This document shows positions 1-64,000 of a stretch of 64,000 nucleotides of DNA, piece after piece. Source of the stretch: Nitrosotalea devaniterrae (GTDB taxonomy: Archaea; Thermoproteota; Nitrososphaeria; Nitrososphaerales; Nitrosopumilaceae); NCBI GenBank assembly GCA_900065925.1, contig LN890280.1, positions 62,001-126,000 on the forward strand, written 5' to 3'. A program made the translations under genes and the position numbers. Each line of letters begins with the position of its first letter. The first letter of the stretch is position 1. The notes beneath the pieces were generated by a model. It made no database searches, was not told the origin of the DNA, and was given only the letters and a program-made list of their open reading frames with translations.

Positions 1-2
1 GA

Positions 3-305
3 ATTGATAAGAAAACAGGAATAGTGCATGACAAAAAACATGATCTCTTTGGAAAATCAGTTGGTGGTAAAATTCTTGCATTTCCTTTTGGGGTGGGCAG
101 TAGTGTTGGGGCTTATACTCTATACTCTTTAAAATATAACAACTGTGCACCGCTTGCCATGATCTGTCTAAAGGCTGACTTGACAACAGCATCTGGATGT
201 GCAATATCTAATATTCCTCTAGTCATTGCAAGCAAAGATGATTATGATCTACTGCAAGAAAACAAGGAAATAACACTTGATGCAGTTGATGGAAAAATTC
301 TATAG
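3..305 (+). CDS. Aconitase-X swivel-domain protein (DUF126), probable phosphomevalonate dehydratase small subunit, 5' truncated
   Basis: The reading frame is open from the first bases of the window, so the gene begins upstream and about 100 C-terminal residues are visible. A GTG at 24 is unlikely to be the true start, because recognisable family sequence (IDKKTGIV) precedes it. The glycine/serine-rich segment FPFGVGSSVGAY, followed by A(P)LAMICLKAD and IPLV, matches the DUF126 swivel domain. In archaea this family is the small subunit of an aconitase-X enzyme that dehydrates phosphomevalonate in the archaeal mevalonate pathway to isoprenoid lipids. The large subunit would be expected just upstream, outside the window. 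The stop codon overlaps the convergent AMMECR1 gene by a few bases. The family call is solid; the substrate is inferred from studied archaeal homologues. Confidence 0.8.
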   Translation: MDKKTGIVHDKKHDLFGKSVGGKILAFPFGVGSSVGAYTLYSLKYNNCAPLAMICLKADLTTASGCAISNIPLVIASKDDYDLLQENKEITLDAVDGKIL

Positions 306-899
306 CTCTAATCTCTTGATTTTTCCATTTGGTTCTATTTCTTTGAATACAATTCCCTCAAATTTTAAAATTTTTACACTTTTTTGTTTCCAATAATTAA
401 AAGGAGCTCCTGCTTTTTCACATGTATGGCTAAGAAACTCTTCCTCATTCCATTCGTATTCTACAGGAACTTGGGGAAGAAGTAAACCTGCTCCAAACTC
501 CCATTTTACAATAAGGCCATCTCTACCTATCTTTATCATTCCTGGATATTCAGCTGGATCTTTGACCTTGATCTCAACTGGTGGGGTAAGGACAGTTACC
601 TCAAATGTAATCTCACTCAATTCCTCAAATCTTACGGGTGGAAAACGTGGATCCTCTGTAGATGACGCAATGGCTGCATCTAAAAGAGATTCATGTAATA
701 TTCTATCAGGGGTTGGAAATCCTATACAACCTCTTAGATCTTCTTTTTTGTTTAGCGTAACAAATACTCCTGACTTGTATGAAAACCTGGATTTGATCTC
801 CTTTGATAATTCTATTTTCTTTCTTTCTTTGAGATATTCTGTAACAACTAGACGTGCAGTTTTTACCAATGTTTGACCATCATCATCTGATAAAATCAA
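300..899 (-). CDS. AMMECR1-domain protein
   Basis: A 199-residue protein matching the AMMECR1 family in full length. The signature LRGCIG is at residues 55-60 and the second conserved block EDPRFPPV is around residues 83-90. The family is conserved in archaea, bacteria and eukaryotes; its biochemical role is unsettled, and the invariant Cys within the signature suggests redox or ligand chemistry. It is the last gene of a three-gene minus-strand operon. Its TTG start overlaps the stop of the Mut7-C gene in a TTGA tetranucleotide, so translation is probably coupled. That places it next to an RqcH-like ribosome quality-control factor. The 3' end overlaps the convergent DUF126 gene. Confidence 0.9.
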   Translation of the reverse strand: MILSDDDGQTLVKTARLVVTEYLKERKKIELSKEIKSRFSYKSGVFVTLNKKEDLRGCIGFPTPDRILHESLLDAAIASSTEDPRFPPVRFEELSEITFEVTVLTPPVEIKVKDPAEYPGMIKIGRDGLIVKWEFGAGLLLPQVPVEYEWNEEEFLSHTCEKAGAPFNYWKQKSVKILKFEGIVFKEIEPNGKIKRLEL

Positions 900-1384
900 T
901 TCATCATATCATTTAGCTTTGTTGCAAATTCTCGCAGTTTTTCAAAATGAGTTCCTTCCCAGTAAATTTTTTTACAAGAATCACACATCCAAAACTTTTT
1001 CTCTCGTTCTAGTACTCCCTCTGGGATTTTTCCTATGATTCGATACTTTTCAACTGATTGTAAACTCCCATTACAGGAAATACAGCGAGAATTGTTTGTA
1101 TCCATCATAAATCTATCAAGCTTAATTTTTGCATTTATCTGCATAATTTGTTCAGATTCATCACTTCCCCTGATGAGAACAAAACCAATGTCCTGTTTTT
1201 CTGCATTTTTAGTAAGTTGTTCATCCTTTGTCAAAATTATACGCTTTTCATTTTTTGCTATTAAAATCAATTTATCGTCCTCAATTGAGGAAAAATATTT
1301 TGAATCATATCCGAGAATTCTTAATTTCTTTGCTAAATTGCCCAGCATTGAATCTACTACAAAAATTGGTTTGTATGTACTCAA
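896..1384 (-). CDS. Mut7-C (DUF82) PIN-like RNase domain protein with zinc ribbon
   Basis: A 162-residue protein. The N-terminal half has the PIN-like acidic residues of the Mut7-C family: D11 in FVVDSMLG, D37-D38 in EDDKL, and D54 in LTKDEQL. The C-terminal half carries two Cys pairs, C101/C104 and C134/C137, forming a zinc ribbon that ends in YWEGTHFEKL, a hallmark of this family. Predicted role is RNA cleavage, by analogy with the C-terminal domain of animal Mut-7 proteins and with PIN nucleases. The start is TTG, overlapping the RqcH-like gene stop by four bases, and the stop overlaps AMMECR1 the same way. The context suggests work connected to stalled translation; that is inference. Confidence 0.88.
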   Translation of the reverse strand: MSTYKPIFVVDSMLGNLAKKLRILGYDSKYFSSIEDDKLILIAKNEKRIILTKDEQLTKNAEKQDIGFVLIRGSDESEQIMQINAKIKLDRFMMDTNNSRCISCNGSLQSVEKYRIIGKIPEGVLEREKKFWMCDSCKKIYWEGTHFEKLREFATKLNDMMN

Positions 1385-3315
1385 TCGTATGCCTCTCCGT
1401 GACCAGATTCTACTATGTGGCTATCTCCAGCAGGAAGCATTCTTATAAAATCATCCATGGAAATTGCTTTTACTATTTCTTCCTTCTCTTTGAATTTCAT
1501 GAATTCTAATTTTACTTTTCTTGCCATCTCAGTCATGTCTACACCTGATGGTTCTATTGTTACAAAATAGATGCAGTGCTTTTTGATTGCAGATGGCGTT
1601 CCACACATCAATAGATAACTTTCATCTTTTTCATATAGGCCAATTGCCAACTGTAGCGTGGATACCTGTACAAAATTTCTAGATCCCTCAATGACAAATG
1701 ATCCCTTTGCAATGAACTGTCCACTTGGAGCCGCAGTCTTGACCTGGTCTGGCTTTATCCAGTATGCGTTTAATCCATACACTCCTGCTCTCCACGCTCT
1801 GCTAAAACACACAGTTGCCTGCGATACTTCTTTTACACTGGAAAGATCATTTTCTGTACTTTCCCTTAGAAGGAAAAATGGCGATCCCACAATCTCTGCA
1901 TGAAACACCATATCATTTTTGTTAAGATGTTTTCTTATTACAGCTGAATTTGAAGATGCATCACGTCCTCCTATTGCTAGGTGGCCATCTGAGGTGATAA
2001 ACCACCTGTATCTTTCAAACCATTCCTTCTTTTTCTGAACTGCAAATACAATGGAATCCTGTGCAATGCTTGCTTGTTTTTTGACAAGTTCTAAACTCTT
2101 CTCTGTTTTTTTCTTTTCTAAATTGATTGTATCAGTTGCCCTCATCTGTTTTTTTGATTCATTAAATAATGTTGAAGCAATTGCCTGGATTGATGATTGG
2201 GTATCTATCTTTATTTTTTCTCCATTGACATTTATCAGAAAAACACCGCTTTCTCTTGCAGTATGTGAGTTGTATCTGCTCAACAGTGGCTCAATACTTG
2301 GATCTTCAATAGATGTTATACCTGTGTATGATGTTTCCAGAAGCGCTTTTGCTACGCCAGAGATCGAGCTTGATCGTTCCTTTACAAGTAAAATTGCTTT
2401 ATTTTGTTCTTCAAGTTTATGCTCAAGCTCTGTGATTTTCTGGTTTGCAGTGGTAGACTGCGATGACTTGCCATGCTCAAGAAGATTCTCTGAAAAAAGT
2501 GAATCCAATCCTTCCATGAAACTAGATACTTTTACTGTATTGTTTCTTGTACTCATATCACCAAGTGGTACAGGAATAACATCTGAATTTTTTACATCAC
2601 GTATTATGTATGCATCATGATTTCCTGTAGTTACTTTGTCAATTAGGCCTTTTGTTGCCTGGAAAATGTCTTCGATTTCTTTATCAGATAACGCATTTCC
2701 AGATTTGTCCGGATCCAAGTTGCTTATCCTGATGATCTCCTCTGCATATTTTCCTGGAAGCCCAAGTGTTCTTCCTATCCATCTTACAACTGGAGTGGCA
2801 CTTGTCTTGATCTCTTCAATATTTTCTTTTGTAACTTCTAAAATATTTAATCCAGAAGAGGGAGGTGGAATGTAATTGAGTCCTACTGCAAGTTTTCTAT
2901 GTCTTACATCGATTGAGTGCAAGAGGGAAAGAATCTTCATCTCTTTATTACACAATATGATGTTGCCATCTCCAAAAAATTCCCCGACTAGGATAAATTC
3001 TTGGTCAAACCCTGAGAATGTTACGTAAACAATTCGTTCGCTTCCAAGCTGTTTGATCTCTGTTATCTTGCTGCGTAAAAGATCATTTCTTAATCGCTTT
3101 ATCAACCGGTTCTCCTCCATTTGATTTATTTTTATTCCAGTTATCCACAAACCAAAAGTAGAGAACATGATGAGCAGATCTGGTTTTTCTGCATGGTGTA
3201 GTTTGAAAAGAATGCTGTTGCGGCTTACGCCATAAATATTGCTGACATAATAGTCCTTTACTTGTTTGTCCATCTCTGTAATCAGGTAGCGCAGTTCTAT
3301 ACCTGCAAGTGTCAT
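1381..3315 (-). CDS. rqcH: NFACT family protein, RqcH/Rqc2/NEMF homologue
   Basis: 644 residues with the full NFACT architecture: an N-terminal FbpA-like domain (about 1-250), coiled-coil segments around 280-310 and 395-430, and the C-terminal NFACT-R (DUF814) domain from about 430 (WFERYRWFITSDG, then GRDASSNS and a FHAEIVGSP motif). RqcH/Rqc2 proteins bind 60S/50S subunits carrying peptidyl-tRNA after ribosome splitting and can recruit tRNA to add C-terminal tails to stalled nascent chains. The start is ATG at 3315. It is the first gene of an operon with the Mut7-C nuclease and AMMECR1, with 4-nt overlaps at both junctions. Size and domain order are normal for archaeal members. Whether this protein elongates tails or only binds ribosomes cannot be read from sequence. 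Confidence 0.9.
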   Translation of the reverse strand: MTLAGIELRYLITEMDKQVKDYYVSNIYGVSRNSILFKLHHAEKPDLLIMFSTFGLWITGIKINQMEENRLIKRLRNDLLRSKITEIKQLGSERIVYVTFSGFDQEFILVGEFFGDGNIILCNKEMKILSLLHSIDVRHRKLAVGLNYIPPPSSGLNILEVTKENIEEIKTSATPVVRWIGRTLGLPGKYAEEIIRISNLDPDKSGNALSDKEIEDIFQATKGLIDKVTTGNHDAYIIRDVKNSDVIPVPLGDMSTRNNTVKVSSFMEGLDSLFSENLLEHGKSSQSTTANQKITELEHKLEEQNKAILLVKERSSSISGVAKALLETSYTGITSIEDPSIEPLLSRYNSHTARESGVFLINVNGEKIKIDTQSSIQAIASTLFNESKKQMRATDTINLEKKKTEKSLELVKKQASIAQDSIVFAVQKKKEWFERYRWFITSDGHLAIGGRDASSNSAVIRKHLNKNDMVFHAEIVGSPFFLLRESTENDLSSVKEVSQATVCFSRAWRAGVYGLNAYWIKPDQVKTAAPSGQFIAKGSFVIEGSRNFVQVSTLQLAIGLYEKDESYLLMCGTPSAIKKHCIYFVTIEPSGVDMTEMARKVKLEFMKFKEKEEIVKAISMDDFIRMLPAGDSHIVESGHGEAYD

Positions 3316-3412
3316 GATACCTAATTCTTCTGGCCATTGATTATACCTTTACTATTGAGATTGTAACCAAACATTTTAAACGGGATTAAACCGAGTGATT
3401 TTGAAAATTTAG

Positions 3413-3832
3413 TTGACAAGACATCCCAAGAAAAAAGAAGATGAAGACCCAAATGTTGATGATAATACCAAGGATAATCCTACTGGAATGCCTAGTCAAA
3501 CTGAGGAATCGCGGATAAAAGGTGGACTAGATAAATTATTCTGGCTAAGGGTAGGTCTTGGAGTACTAGCAGGTGCGCTCTCTGCAATTATTGGAAGCGG
3601 TTCTACATTTTCTATTGAATCATCTAGAATAGGACTGGGATTTGGAATTATGATAATATTGTTTATTGTTTCATATGCGGCAGCAAAGTCCATGAGAATT
3701 CCTATTGCTGCATCAGAAAAGAAGAAATTGATTACAACTGGATATGGCAGCTATTTTCTGATGTTTATTTTTTGCTGGATTCTGGTAAATACACTCATCC
3801 ATCCAGATGTTGGAATTGCAACTGTCAGGTAG
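3413..3832 (+). CDS. Small membrane protein, possibly EMC6/Rab5-interacting-like
   Basis: A 139-residue protein with a TTG start. The first 40 residues are charged and polar and lack a signal peptide; three hydrophobic segments follow at about 43-62, 72-90 and 109-128. The block LFWLRVGLGVLAGALSAIIG, followed by a glycine-rich helix and a SYAAAKSMRIP loop, resembles archaeal members of the EMC6/Rab5-interacting family, small three-helix proteins linked in eukaryotes to membrane-protein insertion. I rest this on overall pattern, not on a diagnostic motif, so treat the family call as tentative. The gene stands between the minus-strand RqcH operon and the cobalamin cluster and has its own upstream AT-rich region. 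Confidence 0.6.
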   Translation: MTRHPKKKEDEDPNVDDNTKDNPTGMPSQTEESRIKGGLDKLFWLRVGLGVLAGALSAIIGSGSTFSIESSRIGLGFGIMIILFIVSYAAAKSMRIPIAASEKKKLITTGYGSYFLMFIFCWILVNTLIHPDVGIATVR

Positions 3833-3865
3833 TTCTAAATATTAACCAGTTTTTTAATAAACTAA

Positions 3866-4456
3866 ATGTGGCAACATCGCACTCCTGGAATTCCAGATGA
3901 ATCATTTGATAGAGTAGAAGATGTTCCAATTACAAAAGAGGAGATACGTGTAATTCAAATAAGTAAAGCAAGATTATCTCTTGGACAGATAGTGTATGAT
4001 GTTGGATGCGGGAGCGGATCAATATCTGTTGAAGCTGCACACCAAGTAGGATCTTCTGGCAAAGTCTTCTCAATAGACATCGATCCAAATGCAGTGGAAC
4101 TTACAAAGAAAAACTTGGACAAATTCCAAATCTCAAATGTTTCTGTTATCTTGGGAAATGCAATGCAAAAAATTGATGATCTTCCAATAGCTGATGCCAT
4201 ATTTATCGGCGGTACGGGTGGGGAGACTGCTGATATAGTAAAACTGTGCGAATCAAAACTAAAACAGGGAGGCAGAATAGTAATTGGAACAATTCTTGTT
4301 GAAACACTATACTCTGTGCTGAATACGATTGAGAAACTAAAATTCTCATCAGTTGATATAATTCAGGTAACAATATCAAAAAGCAAAAAAACTTCTACAG
4401 GTACCATGTTTCTTGCAAGAAACCCTGTTACTATAATATCTGCAACCAAAATCTAG
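3866..4456 (+). CDS. cbiT: Cobalt-precorrin-6B C15-methyltransferase (decarboxylating)
   Basis: 196 residues. Near the N-terminus the protein reads GIPDESFDRVEDVPITKEE, the characteristic CbiT opening. The SAM-binding motif VYDVGCGSGSISVE lies at about 44-57. CbiT methylates C15 and decarboxylates the acetate side chain at C12 during corrin-ring formation. In many organisms it is fused or adjacent to CbiE (C5 methylation), which is not seen here. It is the first gene of a cbiT-cbiL-cbiF run on the plus strand, 22 bases ahead of cbiL. Length and start (ATG) agree with stand-alone archaeal CbiT. Cytoplasmic enzyme. Confidence 0.92.
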   Translation: MWQHRTPGIPDESFDRVEDVPITKEEIRVIQISKARLSLGQIVYDVGCGSGSISVEAAHQVGSSGKVFSIDIDPNAVELTKKNLDKFQISNVSVILGNAMQKIDDLPIADAIFIGGTGGETADIVKLCESKLKQGGRIVIGTILVETLYSVLNTIEKLKFSSVDIIQVTISKSKKTSTGTMFLARNPVTIISATKI

Positions 4457-4478
4457 ATTTTAATTAGGTACAATTTTG

Positions 4479-5210
4479 ATGGAATTGATGCATGATCTTG
4501 TCTGTGTAGGATGCGGTCCAGGTGACCCCGAACTTTTAACAGTAAAGGCAGTCAAGGCAATACAAAATGCCGAAGTGATTGTCTGTCCTACCGCCAAAGA
4601 AGGCAAGCCAAGTATAGTTTATTCCATAATCGAATCGCTGGTGGACAAGTCCAAGAAACCCGAAGTTGTTAACTTGGTCTTTCCCATGGTTAAGGAAAAA
4701 GATACTTTGGAAAACAGCTGGCTACAAAATGCACGAGTCATTGCAGAAAAAGTTCTTTCTGGAAAAAAAGTAATCTATCTTACAGTGGGCGATCCATATC
4801 TTTACAGTACGTGGATCTACATTGACAGGGAATTGCAAACAAAATATCCTACAATAAAGATCAGCGTAATACCTGGAATTGTATCCATGTTTACTTTTGC
4901 ATCCAAAGTAGGAATTAGTCTTGCAGAAGGTGCAGAAACCATGGCAGTGATTCCATCTTGTTATGATCTATCAAGAGTTAAAGAAACTGCAAAAAATTGT
5001 GATACCATGATCTTTCTAAAAGACGGAAGATACTTTGATCAAGTCATATCATTACTTCGAGAAGCTGGATTTCCAGACAGTTCGATTTTTGCAATTGGGC
5101 AAGACATAGGAACTGATCAGGAGATAATCAAAAAGTTAACACTGGGCCAAGTCACAACAGATACAATGACTACAAAATATTTCTCCATCATGGTGGTCAA
5201 GCGTGCATAA
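4479..5210 (+). CDS. cbiL: Cobalt-precorrin-2 C20-methyltransferase
   Basis: A member of the tetrapyrrole methylase (TP-methylase) family, with the opening motif VCVGCGPGDPELLTVKAVKA and the inner blocks LTVGDPYLYSTW and VIPGIVSMF. The DPYLYSTW block and a length of 243 residues fit CbiL/CobI, which methylates C20 in the first methylation after cobalt-precorrin-2. A TTG codon directly precedes the ATG chosen here, and a second ATG lies at 4488, so the exact start is uncertain by a few residues. It follows cbiT closely, and its stop overlaps the GTG start of cbiF by eight bases, implying one transcript and coupled translation. Confidence 0.92.
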   Translation: MELMHDLVCVGCGPGDPELLTVKAVKAIQNAEVIVCPTAKEGKPSIVYSIIESLVDKSKKPEVVNLVFPMVKEKDTLENSWLQNARVIAEKVLSGKKVIYLTVGDPYLYSTWIYIDRELQTKYPTIKISVIPGIVSMFTFASKVGISLAEGAETMAVIPSCYDLSRVKETAKNCDTMIFLKDGRYFDQVISLLREAGFPDSSIFAIGQDIGTDQEIIKKLTLGQVTTDTMTTKYFSIMVVKRA

Positions 5211-5970
5211 GGTATACTTTGTAGGCTGTGGCCCCGGCGACCCTGAACTGATTACGGTCAAAGCAAAAAAATTAATTCAAAAAGCTGATGTCATAGTCTA
5301 TTCTGGCTCGCTCATTCCTCCAGGAATCATCAAGATGTGCAAAAAATCACAACTTCATGATGCTGCAAAATTGGTACGAGAAGATATTTTTAAAATTTTA
5401 AAAGAAAATGCATTGAAAGGAAAACTTGTTGTTAGGTTACATGACGGGGATCCTAGCATATACGGAGCAATCAGAGAACAAACAGACAATCTCAAAAAAG
5501 AAGGAATAGACTATGAAGTAGTGCCTGGAATTACATCATTTTTGGCATCAGCTGCTGCACTTGGGTGTGAACTAACGTTACCAGGTGTGACTCAAACCAT
5601 CATTGTAACAAGAGCAGAATCAAGAACAAAGGTACCAAAGCGAGAACAAATATCAGAACTTGCAAAACACAAGGCAACACTGATCTTTTATCTCAGCATT
5701 CATCTCATACCAAAAATTGTACAAGAGGCAATCAAGGGTGGATATTCAAAATCAACACCTGTAGGAGTGGTTTACAGAGCAAGCTGGAGTGATGAAAAAA
5801 TAATCATAGGAACTTTACAAGATATAGCAAAAAAAATACGCGACGAAAAAATAACAAGAACTGCAATCATAATAATTGGAGACGTTGTAAACCCGAAATC
5901 ATACGAGTATTCTAAATTATATGACAAGACATTTACTCATGGATACAGGAAAGCTCAAGTAAAATCATAA
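5203..5970 (+). CDS. cbiF: Cobalt-precorrin-4 C11-methyltransferase
   Basis: 255 residues, GTG start inside the end of cbiL (8-nt overlap). TP-methylase opening motif YFVGCGPGDPELITVKAKK. The blocks VIVYSGSLIPPGIIKMCK and RLHDGDPSIYGAIREQ are specific to CbiF/CobM. The enzyme uses SAM to methylate C11 of the ring-contracted cobalt-precorrin-4. It is the last gene of the cbiTLF run and meets the minus-strand racemase-like gene tail to tail with a six-base overlap. The remaining corrin-ring genes of the window lie 33 kb away, so the pathway is split between at least two loci. Confidence 0.94.
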   Translation: MHKVYFVGCGPGDPELITVKAKKLIQKADVIVYSGSLIPPGIIKMCKKSQLHDAAKLVREDIFKILKENALKGKLVVRLHDGDPSIYGAIREQTDNLKKEGIDYEVVPGITSFLASAAALGCELTLPGVTQTIIVTRAESRTKVPKREQISELAKHKATLIFYLSIHLIPKIVQEAIKGGYSKSTPVGVVYRASWSDEKIIIGTLQDIAKKIRDEKITRTAIIIIGDVVNPKSYEYSKLYDKTFTHGYRKAQVKS

Positions 5971-6717
5971 TTGGTTTACTTTATTTTTGATTCCTATCAT
6001 TTTCAATTGTTTTTGAAATGTTTTGATATTTCCTGATGCGTAAATTTTTAACCTAGATTTTTCTGATTTGTGTTTTAATATTTTTGAGATATGTTCAGCT
6101 ACTGCTTCTGCTGGATCTAAAAATGTTATGCTTGGAAATAATTCTTTTAAAATTGGTACAAGAAATGGTAAATGCGTGCTAGATAGTGTAAATACATCTA
6201 TACCATTTTCTAAATATGGAATGATAATTTTTTTTATTATATTTTTTGAGATTTGTTTTTGTAAAATAAATTTTCCAGATTCTACAAGGTCTACAAGTGG
6301 TGTTGCATTAATTTTTTCGACGTAAATTTTTTTTGGAACATTTTTTTTGATATACCTGTCCAAAATTTTGTTTTCAACAACTAATTTTGTTGCAAGTATT
6401 CCAATCTTTCCAGACTTAGTTCTTCGTACAGCTTCCTTTAACGGCGGAAATACTCCTATGATCTTGTCTTTTTTTTCGATATCTAGCAACAATGATGGTG
6501 TGTTTGAGCCTATGATGATAATATCCGGTTCAAATTTTTCTTGTAATTGTATAATGGTGGACTTGATTATTTTATCCAGTTGAGATACGGTCTTGGTTCC
6601 ATATGGATAATTTTTTTGGTCTGCAAAATAGATGATCTCTGCATTGATCTTTTTTTGTATTGGTTTTATGATTGACAGGGAACCCAAGCCTGAATCAAAT
6701 ACTGCTATCTTTACCAT
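5965..6717 (-). CDS. Glutamate-racemase-like protein lacking both catalytic cysteines
   Basis: A 250-residue protein with the Asp/Glu racemase fold signatures: FDSGLGSLS (D8-S9-G10) near the N-terminus, YPYGTK at about 37-42, and the C-terminal block S-T-H-L-P-F-L at 180-186. MurI enzymes need two cysteines, in C-N-T-(A/P)-S and G-C-T-H. Here they read S71-N72-T73 and S179-S180-T181-H182, so both nucleophiles are serine. It is therefore unlikely to racemise glutamate by the known two-base mechanism. Archaea also lack murein, which removes the usual need for D-glutamate. The ATG start is clear. Base composition is very A-rich (many AAA and ATA codons), somewhat more than in neighbouring genes. 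Function unknown; a ligand-binding or altered enzyme is possible. Confidence 0.82.
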   Translation of the reverse strand: MVKIAVFDSGLGSLSIIKPIQKKINAEIIYFADQKNYPYGTKTVSQLDKIIKSTIIQLQEKFEPDIIIIGSNTPSLLLDIEKKDKIIGVFPPLKEAVRRTKSGKIGILATKLVVENKILDRYIKKNVPKKIYVEKINATPLVDLVESGKFILQKQISKNIIKKIIIPYLENGIDVFTLSSTHLPFLVPILKELFPSITFLDPAEAVAEHISKILKHKSEKSRLKIYASGNIKTFQKQLKMIGIKNKVNQL

Positions 6718-6827
6718 TATAATGTAAAATCATCAAAAGACTGATTTACACTTTGTGAGCTAAATTTAGCCTAGTGTTGAGTATAATATACACCGGCCAT
6801 TAAGAACCAACTTTCTGACTACCCGAC

Positions 6828-7469
6828 ATGACCGGCTTCGATAAGACCTGGACTCGACCTGAGTCTGTTGGTATATCAGAAAAATTACGTGAAACTGTAA
6901 AGCCACAAGGCGCTCTAAAACCTAGGATTGAGCAAGCTGTGAACAAATTACAGGGTCAAATATCGAAGATGGATTCTATGTTGGGCAAGCTGAGAGAAAG
7001 AGATGCTCAGTTGTTCAAGAGAATCGTAGCCGCAATGCAACATCACGATGCAGCAACAAGTAGAGTTCTGTCAAACGAACTAGCTGAGATTAGAAAGGTG
7101 TCAAAGATGTTAGGAAATGCTAGAATGGCATTAGAGCAAGTACAATTGCGTCTAACCACAATACATGACCTCGGTGATGCAATGGTAGCAATCGCCCCTG
7201 CAATGTCCACAATGAAGGGACTAAAATCATCACTTGGAAGGTTCATGCCAGAAGCAGATTCTGAACTCAATGCAATGACACAGACACTCAATGGTTTGAT
7301 GATGGACTCGCTAGCAGGTGGAGACTTTAACGTTGATACCGATGCATCAAACGAAGAGACAGAAAGGATTTTGCAAGAAGCATCTGCAGTTGCAGAACAG
7401 CAGATTGGCGACAGATTCCCATCAGTTCCATCACCCTCCGGCGTATCGTCACAATCAACATACGAGTAG
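6828..7469 (+). CDS. cdvB: CdvB-family ESCRT-III-like cell division protein
   Basis: 213 residues, predicted almost wholly helical over 30-170 with the heptad-like Snf7 core (IEQAVNKLQGQISKMDSM, LRERDAQLFKRIVAAMQHHD), then an acidic disordered tail ending QSTYE. CdvB proteins polymerise on membranes and constrict the division neck together with the ATPase CdvC and, where present, CdvA. Thaumarchaeota commonly carry several CdvB paralogues. This one lacks an obvious winged-helix C-terminal extension, and no strong MIM motif is visible in its tail. No cdvA or cdvC is adjacent in the window. The gene is free-standing, between the racemase-like gene and a secreted protein. Family call firm; which paralogue it is remains open. 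Confidence 0.85.
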   Translation: MTGFDKTWTRPESVGISEKLRETVKPQGALKPRIEQAVNKLQGQISKMDSMLGKLRERDAQLFKRIVAAMQHHDAATSRVLSNELAEIRKVSKMLGNARMALEQVQLRLTTIHDLGDAMVAIAPAMSTMKGLKSSLGRFMPEADSELNAMTQTLNGLMMDSLAGGDFNVDTDASNEETERILQEASAVAEQQIGDRFPSVPSPSGVSSQSTYE

Positions 7470-7611
7470 GGAAGCTCGGATGGGGAGACTGGCGAATGCG
7501 TCTTCTTTTTATCATTTATCCAATCAAGACCTTGTTTTACCAAAAAGGAACTATATTTTGTCTTTCAATTCCCCAAAAGTTTATCTGTCTAAAAATGACC
7601 TGTAATAGATC

Positions 7612-9234
7612 GTGAGATCAAAGAATCTGGTATTATTTACGATATCCCTCATAGTATTAACTAGTGTAGTGGTGTATTCTGCAGATGCTGCGGGAATTCC
7701 AAAAAAGGCAATATCTACAGTAGCTAGATTTTTGGAAAGTGATCTTCCTACAACAACTGTATTTACTGATCAGGCAAGTACATACACTGCAGGAAAACAA
7801 ACCTTTCTAGCTTCATCTAGCAGCAGTGCGGGAGTAAACATACCGACAGGAAGTGATCCTACAACTCCAGCGCAAGGAGACATTTGGTTAAACAGTGACA
7901 CACTCAAGTATCGTGGTACGTCTACCCATTCCCTCATAACAAGTGCAATCACATCCATTAACTCAGATGCTAATGCTGCTCAAATAATCCAGGGAGTGTC
8001 TGGCAACACTACTACTTCTACTTCTGCAGGTACTACGACCATCAACACTGGTAGTAACGTTGTAGTGACAGGAGGTTCTGCACAGACAATCTCAAAACAG
8101 TTGACAATTAATAGTGGTGTACTGGGCGGAAACCTCAATGTTGGCTCTAATGCACTAACCGACTCTGGTCATTTGATCACACTCCCGACCAATACTGGAA
8201 CTGTATTACTTACTAATGGATCAGGCAGCTCATTGACTAACATAGTAACATCAATCACTGGCACTGCAAACAATCTCACCTCTTCCGCATCAACGGGTGC
8301 GGTTACACTAAACCTAGGTTCTAACGTGGTGACAACAGGCGGCTCTGCACAGACAATTTCAAAAGCAATAAAAATTACTGGATTGTCAACAGCAGAAACA
8401 GGAAATAAGACCGCTGCTTATGCAGTAACATCAAGCGATGATGTTGTATATGTAGATGACACTGCTGGATCTGTAACAATTACCTTGCCCACTGCAGTAG
8501 GATTGGATGGGAAAATATTTACAATAAAAAAAGTTTCTAACTCTCTTAATATTGTAACAATATCTACAACAGGAGGTCAAACCATAGATGGAGCAACAAG
8601 CACCACACTTAACAGCGCTCAAGAAAAAGTCATTGTCCAGAGTAATAATCATAATTGGTTTACACTCTCAAACAAAGGTGATGATATAGATTCATACAGA
8701 ATACGGGGAAGTAGGTACTTCTCTAGTGGGATTGATCAGTATACTGATGTAATAGGTGGAACACCAACAGCTACAACATTAAACGCATATCCGCTTATTG
8801 TTTCAAAGACAATCAAAATAGATCAGATTGGGTTATCTGTATCCACACTTGCTGGTGGTTCAAGTTGTCATGCTGGAATATACACAGACACTGGAAACAC
8901 AGCTCCAAGTACATTGGTGACTGGTTCAGATGTTACACTTACAACAACTGCAGCTGGATTAAAAACTGGTACGGTTTCAGTAATTCTTCAGGGCAATAAC
9001 CTGTACTGGCTTGCTTATGAGTGTAGTACAGCTGCGACATTAAAGATCATGACCATGCCAGTGACTGCTGTTCCAAATGTGTTGGGAATTGTACCAACAG
9101 GAGCTGCAGTATCAGTGGGTACTGGATATTCTGCAACTAATACATTTGGTGCATTACCTTCAACATATCCTTCAGCAGGCTTGACAGTATTGACTACAGC
9201 GCCTGTGGAAATAGTTGTAAGAATAGCATCATAG
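7612..9234 (+). CDS. Secreted protein with phage-tail-fibre-like modules
   Basis: 540 residues starting at GTG, with a signal peptide (RSKNLVLFTISLIVLTSVVVYS, cleavage likely after ADA at about 27). After it come modules reminiscent of phage tail proteins: a PTTPAQGDIWLN segment (about 83-94), two copies of a GGSAQTISK block (about 155-163 and 246-254), then a VYVDDTAGSVTITLP block followed by QTIDGA and an NHNWFTLS end (about 275-355). The C-terminal 170 residues look like a beta-rich domain with one Cys pair. Low complexity, rich in Thr, Ser, Gly and Asn. No transmembrane anchor. Probably an extracellular adhesin or appendage component; the relation to virion proteins is by pattern only. 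It precedes a run of other surface genes. Confidence 0.75.
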   Translation: MRSKNLVLFTISLIVLTSVVVYSADAAGIPKKAISTVARFLESDLPTTTVFTDQASTYTAGKQTFLASSSSSAGVNIPTGSDPTTPAQGDIWLNSDTLKYRGTSTHSLITSAITSINSDANAAQIIQGVSGNTTTSTSAGTTTINTGSNVVVTGGSAQTISKQLTINSGVLGGNLNVGSNALTDSGHLITLPTNTGTVLLTNGSGSSLTNIVTSITGTANNLTSSASTGAVTLNLGSNVVTTGGSAQTISKAIKITGLSTAETGNKTAAYAVTSSDDVVYVDDTAGSVTITLPTAVGLDGKIFTIKKVSNSLNIVTISTTGGQTIDGATSTTLNSAQEKVIVQSNNHNWFTLSNKGDDIDSYRIRGSRYFSSGIDQYTDVIGGTPTATTLNAYPLIVSKTIKIDQIGLSVSTLAGGSSCHAGIYTDTGNTAPSTLVTGSDVTLTTTAAGLKTGTVSVILQGNNLYWLAYECSTAATLKIMTMPVTAVPNVLGIVPTGAAVSVGTGYSATNTFGALPSTYPSAGLTVLTTAPVEIVVRIAS

Positions 9235-9266
9235 TTTTCATATTCATACAAGATTATTTTTACATT

Positions 9267-9815
9267 TTAATTAGAGCTTTGATTGTACTTTTTTGAAATC
9301 ATATTAAAATTAGGATCTTTACAAACTGACATCATTTCATAAAATCTAGGATCAGTACAATCACTTTGTATTCTTTCAATATTTATTGTACATGAAGCTG
9401 TGTCGTTGTTTGACTTTACATTAATACAAGAATTGACAAATGATGTGAGTGATTTGTCCAAATCTTGCATTTCATTGTTTACCTTATTTTCAAATTCTGT
9501 AAACCTTGAATCATTACATATTGAATTTGTGCTAGAGAAATTTTCATTTTTACATTGATCGCTTACGTCCCATAGACCTCTGATACACACATCATTGTAA
9601 ATTTGATTTTCATTACTTGTACAATAATTCAAAAGTTGAACTGATGTATAATTTTCCTGAAGTTCTGAACTGTTTGTATTTGTTGTAATGTTTTCTTTGG
9701 TTATATGTTGTTGATCTTCATTTGTTTGTGTTGGTTTTGTTAAACTTTGAGTTGTAAGAATTACAGCTATTGCAATAATACAACCAATTATTATCATCAA
9801 TTTAATTTTCAACAA
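9267..9815 (-). CDS. Hypothetical Cys-rich protein with N-terminal signal anchor
   Basis: 182 residues with a TTG start. Residues 5-24 (KLMIIIGCIIAIAVILTTQS) form a single hydrophobic segment, likely an uncleaved anchor or signal peptide. A Thr/Asn-rich spacer with several N-glycosylation sequons follows. The rest carries about nine cysteines in spaced motifs such as NYCTSNEN, VCIRGLWDVSDQC, SICNDSRF, DCTDPRF and VCKDPNF. The recurring C-x-D-(P/S)-x-F pattern suggests a small internal repeat held by disulfides on the cell exterior. I recognise no known family. It is divergent from the giant surface gene, with 274 bases of AT-rich intergenic DNA between them containing a small hairpin (9847-9866) and no gene that I can see. 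Confidence 0.65.
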   Translation of the reverse strand: MLKIKLMIIIGCIIAIAVILTTQSLTKPTQTNEDQQHITKENITTNTNSSELQENYTSVQLLNYCTSNENQIYNDVCIRGLWDVSDQCKNENFSSTNSICNDSRFTEFENKVNNEMQDLDKSLTSFVNSCINVKSNNDTASCTINIERIQSDCTDPRFYEMMSVCKDPNFNMISKKYNQSSN

Positions 9816-10089
9816 TGAAATAAATTTAACACTGATAGATTAATGTGTCTAAATTTTCTATTAGACAATTCAAATCAAATGATTTTTTACATTAATTGAG
9901 AATTAGAATTTGTTTATTCCATATGCAATAAAATTAGTAAAACTGTTTGATCTACAAATATGTCTTATTTCTTAGGTTTTTTAGGTATTCCAAATTGGCA
10001 CGGTTTTTAGAACATTTTTCCAATATGTTCCATTTAATTTGTTAGTCTATTCCGGCCCGCTTAATGCTTGACAAGATCTAAATTAATTA

Positions 10090-13000
10090 TTGAACATATT
10101 GAACAAGGAAATTAGGATTCTTGCTATTTCTGTAGTATTATTACTAAATATTTCACTTGTGGGAGTTGTAGCTGCAGAAAAGAATGAACTAGGTGTTGAT
10201 ACGACAGAATACAAAATTTCCAACAAACAACATGAAAATATTGTAATCCAAGAAAATCATGCATCAAAAAAAATCCAGCTTAGTCTTTCAGAAAATGTCG
10301 GTATTAGTTCCAATAATGATCCTACCAGTAGATCAACAACACAAAGTAATGATCAAAATTCTATTGATAGTTCATATCCATTATACACTGAAGTTAATTT
10401 GTTTGATACAATTACAATTTCTGACAATCCGAAAGGACAAAATGTGTTATTGGTAATTTCAAATCTGAATCCGCAGACAGCACTTAACAAAATCTCAAAT
10501 ACGGAAAGGATCAGATTCCATGGAAAGACTATAACAATTACAAATGAAAACTTAGATCAACTAATCAACATTCAACATATTCTAAAAAATACAAAACAGT
10601 TTATTTCACAAATGGATTATTCAATAATACAGATAATTGGAAAATCAAATACCAAAACATTTGATCAAATTAATTCCAATCTACAACTAACTGCAACAGG
10701 ATTCTACACCATAACAAGCGACATTGCAAAAGATGTCGGTGGCATATCGCATGATCTATCAAAATCAACTCCAGTCATCCTAGTACTGATGGTGCCCCTT
10801 TCGGGCTATATTCTTCTACGATCAGAAGAAGAGAAAATAAAACCAAACAAAAATCAAATTTTTTCATTTTGTTTCATTTTGATTTTGGTGTCATCATCTG
10901 CAGTCACCCCGTTTGCAATAAGCCAAAACTATTGGGGAATGGCATTTGCAGAACCGCAAAACCAGACCTCTGGTGTGAATGGTACAGTTCAAAACAATAC
11001 TGTCTCAAATGGTACGGTTGCAAATACAACAACTGCCACTGTATCATCCAATGAAGCAAATTCCGCTGTATTGTCTAACAGTACAAATTATAATCTGACA
11101 GTTCCTGTTTCCAATTTCACTGTATCAAACCAGACTGGTTCAATTATACTTGCAAACCAGACAAACTCTACTGTATCTACAAACCAAACCATATCAAATC
11201 AGACCGAATTGATACCCAACTACCTCTCATTTGGTCTATCAACTGGCGTATCAATAACTGATGAAATTACAATACTGCGAAACGGCACCACTCCTCCAGT
11301 GCAGGCAAATACAGACCTCTCAACTGGCGTATCAATAACTGATGAAATTACAATACTGCGAAACGGCATAGTTCCACCGACAAATGCTACATCCGGTCTC
11401 TCAACCAACCTATCCATCCTGGACTCAATCAATGTCACAAAATCAGGAATCACGATACCACAGGCAGACAAATCATGGAACTTTACTACAACCAATGATA
11501 CCATAGGGAAGGCAAGAGTGGAGAACAATACACTGGACCTCAAAGGAAACGGCTACCTGCAGGAAAAGGTCAACTCTACCAACATACTAGACAACTTTAC
11601 CGTATCTGCATGGGTCAAGCCTGACTACTCACAAGGATCACCTGTATTTTCAGTAATCACAAAATCAGGCCTGTTTGCACTTGATGTCAACAACAACATC
11701 ACTCCATCCAAGGCTGCAACATTTTCAATATACGACGGTATACACTGGAGCACCATAAACTCCACCATATCCATCCCTGAGAACAGCTGGACATACCTTG
11801 CAGGCACATACAACGGCACATACATCACAATCTACGTCAACGGCACACTCCAGTCCTCATACAAACTGCAGGGAGTACTCTCAATATCTGACGATGGGCA
11901 CCTGGTTCCAGTGGATTCGGACCAGATATCGTCAAACTCTGACGTAGTAATTGGTGCGTCTGTAAATACTGTCCACTCTGCAATCACTGACAAGTTCTCA
12001 GGTGGCATCCAGAAGGTGAACCTGTACAAAGTAATGCTTACTCCAGAGCAGGTGTCATTGGCATACCAGCAGGATGTGGCTGGATTTAACCCAGGCAGGA
12101 ATGTATCTACAAATCTAGTCGATATTGTTGAAATGTCAGATCTGATAGCATTGAAAGTAAATGCAACCATGTCACAAACTACTAACTCTTCTGTTACGGT
12201 AAATGATCTCTCGCTAAGCCATGATTCCATCATAATAAACAAACCAGTAACTTGGATGCAAAATGTTACACTCTCAAATAAAACTGACAGCCTTGCACTA
12301 GAAATGCCTGCAGATGCAAAAATTCTCTCCATAAATGCTTCAAATGGAAATAATATTACAAAAATATTTGAAACTCGATATAATTCTCATACATCTCACA
12401 CTATACCATATGTAGGAAGCAGCGGCATCACTACGAGCAAGGATATCGATAAGAACATGACAACAAGATTGGCTGTGCTTGACAATTCCGTAGGACAAAT
12501 TCCAATGATCGGCAATAACAATACGATATTTGATAACAAAACCATTCCACTAGCATCACTGGATATTGTATCTCACATGGTAGAAAATAACAAACCAACA
12601 AAGGTTCTTGTTATAAATAATACTGCTGACCAGTACAATGTTAAATTTGAAACACCTCCTCCATTTACGCAAGAAGTAAACCAGTCTACACCAGATTTGT
12701 ATAGAAAGAGTGTTACAGTTGAAAATAATTCTACATTACATTATACTGAAGTAAAATCATTTACTAACATTCCAGAGAGTCTTGTTGCCAAGGGAATACA
12801 CTTTAAACTATACTGGATGATAAATGGCTCTAAAGTAGATGTCACAAGCAATCCAAGTTTCCAGGTTCAATTTGTAGATACTAACAGTAATGGTATCCAT
12901 GATCAGATGCAATGGACTGTACCACATTTATCGGATCAGCAATTTGTCGTAGAAGCACAATTGACAGTGATAAACGTACAATCTTATCCGGTTGTTGGAG

Positions 13001-16000
13001 GAAACTGGACTGTATACTTTAACACCACTGGAACTGCGGATCTCAACATCACTGCAATTAATGGAACATTGTTTGGTAATTCACAACCAGCTGATCTGCA
13101 TTTTCTTGAACTAAATAATGGTACTACAAACTTGACACCTACAATCCAAGGTAACTCAATAATCTATCATAACTATTCTAGCACAAAGGTGGGATTTGAA
13201 ATCTCACATGTCATGACATCTGGAAAACACCATCTAATGTTTCAATTCGGTAATTCTACTGCATTTGCAAACAATAATGCATTTTTGAGCCAGATTTCTG
13301 TCAATACTCCGCTTTCAGTGGTAATTGACAACAGTGGCAACTTTATCTATGGTGCAGCAACTGATAAAGTGGCAAAAACAAGCCCATCTCCTTCATTACT
13401 CTTCAATAGCAGTTCTACTGCATCATTTGGTGTAGCTGTAAACAGTACGGGATATGTCTTTGTTGCAGACGCACAAGATGACAAGATTAACATTTTTGAT
13501 TCCAATGGAAACTCAGCTGGTTCATTTGGAAGTACTGGTAGTGGTACCACACAATTTTCCAACCCTACTGGGGTTGCAGTAGATTCTTCTGGAAATATCT
13601 ATGTTGCAGACACTGGAAATGATCGAGTCCAGAAATTTGATGCACACAGGAACTATCTTACAACATTTGGAAGCAGCGGCAGCGGCAGCGGCCAATTCCT
13701 AGGGCCAATGGGTATTGCGATAAACAGCACTGGTTATGTGTACATTACAGATACCGGAAATGATAGGGTGGAAATATTTGCTCCTAGCACCAGCTTTGTA
13801 AACTCATTTGGTGCAACTGGTTCAGGAAATGGGAAATTCAATAGCCCTATTGGAATAGCAGTTGATGGGCTCAACAATGTCTATGTGGCAGATATTCAAA
13901 ATGACAGAATCGAGAAATTCAGTCCTTCTGGATCATACATGTCCGCGTTTGGTTCAACTGGATCTGGCAACAGTAACTTTGATGGCCCGATAGGCGTTGC
14001 AATAGATAGTTCTAATTCAATTTATGTTGCAGATGCTAATAATAATAAAATCAAGAAATTCTATCCTGACGATCTAGGACCAACTGATACACAATCCATC
14101 AGTGAATCAATCACAAAATCAATCACAAAACATCTCTCAGATAACATATCCATTACAGATTCAGTATCCACTTCTGGTAACAAGATCAAATCTGTCTCTG
14201 ACTCTGTATCCATTACAGATTCAGTATCCACTTCTGGTAACAAGATCAAATCTGTCTCTGACTCTGTATCCATTACAGATTCAGTATCCACTTCTGGTAA
14301 CAAGATCAAATCTCTCTCCGATTCAGTCTCCATCACTGATACTACCTCCACCGCAACTTCTCAACACAAGTCTCTCTCCGACTCTATCTCCATCACTGAT
14401 ACTACCTCCACCGCAACTTCTCAACACAAGTCTCTCTCCGACTCTGTATCAATAACTGACTCGACAGCTACTTCAGCTAACAAATCTCGATCTCTCTCCG
14501 ACTCTGTATCCATCACTGATTCACTCACTACCTCTGCAACCAAGACTCGATCTCTCTCCGATTCAGTCTCCATCACTGATACTACCTCCACCGCAACTTC
14601 TCAACACAAGTCTCTCTCCGACTCTGTATCCATCACTGATACTACCTCCACCGCAACTTCGCAACACAAGTCTCTCTCCGACTCTGTATCCATCACTGAT
14701 ACTACCTCCACCGCAACTTCGCAACACAAGTCTCTCTCCGACTCTGTATCAATAACTGACTCGACAGCTACTTCAGCTAACAAATCTCAATCTCTCTCCG
14801 ACTCGGTATCAATTTCAGACTCACTTACAACCTCAAGATTTAAGCTTCAATCACTATCAGATTCAGTCTCCATCACTGATACTACCTCCACCGCAACTTC
14901 TCAACACAAGTCTCTCTCAGATTCTGTATCGCTTGCTGATGACTTGACTACACATGCTACTCATAGCTTTACTCAATCTCTTACAGATTCAGTTATGATC
15001 ACAACCAGTACAGCAAACAACATTTCACAAGTTCTTTCAGACAATGTGATACTATCTGCTTCCTCTACACCATTTGCAAATCTTGCTAGTAATCAACAAG
15101 TAGTTGAGAATGCTACCACTCAGATTACTGTTAATTCATCTACTCCACAACTTGTAGTAGTAAACAACAATATCTCTTTAGCAAATGTTAATGTGCCATC
15201 TACCGTTACTAGTCCAACCATAAACTATTCAGCCATAAAACAAACAAGTGGTAGTGTAATATCTGTCCCAATCATAACTTCACTTACTATAACTAAAGAC
15301 ACAACTGGTAACACACAACCTGATATCAAACTTACAATTCCATCCGACACAACAATTTCAGGAACATCTTGGAATGCAGTTCTAACACTGCCTACTGTAC
15401 AAAGTTCCTCTTCTGTATCTCTGCCTACTACCTCAGGGGAAGTGAATACTCCTAAAACCGTAATCACGATAGGTTCTACCACATCATTGTCATTTGACAA
15501 ACCGGTCAGGCTTTTGTTTGTTGGACAATCTGGTCTACGTACAGGCTTCTTCCATTCTACTTCTGTAACTGAAATCACATCCGTTTGTACTTCTGATAGT
15601 GTATCGGGAGTTCCCGCTGGTTCTAATGAATGCAAGATAAACGTGGGCGCTGATCTGGTTGTATGGACAAAACACTTTACTGGATTTGCTACATGGAGTT
15701 CAAGCTCATCTAGCACGCCAGGATCATCTGGTACTGGGACAAGTCAAGGAGGCGGAAGTGGTACAGGAGTTGGCGCAGCAACGGGGGTAGGTGCAGCTAC
15801 AAGCAATGGTGGAGGAGCAGGACCATATCTTAAGATCCAAAAGGTATCTTATGATACATGTGACAAACAAATTGTAAGAATCCAAATAGCAACGGACAAA
15901 GAGGTAGACCCAATGGTAATTGTTCGAACTTCTATTACTGGAGTGGTAGATGCAAAACTTGTAGCCGATCAGCCATACGCACAAGAAAATATCAATGCCA

Positions 16001-17292
16001 CGATAAAAACACTAGTCTATGAAGCTTCCATAAATCCAAAAGAAACATCATTTGAAGTTTTAGCACTTGGGGCGGTTGGACACAATGTCTTCTCCGTAGG
16101 AAAAACAATCACAGTATCTAGCTGTAGCGAGACAATCTCATTTGAAAATCTAGTAGTGCAAGCACAAGTAGATGTACAGGCTCCTCAAATATTTGATGTA
16201 AAATACAAGATTGAAAACCAGACAGCAATATCTGCTGATACCAATGGCTTTGTAGATTCAAAGCCTGTTACCATAAGTGCTATAATAAGCAGTAACTCTA
16301 CACTAGATCAGGCAGATCTGAGATTTTCTACTTTGAATGCCAACACTACTTTAGATGTAAACTCTATGACATATGATGTAGCTAGCATGCAAGTAACACA
16401 TCTGCCAATTTCTGGCAATTTCTATATGGTTACTACCACTATTTCTCCAGCACAACTACAATCTCCAGCCTTGGTATATTGGATACACGTGAAAAATAGT
16501 GGACAAAAGACAAGTGACTCTCAGCAATACATTCTAGGAATCAAGCCAACATATGCAGTAAATGACGATCTTGACATGGATATACAAACAAACAGGGCAG
16601 AAGGCACAACCGCAACTCCAACAGCTTATGTAACAAACAATGCACAGGGTCCACTCTTTGGAACTGTATCTTTGATGGTTAATGGAAAATCTGTCTATAC
16701 ATCTGTACCACAAATATTTGAAACAGGTCAGACTGCAGTAAGACTAGAGTGGCACACACCTGTATCACATCAGGTAGTATCATACCAAGTAACTGCAAGT
16801 GCAGAAATTTATGGTAAATCAATCAAAACCAATGTGCACACAGTGAATACATTCCCACCAACCAAGACAATTGCAATATCAAATAATGACTCCATTGGTA
16901 TCATCACAAGTGGAAATACCACGATAGCATATCCATCTGTATTGTATTCATCTTTCACAAATGATCATACTATGAGATACAAAGTTACTTCTCCAGACGG
17001 AACCTGTGTAATTGGAATGGATGATAATTGCATGATACATGATTCCACATTGCAATCACCAGGAGGTTTACAGTCTGTAACATTAGGAAGTCAAGTATAT
17101 AGAATCAGATATTCTGGACCTGACAGTGAACTTGAGAGATTCTCTATTACTTCAGTTGATCCAATAACTGGAAACTGGAAGGTAGAGATTGTTTCTCAAC
17201 ATGGAATGGTGCCTGTGATGGATGCAGAGTCTGGTACATTCTTGAAGATACAATACAGACCAATAACAAATCAATTCATCACAGAAAAATAA
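10090..17292 (+). CDS. Giant modular surface protein (LamG-like, NHL repeats, SD-rich tandem repeats)
   Basis: 2400 residues. TTG start at 10090 (another TTG at 10099). Order: signal peptide 1-30; a 200-residue domain; hydrophobic segments near 228-242 and 258-278, the latter followed by an AFA-like cleavage site; an Asn/Thr-rich stretch full of N-x-T/S sequons (290-385); two near-identical STGVSITDEITILRNG repeats; a LamG/concanavalin-like domain (about 460-663; NFTVSAWVKPDYS, NSWTYLAGTYNGT); Ig-like regions; five NHL repeats (about 1073-1327) of the GSGNGKFNSPIGIAVD and NVYVAD type; fourteen 20-residue S-D-S-V-S-I-T-D repeats (1348-1627); a beta domain; a Gly-rich linker (about 1870-1912); and a C-terminal Ig-like region. 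Likely a glycosylated cell-surface adhesin or S-layer-associated protein. No C-terminal anchor or sorting motif is seen. Confidence 0.85.
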   Translation: MNILNKEIRILAISVVLLLNISLVGVVAAEKNELGVDTTEYKISNKQHENIVIQENHASKKIQLSLSENVGISSNNDPTSRSTTQSNDQNSIDSSYPLYTEVNLFDTITISDNPKGQNVLLVISNLNPQTALNKISNTERIRFHGKTITITNENLDQLINIQHILKNTKQFISQMDYSIIQIIGKSNTKTFDQINSNLQLTATGFYTITSDIAKDVGGISHDLSKSTPVILVLMVPLSGYILLRSEEEKIKPNKNQIFSFCFILILVSSSAVTPFAISQNYWGMAFAEPQNQTSGVNGTVQNNTVSNGTVANTTTATVSSNEANSAVLSNSTNYNLTVPVSNFTVSNQTGSIILANQTNSTVSTNQTISNQTELIPNYLSFGLSTGVSITDEITILRNGTTPPVQANTDLSTGVSITDEITILRNGIVPPTNATSGLSTNLSILDSINVTKSGITIPQADKSWNFTTTNDTIGKARVENNTLDLKGNGYLQEKVNSTNILDNFTVSAWVKPDYSQGSPVFSVITKSGLFALDVNNNITPSKAATFSIYDGIHWSTINSTISIPENSWTYLAGTYNGTYITIYVNGTLQSSYKLQGVLSISDDGHLVPVDSDQISSNSDVVIGASVNTVHSAITDKFSGGIQKVNLYKVMLTPEQVSLAYQQDVAGFNPGRNVSTNLVDIVEMSDLIALKVNATMSQTTNSSVTVNDLSLSHDSIIINKPVTWMQNVTLSNKTDSLALEMPADAKILSINASNGNNITKIFETRYNSHTSHTIPYVGSSGITTSKDIDKNMTTRLAVLDNSVGQIPMIGNNNTIFDNKTIPLASLDIVSHMVENNKPTKVLVINNTADQYNVKFETPPPFTQEVNQSTPDLYRKSVTVENNSTLHYTEVKSFTNIPESLVAKGIHFKLYWMINGSKVDVTSNPSFQVQFVDTNSNGIHDQMQWTVPHLSDQQFVVEAQLTVINVQSYPVVGGNWTVYFNTTGTADLNITAINGTLFGNSQPADLHFLELNNGTTNLTPTIQGNSIIYHNYSSTKVGFEISHVMTSGKHHLMFQFGNSTAFANNNAFLSQISVNTPLSVVIDNSGNFIYGAATDKVAKTSPSPSLLFNSSSTASFGVAVNSTGYVFVADAQDDKINIFDSNGNSAGSFGSTGSGTTQFSNPTGVAVDSSGNIYVADTGNDRVQKFDAHRNYLTTFGSSGSGSGQFLGPMGIAINSTGYVYITDTGNDRVEIFAPSTSFVNSFGATGSGNGKFNSPIGIAVDGLNNVYVADIQNDRIEKFSPSGSYMSAFGSTGSGNSNFDGPIGVAIDSSNSIYVADANNNKIKKFYPDDLGPTDTQSISESITKSITKHLSDNISITDSVSTSGNKIKSVSDSVSITDSVSTSGNKIKSVSDSVSITDSVSTSGNKIKSLSDSVSITDTTSTATSQHKSLSDSISITDTTSTATSQHKSLSDSVSITDSTATSANKSRSLSDSVSITDSLTTSATKTRSLSDSVSITDTTSTATSQHKSLSDSVSITDTTSTATSQHKSLSDSVSITDTTSTATSQHKSLSDSVSITDSTATSANKSQSLSDSVSISDSLTTSRFKLQSLSDSVSITDTTSTATSQHKSLSDSVSLADDLTTHATHSFTQSLTDSVMITTSTANNISQVLSDNVILSASSTPFANLASNQQVVENATTQITVNSSTPQLVVVNNNISLANVNVPSTVTSPTINYSAIKQTSGSVISVPIITSLTITKDTTGNTQPDIKLTIPSDTTISGTSWNAVLTLPTVQSSSSVSLPTTSGEVNTPKTVITIGSTTSLSFDKPVRLLFVGQSGLRTGFFHSTSVTEITSVCTSDSVSGVPAGSNECKINVGADLVVWTKHFTGFATWSSSSSSTPGSSGTGTSQGGGSGTGVGAATGVGAATSNGGGAGPYLKIQKVSYDTCDKQIVRIQIATDKEVDPMVIVRTSITGVVDAKLVADQPYAQENINATIKTLVYEASINPKETSFEVLALGAVGHNVFSVGKTITVSSCSETISFENLVVQAQVDVQAPQIFDVKYKIENQTAISADTNGFVDSKPVTISAIISSNSTLDQADLRFSTLNANTTLDVNSMTYDVASMQVTHLPISGNFYMVTTTISPAQLQSPALVYWIHVKNSGQKTSDSQQYILGIKPTYAVNDDLDMDIQTNRAEGTTATPTAYVTNNAQGPLFGTVSLMVNGKSVYTSVPQIFETGQTAVRLEWHTPVSHQVVSYQVTASAEIYGKSIKTNVHTVNTFPPTKTIAISNNDSIGIITSGNTTIAYPSVLYSSFTNDHTMRYKVTSPDGTCVIGMDDNCMIHDSTLQSPGGLQSVTLGSQVYRIRYSGPDSELERFSITSVDPITGNWKVEIVSQHGMVPVMDAESGTFLKIQYRPITNQFITEK
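11239..11368 (+). repeat. Two 49-bp direct repeats, 81-bp spacing, inside the giant surface gene
   Basis: The stretch from 11239 to 11287 recurs at 11320-11368 without visible difference. It encodes STGVSITDEITILRNG twice. The VSITD core is the same as that of the later 60-bp repeats, so this is probably an older or shorter expansion of the same peptide module. The repeat distance is a multiple of three, so gain or loss of a copy would keep the frame. Confidence 0.85.
14131..14970 (+). repeat. Tandem array of fourteen 60-bp units within the surface protein gene
   Basis: The DNA shows an exact 60-bp period. Each unit encodes 20 residues of the form (S)(L/V)SDSVSITD followed by a variable ten-residue half: SVSTSGNKIK in the first three units, TTSTATSQHK in six units, and STATSANKS or SLTTSATKT types in others. 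Several units are nearly identical in DNA (for example 14551-14730), which suggests recent duplication or gene conversion. Degenerate units flank the array on the 3' side (SLTDSVMIT, VLSDNVILS). Period and frame mean copy-number change would lengthen or shorten a serine/aspartate-rich stalk without frameshift. Open frames on the opposite strand here are artefacts of the periodicity. Confidence 0.95.
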
Positions 17293-17297
17293 ACTCA

Positions 17298-17963
17298 TCA
17301 GGTTTTACCATCTAAAATATTGCGTGCAGTCTGAAATATTTTATTCCAGTCTTTCCATTTGAGCCTGCCAGTTTGAGTATTTTGTTTGCTTGGGTGATAT
17401 GAGCATAAGACAATATACCTTTTGTGATGGATTATCTTACCATGTGCAAATTCTCTGTCGTCTATATTCAAAAGCTTGCGACATGTATCGAATGCTATAC
17501 GTCCAAGGCAAACTATGATACTGACATGTTTCAATATTTCCAATTCATTTTCAATATATGAAAAGCAATTGTCAAACTCTTCTTTTGTAGGTTTATTTTC
17601 TGGAGGGGCACATCTTACTGATGCTGTGACATAAGCATCAATCAATTGGTATCCGTCATTTCTATGTGTACTTTGTGGTTTGCTTGCAAAACCATTTTCA
17701 AAAAGAGATCTTGCTAACCAGTCCCCAGAACTGTCTCCTGTAAACATCCTTCCGGTCCTGTTACCTCCATGAGCTGCAGGTGCAAGGCCAACAAGTAAAA
17801 GCCTTGCATGGATGTCGCCAAATCCAGTTAGAGGTTTCCCCCAGTATTTTTCATTTTGAAATCGTTTTACTTTTTTCTTTGTAACTGTTCGTATGTATGA
17901 TGACAATCTCTTACATTTTTTACATCGTGTAATACGATTGTTGAGGATCTCAAACTCATTCAT
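17298..17963 (-). CDS. udgB: Family 5 uracil-DNA glycosylase (UdgB type)
   Basis: The frame extends further upstream, but ATG at 17963 is preferred: it gives a normal N-terminus (MNEFEILNNRITRCKKC) and an ATGA overlap with the preceding gene's stop. The protein then has 221 residues. N-terminal CKKC supplies two Fe-S ligands. Motif A is GLAPAAHGGNRTGRMFTGD, which in family 5 lacks the catalytic Asp/Asn of other UDGs. SVRCAPPENKPTKEE and the SYHPSKQNTQTG motif with its active-site His complete the signature. UdgB enzymes remove uracil and some damaged bases from DNA in archaea and actinobacteria. It is translationally coupled to a secreted protein of unknown function, an odd partnership. Confidence 0.92.
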   Translation of the reverse strand: MNEFEILNNRITRCKKCKRLSSYIRTVTKKKVKRFQNEKYWGKPLTGFGDIHARLLLVGLAPAAHGGNRTGRMFTGDSSGDWLARSLFENGFASKPQSTHRNDGYQLIDAYVTASVRCAPPENKPTKEEFDNCFSYIENELEILKHVSIIVCLGRIAFDTCRKLLNIDDREFAHGKIIHHKRYIVLCSYHPSKQNTQTGRLKWKDWNKIFQTARNILDGKT

Positions 17964-18718
17964 CTGATATGTTTTTTCCAATTTATAATCAATATTGGGA
18001 TAAATGAGATAATCAAAGAAAGCATGGGCCATGGAAATTCAGGTATTGACTTGTCCGGTGATATCAAGTCACTCCATTTTGATGGTGATGGAATGTTTGG
18101 AAATTTCATTGTGTCAATGTTTACAGGCCAAGAAGATATGTGATGACTTACTGTATCATATGTTGCTGCGTACAAGTGATACTTGTCTGATCTTCCAACC
18201 AAATCAATTGGTATTCTAAATTCATATGATGGATGTGGATCATTTGTATATCTGTCATTATTATCTGATATATTTGAAATTGCAATAAATCTTGGGTCAT
18301 TGTCTATTCGTGTATAGTGATCTGTTGCGGATAGATCAGAACCTCCCTGCAACGTAATTGCATTATTAGTACCTAGTGAAACTAGAAAACAATAATCATC
18401 ATTTTGTGATGTATTTTCAGTAGATGTATTTGATGTAATGCAAACTATGCCGTAATCACTATTCTTCATAAATTTTTCTTGTCCAATTGCATCCAAAAAA
18501 ACATACAAGTACTTGTAATCATGTCCTATTCGTAATGCAGTTCCTCCAGCATCTGTATAACTAGTTCTCTTCCACTCTTGGATAAACGACCACTTGCCGT
18601 CCCATATTGTAGCATTACCATCATCTCTGTAGGTTGTCTCAGTTTCAACTGCATACACATGACTTGTACCAATGAATATTACTGCAAAAAAAATCAAACC
18701 AAAAAATAGAAACTTCAT
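17960..18718 (-). CDS. Secreted membrane-anchored protein with PEF-type C-terminal anchor
   Basis: 252 residues from ATG 18718 (a TTG four codons upstream is also in frame). A signal peptide spans 1-24 (KFLFFGLIFFAVIFIGTSHVYA). The ectodomain begins TTYRDDGNATIWDGKWSFIQEW and contains YLYVFLDAIGQEKF and YEFRIPIDLVG, a pattern resembling DOMON/CBM9-like beta-sandwich domains of surface proteins. The C-terminus has SIPEFPWPMLSL, a hydrophobic helix, and the basic end NWKKHIR: a PEF motif + helix + positive tail as in archaeal C-terminal sorting or anchoring signals. It is followed by udgB with a 4-nt overlap. Probably displayed on the outer face of the membrane; ligand unknown. Confidence 0.7.
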   Translation of the reverse strand: MKFLFFGLIFFAVIFIGTSHVYAVETETTYRDDGNATIWDGKWSFIQEWKRTSYTDAGGTALRIGHDYKYLYVFLDAIGQEKFMKNSDYGIVCITSNTSTENTSQNDDYCFLVSLGTNNAITLQGGSDLSATDHYTRIDNDPRFIAISNISDNNDRYTNDPHPSYEFRIPIDLVGRSDKYHLYAATYDTVSHHISSWPVNIDTMKFPNIPSPSKWSDLISPDKSIPEFPWPMLSLIISFIPILIINWKKHIR

Positions 18719-18780
18719 GTGACAGTTCAATTACACTTAGAAAATTATTGCTTTTATACTTGTACGGATCAAAAATATTA

Positions 18781-18987
18781 TTGAAAAAAAACATATCCAT
18801 TGGAATAGGAATTGGGATAGCTATCATTGTCATTTTAGGTCTGTCATGGGTGATTGGTAATAATGTTGAAAAAACACCTCCATCTGGCATCTATAATGCC
18901 AGTCAGATTGCTTCTTCTACACCACCTGTTGGAAAAACTTACCATCTGAATTTTTCAGAGTCTGTTGGCATCAAGGCTCAACCTTAA
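18781..18987 (+). CDS. Small single-pass membrane protein
   Basis: The likely start is TTG at 18781, giving 68 residues: a short basic N-terminus (KKN), one hydrophobic helix (ISIGIGIGIAIIVILGLSWVIG), then a 40-residue exterior tail ending FSESVGIKAQP. A longer frame beginning at 18748 would add a hydrophobic stretch without a plausible leader, so I reject it. No known family. The tail motif (L-x-F-S-E-S-V-G-I) resembles SLSENVGIS near the start of the mature 2400-residue surface protein in this window. It is divergent from the PEF-anchored gene and precedes the next secreted protein by 157 bases. Confidence 0.6.
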   Translation: MKKNISIGIGIGIAIIVILGLSWVIGNNVEKTPPSGIYNASQIASSTPPVGKTYHLNFSESVGIKAQP

Positions 18988-19112
18988 CTCTATTAGCTTA
19001 ATGTGCTTCCAAAATGGTAATTTTATAGATTTTTCATTTCCATTTTGGTATTTTTGTGATTTTTTGATATAATGTACCAATTTATTCTAGATTTTACAAC
19101 TATGTCACAAAG

Positions 19113-19122
19113 GTTTATTAAC
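19113..19122 (+). promoter_or_regulatory. Putative TATA box for the secreted protein at 19145
   Basis: The motif GTTTATTAAC lies 23-32 bases before the ATG at 19145, the position expected for an archaeal TATA element driving a near-leaderless transcript. No other gene would use it in this orientation. Assignment by pattern and distance only. Confidence 0.5.
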
Positions 19123-19144
19123 TAAAGTTCCTATTACAACAGCC

Positions 19145-19765
19145 ATGACAACAAAGTTCATAGCTTTGACAATTGCTTTAGCAGCAATCGTCACAGTAGG
19201 TGGAGCTTTTGCTTTGACACAGACTGGAAGAACTACCGGACTACAGACTGATGACATGAAAACCTTAGGTCACATAGCACTTGTAGTTTATGGTCCAGAT
19301 GGAAATATCAAAGCATACAGACAGACCGATAACCAGGTTACAACAACTGGTGATAACGCAACTGTAAACAAGTTGTTTGGTGTAGCAAGAACTACCAACA
19401 CTGGTGGTTCATCAAGTGGTACATTTACTGCAGTAGCAGTAGGAACAGGCGGTAATGCAGCCTTGGCAACAGACACTGCTCTTCAAACCCAAGTAGGCCA
19501 CAAAGTAATTGCAACTACAAGTATCTCTACCGCAACACATGGTAACGTTGTGCTAACTGCTAACTTTGCAGCAGGAAGAATAACAAATTCATCCACGCAA
19601 ACTATCACAGAAGCAGGAATATTTGACAATACTAGTGGAGGCGGCTTGTCGTTGAATGGAACAGGTGCATCTGGTGCTAACATGTTTGCTAGACAACAAT
19701 TTACTGGTATAGGCATCGGACCTTCTGATACGCTCCAAATCACTTGGACCGTAAACATAACTTAG
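19145..19765 (+). CDS. Secreted protein with a virion-structural-like domain
   Basis: 206 residues, ATG start, signal peptide about 1-24 (KFIALTIALAAIVTVGGAFA). The mature part reads like a domain often seen in tailed-phage structural genes: FTAVAVGTGG, then DTALQTQV, VVLTANFAAG, TQTITEAGIFD, NMFARQQFTGIGIGPSDTLQITWTV. In phages this pattern (a VGTG start, EAG(I/L)F, FAR-x-x-F, DTL-x-(I/V)TW end) marks a short beta-rich structural protein; here it has acquired an export signal. No transmembrane anchor other than the signal. A hairpin and T-rich stretch follow the stop. Probably an abundant extracellular protein of unknown role; the virion link is by pattern and needs structural confirmation. 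Confidence 0.72.
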   Translation: MTTKFIALTIALAAIVTVGGAFALTQTGRTTGLQTDDMKTLGHIALVVYGPDGNIKAYRQTDNQVTTTGDNATVNKLFGVARTTNTGGSSSGTFTAVAVGTGGNAALATDTALQTQVGHKVIATTSISTATHGNVVLTANFAAGRITNSSTQTITEAGIFDNTSGGGLSLNGTGASGANMFARQQFTGIGIGPSDTLQITWTVNIT

Positions 19766-19778
19766 GTCTACAATTAAT

Positions 19779-19800
19779 GGTCTGGGGAGACCTTCCTTTA
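19779..19800 (+). terminator. Hairpin with T-rich tail after the secreted protein gene
   Basis: GGTCT-GGGG-AGACC forms a five-pair stem with a four-base loop at 19779-19792, 14 bases after the stop, followed by TTCCTTTATTTTAATTT. Archaeal termination mainly needs the T-rich stretch, so the hairpin may be incidental or protect the mRNA 3' end. Confidence 0.5.
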
Positions 19801-19919
19801 TTTTAATTTCAATATTTTTTCCAAACAGCGCAAACACATGTGATGAATAATGTCTCACTCAAGGTAATCTATAGACCAGTAGCGATACCGTTTTTGTCTG
19901 AATAAATTATATCGTGATT

Positions 19920-21380
19920 CTATCCGGGAAAAGCAGTTGCTTGTGCAAGATGGAAATCAAGTTCTGAAATCTTTATTCTTTCTTGACTCATTGAATCACG
20001 GTTTCGTATTGTGACAGTACCATCTTCTAATGTCTGGTGATCAATTGTGACTGCAAATGGTGCACCTACTTCATCCAATCTTCTATATCTTCTTCCTATT
20101 GCTCCTGAATGATCCAAAAATGCATCATATTTTTTTCTTAGCATGATGTAAACCTCTTCAGTCTTTTCAGCCAACCCATCTTTTTTTACAAGTGACAAAA
20201 CACCGACATGTACTGGTGATAAATATGGCTCTAAAGAAAGCACAACTCTGTCATTTTCCTTGTCTTCTCTTAGTCTGTGCTCTATCATGGTATAGAGACT
20301 TCGGTCTATTCCCATTGATATTTCAAATACGTGTGGCAAAACCTTGGCTTCATCATCCATTACCTCAAATTTTTCCTTGCTTGTGTTGGCATGGCTTTTC
20401 AAATCATAATCGGATCTATAGTTGCATGCAACAAGCTCAAGCCAACCAGTGTTGGTCTCAACCTCAAAATCAAATGCAACTGTAGCATAGAATGCCTTTT
20501 CTTTTTCTCCTAGTTTTCTAAACCTGCTTCGTGCAACATCAATTCCTGTCTTTTGATAAAATTCTACCAACAAGCCAAGATAATATGCAACAAGCTTGTT
20601 TGGAACTATGCCAGAGTCAAGTGCCTCTTTGCATGTCATGCTCTTTATGGTCTCATCAACCATTATCCTGATCTGTGTGTTTTCTACCTCTGAGAACTTT
20701 GATATGTCATCAAGCTTGTTGGGATTACAAAAAACCTCAATTTCCGCTTGGTAAAACTCTCTTAATCTAAGGAGACTTTGCCTTGGCGAGATCTCATTTC
20801 TAAAACTTTTTCCTATCTGGGCAATGCCAATCGGAAGCTTACCTCGCATTGTTTTGAACAGCCTTGGAAAGTCAACAAAGATGGATTGACATGTCTCAGG
20901 TCTTAGATATGCTGGTTCTCCCTGGGCTCCTATCCCTACCTTGAACATCATGTTGAATTTTTTAATATTTTCAAGACTTCCCTTGCATTTAGTACATACT
21001 ATCTTTTTCTCTGCTATTATTTTATCAAATTCTTCCAGATCTGCATTTTCAGGAACTACTATCGAAGTGATCTCTGCAATCATCTTGTCTGCCCTGAAAA
21101 TTGATTTGCATTTTGTGCATGTTGCAATTGGATCGGCAAAACTTGCAAGGTGACCTGATGCCACAAAGACATTTTCCGACATGATCTGCGAGCCATCTAT
21201 TTCCCACATCCTATCTCTTCTTACTAATTCCCTTCTCCACAATTCGATGAACTTGTTTTTTAGGCTGACCCCGGATGGACCATATTCCCAAAAACCTGCT
21301 TGTGCATCAGAATAAATCTCGCAACTGGGAAAATAAAATCCACGCTCCAGTGCAAGTTGTATTATTTGTTCATAGTTCAT
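19920..21380 (-). CDS. glyS: Glycyl-tRNA synthetase (class II, homodimeric type)
   Basis: 486 residues with ATG start. N-terminus IIQLALERGFYFPSCEIYSDAQAGFWEYGPSG is the class II alpha2 GlyRS signature region (motif 1 and the glycine-binding area). Two Cys pairs (CTKCKSIF, CTKCKGSL) form the zinc-binding insertion found in archaeal enzymes. Motif 2 (RNEISPRQSLLRLREFYQAE) and motif 3 near VFEISMGIDRSLYTM are present, followed by an anticodon-binding domain. It charges tRNA-Gly, a copy of which is in this window at 29426. It lies 22 bases downstream of endonuclease IV on the same strand, so the two are probably co-transcribed. Confidence 0.96.
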   Translation of the reverse strand: MNYEQIIQLALERGFYFPSCEIYSDAQAGFWEYGPSGVSLKNKFIELWRRELVRRDRMWEIDGSQIMSENVFVASGHLASFADPIATCTKCKSIFRADKMIAEITSIVVPENADLEEFDKIIAEKKIVCTKCKGSLENIKKFNMMFKVGIGAQGEPAYLRPETCQSIFVDFPRLFKTMRGKLPIGIAQIGKSFRNEISPRQSLLRLREFYQAEIEVFCNPNKLDDISKFSEVENTQIRIMVDETIKSMTCKEALDSGIVPNKLVAYYLGLLVEFYQKTGIDVARSRFRKLGEKEKAFYATVAFDFEVETNTGWLELVACNYRSDYDLKSHANTSKEKFEVMDDEAKVLPHVFEISMGIDRSLYTMIEHRLREDKENDRVVLSLEPYLSPVHVGVLSLVKKDGLAEKTEEVYIMLRKKYDAFLDHSGAIGRRYRRLDEVGAPFAVTIDHQTLEDGTVTIRNRDSMSQERIKISELDFHLAQATAFPG

Positions 21381-21402
21381 GGTATCATCAATTCTTCCTA
21401 AA

Positions 21403-22245
21403 TCAAGCCAGTTCTTTTACCTTATTCAAGTTTCCAACATCATCACGTCTCTCATCAATGGGAGTCTCTAAAATTATTGGTATTTTTTTACGATTTATTG
21501 TTTTTATGATATGGCCAAGTCCTTTTTCCCCAATCTGTCCTAGTCCAATGTGCTCATGTCTGTCAAGATTACTTCCTAGTTCTCCCTTGGAATCATTCAG
21601 GTGTAAAATTTTGAGATTTTCAAATCCTATTGTTTTATCCAATTTTGCAAGTGTTGCTGTAGCGCCTTTCTCGGTACTCATATCATAACCCGCTGCAAAG
21701 CCATGACATGTGTCAAAACAGATTCCAAACCTTTTTGCAGGTTTCAGTTGAGATAAGATGGATGCAAGCTGATCAAGATCAGAACCTACACTATTTTTTT
21801 GTCCTGCAGTATTTTCAAGTAAAATCATTACATCATCTGGAGTATCTTTAGCAGCTTTTGTAAATGCCCTTACCAACATCTCAATTCCTTTCTTGTCGCC
21901 TTCGCCCTTATGACTTCCCAAGTGTGCTACAATGTATGGAATTCCTAACTTGCTACATCTTTTTACTTCGTCTATTAAAGAATCCATGGATCTTACAAAT
22001 GGGTCCTCTTCTGGGGATGAAAGATTTGGCAAGTATGGCATGTGAGCTACTGTTGCAAATCTGTCAATCTTGGTTTTAGAGAGTTTTTCTTTGAAATTAG
22101 AAGCATCATTGCTTGTCAGAGGTTTTGCAGCCCATCCTCGTGGGTTGCGAGTAAAAATCTGAAACGCTGTACATTCTCTTTCTACTGCATTATCAACTGC
22201 CTTGTCTATCGAGCCTGCAATGGATACATGCAATCCGACCTGCAT
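21403..22245 (-). CDS. nfo: Endonuclease IV (AP endonuclease)
   Basis: 280 residues. The metal-binding signatures of the Nfo family appear in order: GLHVSIAG near the N-terminus, FTRNPRGW, IVAHLGSHKGEG, ILLENTAGQ, GICFDTCHGFAAGYD, LHLNDSKGELGSNLDRHEHIGLGQIG, and IILETP near the C-terminus. These supply His, Glu and Asp ligands for three zinc ions. The enzyme cleaves 5' to abasic sites in base-excision repair, functionally linked to the UdgB glycosylase 3.5 kb away, though not in its operon. The gene is divergent from priL across a 120-bp region that contains a perfect 12-bp palindrome. Confidence 0.96.
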   Translation of the reverse strand: MQVGLHVSIAGSIDKAVDNAVERECTAFQIFTRNPRGWAAKPLTSNDASNFKEKLSKTKIDRFATVAHMPYLPNLSSPEEDPFVRSMDSLIDEVKRCSKLGIPYIVAHLGSHKGEGDKKGIEMLVRAFTKAAKDTPDDVMILLENTAGQKNSVGSDLDQLASILSQLKPAKRFGICFDTCHGFAAGYDMSTEKGATATLAKLDKTIGFENLKILHLNDSKGELGSNLDRHEHIGLGQIGEKGLGHIIKTINRKKIPIILETPIDERRDDVGNLNKVKELA

Positions 22246-22313
22246 GTCACTAATTTAGTTGGGCATAATTTAAACTCGTGGTGAAATAATCAGAAAAGTG
22301 TGTGACCTCTGCT

Positions 22314-22325
22314 TGTTGATCAACA
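22314..22325. promoter_or_regulatory. 12-bp palindrome between nfo and priL
   Basis: TGTTGATCAACA is a perfect inverted repeat 41 bases before the priL start and 68 bases from the nfo start, just upstream of the likely priL TATA element. The position would suit an operator for either divergent gene. No regulator is identified. Confidence 0.35.
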
Positions 22326-22334
22326 GGATAATCA

Positions 22335-22343
22335 AATTTTTAA
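22335..22343 (+). promoter_or_regulatory. Putative TATA box for priL
   Basis: AATTTTTAA lies 23-31 bases upstream of the priL ATG, consistent with a leaderless or near-leaderless archaeal promoter for the priLS operon. Confidence 0.5.
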
Positions 22344-22365
22344 GGTTAGTAAGAACAAAGAAGAC

Positions 22366-23376
22366 ATGTTAAAAATTGGAGTAAAGGATTTGGCAAAATA
22401 TCCTTTTCTTACAGAAGCTGGTGAGTATCTGAGAAATACAGGATTGAGTCTTGAACAGTTAGGACATCCTGACTGGCAACCTATTGTTGAAAAGGCATAT
22501 GGCAGAATAGTTGTTGCCTCATCGGGTCAAATCTATGGTTCTGATCTTGAAGCACTGGACAATGACTCTGAATTGCTCTCATTTTTAGTGGCAATAATTC
22601 TGCTCAAATCAGCAGGTATTGCCACACTCATTCGAAGATTTTCTCTTGCAGAATCTAGGAGGGCTGAAAGATACCTGCAACAGGATCTTTGGATAAGCCG
22701 AGATAAAAAAAATCTTGAACTTCCATTAAAAATAATTCAGGATCTGTTTGCAGTTAATGTATCAATTGACAATGAAGATTTTGTAATCAAAGTACCAGAT
22801 TATCTACAACGAGCTGTACATTTTCATGAAAAGGAATGGAAATTAGTAAATCGAAGAGTCGCCAATGGACTTGTATATCTTAGTGCACATGAAACAGTCA
22901 GACTGATACGCACTGAGCTTGGGGAGTACATCAATGGAAAAATCCAGTCAGTAAACGTTGATTCTATTCCACAGAGCTTTCGTCATAGAGTAGACGACTT
23001 GGTTACACTTGCCAAAAAGTTTTCTGATACAGTCTATGTCTCTTCGGAATATCCTCCATGTGTAAAACATGGAATCGAAGTTTTAGAAAAGGGCGAGAAC
23101 CTGCCACATTCTGGAAGATTCTTACTTGCTACCTATCTTCTCTCAAAGGGGCAGACAGTTGACCAGATTGCTCCTTTATTCAAAAATGCTCCTGATTATA
23201 ATGAACGAACCACCAAGTACCAACTAGAACATATCTCCGGCTCTTCCGGAAGTGGAACTAAATATCAATGTCCATCATGTGAAAAACTACGAAGCGAAAG
23301 CCTTTGTTTTGCCACTCCTGACTGTGATGGAATAATAAATCCGGTACAATTTGGCAAGAGGAGAAAAAATCCATGA
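22366..23376 (+). CDS. priL: DNA primase large subunit
   Basis: 336 residues, ATG start. The C-terminal part has the four cysteines of the PriL 4Fe-4S cluster: one in YPPCVKHG (about residue 231), then CPSCEKL, LCFATPDC. The spacing after the first Cys (ENLPHSGRFLLATYLLSKG) is the typical PriL helix. With PriS it forms the archaeal-eukaryotic primase that lays RNA primers at replication forks. The helical N-terminal half contacts PriS. The stop overlaps the priS ATG by four bases (ATGA), so synthesis of the two subunits is coupled. Complete, normal size. Confidence 0.95.
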   Translation: MLKIGVKDLAKYPFLTEAGEYLRNTGLSLEQLGHPDWQPIVEKAYGRIVVASSGQIYGSDLEALDNDSELLSFLVAIILLKSAGIATLIRRFSLAESRRAERYLQQDLWISRDKKNLELPLKIIQDLFAVNVSIDNEDFVIKVPDYLQRAVHFHEKEWKLVNRRVANGLVYLSAHETVRLIRTELGEYINGKIQSVNVDSIPQSFRHRVDDLVTLAKKFSDTVYVSSEYPPCVKHGIEVLEKGENLPHSGRFLLATYLLSKGQTVDQIAPLFKNAPDYNERTTKYQLEHISGSSGSGTKYQCPSCEKLRSESLCFATPDCDGIINPVQFGKRRKNP

Positions 23377-24497
23377 ACGAAAAAAATATTTTGCTAATAG
23401 AGAGTGCGTTTAAGGAATATTATTTTAATCGATTTGATTTGATACATGTTCCACAAAAGGCTACCGAAAGGGAGTTTGGGTATCAAAAATTCAACTCTGG
23501 AATGACAAGACACCTAGTTGTAAAAAACGACAAGGATCTACATCTATTGTTGATGAAAGAAGTTCCATCTGATGTATACTGTTCAAATGCATACTATTCA
23601 TTTCCAAGTCTTCCAATGTCTGAAAAAGACTGGAAAGGAGCTGACTTGATCTTTGATATTGATGCTAAGGACCTTGCCTTGTCATGCAGAAAAGATCATA
23701 CAGTTTTCAAGTGCATCTCTTGCAATAACCCTACGATTGAATTCTCGCAGCAATGCAGCAAATGCGGATCTACAAAGTTTGAGACTGTATCTGTGGGCTG
23801 CAAGAATTGTATTTCCGAGTCCAAAAAAGAGGTGACAAAACTTGTTGATATACTTACAACTGACTTGAATGTAAAAAAAGAACAGATCGAAGTATATTTT
23901 TCCGGAAATGAGGGGTTTCATGTTCGTGTAACAAATAATGATTATGAGTCATTGGGTTCTCAAGAAAGGGCAGACCTTGTAGATTACCTCATGTTTAATG
24001 GTGCAATACCTGAATCTTTTGGAATAAAAAGACAAAACAATTTCAAGGCATCACTTCCAACCTTTGAAGAAAAAGGATGGAGAGGTAGAGTTGCCCATAA
24101 ACTATTTTCGTCAAAATCTAAGGTTCCAAAAGCAACAAGGGAAATAATTGCTAGTGGATATTCTGCATTTCAAGTACAATTAGAAGAGATCAAGAAAACT
24201 ATGGGAGTCAAGGTGGATCCAAAGGTAACCATGGATATTCACCGCATATTCCGACTTGAGGGATCTATTAACAGTAAGAGTGGTCTCTCAAAAATCCAAT
24301 GTGAAGACTTGAACTCCTTTGATCCTTTTTTGGAAGCATGTCTTTTAGGAAATGATGATGTGAATGTCATGGTGAATTGTCCATTGCAGATTAGGCTCAA
24401 AAACAAGAAGTTTGGTCCATACAATAATGAGATTGTTTCTTTACCAAAATATGCTGCAGTATACATGTTGTGTAAAGGCTTGGGAAATGCAGTCTGA
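23373..24497 (+). CDS. priS: DNA primase small catalytic subunit
   Basis: 374 residues starting in an ATGA overlap with priL. Catalytic acidic motif DLIFDIDAKDL at about residues 91-101. A zinc-binding knuckle with CISCNN, CSKCGS and CKNC lies between 114 and 150. The FSGNEGFHVRV block (active-site Ser and His) is at about 178-188 and the MDIHRIFRLEGSINSKSG motif at about 288-305. It is the polymerase subunit making primers; archaeal enzymes can use rNTPs and dNTPs. Complete and close to usual archaeal length. Followed by an 83-base gap before the UPF0182 gene. Confidence 0.95.
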   Translation: MNEKNILLIESAFKEYYFNRFDLIHVPQKATEREFGYQKFNSGMTRHLVVKNDKDLHLLLMKEVPSDVYCSNAYYSFPSLPMSEKDWKGADLIFDIDAKDLALSCRKDHTVFKCISCNNPTIEFSQQCSKCGSTKFETVSVGCKNCISESKKEVTKLVDILTTDLNVKKEQIEVYFSGNEGFHVRVTNNDYESLGSQERADLVDYLMFNGAIPESFGIKRQNNFKASLPTFEEKGWRGRVAHKLFSSKSKVPKATREIIASGYSAFQVQLEEIKKTMGVKVDPKVTMDIHRIFRLEGSINSKSGLSKIQCEDLNSFDPFLEACLLGNDDVNVMVNCPLQIRLKNKKFGPYNNEIVSLPKYAAVYMLCKGLGNAV

Positions 24498-24580
24498 CAA
24501 GCTTCTTTTGACTTATTAATGGTGTTTTGTAAAAGAAACTAGGTAGACATTAATTTGACACAAAGGAAGGTAGCCTGATT

Positions 24581-27418
24581 TTGTATAATTCTTCAACCCA
24601 GTCCAGCCCGCCTCCGCGTGATGCAGGAAAATATATCAGAATAGGTATTGTTGCTCTAATTGCAATTGTAATTTTTGTCCTGACAAGTAATCAGGCAGTA
24701 GTTCTGTACATGAACTGGCAAGAGTTTGGTACTATCTTTACAAAACCACTTTACTTTTCATTGATCTCTGCAGTGGTTTTGGCATCTATCACGCTGATAC
24801 GAGTAAATGTGAAAAACCGTTCATCAATGTCTTGGTATGGTCTTAATGTAGTCCTGACATTTTTCAAGAGGGGAAGTAACTATTCTGTAACAGAAACCGT
24901 TCCAAGCTTCAAGGACTACAAACTAAGTGTTCCAAACTTTATCATCTGGCAAATAACAAAAGTTGTACTTTTTGGCGCCTTCTTTACAAATCTCATGTTT
25001 GGGTTTGCTGTTGCATACATGCTTGACGGACACGATTTAGGTATTAACAGTATGTGGAAAATATTCTCGCTGCCGTTTGTAACACCACCCACCGACCCAT
25101 CTTATGCCGCAACACATGTTGTACCGATGATTCCTTCACTTACAATTCTTGTTCCTCCAATACTTGCCGTGATTGGTCTTAGACTTGTGCTCTATGTAGG
25201 ACTTCATAATATAGTAGGACTTGTAACTAGATATCTCCAGGATGCGGCAAAGGGCAAACCAAAGTTTCTAGATTATGTAGCCACAATTGAAGCGATAATT
25301 GGAATTGGAATAATTTGGGCTGGAGTGAACATGTTTTTCACAGACCAGATTGATTACAATACAAAATATGCAATAGGTGGTACACTTGCTGCAGGATTTG
25401 CCCTCATTGCGTTTTACTTCATTGATAAATTCAAATCACGAGTAATCATACTTCCTTCAAAACGTGACATCTACATTCGTGTAATCACTCTGATAGTCAT
25501 TGCGCTTATTGCGGGTTCAATAATGATGGTAAACAATAGCATTGCAGATGCAAGAAAAATTGAATTCCTTGGCCCATACAAGGCAGAACAGATCGGTGTA
25601 AATCGATATCTTGGACAATTAGACCAGATATCAGTAGTACCCAATGACGTAAAGCTAAGCTCTGTTCCTGTAGGTGACATTCCAAATTATGTTGCACAAA
25701 ACAATGATCTATTAAGTAAAGTCCGAGTATGGGACTGGGATGCAGCATTTGCAAAACTAAAACCTGAGATTGGTCTTATACCATATGTAGATTTTGAAAA
25801 TAACGATATTCTGCGATTTAATAACACGTTGTACTGGACCGCATCAATGAAACCCATACTACCATCTTCGGTTACCGCGGAAAATCAATGGTATAACCAA
25901 CATCTCGTCTATACTCATGTTGACAATGGTTTTCTTACACTTAATGCTCAAAATGGAACAATTGTAGATAGTAGCAAATTCTTCCAACAGCGAATGATAT
26001 ACTATGGAGAAGGCGGTCTATTTTCAGATACCTGGGCTGCCTATCCTCAAAACAGACAAACCTCTGCCGAACTAAACAATGCAACGTATAATGGCAGTGG
26101 AGGAATAGATGTCAAACCTCCTATAAGCCAACTCTTTGAGCCAAACTTCTTCTTGTCATATCCAACCGAACCAATTCATATCATTCGATACAGAGACGTG
26201 CACGACAGAATGCAGTTACTCTATCCATATTTCCAATATGACTTGTTTGGAAAACAACTGGATATTCTTCCAGTCAGCGATGGGAAGAAAACATACTGGC
26301 TTGTACCACTGATCGTGGGCTTTGATACCAAAAACATTCCATGGTCATTTAGTAATCCATATTTGAGATTGGTGGGATATGCACTAGTTGATATCTATGA
26401 CGGCAAAGTTACTCTGATAAAAACAGGTGATGACTTTTTCACTGACATGTTTACAAGTCAATATGGTGACCAGTTTATCCCAATACCGTCATGGCTTGAC
26501 AAGCAACTCAGATATCCCGAGGCTCTCTTTAACTGGAAAGTTGATATGTTCAATGTTTATCATGTAACAGACACTTCTACATTTATCCAGGCAAAAGATT
26601 TCTATGAAGTCCCAGATGGACTTGGAACCTATTATGTAGAAGAAAAACCTCCTGGATTTGACAAGCCTACCTATGTCGGACTGTTATCTCTTGAACTACG
26701 GGGATCCCAAGGAAGAAACTTGGCAGGCTACATGATAGTACAAAACGATGTTCCAAATCTTGGCAAGATGCAGTTCTATCAGGTTCCGCTTGACTCGAAG
26801 ACAAAACTTCTTGGACCTTCCGCAGTACGTGAAGCGTTAGCTAGGGAATCCGACTTTGCTCAACTACAAACCTTGCTGAGAACCCCGAGAGTGGGAGACA
26901 ACATTTTGTATAAGATAGGGGATCATGATGTTTACTTTATTCCTGTTTATACGGCAGGGTCTGGTGGTGTGGTAACACAACTTGGAACAATTGCGGCAGT
27001 AGGTGCTGCATTTGATGGTGAATACTATGTTGGCCTAGGAAATACTCCGCAGCAAGCATTTGCTACTTATTTAGCAAAGGTCAGCGGTGTTGCTCCATCA
27101 AACGTTACCGTTGCATTGCAGCTAGATGAAACTACCAGGACAAATACGATAAAATCCATACTAACTGATCAAAAGATTACAATACTTACTCCGATAGCAC
27201 TCCAGTTCCCACTAACATTTGAGGAGGGCAAGATATCCTTTACACAACAATCTGATCTGGATAATACAAAGAATCTCATCTCAGAATTTGTGAAAAACTT
27301 TGTTCAGCCTAAAAACAAGATATTGTTATGGCAGGAAAATGGCACGGTAAAACTAGGAGCTGTAACAGTAGATGACAGTGTACCAGAACTGCACTATATC
27401 ACTATAGGTGTAAGATAG
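24581..27418 (+). CDS. UPF0182 family membrane protein
   Basis: 945 residues, TTG start. A proline-containing cytoplasmic N-terminus is followed by about seven transmembrane helices in the first 320 residues (for example IGIVALIAIVIFVLTS, LYFSLISAVVLASITLI, GTLAAGFALIAFYFI). A large soluble exterior region of about 600 residues contains the family block PNDVKLSSVPVGDIPNYV and YVDFENNDILRFNNTLYW. UPF0182 (COG1615) proteins occur in actinobacteria, cyanobacteria and archaea; their function is not established. The stop codon abuts the TTG start of the next gene with no gap, so the two are probably in one operon. Confidence 0.9.
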   Translation: MYNSSTQSSPPPRDAGKYIRIGIVALIAIVIFVLTSNQAVVLYMNWQEFGTIFTKPLYFSLISAVVLASITLIRVNVKNRSSMSWYGLNVVLTFFKRGSNYSVTETVPSFKDYKLSVPNFIIWQITKVVLFGAFFTNLMFGFAVAYMLDGHDLGINSMWKIFSLPFVTPPTDPSYAATHVVPMIPSLTILVPPILAVIGLRLVLYVGLHNIVGLVTRYLQDAAKGKPKFLDYVATIEAIIGIGIIWAGVNMFFTDQIDYNTKYAIGGTLAAGFALIAFYFIDKFKSRVIILPSKRDIYIRVITLIVIALIAGSIMMVNNSIADARKIEFLGPYKAEQIGVNRYLGQLDQISVVPNDVKLSSVPVGDIPNYVAQNNDLLSKVRVWDWDAAFAKLKPEIGLIPYVDFENNDILRFNNTLYWTASMKPILPSSVTAENQWYNQHLVYTHVDNGFLTLNAQNGTIVDSSKFFQQRMIYYGEGGLFSDTWAAYPQNRQTSAELNNATYNGSGGIDVKPPISQLFEPNFFLSYPTEPIHIIRYRDVHDRMQLLYPYFQYDLFGKQLDILPVSDGKKTYWLVPLIVGFDTKNIPWSFSNPYLRLVGYALVDIYDGKVTLIKTGDDFFTDMFTSQYGDQFIPIPSWLDKQLRYPEALFNWKVDMFNVYHVTDTSTFIQAKDFYEVPDGLGTYYVEEKPPGFDKPTYVGLLSLELRGSQGRNLAGYMIVQNDVPNLGKMQFYQVPLDSKTKLLGPSAVREALARESDFAQLQTLLRTPRVGDNILYKIGDHDVYFIPVYTAGSGGVVTQLGTIAAVGAAFDGEYYVGLGNTPQQAFATYLAKVSGVAPSNVTVALQLDETTRTNTIKSILTDQKITILTPIALQFPLTFEEGKISFTQQSDLDNTKNLISEFVKNFVQPKNKILLWQENGTVKLGAVTVDDSVPELHYITIGVR

Positions 27419-27964
27419 TTGCTGCTAGTTGTAGACAATGGCTCTGTCTACACTTCGTCACTTTTGGAATGCATGCAAAGTCTTGGTGTGGATTTTGAGC
27501 ATCATGTGTTCTCTGATGTACCGCAGGTAGACCTTGACAACTATTCATCTATTATATTGTCAGGAAGAAGGAAAAATGATGCTCAGATGAATGCAACAAA
27601 CTCAAAACTAGTCTTGCATTCACTTGACAAGGGCAAACCATTGCTTGGCATATGCTATGGTGCAGAAATACTTGCGCTCACCCTTGGTGGGACAATAAAA
27701 AAAATGCCATCTCAAAGACATGGACTACATCAAGTTCAAGTCATGGAAAACAATCCCCTATGCAATGGAAAAATTAATGCCTTTGAAAGCCATTCATACA
27801 TGGTATCAACACTTGGTTCCTTTTTTATACAAATAGCATCATCTGATGATTGCAAGTTTGAGATATTCCGGTATGATAACAAAAACATCTTTGGGACACA
27901 GTTTCATCCGGAAATGAGTGCAGATGGAAAATTACTTTTGAAACAATTCTCTAACATTAAATAA
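27419..27964 (+). CDS. Class I glutamine amidotransferase, GMP-synthase-subunit-A-like
   Basis: 181 residues. Catalytic triad of class I GATases: nucleophile Cys79 in LLGICYGAE, and His and Glu in GTQFHPEMS near residues 163-165. The N-terminal LLVVDNGSVYTSSL matches the GuaA/anthranilate-synthase type of opening, and overall length equals stand-alone archaeal GuaAA. It would release ammonia from glutamine for a partner synthetase, but no ATP-pyrophosphatase partner is nearby. TTG start directly after the UPF0182 stop. The GICYG variant (usual GICLG) is tolerated in the family. GMP synthesis is the best guess; other amidotransferase roles remain possible. Confidence 0.8.
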   Translation: MLLVVDNGSVYTSSLLECMQSLGVDFEHHVFSDVPQVDLDNYSSIILSGRRKNDAQMNATNSKLVLHSLDKGKPLLGICYGAEILALTLGGTIKKMPSQRHGLHQVQVMENNPLCNGKINAFESHSYMVSTLGSFFIQIASSDDCKFEIFRYDNKNIFGTQFHPEMSADGKLLLKQFSNIK

Positions 27965-28020
27965 CGCAAATCGCTAACCTGACAGAATCAATTAATATTG
28001 TACAAATTGTTGGTTCATTG

Positions 28021-28965
28021 ATGGACCCAACCCATACATTGGAGATACCAATAGTGCAAGAAGAAAATATCTGCCTTCCACTAGTTGTCAGTGCGGTATC
28101 AAAATACTGGGGAGTAGACTTGCCATTAAAAGAGGCTGCAGAAATTGCAAAAAAATATCAAAATATGAAAGGAAGTATACTCATAGAGGGAGTTGAGCTC
28201 GCAGAAAGACATGGTCTCCTGGGTATCATAGTAAACTCTACTCTAAAAGAACTCAAAAAAATGATTGACATTGGTGTTCCGCCAATTGTGATACTGCCAG
28301 GAGTAAAGGATGTAGTCCAGCATGCATCACTTATTGTTGGCTATGATGAAACAGAAAAAACAATCTTTCACTATATCCCAGAACCTGAAAAGATAGGGGC
28401 CATTCCAGAAAAACAATTTGATGAGCAGTGGCAAGAAGACGACAGGCTGATGATTTTATTAGTTCCACAAGACATACTTCCAGATATCAATACGTTTGAT
28501 GAAAATAAAATAAAATCCAATAGGCTGTGTTTTGATGGGGAAAAACTACGACTACAGGGCAAGACTGATGAAGCAATTGTAACACTAAAACAAGCAATTG
28601 AAATTCACAAGTCAAACTCTACTGCCATGTGCCTCTTGGCTGGAATACTAAATGACAAAAATTCCAATGATGCCATAAGTTACTATGCCAAGACCATAGG
28701 TCTAAACTCAAAATATTATCTTGCATATAGGGGACTAGGAAATTATTATCTAAAGACAAAAGACTATGCCAATGCAGAAAAATACTATACTGCTGCCTTG
28801 GAGATAGACCAGACACGATTTGCACCAATCTACAAGAACCGTGGACTGGTAAGATATGAGCAGAAAAAACTAGGTGCTGCAAAACAAGACTTTGAAAAAT
28901 ATCTTGAACAAATGCCTGAAGCACGTGACAGGGCAGGAATTGAGCAAGCAATATCTGAACTGTAA
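28021..28965 (+). CDS. C39-like cysteine peptidase domain fused to TPR repeats
   Basis: 314 residues from ATG (a TTG one codon earlier is also possible). Residues 1-155 resemble a peptidase C39-like domain: IPIVQEENICLPLVVSAVSKYWG carries the candidate Cys18, and VVQHASLIVGYDE carries the His (about 105) with a nearby Asp. A tetratricopeptide region follows (about 165-305), with repeats such as DEAIVTLKQAIEIH, DAISYYAKTIGLN, YANAEKYYTAALEID and GAAKQDFEKYLEQ. No signal peptide or membrane segment, so it is cytoplasmic, unlike the C39 domains of bacteriocin exporters. Substrate unknown; the TPRs suggest a bound protein partner. Confidence 0.78.
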   Translation: MDPTHTLEIPIVQEENICLPLVVSAVSKYWGVDLPLKEAAEIAKKYQNMKGSILIEGVELAERHGLLGIIVNSTLKELKKMIDIGVPPIVILPGVKDVVQHASLIVGYDETEKTIFHYIPEPEKIGAIPEKQFDEQWQEDDRLMILLVPQDILPDINTFDENKIKSNRLCFDGEKLRLQGKTDEAIVTLKQAIEIHKSNSTAMCLLAGILNDKNSNDAISYYAKTIGLNSKYYLAYRGLGNYYLKTKDYANAEKYYTAALEIDQTRFAPIYKNRGLVRYEQKKLGAAKQDFEKYLEQMPEARDRAGIEQAISEL

Positions 28966-29009
28966 TGTTTTCACAAAGGATTTAACACTCGTTTTATAAT
29001 TTGAAATAA

Positions 29010-29423
29010 ATGGATTGTATATTTTGCAAGATAGCAAACGGAACAATTCCTGCAAAAAAACTGTATGAAACACCAAATTCTCTTGCTTTTCTTGATGCCT
29101 TTCCACTTGTCAGAGGCCACACACTTGTGATTCCAAAAAATCATTATTACAAAGTTCAGGACATGAGCGAATCAGACAACAAAGATCTATTTGAAACAGT
29201 CCGGGTTATGTCTGGAAAACTTGAATCAATCTCTCCTTCTACATTAATTGCAATACATAACGGCAAGGAAAGTGGACAAGAGATACCGCATGTTCATGTA
29301 CATATCATTCCTAGAAACTCATCTGATGGGGCAGGTCCAGTTCATAGCATGTTTTCAAAAAGACCATCTCTTGATGAAGAAGAATTTGAAAAAATAATAA
29401 AAATTATCCAAAATAAAAAATAA
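29010..29423 (+). CDS. HIT family nucleotide hydrolase
   Basis: 137 residues, ATG start. N-terminal CIFCKIANGTIPAKKLYE is the classic HIT/HINT opening with a CxxC. The catalytic histidine triad HVHVHIIPR is at about 95-103. Members hydrolyse nucleoside phosphoramidates or dinucleoside polyphosphates, releasing AMP. Normal size. It is followed closely by a tRNA-Gly on the other strand. Confidence 0.95.
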   Translation: MDCIFCKIANGTIPAKKLYETPNSLAFLDAFPLVRGHTLVIPKNHYYKVQDMSESDNKDLFETVRVMSGKLESISPSTLIAIHNGKESGQEIPHVHVHIIPRNSSDGAGPVHSMFSKRPSLDEEEFEKIIKIIQNKK

Positions 29424-29425
29424 AA

Positions 29426-29499
29426 TGCGGAGTGCGGGAATTGAACCCGCGACCTTCAGCTTGGGAAGCTGACGTCCTACCGGGCTGGACTAACTCCGC
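29426..29499 (-). tRNA. tRNA-Gly (anticodon CCC)
   Basis: The minus strand folds as a complete cloverleaf of 74 nt including the discriminator A. The acceptor stem GCGGAGT/ACTCCGC pairs at all seven positions, the D stem is GTCC/GGAC, the anticodon stem is TCAGC/GCTGA with loop TTCCCAA (anticodon CCC), and the T arm is GCGGG-TTCAATT-CCCGC. CCA is not encoded. No intron. It decodes GGG. Confidence 0.96.
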
Positions 29500-29521
29500 T
29501 GGATCGGGATTTGATATCTAA

Positions 29522-29531
29522 CATTATATAG
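29522..29531 (-). promoter_or_regulatory. Putative TATA box for tRNA-Gly
   Basis: Reading the minus strand, CTATATAATG lies 23-32 bases upstream of the tRNA 5' end. It is the only strong TATA-like element in the short gap and points toward the tRNA. Confidence 0.55.
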
Positions 29532-29551
29532 TTTAATCAACAAATTGATTC

Positions 29552-29725
29552 ATGGATGCAAAATGTCCAGAATGTGACAAAATTGCAATACTTGACGATG
29601 AGATAACAAGTGTCAAGTGTCCTCACTGTGGATTTGAAGCAAAATATGATGACTATCTTAATTTAATGAGGCAAAAGGTTGGGGATATGGCAGAAAACTT
29701 TCAGTTTGACAGACCTGGTTTTTAG
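29552..29725 (+). CDS. Small zinc-ribbon protein (57 aa)
   Basis: Starts ATG with MDAKCPECDKIAILDDE and continues SVKCPHCGFEAKYDDY: two CPxC knuckles 18 residues apart, a compact zinc ribbon, then a short acidic/helical tail ending RPGF. It resembles small archaeal zinc-ribbon proteins, some of which act in transcription or translation, but I cannot assign a role. The stop codon is immediately followed, without a spacer base, by the stop of a second small Cys-rich gene on the other strand. Confidence 0.7.
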   Translation: MDAKCPECDKIAILDDEITSVKCPHCGFEAKYDDYLNLMRQKVGDMAENFQFDRPGF

Positions 29726-29848
29726 TTACCAAAAAGATCCCTTGTCTGAACAGTCCAAGTGTGCCCCGCAGTTTGTGCATATCATATGACATGCTTGCAT
29801 TGCAATCATTACTTTGTCGCAACGGGGACACTTGATTGATTCATCCAA
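29726..29848 (-). CDS. Very small Cys-rich zinc-finger-like protein (40 aa)
   Basis: An open frame on the minus strand with TTG start (LDESIKCPRCDKV) and two Cys pairs, CPRC and CTNC, plus extra Cys and His (QACHMIC, GAHLDCSDKGSFW). The upstream in-frame stop leaves TTG as the only standard start. The density of Cys/His and an end at Phe-Trp argue for a real metal-binding miniprotein and not a chance frame. It reads away from the S6e gene and meets the 57-residue zinc-ribbon gene stop to stop. No known family recognised. Confidence 0.6.
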   Translation of the reverse strand: MDESIKCPRCDKVMIAMQACHMICTNCGAHLDCSDKGSFW

Positions 29849-29926
29849 TGATATAGCAACGCTTCTGCATTTTTAAAAGATTTAGGTACAAAGATTAATT
29901 AATAGTTCAAAGATTTTTTTTACTAC

Positions 29927-30328
29927 TTGGCTACATTCAAGCTAAACATATCTGACAAGAAGGGAAAGACCATCACCAAAGAGGTAAAAGAAAAAGAGGC
30001 TGGACCATTTTTGGGTCTGACTGTTGGTGCTGAGCTTGATGCTGCATTGGTAGGAGAAGCAGGAAAACTGAAGATAACTGGTGGCAGCGACAAGTCAGGA
30101 GTTCCACTACGAGAAGACATTCACGGCGGTGCACGAAAATATATTTTATTATCAAAAGGTGTTGGATTACGAGATGCTGAAAAGGGACAACGAATTCGTA
30201 AACTTGTAAGAGGAAATACAATAACAGAAGAAGTTTATCAGTTAAACTGTTTTTTTGACGGAGAACTTAAAGTAGAAGAAAAACCAGCTGAAGTACAAGA
30301 AAAAGAATCTGCCGAGAAAAAGGCATAG
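29927..30328 (+). CDS. rps6e: 30S ribosomal protein S6e
   Basis: 133 residues, TTG start. FKLNISDKKGKTITKEV, LTVGAELDAALVG, KLKITGGSDKSGVPLREDIHGGARKYIL and the basic block GQRIRKLVRGNTITEE are diagnostic of S6e. The C-terminal 25 residues are a charged Glu/Lys tail. It is a small-subunit ribosomal protein. It is followed by the aIF2-gamma gene, the common archaeal arrangement, with 24 bases between. An AT-rich TTAATTAATA element about 30 bases upstream is a likely promoter. Confidence 0.97.
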   Translation: MATFKLNISDKKGKTITKEVKEKEAGPFLGLTVGAELDAALVGEAGKLKITGGSDKSGVPLREDIHGGARKYILLSKGVGLRDAEKGQRIRKLVRGNTITEEVYQLNCFFDGELKVEEKPAEVQEKESAEKKA

Positions 30329-30352
30329 GTTAACATATTAGCTTTTCTTAGC

Positions 30353-31624
30353 TTGTACGTGCACTGGAAAGAGACTCTTCCTGATTGGTATGTAAAAAAA
30401 TATGGATACCAACCGTGTGTTAACATTGGAACTGCAGGTCATGTTGATCATGGAAAAACTACTCTAATCCAAGCTTTGACTGGTGTGTGGACTAGTGCGC
30501 ACAGTGAAGAACTCAAACGAGGAATTACAATAAAAGTTGGATATGCAGATGCCGCATTTTACAAATGTAAAAGCTGTGAAGTTCCATTGGGTTACTCTGT
30601 AACACCAAAATGTAACAATTGTGGAAAGGAAAGTGAATTATCACGTGTTGTCAGTTTTGTAGATAGTCCTGGCCATGAAAGTCTAATGGCAAACATGTTG
30701 TCAGGATCTGCTCTGATAGATGGAGCCATGCTTCTTGTGGCAGCCAATGAAAAGGTTCCACAGCCACAGACCAAGGAACATCTTCTTGCCTTGCAAACAC
30801 TTGGGATAAAGCAAGTTGTTATTGTTCAAAATAAAGTCGATTTGATATCTTATGAACAAGCCATGGAAAATTATGCCGATATTGTAAAATTTGTCAAGGG
30901 AACAAGTGCTGCAAAAGCCCCAATCATTCCAATCTCTGCTCAATCAAAATTAAATATTGATGCACTAATAGGTGCAATTGAAACTTCGATACCCACTCCT
31001 GAACGTGATGACAAAAAAGATACTGTTATGCATGTACTAAGATCATTTGACATCAACAAGCCTGGAACCAAAATTAAAGACATCAAAGGCGGAGTTATTG
31101 GAGGCAGCATCATACAAGGAATATTCAAGGCGGGAGATGAAATTGAGATAAAACCTGGTTTACCTAATGAAAAAACTGGAAAATATGAATCAATTTTCAC
31201 AGAGATTGCATCTCTTGGAACTGGTGCAGGTATAGTAAAGGAAGTAAAAGCTGGTGGATTGATTGCACTTGCAACCAAACTTGATCCTGCCATGACCAGA
31301 AGTGATTCTCTTATAGGCTCTGTAATAGGCAAGCCCGGTACACTACCAGAAAATTCTTACAATGCAAAAATTGAGGTAAATCTATTTGATACTGCGGTGG
31401 GCTCTGGTGAAGAAATAAAAGTCTCAGCAATACAAACAGGTGAATCCTTGAGACTCAGTCTTGGAACTGCTCCGCTATTGTCCAAGGTAACAAGTGTTAG
31501 GGGTAAGACCGTGGAGTTACAGTTCAAAAGACCTGTGTGTATTTTTGAGAACAGCAAGGTGGCAATAAGTCGAAGAATTTCTGAGCGTTGGAGACTAATT
31601 GGTGCTGGTGTATCAAGTGGTTAA
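30353..31624 (+). CDS. eif2g: Translation initiation factor aIF2 subunit gamma
   Basis: 423 residues, TTG start. P-loop GHVDHGKTT (about residues 29-37), switch region RGITIKVGYADA, a zinc knuckle with CKSC and CNNC (about 67-86), G3 VDSPGHE, and G4 NKVDL. This is the GTPase core of aIF2, which brings initiator Met-tRNA to the small ribosomal subunit. Domains II and III follow with typical IIQGIFKAGDEIEIKPG and the C-terminal RISERWRLIGAG. The 3' end overlaps the start of a PIN-domain gene by eight bases. Confidence 0.97.
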   Translation: MYVHWKETLPDWYVKKYGYQPCVNIGTAGHVDHGKTTLIQALTGVWTSAHSEELKRGITIKVGYADAAFYKCKSCEVPLGYSVTPKCNNCGKESELSRVVSFVDSPGHESLMANMLSGSALIDGAMLLVAANEKVPQPQTKEHLLALQTLGIKQVVIVQNKVDLISYEQAMENYADIVKFVKGTSAAKAPIIPISAQSKLNIDALIGAIETSIPTPERDDKKDTVMHVLRSFDINKPGTKIKDIKGGVIGGSIIQGIFKAGDEIEIKPGLPNEKTGKYESIFTEIASLGTGAGIVKEVKAGGLIALATKLDPAMTRSDSLIGSVIGKPGTLPENSYNAKIEVNLFDTAVGSGEEIKVSAIQTGESLRLSLGTAPLLSKVTSVRGKTVELQFKRPVCIFENSKVAISRRISERWRLIGAGVSSG

Positions 31625-31993
31625 AATCATCTGTGACTCTAGTTTTCTCATAATTCTTGCTTCAAGAAGAATAAAAAATATCTCAAGCGTGGAGACTGAA
31701 ATTGGTTCACTGGAATATGTTGTACCAAACATGGTTGTAAAGGAACTAGAAAAAATAACCATGAATAATAAAAAAAAAGCTCTGCTGAAAACGCATTAAA
31801 AATTATCAAGAATTTTCAAACAGTCATAATATCAGGAAAGTCAGTTGATGATGCCTTGGTTTCTTACGTGAAAGAAAATGGCGGTATAGTAGCGACTATT
31901 GATGCTGAGCTTAAAACAAGAATAAAAAAAAGCGGTGGTTCGATTCTTTCAATTGCGAGTGACAAGATTGTACTTGAGCCAAGTAAACTTTAA
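31617..31993 (+). pseudogene. PIN-domain RNase gene interrupted by a frameshift in an A9 tract
   Basis: The likely start is GTG at 31617 inside the end of aIF2-gamma. The frame encodes KIICDSSFLIILASRR and continues to a stop at 31797-31799. The remainder of a PIN domain resumes in another frame: SAENALKIIKNF, VIISGKSVDDALVSYV, then IVATIDAELKTRIKKSGGSIL to a stop at 31991-31993. The two halves join if one A is added to the run of nine at 31769-31777. The acidic residues (Asp in CDSS, Asp in ATIDAE) fall on opposite sides of the break. Archaeal aIF2-gamma genes are often followed by such a VapC9/Fcf1-like PIN protein. This is a sequencing error, a true pseudogene, or slippage-dependent expression; the conserved 3' half argues against long decay. 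Confidence 0.75.
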
Positions 31994-32017
31994 TTTTGGT
32001 AAAATGAGATTTGAACT

Positions 32018-32674
32018 ATGTTTGAATACAAGGGAGTAAAGATACAATGGCTTGGTCATGATTCTTTTAGTCTTGTTGGTAATGTCAAAATCATAATTGA
32101 TCCATACAAGATAACAAAACAAGAAAAAGCAGACTTGATTTTAGTTTCACACAATCATTTTGATCATCTAAGTGTGGATGACCTAAAAAATGTCTCAACA
32201 GGGAATACGATTATTGTAGCTGCAACAGAATGCATAGACCTGCTCAAAGGATTTGCCTTTAAAGAAAAAATTGGCATTTCTCCAGGACAGGAAAAGACCA
32301 TTTTGGGAATCAAGATAAAATCCATTCCAGCATATAATCTGGATAAAATAAATCCAGATACCAAGAAACCATTTCATCCAAAAGAGGACAATAAGATTGG
32401 TTTTCTATTTGAATTAAACGGTATCACAATATATCATACTGGTGATACTGATCTAATTCCAGACATGTCTGATCTGAAACCTGACATTGCACTTGTGCCT
32501 GTAAGCGGGACATATGTGATGACAGCACAGGAGGCTGCCAAAGCAATAGAAAAGATCAAGCCAAAGATTGCAATTCCAATGCATTATGGAGTGATTGTTG
32601 GTAGTGAGAAAGATGCCCATGATTTTAAACAACTAGTAAAATCCTGTGAGGTTCAAATACTCACAAAAGAGTAA
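32018..32674 (+). CDS. UPF0173-type metal-dependent hydrolase (metallo-beta-lactamase fold)
   Basis: 218 residues. Metal-binding motif LVSHNHFDHLS (about 48-58), followed by HTGDTDLIPD (Asp/His ligand) and a C-terminal PMHYGVIVG. These match the UlaG-like/UPF0173 branch of the metallo-beta-lactamase superfamily. Substrate unknown. Complete, ATG start, 24 bases downstream of the broken PIN gene and 31 bases ahead of the STT3 gene, so it may be in a common transcript. Confidence 0.9.
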   Translation: MFEYKGVKIQWLGHDSFSLVGNVKIIIDPYKITKQEKADLILVSHNHFDHLSVDDLKNVSTGNTIIVAATECIDLLKGFAFKEKIGISPGQEKTILGIKIKSIPAYNLDKINPDTKKPFHPKEDNKIGFLFELNGITIYHTGDTDLIPDMSDLKPDIALVPVSGTYVMTAQEAAKAIEKIKPKIAIPMHYGVIVGSEKDAHDFKQLVKSCEVQILTKE

Positions 32675-32704
32675 TAAACAGAGTAAATTCAATCAAAAAC
32701 TAGT

Positions 32705-35503
32705 TTGATTCAAGATGCCAAACTGTTTTCTGTAAGAAAATTTGATTTTCATTTGAGACATCTTCTAGTAATTGGAATCCTTATAGTTTCATTTTCAATT
32801 TCTGCCATGGTTCGATCCCAAGCCGCTGACTATGGATTTCAACTAAATGAGTTTGACCCGTTTTTTAATTTTAGGGCAACACAGTATCTACTAGATCATG
32901 GACTAAACGCATATGTTCATTGGCATGATGATATGAGTTGGTATCCCACTGGAAGAGATGTTTTTGCCACAGCTCAAGTACCGTTGCATGTCACTGATGC
33001 AGTTTTATACAAAATATTTGGTGGCGGAATGAGTCTTTATGATTTTACTATCATATTTCCAGTAGTTTTCGGTTCCATGACTGCCATAGTCATATTTGCA
33101 TTGGTGCGTGTCTTGGGGGGTACTAGTGCAGGACTCTTTGCTTCACTTTTCTTTGCGTTATCGCCTCCAATCATAGTAAGAGGAACAATTGGATGGTTCA
33201 AGTCGGAACCTTTAGGTTTGTTTTATGGATTATTGGGAGTCTATCTGTTTCTAAGTGGACTTAAATCAGAAAATAAAAAAATTGCTATAGCCAAGTTAAT
33301 TGGCGGTGGATTTTTCCTTGCTACAGGTTTTGCATCTTGGGGTGGAATAGAATTCTTCTTACTTCCTCTTGGCATGTTCTTTGTTGCTTTGCCTTTCATA
33401 CGAAAAGATCACAAGTTCTTACTCTGGGCAGTTCCATTGTTTGTAGCTGTAACCATGATAGTTGCTGGAGGATTATTTGCAAGACCTGGTCCAGCCTTTG
33501 TGTTTGGAGTAAGAGGATTTGCATTGATTGGCCCTGCCATATTGCTTGTAGTGATAGTTTTCATTCAAAAATATAGCAAGGAACAACACCGTTTGCGTAA
33601 CAGCCTGCTGGTCTTGGCTGCTCTGATAATAATAGGTGGATTAGTTCTGTCTTCTGGTGCTTTCCATTCAGTAAGTTTCCGTTATCTTAATGCTGTAAAT
33701 CCATTCCTAACTTCTGAGGATCCTCTGGTTGACTCAGTTGCAGAACATGCTACTCCAACACTTGCACAAAACTTTAGTTATTTCTCGATATTGATGCTAT
33801 TTGCAGGACTTGGAATTTGGCTTGCATTTAGAAAAAAGAATGGCGATTCAAATGCATCAAGATTTTCTCTTAGAAATGAGATGCTTGTGTTTGCTCTGAT
33901 AATAGGCATAGTCGGTGCATATGCTGGATCAACTTTCTCTAGATTGGAATTGTTGACTGCAACTTCTGTAATCATACTTTCATCTATTGGTCTTGCTATA
34001 CTTACTGCAGATGTTTTCAAACGCCAAAACAATCAGGTCAAATTCATAGAATCATCAAAAAAAGGATCAAGTTCAAAGAAGGAAATTCCTACAAAGAAAA
34101 CTAATGAATTACTTGGAAGGATTCCAAAGATAGCATTTGTTGCAGTAGTTGTTGCATTATTACTGGTTCCAACTCTATATCCCGTAGATGCTAACTGGAT
34201 TTCCATAACAAAATCTCCACCAACAATTCTTAACGGAGGATCAAATTTTGCCATCTCTACTAGTGACTGGCCCGATGCACTAAACTGGATTAAAACTAAT
34301 ACTCCAAAAGACTCTGTAGTTGCCTCTTGGTGGGATTATGGCTATTGGGTACAGACTCTGGGAGAAAGAAAGACACTTGCTGACAACGCTACAATCGATA
34401 CAGCTGTCATAGCAAACATTGCGCGAATGCTCATGGCTTCTCCTGATGAGGCATGGAAGATGTTAAACAAGGCGGGTGCAAACTATGTTCTAGTTTATGT
34501 TGTAGGCCAAAAGTTTGTCTCAAACGGTCAAGACCTTTACATACTTGGAGGAGGAGGAGATGAAAGCAAAAAACAATGGTTTATAAAAATAGGGGGCCTT
34601 GATTCAACCAAATTCCTTCAAGATGATTCCTTTACACCAACTGACTATTTCTGGAAAAACACTCTGCTTGGGCAAATGTTTCCATTTACCCCCCTAACGT
34701 ACTTTGATCCAAATACCCATAATGAATCACCTACTTATGCTACAGGATATACTGCAATTTACTCTAAAACCATCAAGTATGATGCAAACAGCAATGGACC
34801 TCTACGTCTAGTGTATTCGTCTCCAAGCTTGGACAGAAAAGACTCGGGTGTGTTTTCAGGAGTATTAATCTATCAAGTAAATCCAGATTACAAATCCTCG
34901 ACAACATCAACAACCGCTCCTTCTAATACCTCACAGGGAAATAGTTCAAGTACAACTATCCTAAAACCTACAACAACCACAACACCTAGTGGCGGAAACA
35001 TTGCGGTGATAAGTACAAAGTTTGGAGATATCAAATTTAGATTGTTTGATGATGTAGCACCAAAAACAACAGCTAACTTTATCAAACTTGCCAATTCTGG
35101 TTTCTATGACAAGACTATATTCCATAGAATAATGCCAGGGTTTGTGATACAGGGTGGTGACCCCAATACGATAAAAGGTGACAGAAGTACATGGGGTCTT
35201 GGGGATGCAGGATATACAATTCCACCAGAATTTAGCTCTACTTTGAATTTCACAAAGTACATGGTCGGTATGGCCCGCGGTAATGACGTTAACAGTGGAA
35301 GCTCTCAATTCTTCATCACAACTGGTGATGCACCTTGGTTGAATGATCAGTACACTCTGTTTGGCGAAGTTGTATCTGGTCAAGATGTTGTAGATAAAAT
35401 TGCATCACTGAAAACTGATCCAACTACTAACCAACCGGTAGATGCTGAGACTGCACGTGTATCTACAATTACCATAGAATCATCTAACAGTACTGCAAAA
35501 TAA
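32705..35503 (+). CDS. aglB: Oligosaccharyltransferase STT3/AglB fused to a C-terminal cyclophilin domain
   Basis: 932 residues, TTG start. Residues 25-480 are polytopic (about thirteen helices). The first exterior loop has the metal-binding EFDPFFNFRATQYL, and the catalytic C-terminal region has WWDYGYW at 542-548. This is the enzyme that transfers lipid-linked glycans to Asn of N-x-S/T sequons. After a Thr/Ser-rich linker (about 728-762) comes a complete peptidyl-prolyl isomerase of the cyclophilin family: FHRIMPGFVIQGGDP, MVGMARG, SSQFFITTGDAPWLNDQYTLFGEV. The isomerase would face outside the cell with the STT3 catalytic domain. Many sequon-rich surface proteins in this window are plausible substrates. 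The fusion is within one uninterrupted frame. Confidence 0.93.
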   Translation: MIQDAKLFSVRKFDFHLRHLLVIGILIVSFSISAMVRSQAADYGFQLNEFDPFFNFRATQYLLDHGLNAYVHWHDDMSWYPTGRDVFATAQVPLHVTDAVLYKIFGGGMSLYDFTIIFPVVFGSMTAIVIFALVRVLGGTSAGLFASLFFALSPPIIVRGTIGWFKSEPLGLFYGLLGVYLFLSGLKSENKKIAIAKLIGGGFFLATGFASWGGIEFFLLPLGMFFVALPFIRKDHKFLLWAVPLFVAVTMIVAGGLFARPGPAFVFGVRGFALIGPAILLVVIVFIQKYSKEQHRLRNSLLVLAALIIIGGLVLSSGAFHSVSFRYLNAVNPFLTSEDPLVDSVAEHATPTLAQNFSYFSILMLFAGLGIWLAFRKKNGDSNASRFSLRNEMLVFALIIGIVGAYAGSTFSRLELLTATSVIILSSIGLAILTADVFKRQNNQVKFIESSKKGSSSKKEIPTKKTNELLGRIPKIAFVAVVVALLLVPTLYPVDANWISITKSPPTILNGGSNFAISTSDWPDALNWIKTNTPKDSVVASWWDYGYWVQTLGERKTLADNATIDTAVIANIARMLMASPDEAWKMLNKAGANYVLVYVVGQKFVSNGQDLYILGGGGDESKKQWFIKIGGLDSTKFLQDDSFTPTDYFWKNTLLGQMFPFTPLTYFDPNTHNESPTYATGYTAIYSKTIKYDANSNGPLRLVYSSPSLDRKDSGVFSGVLIYQVNPDYKSSTTSTTAPSNTSQGNSSSTTILKPTTTTTPSGGNIAVISTKFGDIKFRLFDDVAPKTTANFIKLANSGFYDKTIFHRIMPGFVIQGGDPNTIKGDRSTWGLGDAGYTIPPEFSSTLNFTKYMVGMARGNDVNSGSSQFFITTGDAPWLNDQYTLFGEVVSGQDVVDKIASLKTDPTTNQPVDAETARVSTITIESSNSTAK

Positions 35504-35512
35504 AATCTATAA

Positions 35513-35668
35513 TTACTTGTATCTATCTGAAATGCGATATCTTGCATACTTGTCATCTGGAGAATATTTCCCTGGATGTACAGTGGCAGTCTGATGTCCG
35601 CATTTTGGGCACTCGTCTTTTAGGGTATATCTTTTACACTCTGTACATTTTCTCATCTGAAAGTGCAT
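35513..35668 (-). CDS. nop10: H/ACA ribonucleoprotein protein Nop10
   Basis: The ATG at 35668, one base after the aIF2-alpha stop, gives 51 residues: MHFQMRKCTECKRYTLKDECPKCGHQ, with two CxxC pairs forming the Nop10 zinc ribbon, then HPGKYSPDDKYARYR, the conserved C-terminal helix that touches the pseudouridine synthase Cbf5. Nop10 is part of the H/ACA RNP for guided pseudouridylation of rRNA. The longer frame upstream is excluded because it lies inside aIF2-alpha. The aIF2-alpha/Nop10 pair is a common archaeal arrangement. It converges on the STT3 gene with 9 bases between. Confidence 0.92.
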   Translation of the reverse strand: MHFQMRKCTECKRYTLKDECPKCGHQTATVHPGKYSPDDKYARYRISDRYK

Positions 35669-35669
35669 G

Positions 35670-36467
35670 TTAACCTTCTCTTGTCTTCTTTGATTCTTCT
35701 CTTGTGAACTTGAAGGTACCACCCTTTTTTTCTATGGCATCCTGAACAGCAGAAAGAATCGGCTTGAGTTCCTTTTCAGCCTCCTTGAAATTTGGAGCAG
35801 TAAGGGTAATGCGGTATTTGGGAGCACCAATGTATGTAACAGAGATCTCCTTCTTGTTTGCAGTTGAATCAATTAATGCAGACTTGATTATCTCAATTCC
35901 ATTTGATTTGTTGCAGGTAATCTCAAAAATACCGCGTATCTCAACGTGAGGAACCTGAATCTTGGAACCCAGTTCTGCAATTACAGTTAATGCCTTTGGA
36001 GGAATACTGAGATTATCTAAAATGGATATACCCTTGGCAGAAACTTCAGAAAATGCATCATAGACTGAGCCAAATTTTTCCACTAGGACATTTTCTAGTT
36101 TTCCCATTTCGGACTCGGTCAAACTGATGCGAGACTTTAGATTCTCAATTAGTGCTTCTTCTTTTTCACCGCGTTTTATCTCTAAAAGCTTCTTCTTTTT
36201 TTGATCAGATGATACCTGTTTTAATGACAAATCTATTTCGGATCTTCGTGGGTCTACACGTTTTACAAGTAAGACTTTTTTTTCTCCTACCTTGAGAAAT
36301 TTTGCTACGTTTCTTATCCAGCCGGTAGCAATTTCTGATACATGCAAGAACCCCTGAATCTTGTTGAACTCATCAAGTGAGACATATGCTCCTTGATCCA
36401 CTATCCTTGTTACTGTAGCAATCACAATCTCTCCCACCTCTGGAAAATCTTGTACAGTAGTCGTCAT
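35670..36467 (-). CDS. eif2a: Translation initiation factor aIF2 subunit alpha
   Basis: 265 residues from ATG at 36467 (TTG three codons upstream is also open). N-terminal S1 domain: GEIVIATVTRIVDQGAYVSLDEF, GFLHVSEIATGWIRNV, KKVLLVKRVDPRRSEIDLSLK. A helical middle and a C-terminal alpha-beta domain follow (EIRGIFEITC, VTYIGAPKYRITLTAPNFKEAE). It forms aIF2 with beta and gamma; gamma is encoded 4 kb away. First gene of the aIF2-alpha-nop10 operon. Confidence 0.96.
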   Translation of the reverse strand: MTTTVQDFPEVGEIVIATVTRIVDQGAYVSLDEFNKIQGFLHVSEIATGWIRNVAKFLKVGEKKVLLVKRVDPRRSEIDLSLKQVSSDQKKKKLLEIKRGEKEEALIENLKSRISLTESEMGKLENVLVEKFGSVYDAFSEVSAKGISILDNLSIPPKALTVIAELGSKIQVPHVEIRGIFEITCNKSNGIEIIKSALIDSTANKKEISVTYIGAPKYRITLTAPNFKEAEKELKPILSAVQDAIEKKGGTFKFTREESKKTREG

Positions 36468-36505
36468 GGCTTTCAAATTTATTGTACATAATTTAATGTT
36501 GTTGC

Positions 36506-37036
36506 CTAAAAGTCGATTCCTTTTTTTGCTTTTATTCCGGATTTGAATGGATGTTTTATTTCTCTCATTTCTGTAACTAGGTCTGCTTTTTCTATTACTT
36601 CGTCCTTGGCATGATTTCCTGTTAGGACCAAGTTGACATCATCTGGTTTGTTTGCAATAATTTCCAAGACATCTTTTAGATTTATCAGGCCAAGATTTAC
36701 TGCATAATTTATCTCATCAAGTATCACAATGTTGTATATCTTTGAATTGATTTTTTCCTCTGCAACTTTTAGTGCCTCCTCTGCAACTTTTTTATGATCT
36801 TCAATGGGACTTTTGTCATCTAATATTCCAACAAAACCCTTGCCAATTGCCGTGAGTTCAAACTCTGGCTCTAGTCTCTTTGATGATGTCATCTCACCAT
36901 AATGCCATGAGCCCTTGATGAATTGTATCATGCAAACTTTATGATCATAGCCAATTGCACGAAGCGCCATTCCAAGAGCTGCTGTTGTCTTTCCCTTTCC
37001 CTTTCCTGTGTATACTATTACTAGTCCCTTTGTCAT
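36506..37036 (-). CDS. cobO: Cob(I)alamin adenosyltransferase, CobO/BtuR type
   Basis: 176 residues, ATG start. The N-terminal P-loop YTGKGKGKTTAALGMALRA binds ATP; KVCMIQFIKGSWHYGE and the acidic IVILDEINYAVNLG block are typical of BtuR/CobO. It transfers the 5'-deoxyadenosyl group of ATP to the cobalt of reduced corrinoids. Separated from the divergent flavoprotein gene by a 107-base promoter region, so both likely respond to the same local control. It opens the main cobalamin locus of the window. Confidence 0.95.
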   Translation of the reverse strand: MTKGLVIVYTGKGKGKTTAALGMALRAIGYDHKVCMIQFIKGSWHYGEMTSSKRLEPEFELTAIGKGFVGILDDKSPIEDHKKVAEEALKVAEEKINSKIYNIVILDEINYAVNLGLINLKDVLEIIANKPDDVNLVLTGNHAKDEVIEKADLVTEMREIKHPFKSGIKAKKGIDF

Positions 37037-37104
37037 TGGGAATATTTTTTTGTGCGCTAGGTAAAAAGATTGGGTTCAAAAACAAGGGCTTGGCAAAACC
37101 ACAG

Positions 37105-37114
37105 CTTATAATAT
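37105..37114 (+). promoter_or_regulatory. Putative TATA box for the flavoprotein-cbiA operon
   Basis: CTTATAATAT lies 30-39 bases upstream of the ATG at 37144, in the only gap between divergent cobO and the flavoprotein gene. Assigned by motif and spacing. I see no obvious cobalamin riboswitch fold in the 107-base gap, which would be short for one. Confidence 0.45.
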
Positions 37115-37143
37115 TGAACAAGGAAAATTTGAGTAATAATATT

Positions 37144-38367
37144 ATGGCTAAAAATTATGATTATGATGTAGTCGTTGTGGGGGGAGGTCCAGCAGGTCTG
37201 TCAGCGGCATGGGGTGCTGCAAAAAAAGGCCTCAGTGTTGCAGTGCTTGAAAGGGATGAAGCAATAGGACAAAATGTTAGGACAAGCGGTGTAACATGGA
37301 TAAAGGAGGCAAAATCATTTGGAATACCGTCAGAGTACTATAACGAAATAAGCAACTATGCATTTTACTCTCCAAATAATTATGTAATAAAAAAAAGTGA
37401 TACGGCACAAGCTGCCATCTTGGATGTGCGAAAGACATACCAGTTTCTTGCGTATCAGGCCGCAAGTGTGGGAGCAGACATTTTTTTAAGAACTAGTGCA
37501 ACTGATGCGATAAAAAATGACAAGGGAAAACTAGGCGGGGTAAAGGCAACATCTCTTAAAGAAGAACTGGTTTTTAATTCAAAACTTGTCATTGACGCAA
37601 GCGGTTTCTATTCTATTGTTGGAAGATCTCTTGGAATTGTTATGCCGTGGAAAAGATTTGGAGCAGGTGCAGAGTATGAGGCCTATGTGGATAAAGTCAG
37701 CCCTGATACGTGGTATCTTATGGTGGGCTCGCAGTACTCTCCTGCGGGATATGCATGGATTTTTCCTTTAGGAAAAAATAAGGTTCGCATAGGAGTGGGA
37801 GTTGGAAAACCCAATTCGCAGGCAGATGCAAGCAAACTCTTGATTGAGTTGCTTGAAAAAAGACCAAAACCACTAGATGATCTTGGCAGAATTGTTCCAA
37901 TTGAGTTTCATTACGGTCTGATTCCAAATGAAGGACTCAGGCAGTCAACCATTGATGACAATCTCATAATGGTGGGAGATTCTGCAGGACAGGCAAACCC
38001 CTTGGTTCTGGAGGGAATAAGATATGCAATTGAATTTGGCAGAGCAGCGGGAAAAATTGGTGGCGAGTCTGTACTCCAAGGAGATACATCCAAAGAATCT
38101 CTGAAATCATACGAGCAAACCATGAAAAAAGCAATAGGATCAAAGATAGCAGCTGCAGTAAAGGTGCAGTATAGGTGGTTGGATCTAAGTGATCAGGAAT
38201 GGGACAAGGAACTTGAAATAATAGACGAACTCTCTGCTGAAGAATTTCTTGATTTTATCAAAGCAGATTTTGGCATGACAAGCATGTTAAAACTTGCAGC
38301 ACATCATCCAAAACTTGCACTTCGACAACTTTTTCAAATTATAAAAAATACTGACAAAGAGACATGA
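37144..38367 (+). CDS. Geranylgeranyl-reductase-family FAD flavoprotein within the cobalamin locus
   Basis: 407 residues from ATG 37144; a longer frame from 36955 overlaps divergent cobO and has no family features, so it is rejected. N-terminal dinucleotide fold VVVVGGGPAGLSAAWGAAK with acidic strand end VLERDE, then DASGFYSIVGR and the FAD-binding GDSAGQANPLVLEGIRYAIE typical of the geranylgeranyl reductase family. Known archaeal members saturate isoprenoid chains of lipids. Here, however, the stop overlaps the cbiA start by four bases (ATGA), making it translationally coupled to cobyrinate a,c-diamide synthase. A role in corrinoid reduction is therefore possible; lipid reduction cannot be excluded. 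Confidence 0.85.
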   Translation: MAKNYDYDVVVVGGGPAGLSAAWGAAKKGLSVAVLERDEAIGQNVRTSGVTWIKEAKSFGIPSEYYNEISNYAFYSPNNYVIKKSDTAQAAILDVRKTYQFLAYQAASVGADIFLRTSATDAIKNDKGKLGGVKATSLKEELVFNSKLVIDASGFYSIVGRSLGIVMPWKRFGAGAEYEAYVDKVSPDTWYLMVGSQYSPAGYAWIFPLGKNKVRIGVGVGKPNSQADASKLLIELLEKRPKPLDDLGRIVPIEFHYGLIPNEGLRQSTIDDNLIMVGDSAGQANPLVLEGIRYAIEFGRAAGKIGGESVLQGDTSKESLKSYEQTMKKAIGSKIAAAVKVQYRWLDLSDQEWDKELEIIDELSAEEFLDFIKADFGMTSMLKLAAHHPKLALRQLFQIIKNTDKET

Positions 38368-39719
38368 AGATTCCAAGAATTGTTCTTGCTGGTGCTACAA
38401 GTGGAGTAGGCAAGACATCTATAACATCTGCAATAATCCATGGTCTAAAGGAAAAGGGGTACTCTGTCCAGCCGTTCAAAGTAGGGCCTGATTTTATAGA
38501 TCCGAGTTACCTCAGCGCTGTCTCAGGAAGCATTGCACGCAACCTTGATGTTTGGATGATGGGGAAAAATAGAGTACTAAAGAATTTTGTCCAAAATTCA
38601 CGCCAAGACATTTCTGTAATTGAGGGTGTAATGGGGTATTATGATGGGTTTAGTGGAAGATCAAGTTTTGCAAGTACCTATGATGTTGCAAACATAACAA
38701 AATCTGGTGTAATCCTTGTCTTGGATGCAAGCAAGGCAGCTCGCTCTATTGCTGCAACTGCACTTGGATTCAAAAATTTTGAGAAAAACTCTAGGATTTG
38801 CGGCATTATACTAAATAAGATCGGGAGCAAAAAGCATGAAACCCTATGCAGAGATGCGCTAAAAAAAGTGGGACTTCCAATATTTGGGGTCATCCCAAGG
38901 AATAATGATCTTAATCTTGAATCAAGACACCTTGGCTTGATACCTATACGAGAACAGCAATCACTTGATGAAAAAATCAAGTCTATTGCAAGATCACTCT
39001 CAGGTTTTATCGAAATTGAAAAAATAATCAAACTTGCCAATAATACCTCTGATCTGCCGCAAGTTCCTGACACAAAAGACAGGAAGATAAAAACCAGAAT
39101 AGCGGTAGCCATGGATGAGTCCTTTAATTTCTATTATCAGGACAACCTCGACTCGCTAAGAAGGCTTGGTGCAGAAATTGTATTTTTCAGTCCAGTCTCA
39201 GATAAGAAAATACCACCATGTGATGGAATCTACATTGGCGGTGGATTCCCAGAAGTCAAGGCAAGTCTTCTCCAGAAAAATGACGCCATGAAAAAACTTG
39301 TAAAAAAATATGCCCAAGATGGTCTGCCAATTTATGCCGAATGTGGAGGGCTGATGTATCTGACAAAATCCATAAGTTACAAGTCTGGAAAATTCAAGAT
39401 GGTAGGTCTTTTTGATGCTGTCACTGTGATGGAAAAGAAACTAAAACTAAATTATACAAGTGCAAAGATTAGGTCGAACTCTCCTTTTTCCTTGCAATTA
39501 AAAACTATCAAGGGCCATGAGTTTCATTATTCTGAACTGGATTTGTTGTCAAAAGATTCAAGATTTGCATATGACATGTCAATTGGTATTGGTATCAAAG
39601 ATAAAAAAGATGGCCTGACCATACACAATACACTTGCATCATACATGCATGTTCACTTTGATAGCTCACCTATTGCTGACAACTTTGTAAAATCATGTAT
39701 TTCTTATTCAAGAAAATAA
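38364..39719 (+). CDS. cbiA: Cobyrinate a,c-diamide synthase
   Basis: 451 residues, ATG in an ATGA overlap with the upstream flavoprotein. N-terminal ATP-binding GATSGVGKTSITSAII (about residues 9-24) and PFKVGPDFIDPSYL; C-terminal class I glutamine-amidotransferase-like domain with the nucleophile in IYAECGGLMYL (about 323-333) and His in a MHVHFDSS block near the end. The enzyme amidates side chains a and c of cobyrinate using glutamine and ATP. Meets cbiC on the other strand with a single base between the stops. Confidence 0.95.
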   Translation: MKIPRIVLAGATSGVGKTSITSAIIHGLKEKGYSVQPFKVGPDFIDPSYLSAVSGSIARNLDVWMMGKNRVLKNFVQNSRQDISVIEGVMGYYDGFSGRSSFASTYDVANITKSGVILVLDASKAARSIAATALGFKNFEKNSRICGIILNKIGSKKHETLCRDALKKVGLPIFGVIPRNNDLNLESRHLGLIPIREQQSLDEKIKSIARSLSGFIEIEKIIKLANNTSDLPQVPDTKDRKIKTRIAVAMDESFNFYYQDNLDSLRRLGAEIVFFSPVSDKKIPPCDGIYIGGGFPEVKASLLQKNDAMKKLVKKYAQDGLPIYAECGGLMYLTKSISYKSGKFKMVGLFDAVTVMEKKLKLNYTSAKIRSNSPFSLQLKTIKGHEFHYSELDLLSKDSRFAYDMSIGIGIKDKKDGLTIHNTLASYMHVHFDSSPIADNFVKSCISYSRK

Positions 39720-39720
39720 T

Positions 39721-40356
39721 CTAGGGTTTTTTTGCTACAAGAATTTTGTAAAGTGCATTAACAATAGCAGAAGCACATGGACTGCCTCCTTTTCTTCCAA
39801 TGTTTGTAATGTATGGTACACTTGTGGCACGAAGCTCATCCTTTGACTCTACTGCGCAGACAAATCCAACTGGAATTCCAATCACAAGTGCAGGAGAGGT
39901 TATACCTTCTTTTATCATCTGTATCACCTCAATGAGTGCAGTAGGTGCATTGCCTATGGCTACTATTCCATTATCCATCTGTTTTGCCGCAAGTCTCATT
40001 GAAGTCTGGGCACGTGTCTTGTTGAGTTTTTTTGCTTCCTCTATTACTTGAGGATCTGATATGTCGCATATCACTTGGTTTCCAAATTTTTTCATGTTAT
40101 CCTTGTTAAAACCCCCTATGACACCATTGACATCAACTATGATGTTGCATCCTTTTTGTAATGCATCTATAGCACTCTGAATTGCGTCCTTGTGAAACAC
40201 TACCTTGTTTTCTCTTGCAAAGTCAAAATCTGCAGTGGAATGGATTATTCTTTTTACTATTGTCCACTCGTCAGGTGAATATGGGTGGGAGCCTATTTCA
40301 CTGTCTATTATCTCCATGCTCTTGTCCTCTATCGACTGGCCCTTTTGGGTAATCAT
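39721..40356 (-). CDS. cbiC: Cobalt-precorrin-8X methylmutase
   Basis: 211 residues, ATG start. IIHSTADFDFARENKVVFHKDAI holds the catalytic His of the CbiC/CobH family, followed by DVNGVIGGFNK and the conserved GNAPTALIEVIQM and GIPVGFVCAVESKDEL blocks. The enzyme shifts the methyl group from C11 to C12 to give cobyrinate. Last gene of the minus-strand operon cbiD-cbiG-cbiX-cbiC, overlapping the cbiX stop by four bases. Confidence 0.96.
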   Translation of the reverse strand: MITQKGQSIEDKSMEIIDSEIGSHPYSPDEWTIVKRIIHSTADFDFARENKVVFHKDAIQSAIDALQKGCNIIVDVNGVIGGFNKDNMKKFGNQVICDISDPQVIEEAKKLNKTRAQTSMRLAAKQMDNGIVAIGNAPTALIEVIQMIKEGITSPALVIGIPVGFVCAVESKDELRATSVPYITNIGRKGGSPCASAIVNALYKILVAKKP

Positions 40357-41099
40357 GTCTCTACTTCCTGAGCTCTCTCAATGATAAGGTCTATCATCTT
40401 CTGATCAGTTCCTATGTGCTGTGTAATCAAAACTTTTTTCAATTTGTGTTTCTCTAATGCTGGCCTAAGATCTGCATTGATATCTGTTTTTACATGTGCA
40501 CCCTCGTGTAAAAAGTAAAAGACAACCACCAAAACCTCTGGATCTCTTTTCTTGCAGGCCTCTATTCCTTGTTCTATGTTTGGCTCTTCGATCTCAAGAA
40601 AACAATAATCTACATTTCTATACAAATGGCCAAGCTCATCTGTTACATATTTTATTGACATTTTTGCATTAGGATCTTTGCTTCCATGTCCAATTACCAA
40701 GACATCTATCTTGTCATTTGTCAATGAAACTCCGCCTTTATCCAGTGCTGACTTGATCCTGCTTTCAACTAGTCTCACAAGGGTCATGTGCATTGACATG
40801 GGTTTTGTTACAAGAAACTTGACATTTGTTGTTGCTTGGTATTTCATGACCTCTGTAACTGCAGCCTTTACTTTTTTCCCTGGATACAAAAAGTATGGAA
40901 CTATGGTAAGAGAATCAATGTTGCTTTTTAGGCACTTTTGAATTCCATCATCAATGTATGGTAGTGTCACTTCTAGAAAACAATACTCTGCAAAATCATA
41001 ACTACCCTTAGTTTTTACTGCCTTGCAAATAATTTCAAGCTCTTCAGCAGCCTCTCTTTCCTTACTTCCTCTGTCTATTAGCAACAGTCCACGCTTCAA
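40353..41099 (-). CDS. cbiX: Sirohydrochlorin cobaltochelatase, two-domain CbiX with degenerate N-terminal half
   Basis: 248 residues made of two CbiX-like halves, unlike the 120-145-residue single-domain archaeal CbiXS. The second half keeps the metal-site motifs VLVIGHGSKDPNAK (about 133-146) and VVVFYFLHEGAHVKTDI (about 202-218). In the first half the equivalent positions read LLLIDRGSKERE (His to Arg) and VPYFLYPGKKVK (both His lost), so only the C-terminal half seems able to bind cobalt. It inserts Co(II) into sirohydrochlorin at the start of the early-cobalt pathway. No C-terminal Fe-S Cys motif is present. Both ends overlap neighbours by four bases. Confidence 0.9.
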   Translation of the reverse strand: MKRGLLLIDRGSKEREAAEELEIICKAVKTKGSYDFAEYCFLEVTLPYIDDGIQKCLKSNIDSLTIVPYFLYPGKKVKAAVTEVMKYQATTNVKFLVTKPMSMHMTLVRLVESRIKSALDKGGVSLTNDKIDVLVIGHGSKDPNAKMSIKYVTDELGHLYRNVDYCFLEIEEPNIEQGIEACKKRDPEVLVVVFYFLHEGAHVKTDINADLRPALEKHKLKKVLITQHIGTDQKMIDLIIERAQEVET

Positions 41100-42160
41100 T
41101 TTGATCTCCTTGCTATTGCAATTGTAAGGTTTGGAGGAAATTTGTGTTTTTGTACAATCAGCTCTCCTCCAGAAGCCTTGATTGCAGCAGCCTCTGACAC
41201 ACTTGGTGTGCCCTCAAATGTCTGTACAACATCTGAAGGGTTGGGTGTGGTTATGACAGAAAGGTCTATTTTGTCAAAATATTCTAGCGGCACCTTCATC
41301 TCCACTGATAATTCCTGAAGTCCCTTCACATCAGCTTCTTTTTTAATTGATGCAAATTTTGCAACTGATCTTGGACTAATCTTGAATTTTGAAAGGCAGA
41401 AATTCATTCCTTCTTTGATTGTATCCTTTGTGGTATCCCAGTGCAAGCCCACTCCCACAACTAGTGTCTTTGGTCTGTAAATGACAACACGGCCCTGGAT
41501 CTCGTTATTTTCTATTATTTTATCAGAAATGATGAGAAATCCCTTACAGTCAGATGTTATCATCTCATCAAATGATTTGTAAATGTGGACATTTTTTGGG
41601 AGCTCTTTTTTAGGCATCCACCAATCTTTCTCTCCAGCGTCTTGGAAAACACCAATTTTTTCTTCGTTTACCATAAACGCGCTAACTTTTGTTACACTGG
41701 AGATTTCATCAATGCTCCAGTCAAATTCTCTTCCAAGAAGGTCAACTGCAATTGTCTTGTTTACATCTGCTGCTGTAGTGATAACTGCAGTTGCACCAAG
41801 GGTTGAAGCTATTTTTTCTGCAAGCTCGTTTGCACCTCCCAGATGACCTGAGAGGGTGCTTATGACAAATTTTGCAGTGTCATCTATGACTACTATTGCA
41901 GGGTCTGTCTTTTTGTCCTTCATGTGCGGTGCAATCAATCGTATAACTGCACCAAGGGAAAAAATGCATACTAGTGCCTCATTGTTTTCAAATAATTCTT
42001 TTACTTTTAGAGTGGTTGACTCGTCAAACCATACAATATCTTTTCCCTCTTGGTGGAGCTTTAATGGGGAAAATATCTTCCATGCTGGAAAGTGTTGTTT
42101 GAGTAAATGTGCTGTATCAATACCGTTTTTTGTTATTGCAAGTATGGCTACGTTATCCAC
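41096..42160 (-). CDS. cbiG: Cobalt-precorrin-5A hydrolase
   Basis: 354 residues. N-terminal and central CbiG domains include IFSLGAVIRLIAPHMKDKKTDPAIVVID and FVISTLSGHLGGANELAEKIA, the family hallmark. The C-terminal region VVGVGLHWDTTKDTIKEG and SPRSVAKFASIKKE matches the CbiG/CobE domain. The enzyme opens the lactone of cobalt-precorrin-5A and expels the C20 fragment as acetaldehyde. Second gene of the operon: 12 bases after cbiD, and overlapping cbiX by four bases. Confidence 0.95.
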   Translation of the reverse strand: MDNVAILAITKNGIDTAHLLKQHFPAWKIFSPLKLHQEGKDIVWFDESTTLKVKELFENNEALVCIFSLGAVIRLIAPHMKDKKTDPAIVVIDDTAKFVISTLSGHLGGANELAEKIASTLGATAVITTAADVNKTIAVDLLGREFDWSIDEISSVTKVSAFMVNEEKIGVFQDAGEKDWWMPKKELPKNVHIYKSFDEMITSDCKGFLIISDKIIENNEIQGRVVIYRPKTLVVGVGLHWDTTKDTIKEGMNFCLSKFKISPRSVAKFASIKKEADVKGLQELSVEMKVPLEYFDKIDLSVITTPNPSDVVQTFEGTPSVSEAAAIKASGGELIVQKHKFPPNLTIAIARRSN

Positions 42161-42172
42161 AAAATTATCTTT

Positions 42173-43288
42173 CTAGGTCTCAAGATATTTGTTACTCTTT
42201 GGAAAGATTCCGATTACCTTACCGTCAAAGTCAAACATGATAACCTCAATCTCAAACTTGTTGTCAGAATATTTTCCAAGTTGCTTGTGGGCCTCTGAGC
42301 AGACCATATCAAAATAGCCAGAAATGTTTTTTTCATTTATTATTTCAAATACGTGTCTTGCAGTGTTTGCCTTTCTTATGGTATCCTGTACTTGTTGCGA
42401 GGCGCCGCACTTTTTTGCCAATTCTGACAAAAACTCCATGTCAACCTTTGAGCCCTTTACGTGGGTCTGCTTTACGCCCATTGACATCTTTGCAAGCTTT
42501 CCTATGAATCCTGCAACGTATGCCTTCTTGATTCCCTTTTTTGCACAGACCTGAACTGTATACCCTGAAAAGTCTCCCATCTGGACAAAACAGTGATCCG
42601 GCAGGTCAATTATCTTCCTGGTAAAGTCTTCGCTTCTTCCTCCTGTTGTCAAGACAACAGTATCGTCACCCATTGCCCTTGTAACCTCGATGCTTTGCCT
42701 AATTGATGCTGCAAAAGATGCTGTAGAATATGGTACTACTATACCACTTGTTCCTAGAATTGAAATGCCTCCAATGATTCCAAGCCTTGGATTGTCTGTT
42801 TTGATAGCAAGTTCTCTTCCCTTTGGGACAGATATTATCACCTTGATTCCATTTTTTGCAAGAAGATCTTTTGCTATCTCCAAAATGTTTTCTCTGATCA
42901 TTTTTTTCGGTGTTGGGTTTATTGCAGCAGATCCTATCTCTAGCCCCAGTCCGGGTTTAGTAACTCTGCCAACTCCCTCTGCACCGTCAATTTCGATCTC
43001 TCCTGGTTTTTCAGTTAGTGTAACTTGTGTTACTATCTCTGCACCATGAGTTACATCTGGATCATCTCCGCCATCTTTTATCACTGTGCACGTAGCATTG
43101 ATTTTATCAAACTTACAATCTTCAATTTTTATCTGAATCTGTGATTTTTTTGGTAGTGTAACATCAACAAAATCTGTTTTATTTTGATTTATCATTGAAA
43201 GCAGTGCAGCCTTTGCGCCAGCTGTTGCACAGGTTCCTGTGGTAAAACCCATCCTCATCTTTTCATTTGGCTTGTCTTCTTCTGACAT
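42173..43288 (-). CDS. cbiD: Cobalt-precorrin-5B C1-methyltransferase
   Basis: 371 residues from ATG 43288. The frame continues upstream for another 102 codons, but that extension lies inside the J-domain gene in a different frame and lacks family similarity, so it is excluded. Markers: MRMGFTTGTCATAGAKAAL, VIKDGGDDPDVTHGAEI, GVGRVTKPGL, and GGRSEDFTRK. CbiD methylates C1 in the anaerobic pathway. First cobalamin gene in this operon, 37 bases downstream of the J-domain gene, which may share its transcript. Confidence 0.96.
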   Translation of the reverse strand: MSEEDKPNEKMRMGFTTGTCATAGAKAALLSMINQNKTDFVDVTLPKKSQIQIKIEDCKFDKINATCTVIKDGGDDPDVTHGAEIVTQVTLTEKPGEIEIDGAEGVGRVTKPGLGLEIGSAAINPTPKKMIRENILEIAKDLLAKNGIKVIISVPKGRELAIKTDNPRLGIIGGISILGTSGIVVPYSTASFAASIRQSIEVTRAMGDDTVVLTTGGRSEDFTRKIIDLPDHCFVQMGDFSGYTVQVCAKKGIKKAYVAGFIGKLAKMSMGVKQTHVKGSKVDMEFLSELAKKCGASQQVQDTIRKANTARHVFEIINEKNISGYFDMVCSEAHKQLGKYSDNKFEIEVIMFDFDGKVIGIFPKSNKYLET

Positions 43289-43325
43289 GAAATGACTTAA
43301 CTTCTTGCGTATTAATCCCTTAAGA

Positions 43326-43766
43326 TTATTTGAGTATGGTTGATAGAATAATCCAGAGAGCCATGGCTCCAAGCCCGCCATAAAGTATGATGTGAGTGAG
43401 CATCGGGGAACCTTCCTTTTCCTGATTGTGCTCGTAATTTTGTTCTGCCTTGGCTCCAAAATCACGTCTAAACTCTGCAAAGTTTGGACCAAAATGAAAC
43501 TCTTCATTTGGAGTCTTGTCATATTTTTTCCAAAAGTCAGAATATTTTGTGGCCACTTCACTTTCTGAAATCTTGTCCCTTTTCTTTTCCTCACTTCTTA
43601 ACTGCTGATATGCCTCTGATACCTTCTTGAATCGTGATCCGTCACTATCGTCCTTGTTCCTATCTGGATGATATTTCAAGGAAAGCTGTCTGTATGCATT
43701 TTTTATCTCCTTTTGGGATGCTCCTGCTTGGACGCCTAAGATCTGGTGACAGTCTGCTGTGTTCAA
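43326..43766 (-). CDS. J-domain protein with C-terminal membrane anchor
   Basis: 146 residues. Residues 4-65 form a J domain with the diagnostic HPD in LKYHPDRNKDDSDG (about 33-35) and a TTG or nearby start. No Gly/Phe region, zinc domain or client-binding domain of DnaJ follows. Instead there is a charged linker and a terminal hydrophobic helix (THIILYGGLGAMALWIILST), so it is probably tail-anchored with the J domain in the cytoplasm, where it could recruit an Hsp70 to the membrane. It precedes cbiD on the same strand. Confidence 0.85.
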   Translation of the reverse strand: MNTADCHQILGVQAGASQKEIKNAYRQLSLKYHPDRNKDDSDGSRFKKVSEAYQQLRSEEKKRDKISESEVATKYSDFWKKYDKTPNEEFHFGPNFAEFRRDFGAKAEQNYEHNQEKEGSPMLTHIILYGGLGAMALWIILSTILK

Positions 43767-43826
43767 GTATGTCCTGATATGGTATAAAGACCAAAATTAA
43801 TTTGTCGGCATAACCTGTGTTTTTGT

Positions 43827-44681
43827 ATGCATCGATCAGTTGTAATTACTGGAGCAAATGGCTTTGTAGGAAGAAACGTAGGCATGTTTCTCTCAAAGAA
43901 TGGATTTCAAACTACCTCTCTTGTACGCAAGGGCAAGGCTGTAAACTTTGGAAAGAAAATAACATCTGAAACACTTTCTGAAAATAGTCTTGTACCAAAG
44001 ATACGAAATGCTGATGCGCTGCTACATTTTATTGGTCAGGGAAAGCAAACTGTAGACTCTGACTATGAAAAAGTAAATGTAGGTATTGCCAGAAATACAG
44101 TATCTCTCTGTAAAAAGGCAAAAATAAAAAAAATAATATACATCAGCGGTCTGGGAGTTGACAAATTTGCAACACTTGGTTATTTCATTTCAAAATACAA
44201 GGCAGAGCAGGAAATAATCCACTCTGGACTTGACTATACCATTCTCAGGGCATCATACATGATTGGAAATGATGATCCTCTCTCAGAAAACTTGCAACGA
44301 CAGGTAAAAAAAGGTGAAATAGTAATTCCTGGTTCTGGAAACTATCGATTCCAACCTATCTTCATTGATGATGTATCCCGCATAATAATAAAATCTGTAA
44401 CGGAAAAAAAATTCTCAAAGAAGATAATTGATCTTGTGGGCCCACAAATAGTAAGCTACAATGCTTTTGTAAAAGAATTTTCACGTGGAAAAGTCAGGAT
44501 GAAAAAAATAGATTTTGAGCGTGCATATCGTGATGCATTGCATGACAAGGGGTCATTTGGTGTTGATGATCTAAGCATAATGGTGGGTGATTACGTAGGA
44601 AATCACAAAAAACTTGCAGATCTTACGCGGATGAAATTTACAAGATATGAGACAGTCTTAAAGTCCAGAGGCTTGTCTTAG
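43827..44681 (+). CDS. Atypical SDR NAD(P)-binding protein, NDUFA9-like
   Basis: 284 residues. N-terminal [18 protein letters not shown] is the Rossmann motif. [11 protein letters not shown] and [14 protein letters not shown], then a [13 protein letters not shown] segment with a YxxxK-like catalytic pair and [13 protein letters not shown], match the NAD(P)-binding atypical SDRs related to the complex I subunit NDUFA9. Archaeal members are often annotated as nucleoside-diphosphate-sugar epimerases, but the real substrate is unknown. Its 3' end overlaps metK by 24 bases in tail-to-tail orientation. Confidence 0.85.
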
Positions 44682-45821
44682 AATATCTGCCTTGTCTGTT
44701 TTTTCCCAACTAAACTCTGGCTCTGCTCTTCCAAAATGTCCATATGCTGCAGTCTTTCTATATATTGGACTTTTTAGTTTCAGCTGAGAAATTATAGCAG
44801 AAGGACGCATATCAAAGTGCTTTCTTACTATATTTTCAATCTGATCTTCAGGAATTTTGTTTGTATCAAAGGTATTTACCGCAAGTGATACTGGCTCTGC
44901 TACTCCAATTGCATATGCAACTTGGACCTCACACTTGTCTGCAAGTCCTGCTGCAACTACATTTTTAGCGATATATCTACACATGTAGCATGCAGACCTG
45001 TCTACCTTTGATGGATCTTTTCCAGAAAATGCACCGCCTCCATGTCTTCCCATGCCACCATATGTGTCCACAATTATCTTTCTTCCAGTGAGTCCTGCAT
45101 CTCCTGGTGGACCGCCTATTACAAATCTACCAGTTGGGTTTATGTGAATTTTTATCTTGTCATTCCATAACGGTCCACAGACTGGCCTGATCACCTTGTC
45201 AATTACCTCTTTTCTAATCGCTTCGTTTGTAATATCTGGAGAATGTTGAGTTGAAATCACAATTGCGTCTATGCGCTTTGGCTTGCCGTCCTCGTACTCT
45301 ACTGTAACTTGAGACTTGCCATCGGGTCTTGCCCATGGTAATTCTTTTTTCTTTCTTGCTTCTGCAAGACGCTTTGTAAGCTTATGTGCAAGCAAAATTG
45401 GCATGGGCATAAGATCTTCTGTCTCATTGGTTGCATATCCAAACATGAGGCCTTGATCGCCAGCTCCTTGATCCTTGTTATCATTAGCAGTGACTCCCAT
45501 TGAAATGTCAGGACTTTGTGCGTGGAGGGATACTAGAACACTGCAAGACTCTGAATCAAAACCATATTGCGGATTATCATATCCGATTTCTTTGATTGTT
45601 TTTCTAACTACATCCTGTATGTCAAATCTTGCTTTTGATGTAACCTCGCCTGCCACAACAACAACACCTGTAGTTGTCAGTGTCTCAACTGCAACCCTTG
45701 AATCTGGGTCTTGCTTTAGAAATTCATCCAAGATTGCATCCGATATCTGGTCACAGATCTTGTCTGGATGACCCTCTGTAACCGATTCTGAAGTAAAAAG
45801 ATAGCTTCTAGGAGAGGCCAT
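44658..45821 (-). CDS. metK: S-adenosylmethionine synthetase, bacterial-type MetK
   Basis: 387 residues, ATG start. [25 protein letters not shown] at the N-terminus, [12 protein letters not shown] and [27 protein letters not shown] are hallmarks of the bacterial/eukaryotic MAT family, not the distinct archaeal MAT family found in most Euryarchaeota and Crenarchaeota. It makes SAM from methionine and ATP. SAM is the methyl donor for the cobalamin methyltransferases CbiT, CbiL, CbiF and CbiD in this window. Eleven bases after the LSm gene, so the two form an operon. Confidence 0.97.
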
Positions 45822-45832
45822 GATGTAGTTTC

Positions 45833-46078
45833 CTATAACTCATTTTCTAATTTTATGAAAAGTACGTTATTTCCTCTGACGATAACTCTACCGTAATTTG
45901 CAATTATCTTTCCATTGCTAATTTCTTCCGCATCTGTCATGATTAGATTCATGTATGAATCTACATTGTTCATCTTACCTTTGTATTCGATTTCACTTTT
46001 TAGTCGAACTGTAACTTTTTTGTTGATGCCTTTTTGCAATGTTGTTAAAGGTCTTTTTGGAGTTGCTGCTTGTGACAA
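45833..46078 (-). CDS. lsm: Sm-like archaeal protein (LSm)
   Basis: 81 residues, TTG start. Sm1 motif: [28 protein letters not shown]; Sm2 motif: [19 protein letters not shown]. These form the five-stranded Sm fold that assembles into RNA-binding heptamers. Archaeal Sm proteins bind U-rich RNA and are implicated in tRNA and small-RNA processing. Usually near ribosomal L37e in archaea; here it is upstream of metK in one operon. Confidence 0.95.
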
Positions 46079-46173
46079 TCACAAATCACTTGTCACCACT
46101 GCTTGAAATAGGGAATAAAAGCCTTCCCGATCATCACTTATACTATATCATTTGTGATAATTTCTAGATTAAG

Positions 46174-46821
46174 TTGATTTCCACTGGTCTTTTGGGACTT
46201 GATGATCTGTTGGGCGGTGGCATTACGCCTGGTACGATAATCGATATTTTTGGACCCGGGGGAAGCGGAAAGACCCAACTTGCAATGCAAATTTCTCTAA
46301 ATTCGTTGCAAGATGGAATGGTGCTATACCAAGATACAACTAGATTCCAATCAGAAAGGATGCTACAGCTGATCAAGCTACGCAGTTTACAATCATCACT
46401 TCTTGACAACATGATTATAGCTAGAACGACAAATACTGCAGAACAACTAGAGTATGTCAACAAGATAACTGCGATAAAACCAAAACTTGTTGTAATAGAA
46501 AACATTACAGACCTGTTTTCGTTTGAATATTCACGTGAGACAAGCCTGCTTGAAAAACATGTCAGGTTCATGGAATACATGCATGCATTGAGTATGGTAT
46601 CTGTTGGAAACAAAATTCCTGTTGTAGTGACAAATATGGTGCGAAATTCTGATGGTCAGGAAGTTGAAAACCTTGCCAAGTCAATTAGTATGTTTACTCA
46701 CAAGAAGATAAAGCTAGAAAAGGATGGGAAACTGTACAAGGCCCGAGTACTGCCTTCGTTTGGAAAAAACAAGGAGATATCATACAAAATAACTGAAGCA
46801 GGACTGGTGGAATCACCTTAA
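46174..46821 (+). CDS. radB: RadB-like RecA-superfamily ATPase
   Basis: 215 residues, TTG start. ISTGLLGLDDLLGGGITPGTI followed by the Walker A IFGPGGSGKTQLAMQI (about residues 26-41), and a hydrophobic strand ending LVVIENITDLF as Walker B. Size equals RadB and other minimal RecA-core proteins, with no N-terminal helix-hairpin-helix domain as in RadA. RadB is a RadA accessory protein in recombination; KaiC-like roles are an alternative. A TATA-like TATACTATAT element is about 30 bases upstream. Confidence 0.82.
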   Translation: MISTGLLGLDDLLGGGITPGTIIDIFGPGGSGKTQLAMQISLNSLQDGMVLYQDTTRFQSERMLQLIKLRSLQSSLLDNMIIARTTNTAEQLEYVNKITAIKPKLVVIENITDLFSFEYSRETSLLEKHVRFMEYMHALSMVSVGNKIPVVVTNMVRNSDGQEVENLAKSISMFTHKKIKLEKDGKLYKARVLPSFGKNKEISYKITEAGLVESP

Positions 46822-46853
46822 CCTATTTATCACTCTGGTGATATCCAAATGAT

Positions 46854-46979
46854 ATGGCGGGAATTTTTACATATATACCAATTATCGCCGCTGCATTATT
46901 TGGTATTGGTTTAGTTGGTGTAATGATATACGAACGATCTAGAACAAGACAAAGCACAGAACCAGAATCGACTGCTTGA
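46854..46979 (+). CDS. Small single-pass membrane protein (41 aa)
   Basis: ATG start. MAGIFTYIPIIAAALFGIG and LVGVMIYERSR form one hydrophobic helix, followed by a short basic-polar tail ending TEPESTA. Good start, one clear helix with positive residues after it, and placement between radB-like and the helicase support a real gene. Its stop overlaps the region where the helicase coding frame must begin. No family known to me. Confidence 0.55.
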   Translation: MAGIFTYIPIIAAALFGIGLVGVMIYERSRTRQSTEPESTA

Positions 46980-49674
46980 GTTAGAAGAAAAGTTTCGTAA
47001 TCTTGGTTTTGCACATCTAACTGAGATACAACAAAAAGCTATTCCTATAATATTTCAAAAAATTGATTCTTTGGTAGTTGCACCAACAGGATCTGGAAAA
47101 ACAGAGACCGCTGTAATTCCAATATTTTCAAGGGTTGCGCATTCTAAAAAACAGGACAAGATCAAAGTACTGTACATCACTCCTCTTCGCGCCCTGAACC
47201 GTGATGTATTCAAAAGAATCATCAAGTATGCTGAGGGTGAAGGCCTCAGAATAGAGGTACGGCATGGGGATACGTCGCAGTCAATGAGGCGCAAGATAAA
47301 CTTGGCACCTCCTGACATCTTGATCACAACCCCTGAAACTTTGATAATACTTCTCTCACAGCCTGTCATGCTAAAGGCACTTGATGAAGTAGAATGGATG
47401 GTAATTGACGAAGTGCATGAATTGCTGGGCAACGAAAGAGGGGCCCAGCTCTCGCTCAGCCTTGAAAGACTCCAGGCAAACACAAAATATCCCATCACAA
47501 GAGTTGGGCTTTCTGCAACCGTGGGAAACACTGCAGAGGCTGCCAAGTTTATAGTTGGGACAAAAAGAAAATGCAAAATAATTGAGGATCATTCAATTCG
47601 AAAGTACGATGTAGAGGTCAAGTACATTGAGGGTACAATAACTGACGTAGTGGACCATGTCATTGAATATGTGACAAAAAACTATCCATCTTCTCCAGTT
47701 TTGTTATTTACAAATACAAGAGGAGAATCAGAGTATATTGCATCTGTACTAAAGGAACGCTCCAGCATTGCAATCGAACTTCACCATGGATCTTTGTCTC
47801 AGCAAGTTCGAGAAGAGACCGAAGATACACTGCGTGCTGGCACAGCAGGAATTGTTGTCTGCACTTCATCACTTGAGCTGGGTCTTGACATTGGTTCTGT
47901 TGAGCTTGTAATTCATTATGGTTCTCCAAGGCAAGTCTCAAAACTCATGCAAAGAATTGGACGAAGCAGACACACAAGGGGGTCGTCTGCAAAGGGATTG
48001 ATTGTAACGAACAATCCCGATGATGAGATTGAAGCACTGGCAATACTAGAACGTGTCAAGGAAAAATCAATCGAAGACCAGATAGTCCATGATGGAGCAC
48101 TAGATGTTCTTGCACATCACCTTGTAGGGATGACAATGCAGTTTGGTACTGTATCACTTGACATGGCACTAGGTATGATACAACAGGCCTATTCGTTTCG
48201 AAATGTTACAGCTGAAGAACTGATTGAGGTACTAGAAGTTTTGCACAATGGCGGTATAGTATTTTTTGATAAGGAAGAGATGACCTTTACAAAAAGGGGG
48301 CGCTCATTTAGGTATCACTTTGAGAATCTATCTACAATTCCTGACATTTTAAAATTCAAGGTCTTTGATACTGCATCCAAAAAAATAATCGGCAGCCTAG
48401 ACCAGAGGTTTGTAGGAGACAATGGCGAGCAGGGAAGTGTCTTTGTACTACGGGGTATGCAGTGGAGGATACTCAATGTCGATGACAGCTCACTTAAGGT
48501 AAATGTAGAACCAATCTCATCTGCTGGAATAAACGTGCCATACTGGGAGGGCGAGAACATACCAGTAGACTATACTACTGCAAGAAAAGTAGGTATGGTC
48601 AGAACAAAAACAATCGTGACACCTTTTACAAATAAGGTAATTGACAACCTAAAACTTGGGGTAATTCCAGATGAGAAAAACATTGTAGTGGAATCTCAAC
48701 GAGTCAGAAATACGATAGTGATGCATTCTTGTTTTGGTACAAGGATCAACTCTACTCTTGCCATGCTGTTGTCTGCAATGATATCTGCAAAGAGTGGACA
48801 TCTTGTTGATTCGCGGTCTGATGCATATAGGATAATGTTATCATCAAATGGGAGGATACTAGAACAGTCTGTACGTGATGTCATTGCAGATGAATATGAC
48901 TTGCAAGATATAGTCCAGGCATCGCTTGCAGGAACTCATAATGTAAACTGGAGAACATGGTGTGTTGCAAAAAAATTTGGAATCGTAGGGAGGGAGGCAG
49001 TCTATGACAGAAAATCTGCAAGATTTTTGTATGAAAGATATTCCAAGACCGCACTTGCAAAGGAGGCACTGCGTGAGTTGTTCCATGACAAGTATGACCT
49101 GCAAAATACATCACAGTTGTTAGAAAAAATAAAATCAAATGAAATCAAGATAACATGGGTTGAAGTTGACGGTTTCTCAAAACTTGCAGAGCCAATTTTA
49201 GATCATACTACAAAATACTATGCATCTCCTGCAAATATGGACAAGGGGATACTGGACTTGGTAAAATCAAGACTGATGAAGACCAGACACAGGCTTGTAT
49301 GTGTACGGTGTGGCAAGTGGGAAAAAGTAGTAGAGACCGGACAGGTAAATGAGATCCCATCATGTCCATACTGCAAGTCGCGGCAGATATCTGCCACGTT
49401 TTACTCTGACTATGACCTACCAAAAATAGTTCAAAAAAAGATTGCGGGAAAAAAAATAACTGTTGAAGAGAACCACAAGTTTGCTAGGGCCTGGAAAGTG
49501 TCATCACTTCTTGCAAACTTTGGCAAGATTGCACTTGTTGTGATATCAGGGTATGGTGTGGGTGCTGACACTGCTGCAAGAATATTGCGAAACATGATAG
49601 GCGAAGAAGAGATCTACAAGCAAATTTACGAAGCAGAAAGGCAGTATGTGACAACCAGGGGATTTTGGGACTAG
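46972..49674 (+). CDS. lhr: Lhr-type large ATP-dependent helicase
   Basis: About 900 residues. Motifs: Q-like AHLTEIQQKAIP, Walker A VVAPTGSGKTE, VIDEVHELLGNERG (motif II, DEVH), VGLSATVGN (motif III), SSLELGLDIGSVELVIHYG (motif V) and MQRIGRSRH (motif VI), then the Lhr-core winged-helix and extra domains. A zinc-binding pair CVRCGKW...CPYCKSRQ follows near residue 780. It unwinds DNA or RNA-DNA substrates in repair. Start problem: the family sequence begins at about 46978, but the open frame (from 46927) has no ATG, GTG or TTG before 47071, and starting there would cut off the Q motif. I place the start at CTG 46972 provisionally. It ends in a 4-base convergent overlap with the RPA gene. Confidence 0.9.
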   Translation: MLELEEKFRNLGFAHLTEIQQKAIPIIFQKIDSLVVAPTGSGKTETAVIPIFSRVAHSKKQDKIKVLYITPLRALNRDVFKRIIKYAEGEGLRIEVRHGDTSQSMRRKINLAPPDILITTPETLIILLSQPVMLKALDEVEWMVIDEVHELLGNERGAQLSLSLERLQANTKYPITRVGLSATVGNTAEAAKFIVGTKRKCKIIEDHSIRKYDVEVKYIEGTITDVVDHVIEYVTKNYPSSPVLLFTNTRGESEYIASVLKERSSIAIELHHGSLSQQVREETEDTLRAGTAGIVVCTSSLELGLDIGSVELVIHYGSPRQVSKLMQRIGRSRHTRGSSAKGLIVTNNPDDEIEALAILERVKEKSIEDQIVHDGALDVLAHHLVGMTMQFGTVSLDMALGMIQQAYSFRNVTAEELIEVLEVLHNGGIVFFDKEEMTFTKRGRSFRYHFENLSTIPDILKFKVFDTASKKIIGSLDQRFVGDNGEQGSVFVLRGMQWRILNVDDSSLKVNVEPISSAGINVPYWEGENIPVDYTTARKVGMVRTKTIVTPFTNKVIDNLKLGVIPDEKNIVVESQRVRNTIVMHSCFGTRINSTLAMLLSAMISAKSGHLVDSRSDAYRIMLSSNGRILEQSVRDVIADEYDLQDIVQASLAGTHNVNWRTWCVAKKFGIVGREAVYDRKSARFLYERYSKTALAKEALRELFHDKYDLQNTSQLLEKIKSNEIKITWVEVDGFSKLAEPILDHTTKYYASPANMDKGILDLVKSRLMKTRHRLVCVRCGKWEKVVETGQVNEIPSCPYCKSRQISATFYSDYDLPKIVQKKIAGKKITVEENHKFARAWKVSSLLANFGKIALVVISGYGVGADTAARILRNMIGEEEIYKQIYEAERQYVTTRGFWD

Positions 49675-51068
49675 TTTTTGCGTGTGATTGCAGAATATGC
49701 AGTCAGAAATAGTTCGGTTCTACCCTCAAGGCCTGCCTTGGCGTTTACTGCAGTAACTGTGATTATCTCACCCTGGGTAAACTGTTCTAGTAGTCTTGCC
49801 TGTGACCTCCAGCCCTTGAGCCATATCTGTCCAGTATCATCCTCGATGAACGTCTCAGATAACAATACTGTCTCTCCAGTCTTTGTCTGAATCTCGCGCT
49901 TTTCTGGAGTCTTTAGAATGATTGCCTCTATACAATAAAGTGTCTCTGCTGGTTTTACATCCTTTATCTTGGTTCTAATCTCTGATAAAGTTGGGATGTT
50001 CTGATCATTTGTTTTTCTTACAAAGGAATCGCCCTCTAGCATGATTGATTTTCCATACACCTTTGATGGCATGCATTCCATCACATCACCTAATGCAAGA
50101 TCCTTTGTTACATGTACAGTATCTGTAATGGATACAAGTTTCTTGTCCTGTGTCGTGCCAAGGATCAATGTATTTCCAGAATCACTTTTTGTCATCGATA
50201 AAATTCTGATTATGATTGGCTGTACCTCTGCTGCCCCTTCTATTTCTAATACGGTTCCTTCGTCACCGTGGAGCTCAAGTCCCATCTGACCTACCTTTGT
50301 CTTTACTCCAATCAGTCTGGTCTTTGCACCAGATGTTACAACCTTTGGTATTGTGCTCTCATCTTTATTCCACAATACGACTCGCACAATGTTTCCATCC
50401 TTTCCCTTGAGTCTTAGCTGGAGTGATTTTCCTGGCTCTCCCTTGAAGTTTGTAAATTCTGTTGTCCTGAGGTTTCCGTCTAAAATTCCTGTAACTACTA
50501 GATTCTGTTGGTTCTCTTTTACATTGCTTACATCATCTGTTATTGCATCAAGTGACGGTATGGTGCTTGTTGTTCCGTTTGGTTCGATATTGGAGCCCGA
50601 ACCGACATTGATTATTGGATTTCCCTTCATATCTGATTTTACATAGGCCTTGATTATCTTTACCAAATCGCCTGGTTTGAGGTTCTCAATTCCTGGCAAG
50701 TTTGCCTTTTCATCCCATAACTTTACCTGTGCTCGTGAGTCTCCGTCATATACTGTTAGTGTGCGCAACAGAAACTGAGAACCATCCTTACGTGAAAACT
50801 GCTTTACTGGATAAACATTCATCACTCTTGTTGCAAGTGTTATCTCCTTTGCACCTACATAGAGGTCTTTTAGTCCCATCTCTACCTTTAGAGGCTCACT
50901 TAAAGACACTCCAAGATCAGATGCTATCAGAAAGAGTGCACCCTGGTCTGTAAGATATCCTGCACCGATCTTTTCCTTCTTTCTTTGTATCATTTCATCA
51001 ATCTGTTCTTTTGTGAGATCGGGCTTTTGCTCTAGTAATTTACTCAGCAATGAATCAAATTCTGACAA
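49671..51068 (-). CDS. rpa: Replication protein A, single-stranded DNA-binding protein
   Basis: 465 residues, ATG start. An N-terminal helical segment (LLEQKPDLTKEQIDEMIQRK) is followed by at least three OB folds: about 65-165 (ITLATRVMNVYPVKQFSRKDG, RAQVKLWDEKANL), about 185-285 (NLVVTGILDGNLRTTEF, VRVVLWNKDES) and a C-terminal one (LYCIEAIILKTPEKREIQT, GQIWLKGWRSQARLLEQ). This is the layout of archaeal RPA41-type proteins. It coats single-stranded DNA in replication and repair. No zinc finger is visible. Convergent with lhr. Confidence 0.93.
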   Translation of the reverse strand: MSEFDSLLSKLLEQKPDLTKEQIDEMIQRKKEKIGAGYLTDQGALFLIASDLGVSLSEPLKVEMGLKDLYVGAKEITLATRVMNVYPVKQFSRKDGSQFLLRTLTVYDGDSRAQVKLWDEKANLPGIENLKPGDLVKIIKAYVKSDMKGNPIINVGSGSNIEPNGTTSTIPSLDAITDDVSNVKENQQNLVVTGILDGNLRTTEFTNFKGEPGKSLQLRLKGKDGNIVRVVLWNKDESTIPKVVTSGAKTRLIGVKTKVGQMGLELHGDEGTVLEIEGAAEVQPIIIRILSMTKSDSGNTLILGTTQDKKLVSITDTVHVTKDLALGDVMECMPSKVYGKSIMLEGDSFVRKTNDQNIPTLSEIRTKIKDVKPAETLYCIEAIILKTPEKREIQTKTGETVLLSETFIEDDTGQIWLKGWRSQARLLEQFTQGEIITVTAVNAKAGLEGRTELFLTAYSAITRKN

Positions 51069-51230
51069 CGGAGACCTGATGGAAAGTGTATGATATAAAA
51101 ATTGTTTTAATCAAGCGATCTTTTTCTGATTAGATAATTTTGGACAAAAACCGTGCATTTTTATTTTTTATTATTTTAAAAATTATACAATTTTGAAATT
51201 ATTTATCTACGATGAACGATACATCAAATT

Positions 51231-52160
51231 ATGAACAATACGCAGATCATCCTACTTGTAGCCATTGTGATATCTGCAATTAGTCTAGGATTTGCAATTT
51301 CAACCATGTCAATTTTACAAACTTCAATGCTAGATCAAAAAACTATAAACAATGACCAGTCACAGATGATAAAGACCCTTACCTCCCAATTAAATTCCAG
51401 TCAGCAAGTTATAGAAGGTCAGCGCAATGTCATTTCCCAACTTGATAATAACATAACATCCATCTCAAATGAGATAAAATCACTTGATAACAGGATATCC
51501 GTACTTGAGAGGTCAAACATAGTCGTCCCTCCACCTCCGCCTATCAATCCAGTCAAGTTTCAGCCTCTTACAATCAAAGATGAAAATGGGAATAACTGGA
51601 CATCACAGTATATCAAGGAAGGAAAATATTATCCAACTCTTGTTGGTGAGAGTTGCAACAATGACGGGATAGATTGCTACGTTCACATGTCAAAAACAAT
51701 GGCATACAACAAGTCTGCAATTGAAGTCGACACCATTGGCTCCACCGTACATTCCTACTGGTTCTTTGCATATTCTGATGCACGTGTGGTTCCACAAAAC
51801 GGATCTATAACCATATCAGGAAAGTTTTTGAAAAATGATCTTTTCAGCCCTGATATGGCATATCCCAGAAGTTTTGTTTCAGTATTTTTACTATCAGATG
51901 ATGCAGAAAAAATACTTGATGAACATATGATAGTTGCACACACTGATAAAAATGAAACATGGTATGATGGAAAGATAGCTTTCAATCTTACAGCAGGTCA
52001 GACATTTAGGATAGGTGTTGGCAGGACAGATAATTGGGATGCTGACTGGAAGCCTTATGCATCTTGGACTGGTATACAGATAGGCGGTATTTTGAAACCA
52101 TATGGATACGTTCCACCAAGTGAGCCAAAGGATAATTTTATCCCTTCAATAAACTCCTAG
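51231..52160 (+). CDS. Membrane-anchored exterior protein: signal anchor, coiled coil, Pro linker, beta domain
   Basis: 309 residues, ATG start. Residues 6-27 are a hydrophobic signal anchor (IILLVAIVISAISLGFAIS). Residues 30-95 form a coiled coil with heptad hydrophobics (SQMIKTLTSQLNSSQQVIEG, ISNEIKSLDNRISVLE). A PPPPPP linker (about 100-105) leads to a 200-residue beta-rich domain with one CNNDGIDC pair and several N-x-S/T sequons. The layout suggests an oligomeric stalk with an exterior head. I recognise no catalytic motif or known family. It stands alone after a 162-base AT-rich gap that shows no other gene. Confidence 0.65.
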   Translation: MNNTQIILLVAIVISAISLGFAISTMSILQTSMLDQKTINNDQSQMIKTLTSQLNSSQQVIEGQRNVISQLDNNITSISNEIKSLDNRISVLERSNIVVPPPPPINPVKFQPLTIKDENGNNWTSQYIKEGKYYPTLVGESCNNDGIDCYVHMSKTMAYNKSAIEVDTIGSTVHSYWFFAYSDARVVPQNGSITISGKFLKNDLFSPDMAYPRSFVSVFLLSDDAEKILDEHMIVAHTDKNETWYDGKIAFNLTAGQTFRIGVGRTDNWDADWKPYASWTGIQIGGILKPYGYVPPSEPKDNFIPSINS

Positions 52161-52340
52161 CTCACAGAACACATTTACACGAATCATGGAAATCGCAATT
52201 CTATTGTTCACAACATTGGATATAATTCCTGTAAAATTTACTACGTTATGATTTGTTCAAAGTATTCACAATCACTAGATGTGTCATACTTTTGTGACTG
52301 ATAAACTGATGAAAGACTCTTCAGATCAGATGCTTGATCA

Positions 52341-52541
52341 ATGGAAACCCACAAGAGATCAATATTGAAGACCATCATCTACAGGATAACTGTAAGCATA
52401 ATTCTTGCAATAATATCTTGGCATTTTACTGGTGATCTTACAAAGACATCTGCAATAACAATAATCTACAACATAGTAGTCATTATTTTCTATTACATAC
52501 ATGAGAGAATATGGATTAAAATAAAGTGGGGAAGGATATAA
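52341..52541 (+). CDS. DUF2061 small membrane protein
   Basis: 66 residues, ATG start. RSILKTIIYRITVSIILAIISWHFTGDLTKTSAITIIYNIVVIIFYYIHERIWIKIKWG: two hydrophobic helices separated by a polar turn, and the YYIHERIWIKIKWG end typical of DUF2061. The family occurs widely in bacteria and archaea, sometimes fused to sulfate-assimilation proteins; function unknown. The 180 bases before it contain only very short frames that I do not support. Confidence 0.85.
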   Translation: METHKRSILKTIIYRITVSIILAIISWHFTGDLTKTSAITIIYNIVVIIFYYIHERIWIKIKWGRI

Positions 52542-52609
52542 TCATAAATTCCATTTTTATGTCTAAATTCAAAGATTCAAGTTATGTAATACTAGATTGG
52601 TTTTTCTCT

Positions 52610-53341
52610 TCACATGTATGGATCAAAGAATTTGTTGGCTATTCCTACTGTGTGCTTACCAGAACCAATTTTGTATGTGATAAATCCGTTTCTGGTCCCA
52701 AAATCATGAAAAGATGCAGGATATTCCCCTGTAAAATTTCCATCATCATTTGGCAATAACTGATCATATGGAAAATATACTACAGATTGCAGGTCAAACA
52801 GGTTGTCCTGCGTACCATAAGCAAGATGTGATATCTCAACTTCGTACCTTATTTGATAAGGCACACTTTCTATTCTGTTATGCCATTCAAGCCCTGTAAA
52901 ATGTTTTGACATGGAAAAATCAAATGGATCTGCATCCACATCAAAGAAAAATGTATCAGTCTGACCTGAGATTTCATCTGTTAATCTGTATTCAATTCCA
53001 TGTTTTGCTGGTTTCATTATGATTTGCCTCAGATATGAGTGTCCTATCACTGGTTTTAGTTTGAATTCATATCTGTTTATGCCTGCAAATATCGCATGAA
53101 ATTTACCATCATCATTAAACGAACAGATGAGATTGAGTTCAACAGGTATATTCTGTTTGTTGAAGAGCTCAAGAAGATATAGCATCCATGACTTGTCAGG
53201 AATTTTATTTCCCAGATCTGATACTATCTTGATGACATCAGATATTGCTACAAACGGCGATACCTTGCCAGTATCTTTCTCATTTAGGCAATAATATCCT
53301 GACCAAAAATGCAATCTAGGCTCAATTTGTCCATAATGCAT
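52610..53341 (-). CDS. Hypothetical protein, no recognised family
   Basis: 243 residues, ATG start (MHYGQIEPRLHFWSGYYCL). No signal peptide or membrane helix, so cytoplasmic. Rich in aromatic residues and predicted beta structure, with paired motifs such as IEYRLTDEISGQTDTFFFDVDADPFDF and IRYEVEISHLAYGTQDNLFD suggesting a beta-sandwich. Only two cysteines. Coding evidence: long frame, clear start, normal codon use. No catalytic motif seen. It is flanked by DUF2061 and a secreted protein on the opposite strand, in an accessory-looking region. Confidence 0.6.
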   Translation of the reverse strand: MHYGQIEPRLHFWSGYYCLNEKDTGKVSPFVAISDVIKIVSDLGNKIPDKSWMLYLLELFNKQNIPVELNLICSFNDDGKFHAIFAGINRYEFKLKPVIGHSYLRQIIMKPAKHGIEYRLTDEISGQTDTFFFDVDADPFDFSMSKHFTGLEWHNRIESVPYQIRYEVEISHLAYGTQDNLFDLQSVVYFPYDQLLPNDDGNFTGEYPASFHDFGTRNGFITYKIGSGKHTVGIANKFFDPYM

Positions 53342-53488
53342 TTAGAGATTTCTGACAAATTACAATAATTTGAGTTATGTAAGACTTGGTACAAAACTCT
53401 TTCTTAATTTTATATGGTCTTAAAATTTAGTCATGTACCTGTATCTATTTATGACGTATAAGAATATTATAAAATTAGAGAAAATTTT

Positions 53489-54373
53489 GTGAATCAAAGA
53501 TTATTTCTAACAATATTAGTTCTTTTCTGTTTTATCATATCATACATATCAATAGCTCACATTCCTATAGGTAATGCGATCACATCAGGAAAGTATGATG
53601 TTCCAAGCAAGTCAAGTGATAGTTTAGACATTGTATTAAAAACTGAGAAGGGAGAAGAAAAGTTATCCATTCCAGTAGGTAAGATGTTATTTAATGTAAT
53701 ACCTCACTATGATCAAAATGGATCTTTTAGATCATTTACAATGAAATTAAAACCAGAACTTGATCAATTGTACCAAGAGATTGGATATAAAAGCAGATCA
53801 GAAAAAACAGTGTACATATATCCTGTTTTTACTCAAGCTGCATACGATGTCAGGGGTTTTTATGATTATTATAACAAGAAATGTGATACATCATGTCTTA
53901 CAGTATCAATACCAAAGAAGATTAGTGGGTCATATTCTTCCAGTATTACAGCAGCTTTTGCCCTTACACTGTTAAATTATTCATCAATCAACGACATCGA
54001 TGTAGACAAGAATCCTGACATGCTAAAAAAATATGATAAGGTAATTGTTTTACATAATGAATATGTGACGCAGAGGGAATTTGATGCTATAACACATCAT
54101 CCAAATGTTGTCTATCTATTTCCAAATGCACTTTATGCCAAAGTCAATACGGACTACAAAAAATCTACCATTACATTAGCTAAAGGTCATGGATACCCCG
54201 ATAAAAATACTAGGAATGGTTTTGGGTGGAAAAATGATAATTCAAAATACGAATATGACTTTAAGTGTGATAACTGGAAATTTTATCCAGTAAATAATGG
54301 TAAGATGCTTAATTGTTATTCAAATTACAGAGTATTGTATGACAAGTCTTTGTTGCAAGCAATAAAGAACTAA
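53489..54373 (+). CDS. Secreted protein of unknown function
   Basis: 294 residues, GTG start. Signal peptide about 1-31 (RLFLTILVLFCFIISYISIAHI). The mature part has a YPVFTQAAYD-to-YYNKKCDTSCLTVSIP segment, a central alpha-beta portion with KKYDKVIVLHNEYVTQREFDAITHHPNVVYLFPNALYAKV, and a C-terminal region with two cysteines. The central block has the look of a Rossmann- or amidotransferase-like fold, but without identifiable catalytic residues. I cannot name a function. Preceded by a 147-base AT-rich gap. Confidence 0.65.
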   Translation: MNQRLFLTILVLFCFIISYISIAHIPIGNAITSGKYDVPSKSSDSLDIVLKTEKGEEKLSIPVGKMLFNVIPHYDQNGSFRSFTMKLKPELDQLYQEIGYKSRSEKTVYIYPVFTQAAYDVRGFYDYYNKKCDTSCLTVSIPKKISGSYSSSITAAFALTLLNYSSINDIDVDKNPDMLKKYDKVIVLHNEYVTQREFDAITHHPNVVYLFPNALYAKVNTDYKKSTITLAKGHGYPDKNTRNGFGWKNDNSKYEYDFKCDNWKFYPVNNGKMLNCYSNYRVLYDKSLLQAIKN

Positions 54374-54499
54374 ATTTACTTTCTAGATCTCTCAACCAAA
54401 AGATTTGAATCCTGTAAGATTCAAATTCTCACAAGTCTGAATCCTCGTAATTCACAAATACTAAACCCTGATAGCTATGGTATTTCATTACACAAATTA

Positions 54500-55453
54500 G
54501 TGGGGAGAAAAGAATCCATACTGTTGTATAGTATAGAGATAAATTCACTTTCAAAATCTTATGGTGATTTTATTGCAGTAGATGGCATTGACCTTAAGGT
54601 AGAAAAGGGAAAGATTTTTGGATTTCTAGGACCAAATGGTGCAGGCAAGACTACCACTATGAAGATGCTCACTACGTTGATTCCTCCAAGCGGCGGAAAA
54701 ATGAACATTTTGGGAATTGATGGTATAAAATCTCCACTTGAAATACGAAAAAAGATTGGTGTTGTACTGCAACAACCAAGCTATGAGCCTACATTAAGTG
54801 TTGAAAAATCCCTTGAAAAATATGGTATGATGTGGAATGTTGAGAAAAAGATCCGAAAGAATAGAGTGGAAGAACTTCTTATTTCATTTGACCTTGCAGA
54901 TATTAGGAAAAAGAAAAATGATGACCTATCAATAGGCCAACGGCGAAGGGTGCAGGTTGCACGTGAATTCATGCATGACATGGAGTTGTTGTTTTTAGAC
55001 GAGCCGACAGTTGGCCTTGATCCATCTGCAAGACGGGGACTACTTGATTTTATCAAAGGAAAGGTAAAGGATGGGCTTACGATATTTTTTACTACGCATA
55101 TCTTGGAGGAAGCTGAATATCTCTGTGATGATATTGCAATAATCAACAAGGGAAAAATAATTGCAGTTGATACTCCTGCGGATTTGAAAAACAAGTTTGG
55201 AAGGGAAAAAACCATCAAGATTCATGTCTCAGAACAAAAAGACATGTCATCTCTGTTGTCTGGCATACCTGACTGTACTGTAGAGCATGATTCTGGTACT
55301 GTGCTTACTGTTCGTTCTAGCCAGTCAGAGCAAGTATTGCAGGAGATATTGAAGATTCTTGCATCAAACCATGTTCCAGTAGAGGACCTAAGTGTAGTAC
55401 CTACTAGCTTGGAGGAGATATTTCTTTCAGTGGTGAAAAACTCTAATGCATGA
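54500..55453 (+). CDS. ABC transporter ATP-binding protein, ABC-2 exporter type
   Basis: 317 residues with GTG start, or about 309 from a TTG just downstream. Walker A GPNGAGKTTTMKML (about residues 48-61), signature DLSIGQRRRVQVARE (LSxGQ), Walker B LLFLDEPTVGLDP, and the H-loop FFTTHILEEAEYL. The C-terminal 90 residues match the DrrA/NatA-type regulatory extension. Its stop overlaps the permease start by eight bases. It powers export or extrusion of an unknown substrate across the membrane. Confidence 0.95.
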   Translation: MGRKESILLYSIEINSLSKSYGDFIAVDGIDLKVEKGKIFGFLGPNGAGKTTTMKMLTTLIPPSGGKMNILGIDGIKSPLEIRKKIGVVLQQPSYEPTLSVEKSLEKYGMMWNVEKKIRKNRVEELLISFDLADIRKKKNDDLSIGQRRRVQVAREFMHDMELLFLDEPTVGLDPSARRGLLDFIKGKVKDGLTIFFTTHILEEAEYLCDDIAIINKGKIIAVDTPADLKNKFGREKTIKIHVSEQKDMSSLLSGIPDCTVEHDSGTVLTVRSSQSEQVLQEILKILASNHVPVEDLSVVPTSLEEIFLSVVKNSNA

Positions 55454-56207
55454 AATAATCCGTCTTGTAAATCGTAATCTTACGATATCACTTAACATGG
55501 GATTTGTCATATGGCAGATTATCTTTCCTTTAATCTACATCTTTGTTGCAGGCTTTGCATATACTGCGCTAATACATCAGGTGCCCTTTGGAAACAAGAC
55601 ACTTGACTATCCAGCCTTTATTGCAACTGGGATGATTGGATTCAATATCATGAACAGCACACTGATCTCTGGAATAATAATCTGGAACGACAGAAGACAT
55701 GGCATGTTTGAGCAGATTCTTGTCGGACCATTTACTCGTGCACAATATATTTTGTCAAATGTTTATACCATTGGAATAATCGGTCTTGTCAGTGCAGCAA
55801 TGATTACTGCAGTAGGTTATCCTCTGTTTTTCAAGCAGGTAGAGTTTAATGTATTGACTATACCTCTCGTTGTCTTTGCATCAATTACAGGTTCCATATT
55901 GTTTGGTTCCATTGCATCAATCATTTCAACTAGACTCAAGTCAAGCGAGGGGTTCAATGTTGTAATAAATACGGTATTTCTGTTCTTTGCATTTGTCAGT
56001 ACTGCATTTTATCCTGCACAGGGAGCACCGCCAATTTTATCTACCGCATTTTATTTCAACCCATTAACATATCTTGTAGATGTAGTTCGCGCTGGAATAT
56101 TTGGATACTTTAATGGATTGGTAGCAACAGAGATGACAGTCCTGGGGATTGGTGCTACTGTACTGTTCCTTGTTGCAACTAAACTATTGTCAAAACTAGA
56201 ACTGTAA
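55446..56207 (+). CDS. ABC-2 family transporter permease
   Basis: 253 residues, ATG start in overlap with the ATPase gene. Six predicted transmembrane helices. The ABC-2 signature region appears as the TGMIGFNIMNSTLISGIIIWNDRRHGMFEQILVGP block and the C-terminal AFVSTAFYPAQGAPP...NPLTYLVDVVRAGIFG. The pair resembles daunorubicin- or polysaccharide-export ABC-2 systems; no substrate can be deduced. Confidence 0.93.
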   Translation: MHEIIRLVNRNLTISLNMGFVIWQIIFPLIYIFVAGFAYTALIHQVPFGNKTLDYPAFIATGMIGFNIMNSTLISGIIIWNDRRHGMFEQILVGPFTRAQYILSNVYTIGIIGLVSAAMITAVGYPLFFKQVEFNVLTIPLVVFASITGSILFGSIASIISTRLKSSEGFNVVINTVFLFFAFVSTAFYPAQGAPPILSTAFYFNPLTYLVDVVRAGIFGYFNGLVATEMTVLGIGATVLFLVATKLLSKLEL

Positions 56208-56246
56208 AATTTACTTTAAATTGGACTATGACGTATTGATACCACC

Positions 56247-56489
56247 ATGCAGGTAAAACAACGCAGCAGTTTCTGGTTTTTGTTGCCTATTGTGTTTAAT
56301 GTCATTGGAGGAATAATTGCATTTTTTGTCATACGAGAGGATGACCCAAAAAAGGCCAGAAACTGTCTGTACCTTGGAATAATACTTGCCGCAATACCCA
56401 TTCTATTGATTGTTGTTCCAATTTTGATTGGGATCACACTATTCCCACATATTGGCCCATCTGTTGCATCCAACACCCACTATGTGTAA
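56247..56489 (+). CDS. Small membrane protein with two helices
   Basis: 80 residues, ATG start. Two hydrophobic segments (FWFLLPIVFNVIGGIIAFFVI and YLGIILAAIPILLIVVPILIGITLF) flank a short cytoplasmic-looking loop REDDPKKARNC. Good start and strong hydrophobic pattern support a real gene. No family recognised. It ends four bases before the 3' end of the tRNA-Gln gene on the other strand. Confidence 0.6.
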   Translation: MQVKQRSSFWFLLPIVFNVIGGIIAFFVIREDDPKKARNCLYLGIILAAIPILLIVVPILIGITLFPHIGPSVASNTHYV

Positions 56490-56493
56490 GTTA

Positions 56494-56566
56494 TAGCCCG
56501 GCCCAGATTCGAACTGGGGTCAAGGGCTCCAAAGGCCCCTATGCTTGACCGCTACACTACCGGGCT
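56494..56566 (-). tRNA. tRNA-Gln (anticodon TTG)
   Basis: The minus strand folds to a 73-nt cloverleaf including discriminator A. Acceptor stem AGCCCGG/CCGGGCT pairs fully; D arm GTGT/GCAT; anticodon stem GGGGC/GCCCT with loop CTTTGGA giving anticodon TTG; T arm CCCAG-TTCGAAT-CTGGG. CCA is not encoded. No intron seen. Confidence 0.95.
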
Positions 56567-56590
56567 TCTTTGGAACCTTCATCTGTATTC

Positions 56591-56599
56591 CTTTATAAT
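56591..56599 (-). promoter_or_regulatory. Putative TATA box for tRNA-Gln
   Basis: The minus strand reads ATTATAAAG 25-33 bases upstream of the tRNA 5' end, fitting an archaeal TATA element. Confidence 0.55.
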
Positions 56600-56651
56600 G
56601 TTACTTTAGTATCTTAGATAACCTGTGAGCCTTTATTAGTGATAAATTTTA

Positions 56652-57116
56652 ATGAAGAATAAAATGCGTCTCCTGGTTTTTCTGATGGTACTTGTCTCTA
56701 TCTGTGCTTTATCATCAGCAAACTCTTATGCTGATTCTATCGCATCAACACTTGAATCTAAAAAGATCTACGTCTTTGTTCAGGTACTAGTACGAAATTC
56801 TGATGATCAACTCATTGCATATCAAGAGACTAGCAAAATAACAATATTTGACTTGGCAAAACTAAACCAACTTTTGGACCAGAGTTCTGGAAAAATTGAT
56901 AAAAGTATCATTACACTGGATGGGAAAAAATACGATTTGATAAAAGGAACAAGTGTAATATCTCCATCCTCTTCTACAGTTGTTTCCAAAAATATAATTG
57001 CAAATAATCTGGAGGGTTCATCTCAAATATTGGTTGAAGCAGATCACGATGGATATCCGATAATACCTGGTGATAAGGTGACTGCTATATGGACAATAAT
57101 CCGTCCTGCTTCCTAG
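56652..57116 (+). CDS. Secreted protein of unknown function
   Basis: 154 residues, ATG start. Signal peptide about 1-27 (MRLLVFLMVLVSICALSSANSYA). The mature part is small and beta-rich, with KKIYVFVQVLVRNSDDQLIAYQE, DGKKYDLIKGTSVIS and PGDKVTAIWTIIRP. No cysteines or anchor. The opening pattern resembles other exported proteins in the window (for example VVYGPDGNIKAYRQT at 19145), hinting at a shared exported module. Overlaps the convergent glycosyltransferase gene by 32 bases. Confidence 0.65.
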   Translation: MKNKMRLLVFLMVLVSICALSSANSYADSIASTLESKKIYVFVQVLVRNSDDQLIAYQETSKITIFDLAKLNQLLDQSSGKIDKSIITLDGKKYDLIKGTSVISPSSSTVVSKNIIANNLEGSSQILVEADHDGYPIIPGDKVTAIWTIIRPAS

Positions 57117-58362
57117 TCTTTTTTGATAATAATACTCCTGTACCTATTGCAAAAAAGACAGCAAGTGAAACAAATCTATATGGTTGGTTTGTCTGTGTAG
57201 TAAAACCGATTAGAAATGGAGCTGCAATTAATATGCTTAGTATGAATATCTGGATTGAATCTGCATGCAGTATTCCTTTTCTTGAGGCAATAAATAACAT
57301 AACCGTAAGAGGAAGCAAGAACAAAAGTATTAGATAATCAAATCTCATTTGAATTGCTATAGCTGTAAAGCCCTTCCAGAAATCCGTGGTATCAAAACCA
57401 AGTGAAGTTCCAGCATAGTTTGTTTGTAATGCTACAGCTATTATAACTAGCAACAACACTATTGCCCCATAGCATACAAGATGATATATCATGGATTTCC
57501 TTGGAACGCCCGATCTTGCTATGAAAAATATGCTCATGGGCAAAAACAAGATAGTAAGAGCTTTGCTAAATATGGATGCAATGAATGATGCTGGCGAGCC
57601 AGGCCATTTTTTATAGATTAAGTACAAAGAGAAAAGATATAACAAAATCCAAAAACTATCATATGTTGCAGAACTATCATAAGTCAAAAATACATTACTT
57701 TGTAGTAAAAGTACGGCGGAGATAATTCCTGCAAATCTATTTTCTGTTATCTTTACTGTAAAAAAATATGTCAATGCAAGAAGCGCTATGCTTGATACTA
57801 GTGGAATTACCCTAATATTGTCAAATACATTTTGAGAAACAGACAGCAGAAGAAATCTCACATGCGGCTCAAAACTCTTTGCAAAATCAGATACTGTCCA
57901 ACTGTGTATTCTGTCCTTGACATCCTTGTAATCATCCCATGTCTCTTCTGTACCTATTTGGCTTGCCATTACACCTGAAAATATTACGAGAATGGTTGCA
58001 AGTACTATCAAGGCTTGTTTTTGTGAAAGATCAAAATTTGATATCTTCTTGAAAAAATCTCTTCCCATTGATCTCTTGTAATATGAAATACCAATCAAGA
58101 GTATGATCACATTTACTATGATAAGAGGTGCTGCAAGCAATCCTGTCTGAAACGGATCTATAACATCTGGTTTGTATATCTCGTCTTGGAAAGGGCTTGT
58201 TGTTCTGGCAACAAGTGCAGGAAAGACAACTGAAACTAAACTGATGAATACTATGACTAGAGTGGGAAGAAATACTGCCCATGATACAATATTGTCCCTT
58301 TTTGACAATGTGTACTTTGACTCTTTTGGTTCTTGTGGAGGCTGTTTTGTTTTTTTGACCAA
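57085..58362 (-). CDS. GT-C family membrane glycosyltransferase-like protein
   Basis: 425 residues, TTG start. About ten transmembrane helices. The first exterior loop contains EETWDDYKDVKDRIHSW, with an acidic motif reminiscent of the catalytic loop in PMT/ArnT (GT39/GT83) enzymes, and further loops show YDSSATYDSFW and IYKKWPGSP. Likely transfers sugar from a lipid-phosphate donor; substrate unknown. The exact GT family is uncertain because the acidic loop is not a perfect match. Divergent from orc1/cdc6 across 115 bases. Confidence 0.7.
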   Translation of the reverse strand: MVKKTKQPPQEPKESKYTLSKRDNIVSWAVFLPTLVIVFISLVSVVFPALVARTTSPFQDEIYKPDVIDPFQTGLLAAPLIIVNVIILLIGISYYKRSMGRDFFKKISNFDLSQKQALIVLATILVIFSGVMASQIGTEETWDDYKDVKDRIHSWTVSDFAKSFEPHVRFLLLSVSQNVFDNIRVIPLVSSIALLALTYFFTVKITENRFAGIISAVLLLQSNVFLTYDSSATYDSFWILLYLFSLYLIYKKWPGSPASFIASIFSKALTILFLPMSIFFIARSGVPRKSMIYHLVCYGAIVLLLVIIAVALQTNYAGTSLGFDTTDFWKGFTAIAIQMRFDYLILLFLLPLTVMLFIASRKGILHADSIQIFILSILIAAPFLIGFTTQTNQPYRFVSLAVFFAIGTGVLLSKKTRKQDGLLSI

Positions 58363-58438
58363 ACTATTTTTTCTTAAAATAGCGATGCTTAAAACTTGAT
58401 TGAAACTTTTTATCCTACCTGATATTATTATTATATGT

Positions 58439-58452
58439 GTTTCTAGTGGAAG
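58439..58452 (-). promoter_or_regulatory. Origin-recognition-box-like sequence upstream of orc1/cdc6
   Basis: The minus strand reads CTTCCACTAGAAAC. It resembles the core of archaeal origin recognition boxes (TCCANTGGAAAC) with one mismatch. It lies 26 bases before the Orc1/Cdc6 start, where archaeal origins often are. Only one clear copy is seen in the 115-base gap, which is short for an origin, so it may instead serve autoregulation or be coincidental. Confidence 0.35.
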
Positions 58453-58477
58453 ATTTAATTGGGATTAACTAGGAAAT

Positions 58478-59845
58478 ATGGGGATAAAAGAAATCATTGC
58501 AAAGATTGAGAAGGAAAACAATATCTTTGCAAAAAAATCGAACCTTGACACTCTTTCATTTCCTGATAATGTAATAGGAAGACAGCAGTCTCAGGAAAAA
58601 CTGGTTAGGCTGTTATTGCAATACAAGCAAGAATATCTAGTGCCTTTCATTTCAGTTTATGGAAGAAGTGGCTCTGGCAAATCAACCATTGTACGACATG
58701 TATGTGAAAACTTGGATGAGATCTCATTTTGTTTTGTCAATATACGAAGAGCAAAAACTGTATTTGGTGTAGCTAATTTGATACTTGCAGAGCTTGGGCA
58801 GGCCTCGCTCAAGAGTGCACAAGGGATCAACATGGCAGTAGGCAAAATTGAAGATTCTATTGTAGCACAACTTGACAAGGAAGGAAAAAATGTCTTTGTC
58901 TTGATCTTGGATGAATATGACATGTTGTTTTATGACAAGCGCGGTAACCCTTCTGATTTTGTATACAAACTTCTAGTCATTGAAGAAAGACTCCATACAA
59001 AGGGAAAAATGCTTTGCATAATTGCCATATCAAATAATGGCCTTGCTGATTATGCCATAGATGACAGGGTCCGCTCAAGAATTGGAAACTCTGAGATATT
59101 CTTTGAGCCATATTCAAAAGATGATGTATATGAGATTCTAAAAGACAGATCTGCAAAAGCATTCTCAAAAAAAGTCAAAGAAGATGTTCTCATGCATTGT
59201 GCTGAATTGAGCTCTGCAGTGTATGGTGATGCTCGTCGTGCAATAGACTTGCTTAGAGTAGGGGCAGAGATTGCAAGTTCTGAGGGAAAAGGAATTCTAC
59301 CAGAACATATAGACTCTGCACAAAAGATCTTAGAAAAAGATAGGACAACAGTTGTACTAAAATCATCATCGACTCATACTAAGATTCTATGCCTTGCCAT
59401 GGCAAGGATAACATACCTAACAGACCAACCCTGGCAGTCTACTGCAATAATATACAAGCAGTACCAAAATTTCATCTCACGTCATTCTGGTAAAATCAAG
59501 CCTGTGGGATACAGGCGCGTGGCCGAGCTTTTAAACGAGCTTGAAAACACTGGCTTTACAGTATCTCAGACTGGCTCAAAAGGCCGGCATGGCTATGGGA
59601 CACAACACAAGCTTACAGTAGATCCTGAAATTATAGTAAATACCATTATTCCATCCATGTGGAAAAATCTGGCAGAAAACAAGGCAAGACACTATGATCT
59701 TACACATAATCCTGCATCAAAATACCCTAATGATGTACGAGGAAAATGGGACAAGTTTGAGGGAGAACAGAACTGGCAAAAGTATGTGAACCTTGATTAT
59801 GTTATAGAACAAAAAACAGATGAGAAATCTGCTAATAAAAAATGA
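58478..59845 (+). CDS. cdc6: Orc1/Cdc6 replication initiator ATPase
   Basis: 455 residues, ATG start. DNVIGRQQSQEKLVRLL, Walker A VYGRSGSGKST (about residues 60-70), Walker B FVLILDEYDML (about 141-151), then sensor 2 YGDARRAIDLLRVGAEIA (about 249-266). The C-terminal winged-helix domain (about 310-400) includes GYRRVAELLNELENTGF. The protein binds origin boxes and loads MCM helicase. The tail past 400 is longer than usual, with a basic and Lys-rich end. Situated next to an ORB-like site; a replication origin may be close. Confidence 0.95.
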   Translation: MGIKEIIAKIEKENNIFAKKSNLDTLSFPDNVIGRQQSQEKLVRLLLQYKQEYLVPFISVYGRSGSGKSTIVRHVCENLDEISFCFVNIRRAKTVFGVANLILAELGQASLKSAQGINMAVGKIEDSIVAQLDKEGKNVFVLILDEYDMLFYDKRGNPSDFVYKLLVIEERLHTKGKMLCIIAISNNGLADYAIDDRVRSRIGNSEIFFEPYSKDDVYEILKDRSAKAFSKKVKEDVLMHCAELSSAVYGDARRAIDLLRVGAEIASSEGKGILPEHIDSAQKILEKDRTTVVLKSSSTHTKILCLAMARITYLTDQPWQSTAIIYKQYQNFISRHSGKIKPVGYRRVAELLNELENTGFTVSQTGSKGRHGYGTQHKLTVDPEIIVNTIIPSMWKNLAENKARHYDLTHNPASKYPNDVRGKWDKFEGEQNWQKYVNLDYVIEQKTDEKSANKK

Positions 59846-59888
59846 CAGAACCAATCGTTATATTATAATCACATATTTACAACAATAA

Positions 59889-60899
59889 TTGCTTGACATC
59901 AAGATACTTGATAGATATGACAAGAGTGGCATGTACAAGATATATGACATGTGGCCTCAACTTGCAAAACAATACTATCATTTTGATTACAAACCTGTAG
60001 AGTTTGATGATATAGACAACATTGTATTTACAGGAATGGGCGGCTCTGGAACAATAGGAAATGTTCTTGCTGCCATTTTGTCCAAAAAAAATATTCATGT
60101 TTCTGTAGTAAAAGGATTTCATCTTCCAAAGACTGCTGATTCTAAAACGCTTGTGATTGCGACAAGTGTTTCTGGTAGTACGGTGGAAACGCTTACGGTA
60201 CTAGACTCTGCGATAAAGGCAGGATGCAAGGCAATATCATTTTCATCAGGTGGCAAAATTGAATCATATAGCAAAAAGAAAAAGATTGAATGGAGGCAGG
60301 TGCCTTTGTTGAACTCGCCTCGGGCATCGTTTCCAATCTATCTTTATTCAATACTCAATGTGCTGGGTGATATCATACCAGTCAAGAAACACGATGTTGA
60401 CGAATCTATATCACAACTTGAAAAAACCAAGAAAAAAATATCATCATTAAATCTTGTTTGCAATCCATCACTTGAACTTGCAGAGTGGATCTCTGGAGTT
60501 CCTGTGATTTACTATCCGTTTGGGTTACAGGCTGCAGCCATACGGTTCAAAAATTCTCTCTCAGAGAACGCAAAAGTGCATGCCATGGCTGAAGACATCA
60601 TGGAAGCATGTCATAATGGAATAGTGGCATGGGAGTCAAAATCTAACTTGCAGCCAATACTGATCCAGGGAAAAGATGACTTTGGCAAGACCAAGATATT
60701 GTGGGGTATTATAGAGGAATATTTTTCTGAAAATAAGATAGGCTATACGGCCATAAAATCAGTAGATGGAAGTATACTGTCAAAGGTTGTAAATTTGATC
60801 TATCTTCTTGATTATTGTTCTCTATATCGGGCTGTCTTGTCCAAGATTGACCCCACTCCAATACGGTCAATCGAATTTGTAAAAAAGAGAATGAAGTGA
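59889..60899 (+). CDS. Bifunctional phosphoglucose/phosphomannose isomerase
   Basis: 336 residues, TTG start. SIS-domain motif NIVFTGMGGSGTIGNV (about 46-61), VIATSVSGSTVETL (about 94-107), RASFPIYLYSILNVLG and the C-terminal FKNSLSENAKVHAMAEDIMEACHNG with the conserved Glu and His match the archaeal/bacterial PGI/PMI family. It interconverts glucose-6-P, fructose-6-P and mannose-6-P, linking central metabolism to sugar-nucleotide precursors for surface glycans made by neighbouring genes. Confidence 0.93.
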   Translation: MLDIKILDRYDKSGMYKIYDMWPQLAKQYYHFDYKPVEFDDIDNIVFTGMGGSGTIGNVLAAILSKKNIHVSVVKGFHLPKTADSKTLVIATSVSGSTVETLTVLDSAIKAGCKAISFSSGGKIESYSKKKKIEWRQVPLLNSPRASFPIYLYSILNVLGDIIPVKKHDVDESISQLEKTKKKISSLNLVCNPSLELAEWISGVPVIYYPFGLQAAAIRFKNSLSENAKVHAMAEDIMEACHNGIVAWESKSNLQPILIQGKDDFGKTKILWGIIEEYFSENKIGYTAIKSVDGSILSKVVNLIYLLDYCSLYRAVLSKIDPTPIRSIEFVKKRMK

Positions 60900-60957
60900 T
60901 GTCAAAAATGGTTCTAAAGACTGAATTTAACTAGATTTGGCTGTATATGAGATGTTC

Positions 60958-61992
60958 CTATTTTGACTGATGAAACATTTTCTTGTTGTCATCTATGACC
61001 TCGGCCACCAATTTTCTTACCATATCATATGACATCTTTTCTGCCCTGTCTGACCTGAGGCTTATCTTTTGTTTTGGTATTATCTTTGATGAGGACAAGT
61101 TGCTTGGTATGACATACATATTGTCATCAACTCTGCAGCGCTCAAACTCTATATCGGTCATCAATTCCTCATACATCTTTTCTCCTGTCCTGATTCCGGT
61201 CTCTTTAGGCGTTACACGTTTTAGTGAATATCTTTCACAGAGTTCATCAATTGTAGCCTGGATCAAGTCAATTACTTTGACAGCCGGCATCTTTGGGACA
61301 AATATTACACCATCTTGTTTCATAGCGCTTGCCTTTAGGATGAAACTTGCAGCTTGTTTTTCTGTCAAAAGAAACCTTGTCATCTTCTTGTCTGTGATAA
61401 AGGGTCTTTCGTTGTGATGTAGCTGCTCTGAGATCAGATGTACCAAGGAGCCTCTAGTACCTATTACATTGCCAAATCTCACACAACAAAATGAGGTCTT
61501 TTTGAATCCAATGTAATTGTGTGCAGCAATGACAAGTCTCTCGCTTAATAATTTTGAGGCACCCAATGTATTGATTGCATTTACAACCTTGTCTGTGCTG
61601 ATGTGAACAAGCTGCGAAACATTATTCTCAATTGCAATGTCAATTACGTTTTGTGTTCCAATGACATTTGTCTTGGCTGCCTCAAATGGGTTTTCCTCGC
61701 AAAGCGGGACATGTTTTAACGCAGCTGTGTGAAATATAATGTCTATATTTTCTGCTGCCCTTTGCAGTCTTTCTTTTTCTCGTATGTTTCCTACCAGAAA
61801 TCTTACATTGTCGTATCCTTTTAGTTGCTCTTGCAAAAAGAAGAGCTGGTTTTCTGATACGTCAAACACACGTACTACCCTTGGCGAGTAATCAAGCAGT
61901 TCCTTTACTATGGCACTTCCAATGGAGCCTGTACCTCCTGTAACTAGGATATTTTTTCCCTTGATTTGCTTTAAAATTTTATTATTTTTCAA
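60958..61992 (-). CDS. Nucleotide-sugar 4,6-dehydratase, PseB/CapD-like SDR
   Basis: 344 residues. Rossmann motif ILVTGGTGSIGSAIVKEL (about 15-32), then DIIFHTAALKHVPLCEENPFEAAKTNVIGTQNV and HISTDKVVNAINTLGASKL, the block distinctive of the UDP-GlcNAc 4,6-dehydratase group. The position of the usual SDR tyrosine (YxxxK) is Leu in L-G-A-S-K, a variation that also occurs as Met in CapD/WbpM-type enzymes. It would make a keto-deoxy-sugar nucleotide for aminotransfer. Its start overlaps the aminotransferase stop by 11 bases, so the two act as one unit. Confidence 0.9.
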   Translation of the reverse strand: MKNNKILKQIKGKNILVTGGTGSIGSAIVKELLDYSPRVVRVFDVSENQLFFLQEQLKGYDNVRFLVGNIREKERLQRAAENIDIIFHTAALKHVPLCEENPFEAAKTNVIGTQNVIDIAIENNVSQLVHISTDKVVNAINTLGASKLLSERLVIAAHNYIGFKKTSFCCVRFGNVIGTRGSLVHLISEQLHHNERPFITDKKMTRFLLTEKQAASFILKASAMKQDGVIFVPKMPAVKVIDLIQATIDELCERYSLKRVTPKETGIRTGEKMYEELMTDIEFERCRVDDNMYVIPSNLSSSKIIPKQKISLRSDRAEKMSYDMVRKLVAEVIDDNKKMFHQSK

Positions 61993-63112
61993 AGAATTTC
62001 CTTACCTCTGATGCTACAAAACTCATATCTCGTTTAGACATGTGGGGGTATAGTGGCAATGTAAGGATTTCTTTTGATGTCTGCTCGGTGACTGGCAGCT
62101 CGCCTCCCTTGAATCCGTATAGTTTTTTGTAAAACCTTGTGAGATGTATTGGCTGGAAATAGACCTTTGACATTATTCCTGCCTTGCCTAGATGCCTTGC
62201 CAATTCGTCTCTTTTTCCATTTTTTATTATAATAGAATACAACTGGTACACATGATCAAAATTCTTTCCAGGCTTTGGCGTCACTATATCCTCTATGCCA
62301 GAAAATTGTTTATTGTAAAAAGCAGCAACTCTTCTTCTCATATTGATTATTTTTCTTATCTTTTTTAGTTGTGAGATGCCAAGTGCAGCTATTGCGCTAG
62401 GCATCCTAAAATTATATCCTAGAGATACATAGTCAGCTTGGCCTGAGCTTGCAAAATAGTTTGTGACATCATCTCTTCCATGTGATCTTACAAGAAGCAG
62501 CCTTTGGTAGATCTCTCTTGAATTTGTAAGCACAGCTCCTCCCTCACCAGTTGTAATCACCTTGTTTGGTGCAAAGCTCAGTATTGCAGAATCTCCAAAA
62601 GTCCCAGTCATCTTTTTCTTGTATGTGGTGCCTAGTGATTCTGCTGCATCTTCAATTACTAGAATTTTTTTTCTTTTTGCAATGTCTACAATCTCATCAA
62701 TTTTACAAGACTGGCCTGCATAATGGACTGGAATTATTGCATTGATCTTTTGTTTTTTTATTGTATGTTCTAGCTTTTCAGGATCCATGCCAAGTTTTTC
62801 TTTCTCGATATCCACAAAGACTGGTCTTGCGTTTACAAACAAGACCGAATTTGCAGTGGAAATAAACGAAAATGACGGTACCGCAACACCAGAACCTTGT
62901 TTTACCTTGTGGGAAAGCAGGGTGGCATGAAGCGCTGATGTTCCAGAATTGAATACCACACAATGTTTTGTGCCTGTAAATCTTGTAATATTGTCTTCAA
63001 ATTCTTTTATCTCAGGACCTACTGCCCAGTCTCTTCCTCTCTTGATTACATGTGAAATAGAATCTTGGTCGTTTCTATCACTGTAGATTTTAAAAAGCGG
63101 GACCTTCCACAT
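61982..63112 (-). CDS. DegT/DnrJ/EryC1-family PLP aminotransferase (PseC-like)
   Basis: 376 residues from ATG 63112 (a GTG three codons upstream is also open). HCVVFNSGTSALHATLLS (about 47-64), VIEDAAESLGTTYKKKMTGTFGDSAILSFAPNKVITTGEGG with the PLP Lys in APNK (about 180). This family converts keto sugars on a nucleotide carrier to amino sugars, with the dehydratase encoded just downstream. The pair resembles PseB-PseC of pseudaminic acid or the first steps of bacillosamine-type sugar synthesis. The exact product is not decided by sequence. Confidence 0.9.
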   Translation of the reverse strand: MWKVPLFKIYSDRNDQDSISHVIKRGRDWAVGPEIKEFEDNITRFTGTKHCVVFNSGTSALHATLLSHKVKQGSGVAVPSFSFISTANSVLFVNARPVFVDIEKEKLGMDPEKLEHTIKKQKINAIIPVHYAGQSCKIDEIVDIAKRKKILVIEDAAESLGTTYKKKMTGTFGDSAILSFAPNKVITTGEGGAVLTNSREIYQRLLLVRSHGRDDVTNYFASSGQADYVSLGYNFRMPSAIAALGISQLKKIRKIINMRRRVAAFYNKQFSGIEDIVTPKPGKNFDHVYQLYSIIIKNGKRDELARHLGKAGIMSKVYFQPIHLTRFYKKLYGFKGGELPVTEQTSKEILTLPLYPHMSKRDMSFVASEVRKFFEK

Positions 63113-63212
63113 GGGCAGCACTCAAAAGGCTGGTGCGTATTTATTTATGTTGCACTGGTTTCTGGTACAATCGAACCGTTAACATAGTTGAATATAACAA
63201 CTGTATTCAAAA

Positions 63213-64000
63213 TTGAAGATTGCTTTATTGATTCAGCGCTTTCCTGGCGGAGGTGCAGAAAGTTACGTAGAAGAGATTGCAAAAAGGCTGTACTCCAAAG
63301 GGGAAGATGTGACTGTAATCACATCAAAATCTGACCATGATGACTCTCAATATGGTTTTAGGATAATCCGTCTGCCTTCTAGGTTTTCACTGGGAGAATA
63401 TTCTTGGTGGCAAGGCCTTGATAATATTTTGAAAAAAGAAAAGTTTGATCTGGTCCACACAAATACATATGGATATTTTCACTCTGACAAGGCAGCTGCA
63501 CTAAAGAAAAAACTTGGATACAAGCTTGTGATGACAAGTCATGGATTTACAGGGATGGATATGCACAATTTGAAAAAAATAGGCATGATAAAGAAGAGTT
63601 CCAAGTTTGATTTTATCAGACCATTTTATGACAACTATATCGGAAAGAAGACTCTGAAGAGTTGTGATCATTTGATTGCACTTTCAAAAAAAGACTTTCA
63701 ATATTACCAGAAAATTGGAATTGAAGAATCAAAGATAACAACGATCATGCCTGGGGTAAAAGATGAATTTTTTATTCATGATGATAATCAAATCAATGGT
63801 TTTAGAAAAAAACTTGATGCAGATCCAATCTTACTTTCTGTAGGGGAATTAAGCTGGGTAAAGAATCATGAACTTCTTGTAAAGGCAATACCATACATAC
63901 TTGAAAAAAAACCTAGTGCTAAATTATTCATAATGGGAAAAGATGGAGGAGAGTTTGGTAATCTAACAACACTATGTAAAAAACTGGGAATCAGTGAGAA
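63213..64000 (+). CDS. Glycosyltransferase family 4, 3' truncated by the window end
   Basis: The frame opens at TTG 63213 with KIALLIQRFPGGGAESYVEEIAKRL, the GT4 N-terminal nucleotide-binding start, followed by LVHTNTYGYFHSDKAA, LVMTSHGFTG, DHLIALSKKDFQYYQKIGI, KITTIMPGVKDEFF, LLSVGELSWVKNHELLVKAIP and AKLFIMGKDGGE. The C-terminal part with the EGxPxxxxE motif lies beyond the window. It transfers sugars in surface-glycan synthesis and stands divergent from the aminotransferase-dehydratase pair, with 100 bases between that probably hold both promoters. Confidence 0.88.
   Translation, partial: MKIALLIQRFPGGGAESYVEEIAKRLYSKGEDVTVITSKSDHDDSQYGFRIIRLPSRFSLGEYSWWQGLDNILKKEKFDLVHTNTYGYFHSDKAAALKKKLGYKLVMTSHGFTGMDMHNLKKIGMIKKSSKFDFIRPFYDNYIGKKTLKSCDHLIALSKKDFQYYQKIGIEESKITTIMPGVKDEFFIHDDNQINGFRKKLDADPILLSVGELSWVKNHELLVKAIPYILEKKPSAKLFIMGKDGGEFGNLTTLCKKLGISE

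Follow-up and report, generated by a model that had tools for sequence, protein, structure and literature searches.

The archaeon Nitrosotalea devaniterrae encodes a small protein, here called FIB, in which a fibre-type domain of tailed viruses stands behind an export-type N-terminal segment. Probably the cell has put a virus part to use on its own surface, since FIB carries a predicted export signal, is encoded by an ordinary chromosomal gene and adjoins a predicted sugar-binding surface protein. The observations behind this reading are homology, a predicted fold, the N-terminal segment, a cellular locus, pairing and co-occurrence with a partner gene, and an upstream palindrome. The gene lies in a stretch of 64,000 nucleotides of contig LN890280.1 (positions 62,001 to 126,000), which we refer to as the window. 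The ORF was confirmed, with an ATG start, a length of 206 aa and exact ends, and a search of the single-contig genome (1,805,304 bases) with FIB gave a single match. Hydrophobic residues 1-23 are followed by a short linker and by the domain, which begins at about residue 40:

19145..19765, plus strand: FIB, fibre-domain protein with an export-type N-terminus, 206 aa (ORF and translation)
19145..19213, plus strand: predicted export signal, FIB residues 1-23, with possible cleavage between AFA and LTQ, or N-terminal anchor (by eye)
19262..19762, plus strand: virion fibre/baseplate-type beta domain, FIB residues 40-206 (profile and fold)

The five motifs from which the preliminary description had argued for a phage structural domain (AVGTGG, DTALQTQV, TITEAGIFD, MFARQQF and DTLQITWTV) are all present in FIB in the order claimed. 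The same order recurs in tailed-virus proteins of about 150 aa, which are collinear over the domain and whose profile similarity is above chance. FIB matches phrog_5417 (E = 3.8e-13) and phrog_4176, "tail fiber protein" (2.9e-4). Among 28 archaeal homologues, 26 match phrog_5417 at E <= 1 (best 2.5e-31), while phrog_4176 and Pfam PF23140 (Gp80) are each matched by eight at the same threshold (best 1.3e-13 and 8.9e-8, respectively). Searches of other kinds returned little. No Pfam match, Gp80 included, was obtained with FIB as a single sequence, and its sequence search of the PDB did not rise above chance level, one of the rows being a phage tail tip fibre (7z4b, E 1.3). The PDB searched with a profile of the family-wide alignment (A1) gave no match, tblastn against phages gave one weak record (E 0.3), and IMG/VR searched with the single FIB protein gave none. 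Matches to a dephospho-CoA kinase and a superoxide dismutase were dismissed as chance.

Relatives in viruses were found by a profile search of IMG/VR that used A2, a subset of the divergent alignment A1, as did the locus searches of genome contigs. The search identified 63 loci with relatives, mostly of about 150 aa, aligning to archaeal residues 40-206. In all three contigs inspected (L094, L069 and L108) the viral homologue lies downstream of portal-type and major head genes, and in L094 and L069 a terminase lies upstream of it. One viral member scores above the PF12571 (Phage_tail_fib) cut-off and three others match Gp80 below its cut-off. A near-identical viral domain was not found by phage tblastn or by the single-protein and profile searches of IMG/VR.

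The predicted fold points in the same direction. An AlphaFold model of FIB, built from 58 sequences, has a mean pLDDT of 76.6, with the first 24 residues below 50 and values of at least 85 in 11 of the 17 ten-residue blocks from residue 41 on; it is all-beta save for one helix. In a Foldseek comparison with the PDB, the tail of the archaeal virus HFTV1 was the sole match below 0.001, and fibre I of phage GP4 came second (E 0.28). By VIA-align the best solved match was again the HFTV1 tail (Z 11.3, 131 residues, 2.0 A; 9h4p chain BD, residues 376-508, a tail chain not assigned to fibre or hub), followed by A511 gp105 and the phi812 arm (both Z 9.3), GP4 fibre I (8jou; Z 7.9 over 117 residues) and phiKZ gp139 (Z 7.0); non-viral rows reached Z 4.8 at most. 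The tail fibres of HFTV1 are described as trimeric, and so is its baseplate hub (PMC12494034). Among predicted viral proteins there were 45 matches at E <= 0.001, with a best TM of 0.92 by target length, and they include proteins of haloarchaeal tailed viruses and of lipothrixviruses. The preliminary description had staked its claim on structural similarity to virion proteins, and the comparison, run on the predicted model, did not refute it. Profile, fold and phylogeny support the central idea of that description, namely that an export-type segment precedes a virion-structural domain.

The N-terminus of FIB, MTTKFIALTIALAAIVTVGGAFA followed by LTQ, resembles a Sec signal as judged by eye. We compared it with homologues in an alignment (A4) of 57 out of 77 dereplicated homologues plus the window protein, comprising 30 archaeal and 28 viral or bacterial-contig rows. 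All 30 archaeal rows have a strongly hydrophobic N-terminal 15-mer, as against none of the 28 others. Near the chosen start the 15-residue hydrophobicity is at least 1.92 in archaea and at most 1.23 in the viral and bacterial-contig rows; start codons of homologues were chosen by hand, to suit the profile. A4 leaves aside near copies, some divergent archaeal rows (for example L055, L058, L064 and the second L052 copy) and the IMG/VR group with a hydrophobic N-terminus. That group makes up 10 of the 63 IMG/VR loci, the segment being absent in the other 53. The archaeal form of FIB appears to be an export-type protein by design, with either a cleaved signal or an uncleaved anchor. A class III signal, the basic residue plus G or A that precedes the hydrophobic stretch of type IV pilins and archaellins, was not seen by eye in FIB. 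The "clear export signal" of the preliminary description stands as a hydrophobic N-terminus in 30 of 30 archaeal rows, its likeness to Sec being a judgement by eye.

The ten IMG/VR contigs in which the domain stands behind a hydrophobic N-terminus are L100 (7605-8312), L071-L074, L079, L080, L089, L103 and L115. In L100, terminase, portal, major head and major tail genes lie close to this version. Judging by these sequences, some tailed phages may export a fibre protein.

Two further properties were compared across A4. The cysteine count is even in all 30 archaeal rows (none in 3, two in 25 and four in 2) and odd in 11 of the 28 viral and bacterial-contig rows, a pattern that speaks for a place outside the cell for the archaeal form. 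N-glycosylation sequons occur at the level set by composition (90 vs 95.5 expected) and thus give no sign of glycosylation.

Upstream of FIB lie a divergent partner gene and a small ORF:

17960..18730, minus strand: partner, with signal-type N-terminus, CBM9 fold and C-terminal IPEF..hydrophobic tail (alignment and model)
18748..18987, plus strand: small ORF of 79 aa with a hydrophobic segment, ending in GKTYHLNFSESVGIKAQP, between the CBM9-fold gene and FIB (pattern)

Alignment of 23 partner orthologues showed invariant cysteines and a C-terminal PEF..hydrophobic tail, whose match to PEFG-CTERM is weak (E 0.024, below cut-off). By its model (pLDDT 79.1) the partner has a CBM9 fold: the three CBM9 modules matched span Z 17.4-16.5, led by 1i82 (Z 17.4, 165 residues, 2.4 A) and 7nwn (Z 17.2). 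They are followed by a putative carbohydrate-binding protein (15.6), enzyme subunits (13.9 and 12.8) and CBM74 (9.6); carbohydrate-module and enzyme-subunit rows together run from Z 15.6 to 9.5, and antibody-type rows begin at 7.8. Pfam CBM9_1 is matched by only 2 of the 23 partners (best E 0.01). The partner is predicted to be a membrane-anchored, sugar-binding surface protein. Since subunits of redox enzymes share a similar fold (2ivf, Z 13.9; 7b04, Z 12.8), subunits which we take to have a haem role, glycan binding stays a candidate role.

ORFs similar to the small one occur directly upstream in 16 of 33 FIB upstream regions, by a pattern that was set post hoc on sequences already seen. In their products, of roughly 60-105 aa, a linker joins a hydrophobic segment to a strand-like end such as KSYTVELNESVGI. 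A search for a tether-like motif common to surface proteins of the window gave 2 matches in 52 ORFs vs 0.75 expected, and we do not claim one.

These small proteins invite a reading in which FIB is a secreted filament or matrix protein whose subunits polymerise once exported, for instance through donor-strand exchange involving the strand-like end of the small membrane protein. TasA and the archaeal bundling pili are filaments of the donor-strand type. The all-beta model, the strand-like end of the upstream protein and the even cysteine counts of the archaeal rows would suit such a protein, but the viral relatives of FIB are parts of fibres and baseplates rather than filament subunits, and we regard this reading as unlikely. 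Pilus-type and TasA-like folds are absent among the fold matches listed, which excludes neither and is no evidence against them.

Candidate regulatory elements near FIB and before a giant gene of the window, together with that gene, are as follows:

19007..19019, no strand: palindrome TTCCAAAATGGTA, candidate operator (pattern search)
19038..19050, no strand: second palindrome, TTCCATTTTGGTA, also a candidate operator; the two are 31 bp apart (pattern search)
19068..19073, plus strand: TATA-like element TATAAT, possible promoter (sequence)
19114..19121, plus strand: alternative TATA-like element TTTATTAA, near the homologue-conserved position of about -28 (comparison)
19779..19792, plus strand: weak hairpin 3' of FIB, not significant (folding and pattern scan)
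9988..10000, no strand: palindrome TTCCAAATTGGCA, 102 bp before the start listed for a giant gene (pattern search)
10090..17292, plus strand: giant protein of 2400 aa with Laminin_G_3 and NHL repeats, candidate co-regulated gene (family matches)

Of 33 regions, 25 contain the palindrome CCANNNTGG in the 200 bp that precede FIB, as against 0.73 expected from shuffles and 103 of 1892 random 200-bp windows (5.4%). Its position is conserved, with a start 69-70 bp before the FIB start codon in 21 of the 33 regions and 71 bp before it in one. A TTCCA half-site follows 31 bp past the palindrome and a TATA-like element lies at about -28. In the window and in L059 there are paired palindromes, 31 bp apart, at -136 and -105. 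The "strong own promoter" of the preliminary description is accordingly a conserved promoter region of its own, with palindrome, half-site and TATA-like element, and its strength is unproven. The sigma-70-type match at 19045-19073 does not belong to an archaeal promoter class. The terminator hairpin at 19779-19792 also fell away: it has 5 pairs and folds no better than shuffles (z = 0.73), and the pattern scan gave 2 sites vs 0.6 expected, both of them this one hairpin on its two strands.

Palindromes of a longer pattern number 16 in the genome vs 7 for the control, about a twofold excess. Fifteen of the 16 could be placed, 11 inside ORFs and 4 in intergenic regions; FIB accounts for two of the latter, and the other two stand at the giant LamG/NHL gene and at the gene of a winged-helix protein. 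In other loci carrying a giant-gene label, 3 of 19 (L041, L043 and L053) have the palindrome 101 bp upstream, the label being a BLAST assignment at E <= 1e-4 that repeats can inflate. Of 29 places with the winged-helix gene, 12 (L167-L178) share at least 48% identity in alignments covering most of the protein, and 6 of these full-length copies, our own included, have the palindrome upstream; none of the 17 distant or partial copies does. The winged-helix protein (L164:668-1381; G000:C1:1164997-1165707) has an HTH_24 domain and two hydrophobic segments and is a candidate one-component regulator of the palindrome. A strict form of the palindrome occurs 30 times in 31 related genomes, our own included, vs 5 for the control. 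Thirteen of the 28 strict-form loci inspected have the site inside an ORF, and several other sites precede genes with signal-peptide-like starts, as judged by eye. In L200, L206 and L220 the palindrome lies between divergent genes with such starts, encoding proteins of 174 aa and about 450-490 aa, and these gene pairs are possibly further members of the regulon.

The surroundings of FIB are those of a cellular gene. Of 34 loci taken from named genomes, 27 have FIB and the partner as divergent neighbours, with at most a small ORF between. Among the 34 loci, a UDG-type gene lies near FIB in 17, a CdvB-like gene in 18 and a cobalamin-type gene in 17. The UDG gene passes the cut-off of its Pfam family; against NCBIfam CdvB1/B2 the CdvB-like gene reaches 160.6 bits, below the cut-off of 350. 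This ESCRT-III-type gene of the conserved locus is found at 6828-7469 of the window. Other neighbours we take, from their sequences, to be GlyS, MurI, cobalamin (Cbi/Cob), RQC, NMD, endonuclease IV, primase and UPF0182 genes. The archaeal FIB genes thus lie outside virion structural modules, in a conserved cellular locus, which argues that FIB is a homologue of the viral domain and not a virion gene.

FIB and its partner are also inherited together. In a set of 200 family genomes, FIB is matched in 85 and the partner in 80 at E <= 0.001: 73 contain both, 12 FIB alone, 7 the partner alone and 108 neither (Fisher 3.5e-33), or 72, 6, 5 and 117 on a stricter reading. FIB lies divergently within 2 kb at 68 of 73 partner places compared, a comparison that omits partner-only genomes and some second or fragment copies. 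Of 119 high-quality genomes of the family, 57 have a FIB match and about half have none, and some copies of FIB contain stop codons. FIB is therefore dispensable.

FIB is less conserved than any of the eight syntenic neighbours with pairs to compare (stop-to-stop ORFs, pairs with 80 or fewer aligned residues skipped). Its mean identity is 33.8 vs 43.4 for the CBM9-fold partner (FIB lower in 368 of 378 pairs), 36.4 vs 64.4 for UDG (151 of 153) and 35.1 vs 87.0 for the CdvB-like gene (171 of 171). Fast divergence, patchy presence and stop-bearing copies of a domain of the attachment-apparatus kind would fit an antiviral decoy, an exported attachment-type domain that occupies or masks the glycans or S-layer sites bound by tailed viruses. 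The stable co-inheritance with the CBM9-fold partner and the conserved promoter element nevertheless suit a surface module better, and the phage tblastn and IMG/VR searches yielded no near-identical viral domain, so that we hold a decoy to be quite improbable.

In a sample of 400 genomes of the class, 108 had matches to the FIB profile, 107 of them in the order Nitrososphaerales, although some weak matches may be to other families. In the family genomes, weak profile matches also led to a second protein of about 290-310 aa in the same genus (G006:C1:1763205, G003:C55:1099, G027:C40:3406 and G032:C13:18914), possibly another fibre-domain family. Two divergent FIB genes per genome were observed in L058, a Nitrososphaeraceae MAG, and in the group f8 genomes G278, G283, G284, G286 and G342, where the gap between the paired genes is about 0.7-1.35 kb. 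A scan of genome contigs, other classes included, with a pattern derived from archaeal sequences gave 38 loci, 35 of them archaeal. A tree of 58 rows, made by a quick method without bootstrap and unrooted, gathers 29 of the 30 archaeal rows into a single group (SH-aLRT 93, which does not decide the matter) and puts one Nitrososphaera row among the viral rows. The single archaeal group is compatible with one old recruitment.

The tree, being unrooted, also accommodates the opposite course, in which the cellular form is older and archaeal surface proteins were the source from which tailed viruses acquired the domain, or in which both go back to a common older fold. We give this little probability: the fold occurs in viruses of bacteria, in viruses of haloarchaea and in lipothrixviruses, but in cells it turned up almost solely in one archaeal order (107 of the 108 genomes matched in the class sample). 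The direction from virus to cell is inferred from this breadth of occurrence, not from a rooted tree.

The preliminary description had further suggested repeated recruitment of viral parts, on the strength of a second protein encoded at 7612. This is weakly supported, since the FIB tree fits one recruitment and the only match of the second protein is to phrog_25864, a family that carries no assigned function. That protein (7612-9231, 540 aa, with a hydrophobic N-terminus) matches phrog_25864 over its C-terminal residues 368-521 (E 5.7e-6), and has no Pfam match at E <= 0.1. A search of 60 further genomes gave matches to it in 7, each belonging to the same genus.

Very improbable, finally, is that an integrated virus left FIB behind as a remnant or carries it as cargo, with expression confined to the virus cycle: its nearest outside relatives found are viral homologues, and the IMG/VR loci include those with a hydrophobic N-terminus, L100 among virion genes, but synteny with housekeeping-type genes is kept over many species, nearly all archaeal rows group apart in the tree, and no virion gene was recognised among the ORFs between positions 300 and 27418 (seven scanned against family libraries, the rest by eye), so that synteny and phylogeny disfavour a simple prophage.

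Several known systems resemble FIB in part. The tailed-virus proteins of PHROG 5417 (without assigned function) and PHROG 4176 (tail fibre) share its collinear domain and motif order; unlike FIB, they mostly lack a hydrophobic N-terminus and, in the contigs inspected, lie in virion gene modules. Fibre I gp80 of podophage GP4 (PF23140, 8jou) is similar in fold and in the Gp80 profile matches of archaeal homologues. The N-terminal domain of phage tail-collar fibres (PF12571) is matched by a viral relative, whereas FIB itself has no Pfam match. The HFTV1 tail chain, Listeria phage A511 gp105 and the phi812 arm are alike in fold but belong to larger tail or baseplate assemblies. For the partner, CBM9 modules (1i82, 7nwn) offer a similar fold, to which the partner adds a C-terminal hydrophobic anchor while barely matching Pfam CBM9_1. 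As virus tail parts kept by cells, type VI secretion and extracellular contractile injection systems (PMC8987985) and tailocins (PMC10598620) are comparable, as far as the available parts of these papers go. Such domesticated tails are multi-part machines, however, whereas FIB is one fibre domain with its own export-type segment. The available part of a review of recruited mobile-element genes (PMC8987985) covers tail machines and capsid-derived shells and contains no exported single fibre domain. The word "fiber" is absent from the available part of a Nitrosopumilus proteomics paper (PMC6593220). Our search of the open-access literature, with subscription papers and supplementary files outside its scope, returned no paper on exported fibre-domain proteins in Nitrososphaerales. 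FIB would be a further case of a known process, the domestication of a virus structural part.

On balance we lean towards the explanation that FIB is a viral fibre domain joined to an export-type segment and now serving as a cellular surface protein, and we infer an old recruitment into a co-regulated, probably glycan-related surface module. An export-type segment and short linker would have been fused to a tailed-virus fibre or baseplate domain to give FIB in ammonia-oxidising archaea and their relatives (order Nitrososphaerales). The protein would be exported by Sec and would form a small fibre-like beta structure, possibly a trimer, on the outer side of the membrane. Anchored neighbours, the CBM9-fold protein and perhaps the small membrane protein with the strand-like end, would tether it. 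The module may mediate attachment to glycans of the cell's own S-layer, of other cells or of particles, through the partner or through FIB itself. A regulator acting on the palindrome would switch the module along with further surface genes, and the winged-helix protein with its membrane segments is the candidate for this role.

More tentatively, and more probably wrong than right, these proteins might represent a new class of archaeal surface fibre: a tailed-virus domain captured early in Nitrososphaerales, provided with an export signal and retained as a fast-evolving outer part, together with a CBM9-fold anchor and a small membrane protein that may hold FIB by its C-terminal strand. A membrane-bound regulator would then control FIB through a palindrome common to giant surface proteins, and FIB may serve in attachment and may also compete with viruses for binding sites.

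Ammonia-oxidising archaea are abundant in soil and sea, and to our knowledge their attachment to surfaces and their encounters with viruses are poorly known. The locus offers a compact list for this subject: FIB, the CBM9-fold protein, the small membrane protein, the giant LamG/NHL protein, the winged-helix candidate and the DNA element. Phage tails are known to be retained entire by cells, which use them as weapons or for secretion; one exported fibre domain would be a different and simpler takeover. If our reading is true, a virus fibre domain leaves these cells by the normal export route and has long been retained in a conserved locus.

What the first reader, a model, noticed from the sequence alone, without database searches (positions are those of the whole stretch)
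32705..35503. STT3/AglB oligosaccharyltransferase fused to an exterior cyclophilin
Seen: one continuous 932-residue frame encodes the polytopic STT3 with EFDP loop and WWDYG motif, a Thr/Ser-rich linker, then a complete cyclophilin with GFVIQGGDP and SSQFFI. Known: N-glycosylation occurs on the exterior face and proline isomerisation can limit sequon access. Inference: the fused isomerase could present Asn-x-Ser/Thr-Pro-rich substrates to the catalytic site or help fold glycoproteins. I am not aware of a characterised enzyme of this architecture.
Basis: partly seen in the sequence, partly recalled or inferred. Interest (0 to 1): 0.72.

Follow-up and report, generated by a model that had tools for sequence, protein, structure and literature searches.

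The report
Glycosyltransferase fused to external proline isomerase
In most soil and freshwater ammonia-oxidising archaea sampled, the membrane enzyme that attaches sugars to proteins outside the cell carries a built-in protein-folding enzyme (a cyclophilin) on a flexible tail; the two-in-one gene is real, ancient and conserved, and I found no description of it in the open literature I could search.

Summary
Confirmed. Window 32705-35503 is one uninterrupted 932-codon frame: a 13-helix STT3/AglB oligosaccharyltransferase, a disordered Ser/Thr-rich linker (about residues 734-762) and a complete cyclophilin (766-925). It is the only STT3 gene in a complete 1.8-Mb Nitrosotalea genome. It is not an artefact: the same fusion, in a conserved gene neighbourhood, occurs in all Nitrosotalea examined, Nitrosotenuis-like genera, at least 36 of 47 Nitrososphaeraceae and two further families, all with amoA where tested. 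amoA-negative relatives have unfused STT3 and separate, mostly membrane-anchored cyclophilins. Nitrosopumilus-like genera keep the locus without the cyclophilin; there an exterior cyclophilin rides on a PsbP-like protein. Trees, locus and orphan linkers fit one early fusion with several losses (moderate support). The isomerase domain is under purifying selection like STT3 and keeps the catalytic Arg, Phe and Gln; the 'His' is Tyr, as in nearly all archaeal relatives compared. Best reading: an exterior prolyl isomerase tethered flexibly at the glycosylation site, helping newly exported proteins fold. Presentation of proline-rich sequons is possible but unshown. New variant of a known kind.

The parts
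32705..35503 (+). whole fusion gene, STT3/AglB-linker-cyclophilin, 932 aa, TTG start
   Evidence: 938-codon stop-to-stop frame in the complete genome
32705..34903 (+). STT3/AglB oligosaccharyltransferase part (residues 1-733): 13 predicted membrane helices, then the exterior C-terminal domain
   Evidence: Pfam STT3 and STT3-PglB_core; human STT3A E 3e-52; Foldseek to OST-A/OST-B chains, TMt 0.73-0.79; hydropathy and charged loops
32849..32860 (+). EFDP (residues 49-52), first acidic motif in exterior loop 1; invariant in a 31-sequence alignment
33734..33745 (+). SVAE (residues 344-347) in exterior loop 5, equivalent of the SVSE/TIXE motif; S344 and E347 invariant
34328..34342 (+). WWDYG signature (residues 542-546), invariant
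34904..34990 (+). flexible Ser/Thr-rich linker (about residues 734-762), with sequons at N741 and N746
   Evidence: pLDDT 26-39; variable in length and sequence among relatives; sequons
35000..35479 (+). cyclophilin-type peptidyl-prolyl isomerase domain (residues 766-925); active site R808, F813, Q816, A857, Q868, F870, W878, L879, Y883
   Evidence: Pfam PF00160 E 5.8e-46; active-site alignment; dN/dS about 0.05-0.21; Foldseek to cyclophilins
32018..32674 (+). upstream metallo-beta-lactamase-fold hydrolase; neighbour in fused genomes, not found in the four Nitrosopumilus-like loci where the block was located
29927..31624 (+). ribosomal protein S6e and eIF2-gamma genes; conserved upstream context that marks the locus as orthologous
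35670..36476 (-). eIF2-alpha gene, conserved downstream neighbour in Nitrosopumilaceae and in two outgroup loci

Best explanation
A genuine two-enzyme membrane protein. The STT3/AglB part takes a lipid-linked glycan and attaches it to Asn of N-x-S/T in proteins emerging on the outer face of the membrane. The cyclophilin hangs from the exterior C-terminal domain on a floppy linker (which itself holds sequons) and catalyses cis-trans isomerisation of Xaa-Pro bonds in the same newly exported proteins, so that folding and glycosylation of S-layer and other surface proteins happen at one site and the isomerase is not lost to the medium. Shown by sequence and model: fusion, completeness, predicted topology, active-site conservation, purifying selection, single locus, restriction to amoA-bearing lineages in the sample, absence in Nitrosopumilus-like genera. 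Inferred: isomerase activity, identity of clients, proximity to the Sec exit.
For: Both domains complete. A positively charged loop before the last helix and 13 helices place the C-terminus outside. Arg, Phe and Gln of the active site are kept in all fused proteins compared. dN/dS of the cyclophilin is about 0.05-0.13 in most close pairs (0.19 and 0.21 at the highest), like STT3. The same junction, with a variable disordered linker, occurs in all fused relatives. In genus g188 of Nitrososphaeraceae the fused copy is the only cyclophilin found in most genomes. Relatives without the fusion carry exterior cyclophilins on other membrane anchors: an N-terminal helix or a PsbP-like protein with C-terminal hydrophobic segments. 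A genome inferred from its size to be the experimentally glycosylated Ns. viennensis carries the fusion.
Against: No enzymatic assay or client data exist. An exterior cyclophilin on STT3 is not essential: Nitrosopumilus-like genera do without the fusion, and g192 seems to lack any exterior cyclophilin. Human FKBP11, an isomerase-family protein that sits at OST-A, is argued by its authors not to act as a nascent-chain isomerase there (PMC12804085), so proximity to OST does not prove isomerase use.
Confidence: 0.6

Rival explanations
1. Anchor only: STT3 is simply a convenient membrane anchor that keeps an exterior cyclophilin at the cell surface; there is no functional coupling to glycosylation.
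For: The same kind of cyclophilin is anchored by unrelated carriers in relatives: an N-terminal helix or PsbP-like proteins. The linker is long, variable and disordered.
Against: Fusion to the same partner is retained across several families, although simpler anchors were available; genomes with both fused and PsbP-type copies keep both.
Confidence: 0.22
2. Coupled catalysis: the isomerase sets the conformation of prolines near sequons, so raising occupancy of sites such as N-x-S/T-P.
For: Physical fusion to the catalytic subunit; purifying selection on both parts; one glycoproteomic contrast, glycosylated Ns. viennensis against no detected glycosylation in Np. piranensis (PMC12153357), which matches presence and absence of the fusion in the lineages concerned.
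Against: No conserved linker or predicted orientation; the two-species contrast is confounded by low AglB abundance in Np. piranensis, as the paper itself says; not testable here.
Confidence: 0.12
3. The cyclophilin is a non-catalytic binding or scaffolding module that recruits substrates or partners to the transferase.
For: Human FKBP11 at OST-A appears to act as an adaptor with its nominal catalytic site buried (PMC12804085).
Against: The main catalytic residues are kept in the fused sequences across families.
Confidence: 0.05
4. Assembly or frameshift artefact joining two genes.
For: None found. One fragmented MAG relative (L051) shows a split frame, as draft contigs sometimes do.
Against: The same joined frame occurs in many independent genomes, including complete single-contig ones.
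Confidence: 0.01

Closest known systems
AglB of archaea (e.g. Archaeoglobus fulgidus AglB, PDB 3WAJ, 7E9S) and human STT3A/STT3B
   Same: 13-helix membrane core, EFDP and WWDYG motifs, exterior C-terminal core domain
   Different: No STT3/AglB/PglB chain among the listed solved structures is described with an isomerase domain. The model is closer to eukaryotic STT3 (TMt 0.73-0.79) than to A. fulgidus AglB (TMt about 0.5)
Prokaryotic and single-domain cyclophilins (E. coli PpiA/PpiB, PF00160)
   Same: fold and the Arg, Phe, Gln, Phe active site; Tyr in place of His126 as in the stand-alone archaeal relatives compared
   Different: fused C-terminally to a glycosyltransferase through a disordered linker
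PsbP-cyclophilin proteins of Nitrosopumilus-like genera (about 505-550 aa) and of genus g15 of Nitrososphaeraceae (about 450-485 aa)
   Same: exterior, apparently membrane-attached cyclophilin
   Different: carried by another protein, not by STT3: a PsbP-like domain in the Nitrosopumilus-like form (Pfam match); the g15 form has the cyclophilin at the other end and its PsbP resemblance is by eye only, without a Pfam match
Human FKBP11 at the OST-A secretory translocon (PMC12804085)
   Same: a prolyl-isomerase-family domain next to STT3 at the protein exit
   Different: FKBP type, separate polypeptide, ribosome-binding; authors argue against an isomerase role there
STT3 proteins with C-terminal Ig-like (Big_3_5) domains in other Thermoproteota genomes (L124, L126)
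   Same: extra exterior domain at the STT3 C-terminus
   Different: Ig-like, not enzymatic

Membership tests
STT3/AglB oligosaccharyltransferase (PF02516 with core PF21436) | family profile above curated cut-off | tested here: met
   90.4 bits against 24.5, and 28.1 against 23
STT3/AglB oligosaccharyltransferase (PF02516 with core PF21436) | acidic motif in exterior loop 1, WWDYG, SVSE-like loop-5 motif | tested here: met
   EFDP 49-52, WWDYG 542-546 and S344/E347 invariant among 31 sequences
STT3/AglB oligosaccharyltransferase (PF02516 with core PF21436) | 13 membrane helices with exterior C-terminal domain | tested here: met
   model helices, hydropathy and positively charged loop before the last helix; prediction only
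STT3/AglB oligosaccharyltransferase (PF02516 with core PF21436) | glycan transfer activity | not testable with these tools
   no assay; N-glycosylation reported for the Ns. viennensis proteome (PMC12153357)
TIGR04154 archaeosortase-associated STT3 | score above the model cut-off of 450 bits | tested here: not met
   119 bits
Cyclophilin-type prolyl isomerase (PF00160) | family profile above cut-off and complete domain | tested here: met
   157.1 bits against 21.7, profile 3-151 of 159
Cyclophilin-type prolyl isomerase (PF00160) | catalytic Arg55, Phe60, Gln63, Phe113 (human CypA numbering) | tested here: met
   R808, F813, Q816, F870; Arg, Phe60 and Gln kept in all fused sequences compared, Phe113 replaced by Tyr in a few
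Cyclophilin-type prolyl isomerase (PF00160) | His126 of CypA | tested here: not met
   Tyr883; Tyr also in almost all archaeal relatives compared; a feature of CypA-type members, not one that defines the family, so membership stands
Cyclophilin-type prolyl isomerase (PF00160) | isomerase activity | not testable with these tools
   no assay

The most novel reading that the evidence does not exclude
The ancestor of ammonia-oxidising archaea evolved a glycosyltransferase with a built-in prolyl isomerase that couples proline isomerisation to sequon glycosylation, a single-polypeptide counterpart of the chaperone-decorated OST translocon of eukaryotes; its loss in Nitrosopumilus-like lineages went with weakened N-glycosylation.
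Probability: 0.2. Interest if true: 0.78.

Novelty: new variant of a known kind. Interest (0 to 1): 0.58.

Why it matters
Whether prolyl isomerases act together with the oligosaccharyltransferase during export is an open question in cell biology. Here evolution has joined the two in one chain in a globally important group of archaea, in single-copy form, with natural losses in a sister group. That gives a clean comparative system (fused, unfused and carrier-swapped species) and an unusually simple protein on which the coupling can be tested biochemically.

Tried and rejected
Artefact or frameshift: rejected by conservation of the joined frame and locus. Independent fusions in Nitrosopumilaceae and Nitrososphaeraceae: considered because the first cyclophilin tree left deep forks open; with long branches removed the fused domains lie on one side of a branch (95/72), and the STT3 tree and shared locus agree, though support is moderate. 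Alternative groupings tested by AU (fused f1 plus PsbP of f1, p 0.33; fused f1 plus cytosolic f1, p 0.36) were not rejected, so the deep cyclophilin history stays unsure and independent fusions are not excluded. Cyclophilin pseudogenes behind unfused STT3 genes: none convincing, only orphan linkers. Extending the search to Asgard archaea with the genome tool was not possible. An orientation of the two active sites cannot be read from the model because the linker is disordered.

Full report
OBSERVATION. The frame 32705-35503 (+) starts with TTG, ends with TAA and has 932 codons without a stop. Only six codons lie between the start and the preceding in-frame stop (938-codon open frame), so no larger protein is missed. 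Pfam gives STT3 (E 2.3e-25), STT3-PglB core (3.2e-6) and a nearly full-length cyclophilin (E 5.8e-46, residues 768-911). The best solved relative of the first part is human STT3A (E 3e-52), and the last part matches dozens of cyclophilins. The window is part of a complete 1,805,304-base genome with one STT3 gene and one other cyclophilin, a 166-codon frame without an obvious signal sequence.

ANATOMY. The AlphaFold2 model (31-sequence alignment, mean pLDDT 76.6, pTM 0.67) has the STT3 membrane bundle, the exterior core domain, a linker at 733-762 with pLDDT 26-39, and the cyclophilin. Foldseek finds OST-A/OST-B STT3 chains (TMt 0.73-0.79) and, for the C-terminal part, cyclophilins (TMt about 0.8). 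Thirteen hydrophobic helices, a basic N-terminus and a loop with ten Lys/Arg before the last helix put the C-terminus outside. The helix at 86-105 is only weakly hydrophobic and I read it as part of exterior loop 1, as in solved STT3 structures (own knowledge). Pairwise dN/dS (Nei-Gojobori) of the cyclophilin is about 0.05-0.13 in most close pairs and 0.19-0.21 at most, about the same as STT3, so the domain is not decaying.

DISTRIBUTION. All eight Nitrosotalea genomes in the phylum sample, and genera g2, g5, g6 and g10 of the same family, have the fusion; genera g3, g4, g7, g8, g9, g11, g12 and g13 (Nitrosopumilus-like and others) have STT3 of about 710-785 aa without it. In Nitrososphaeraceae (f3; L066 is a named member) 36 of 47 genomes show the complete fusion, 3 show it in pieces, 3 lack the cyclophilin, 3 are too fragmentary and 2 show no STT3 (my count). 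One genome of family f2 (G431, 890 aa) and one of f67 (G398, 919 aa) also have it. amoA is present in every fused genome tested (G000, G287, G221, G431, G398) and also in tested unfused members of f1 and in STT3-less g14; it is absent from the tested genomes of f4, f68, f72, f73, f76 and f79, whose STT3 is unfused or, in G430 of f76, not found. Those genomes have their cyclophilins as separate proteins, mostly of 196-261 codons; the f76, f4 and one f68 sequence I read begin with a hydrophobic membrane anchor. So, within this sample, the fusion is found only in amoA-bearing lineages.

ONE ORIGIN, SEVERAL LOSSES. The gene sits in one locus: S6e, eIF2-gamma, hydrolase, STT3, with eIF2-alpha and cobA downstream in Nitrosopumilaceae. 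The S6e-eIF2-gamma-hydrolase-STT3 order recurs in f2 and in f3 genus g15, and four Nitrosopumilus-like genomes keep S6e, eIF2-gamma, STT3, eIF2-alpha and cobA but show no match to the hydrolase; in L114, L119 (unfused) and L141 (fused) no neighbour was matched. The STT3 tree puts fused f2 outside f3 and f1, fused f3 next, and fused and unfused f1 together; it needs 4 changes of state, consistent with one gain and several losses (quick method). In the cyclophilin tree without long branches the fused domains of f1 and f3 (with the second exterior cyclophilin of g15 nested among them) lie on one side of a branch with moderate support (95/72); alternative groupings are not rejected. Three unfused STT3 proteins still end in orphan Ser/Thr/Asn/Pro-rich tails like the linker (L229, L230, L023), which I read as footprints of loss. 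No cyclophilin relics were found downstream.

CARRIER SWAPPING. Nitrosopumilus-like genomes carry a secreted-looking protein of about 505-550 codons with a cyclophilin, a PsbP-like domain and C-terminal hydrophobic segments; Nitrososphaeraceae genus g15 has a 453-485-codon protein with a C-terminal cyclophilin closely related to that of its own STT3 and an upstream region that looks PsbP-like to the eye but gives no Pfam match. Fusion-bearing genera g2, g6 and g10 have both a fused and a 515-537-codon form. Exterior cyclophilins in this order are thus usually membrane-attached, with STT3 as one of several carriers. This is the main support for the anchor-only rival.

FUNCTION. Established: STT3/AglB transfers lipid-linked glycans to N-x-S/T on the exterior face; cyclophilins isomerise Xaa-Pro bonds. 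Inferred: here both act on the same emerging chains. The variable, disordered linker (9-91 residues) argues for a tethered foldase rather than a rigid catalytic relay. Published glycoproteomes show N-glycosylation in Ns. viennensis and none detectable in Np. piranensis (PMC12153357). A genome whose size (2,527,938 bases) matches what I remember for Ns. viennensis has the fusion (L232), and Nitrosopumilus-like genomes do not. That is one contrast, confounded by AglB abundance, and the strain identification is from memory. The paper does not mention an isomerase (0 occurrences). In human cells FKBP11 sits at OST-A, but its authors argue against isomerase use there (PMC12804085).

NOVELTY. Full-text searches for AglB/STT3/oligosaccharyltransferase with cyclophilin or prolyl isomerase in archaea found nothing relevant. 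The library lacks most subscription papers, and domain databases probably list the architecture, so 'undescribed' is a limited claim. I rate it a new variant of a known kind.

Noticed in passing
genomes G192, G251, G268, G346, G437, G442 (family f2, genus g14): Six genomes of an amoA-bearing genus (Nitrosocaldus by inference; amoA tested in three of them) have no detectable STT3 by profile or by protein search, and no cyclophilin in those checked: possible complete loss of N-glycosylation.
   Followed up: partly
G342, G354, G378 (genus g7) and G499, G523 (genus g195): Single genomes, 92-99% complete, with no STT3 by profile; real loss or assembly gap not settled.
   Followed up: partly
L128, L131 (cyclophilin first) and L134, L135, L136 (cyclophilin last): A second exterior cyclophilin protein: with a PsbP domain in Nitrosopumilus-like genomes, and with the cyclophilin at the other end in Nitrososphaeraceae g15, where it is closely related to the STT3-borne one of the same genus, suggesting domain copying or gene conversion.
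   Followed up: partly
L124, L126: STT3 proteins of other Thermoproteota with C-terminal bacterial Ig-like (Big_3_5) domains.
   Followed up: no
L229, L230 (genus g192), L023 (genus g11): STT3 proteins ending in an orphan Ser/Thr/Asn/Pro-rich tail without cyclophilin.
   Followed up: yes
32018-32674: Metallo-beta-lactamase-fold hydrolase gene next to STT3 in fused genomes; no match in the four Nitrosopumilus-like loci where the surrounding block was located, so it may have been lost along with the cyclophilin.
   Followed up: partly
32705-34903 (STT3 part) against PDB: Model and sequence resemble eukaryotic STT3A/B more than Archaeoglobus AglB.
   Followed up: no
36506-43594: Corrinoid adenosyltransferase (CobA/BtuR) and CbiA-like genes identified by Pfam (36506-37036, 38364-39719); the frames beyond, to 43594, look from their sequences like further cobalamin-synthesis genes.
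   Followed up: no
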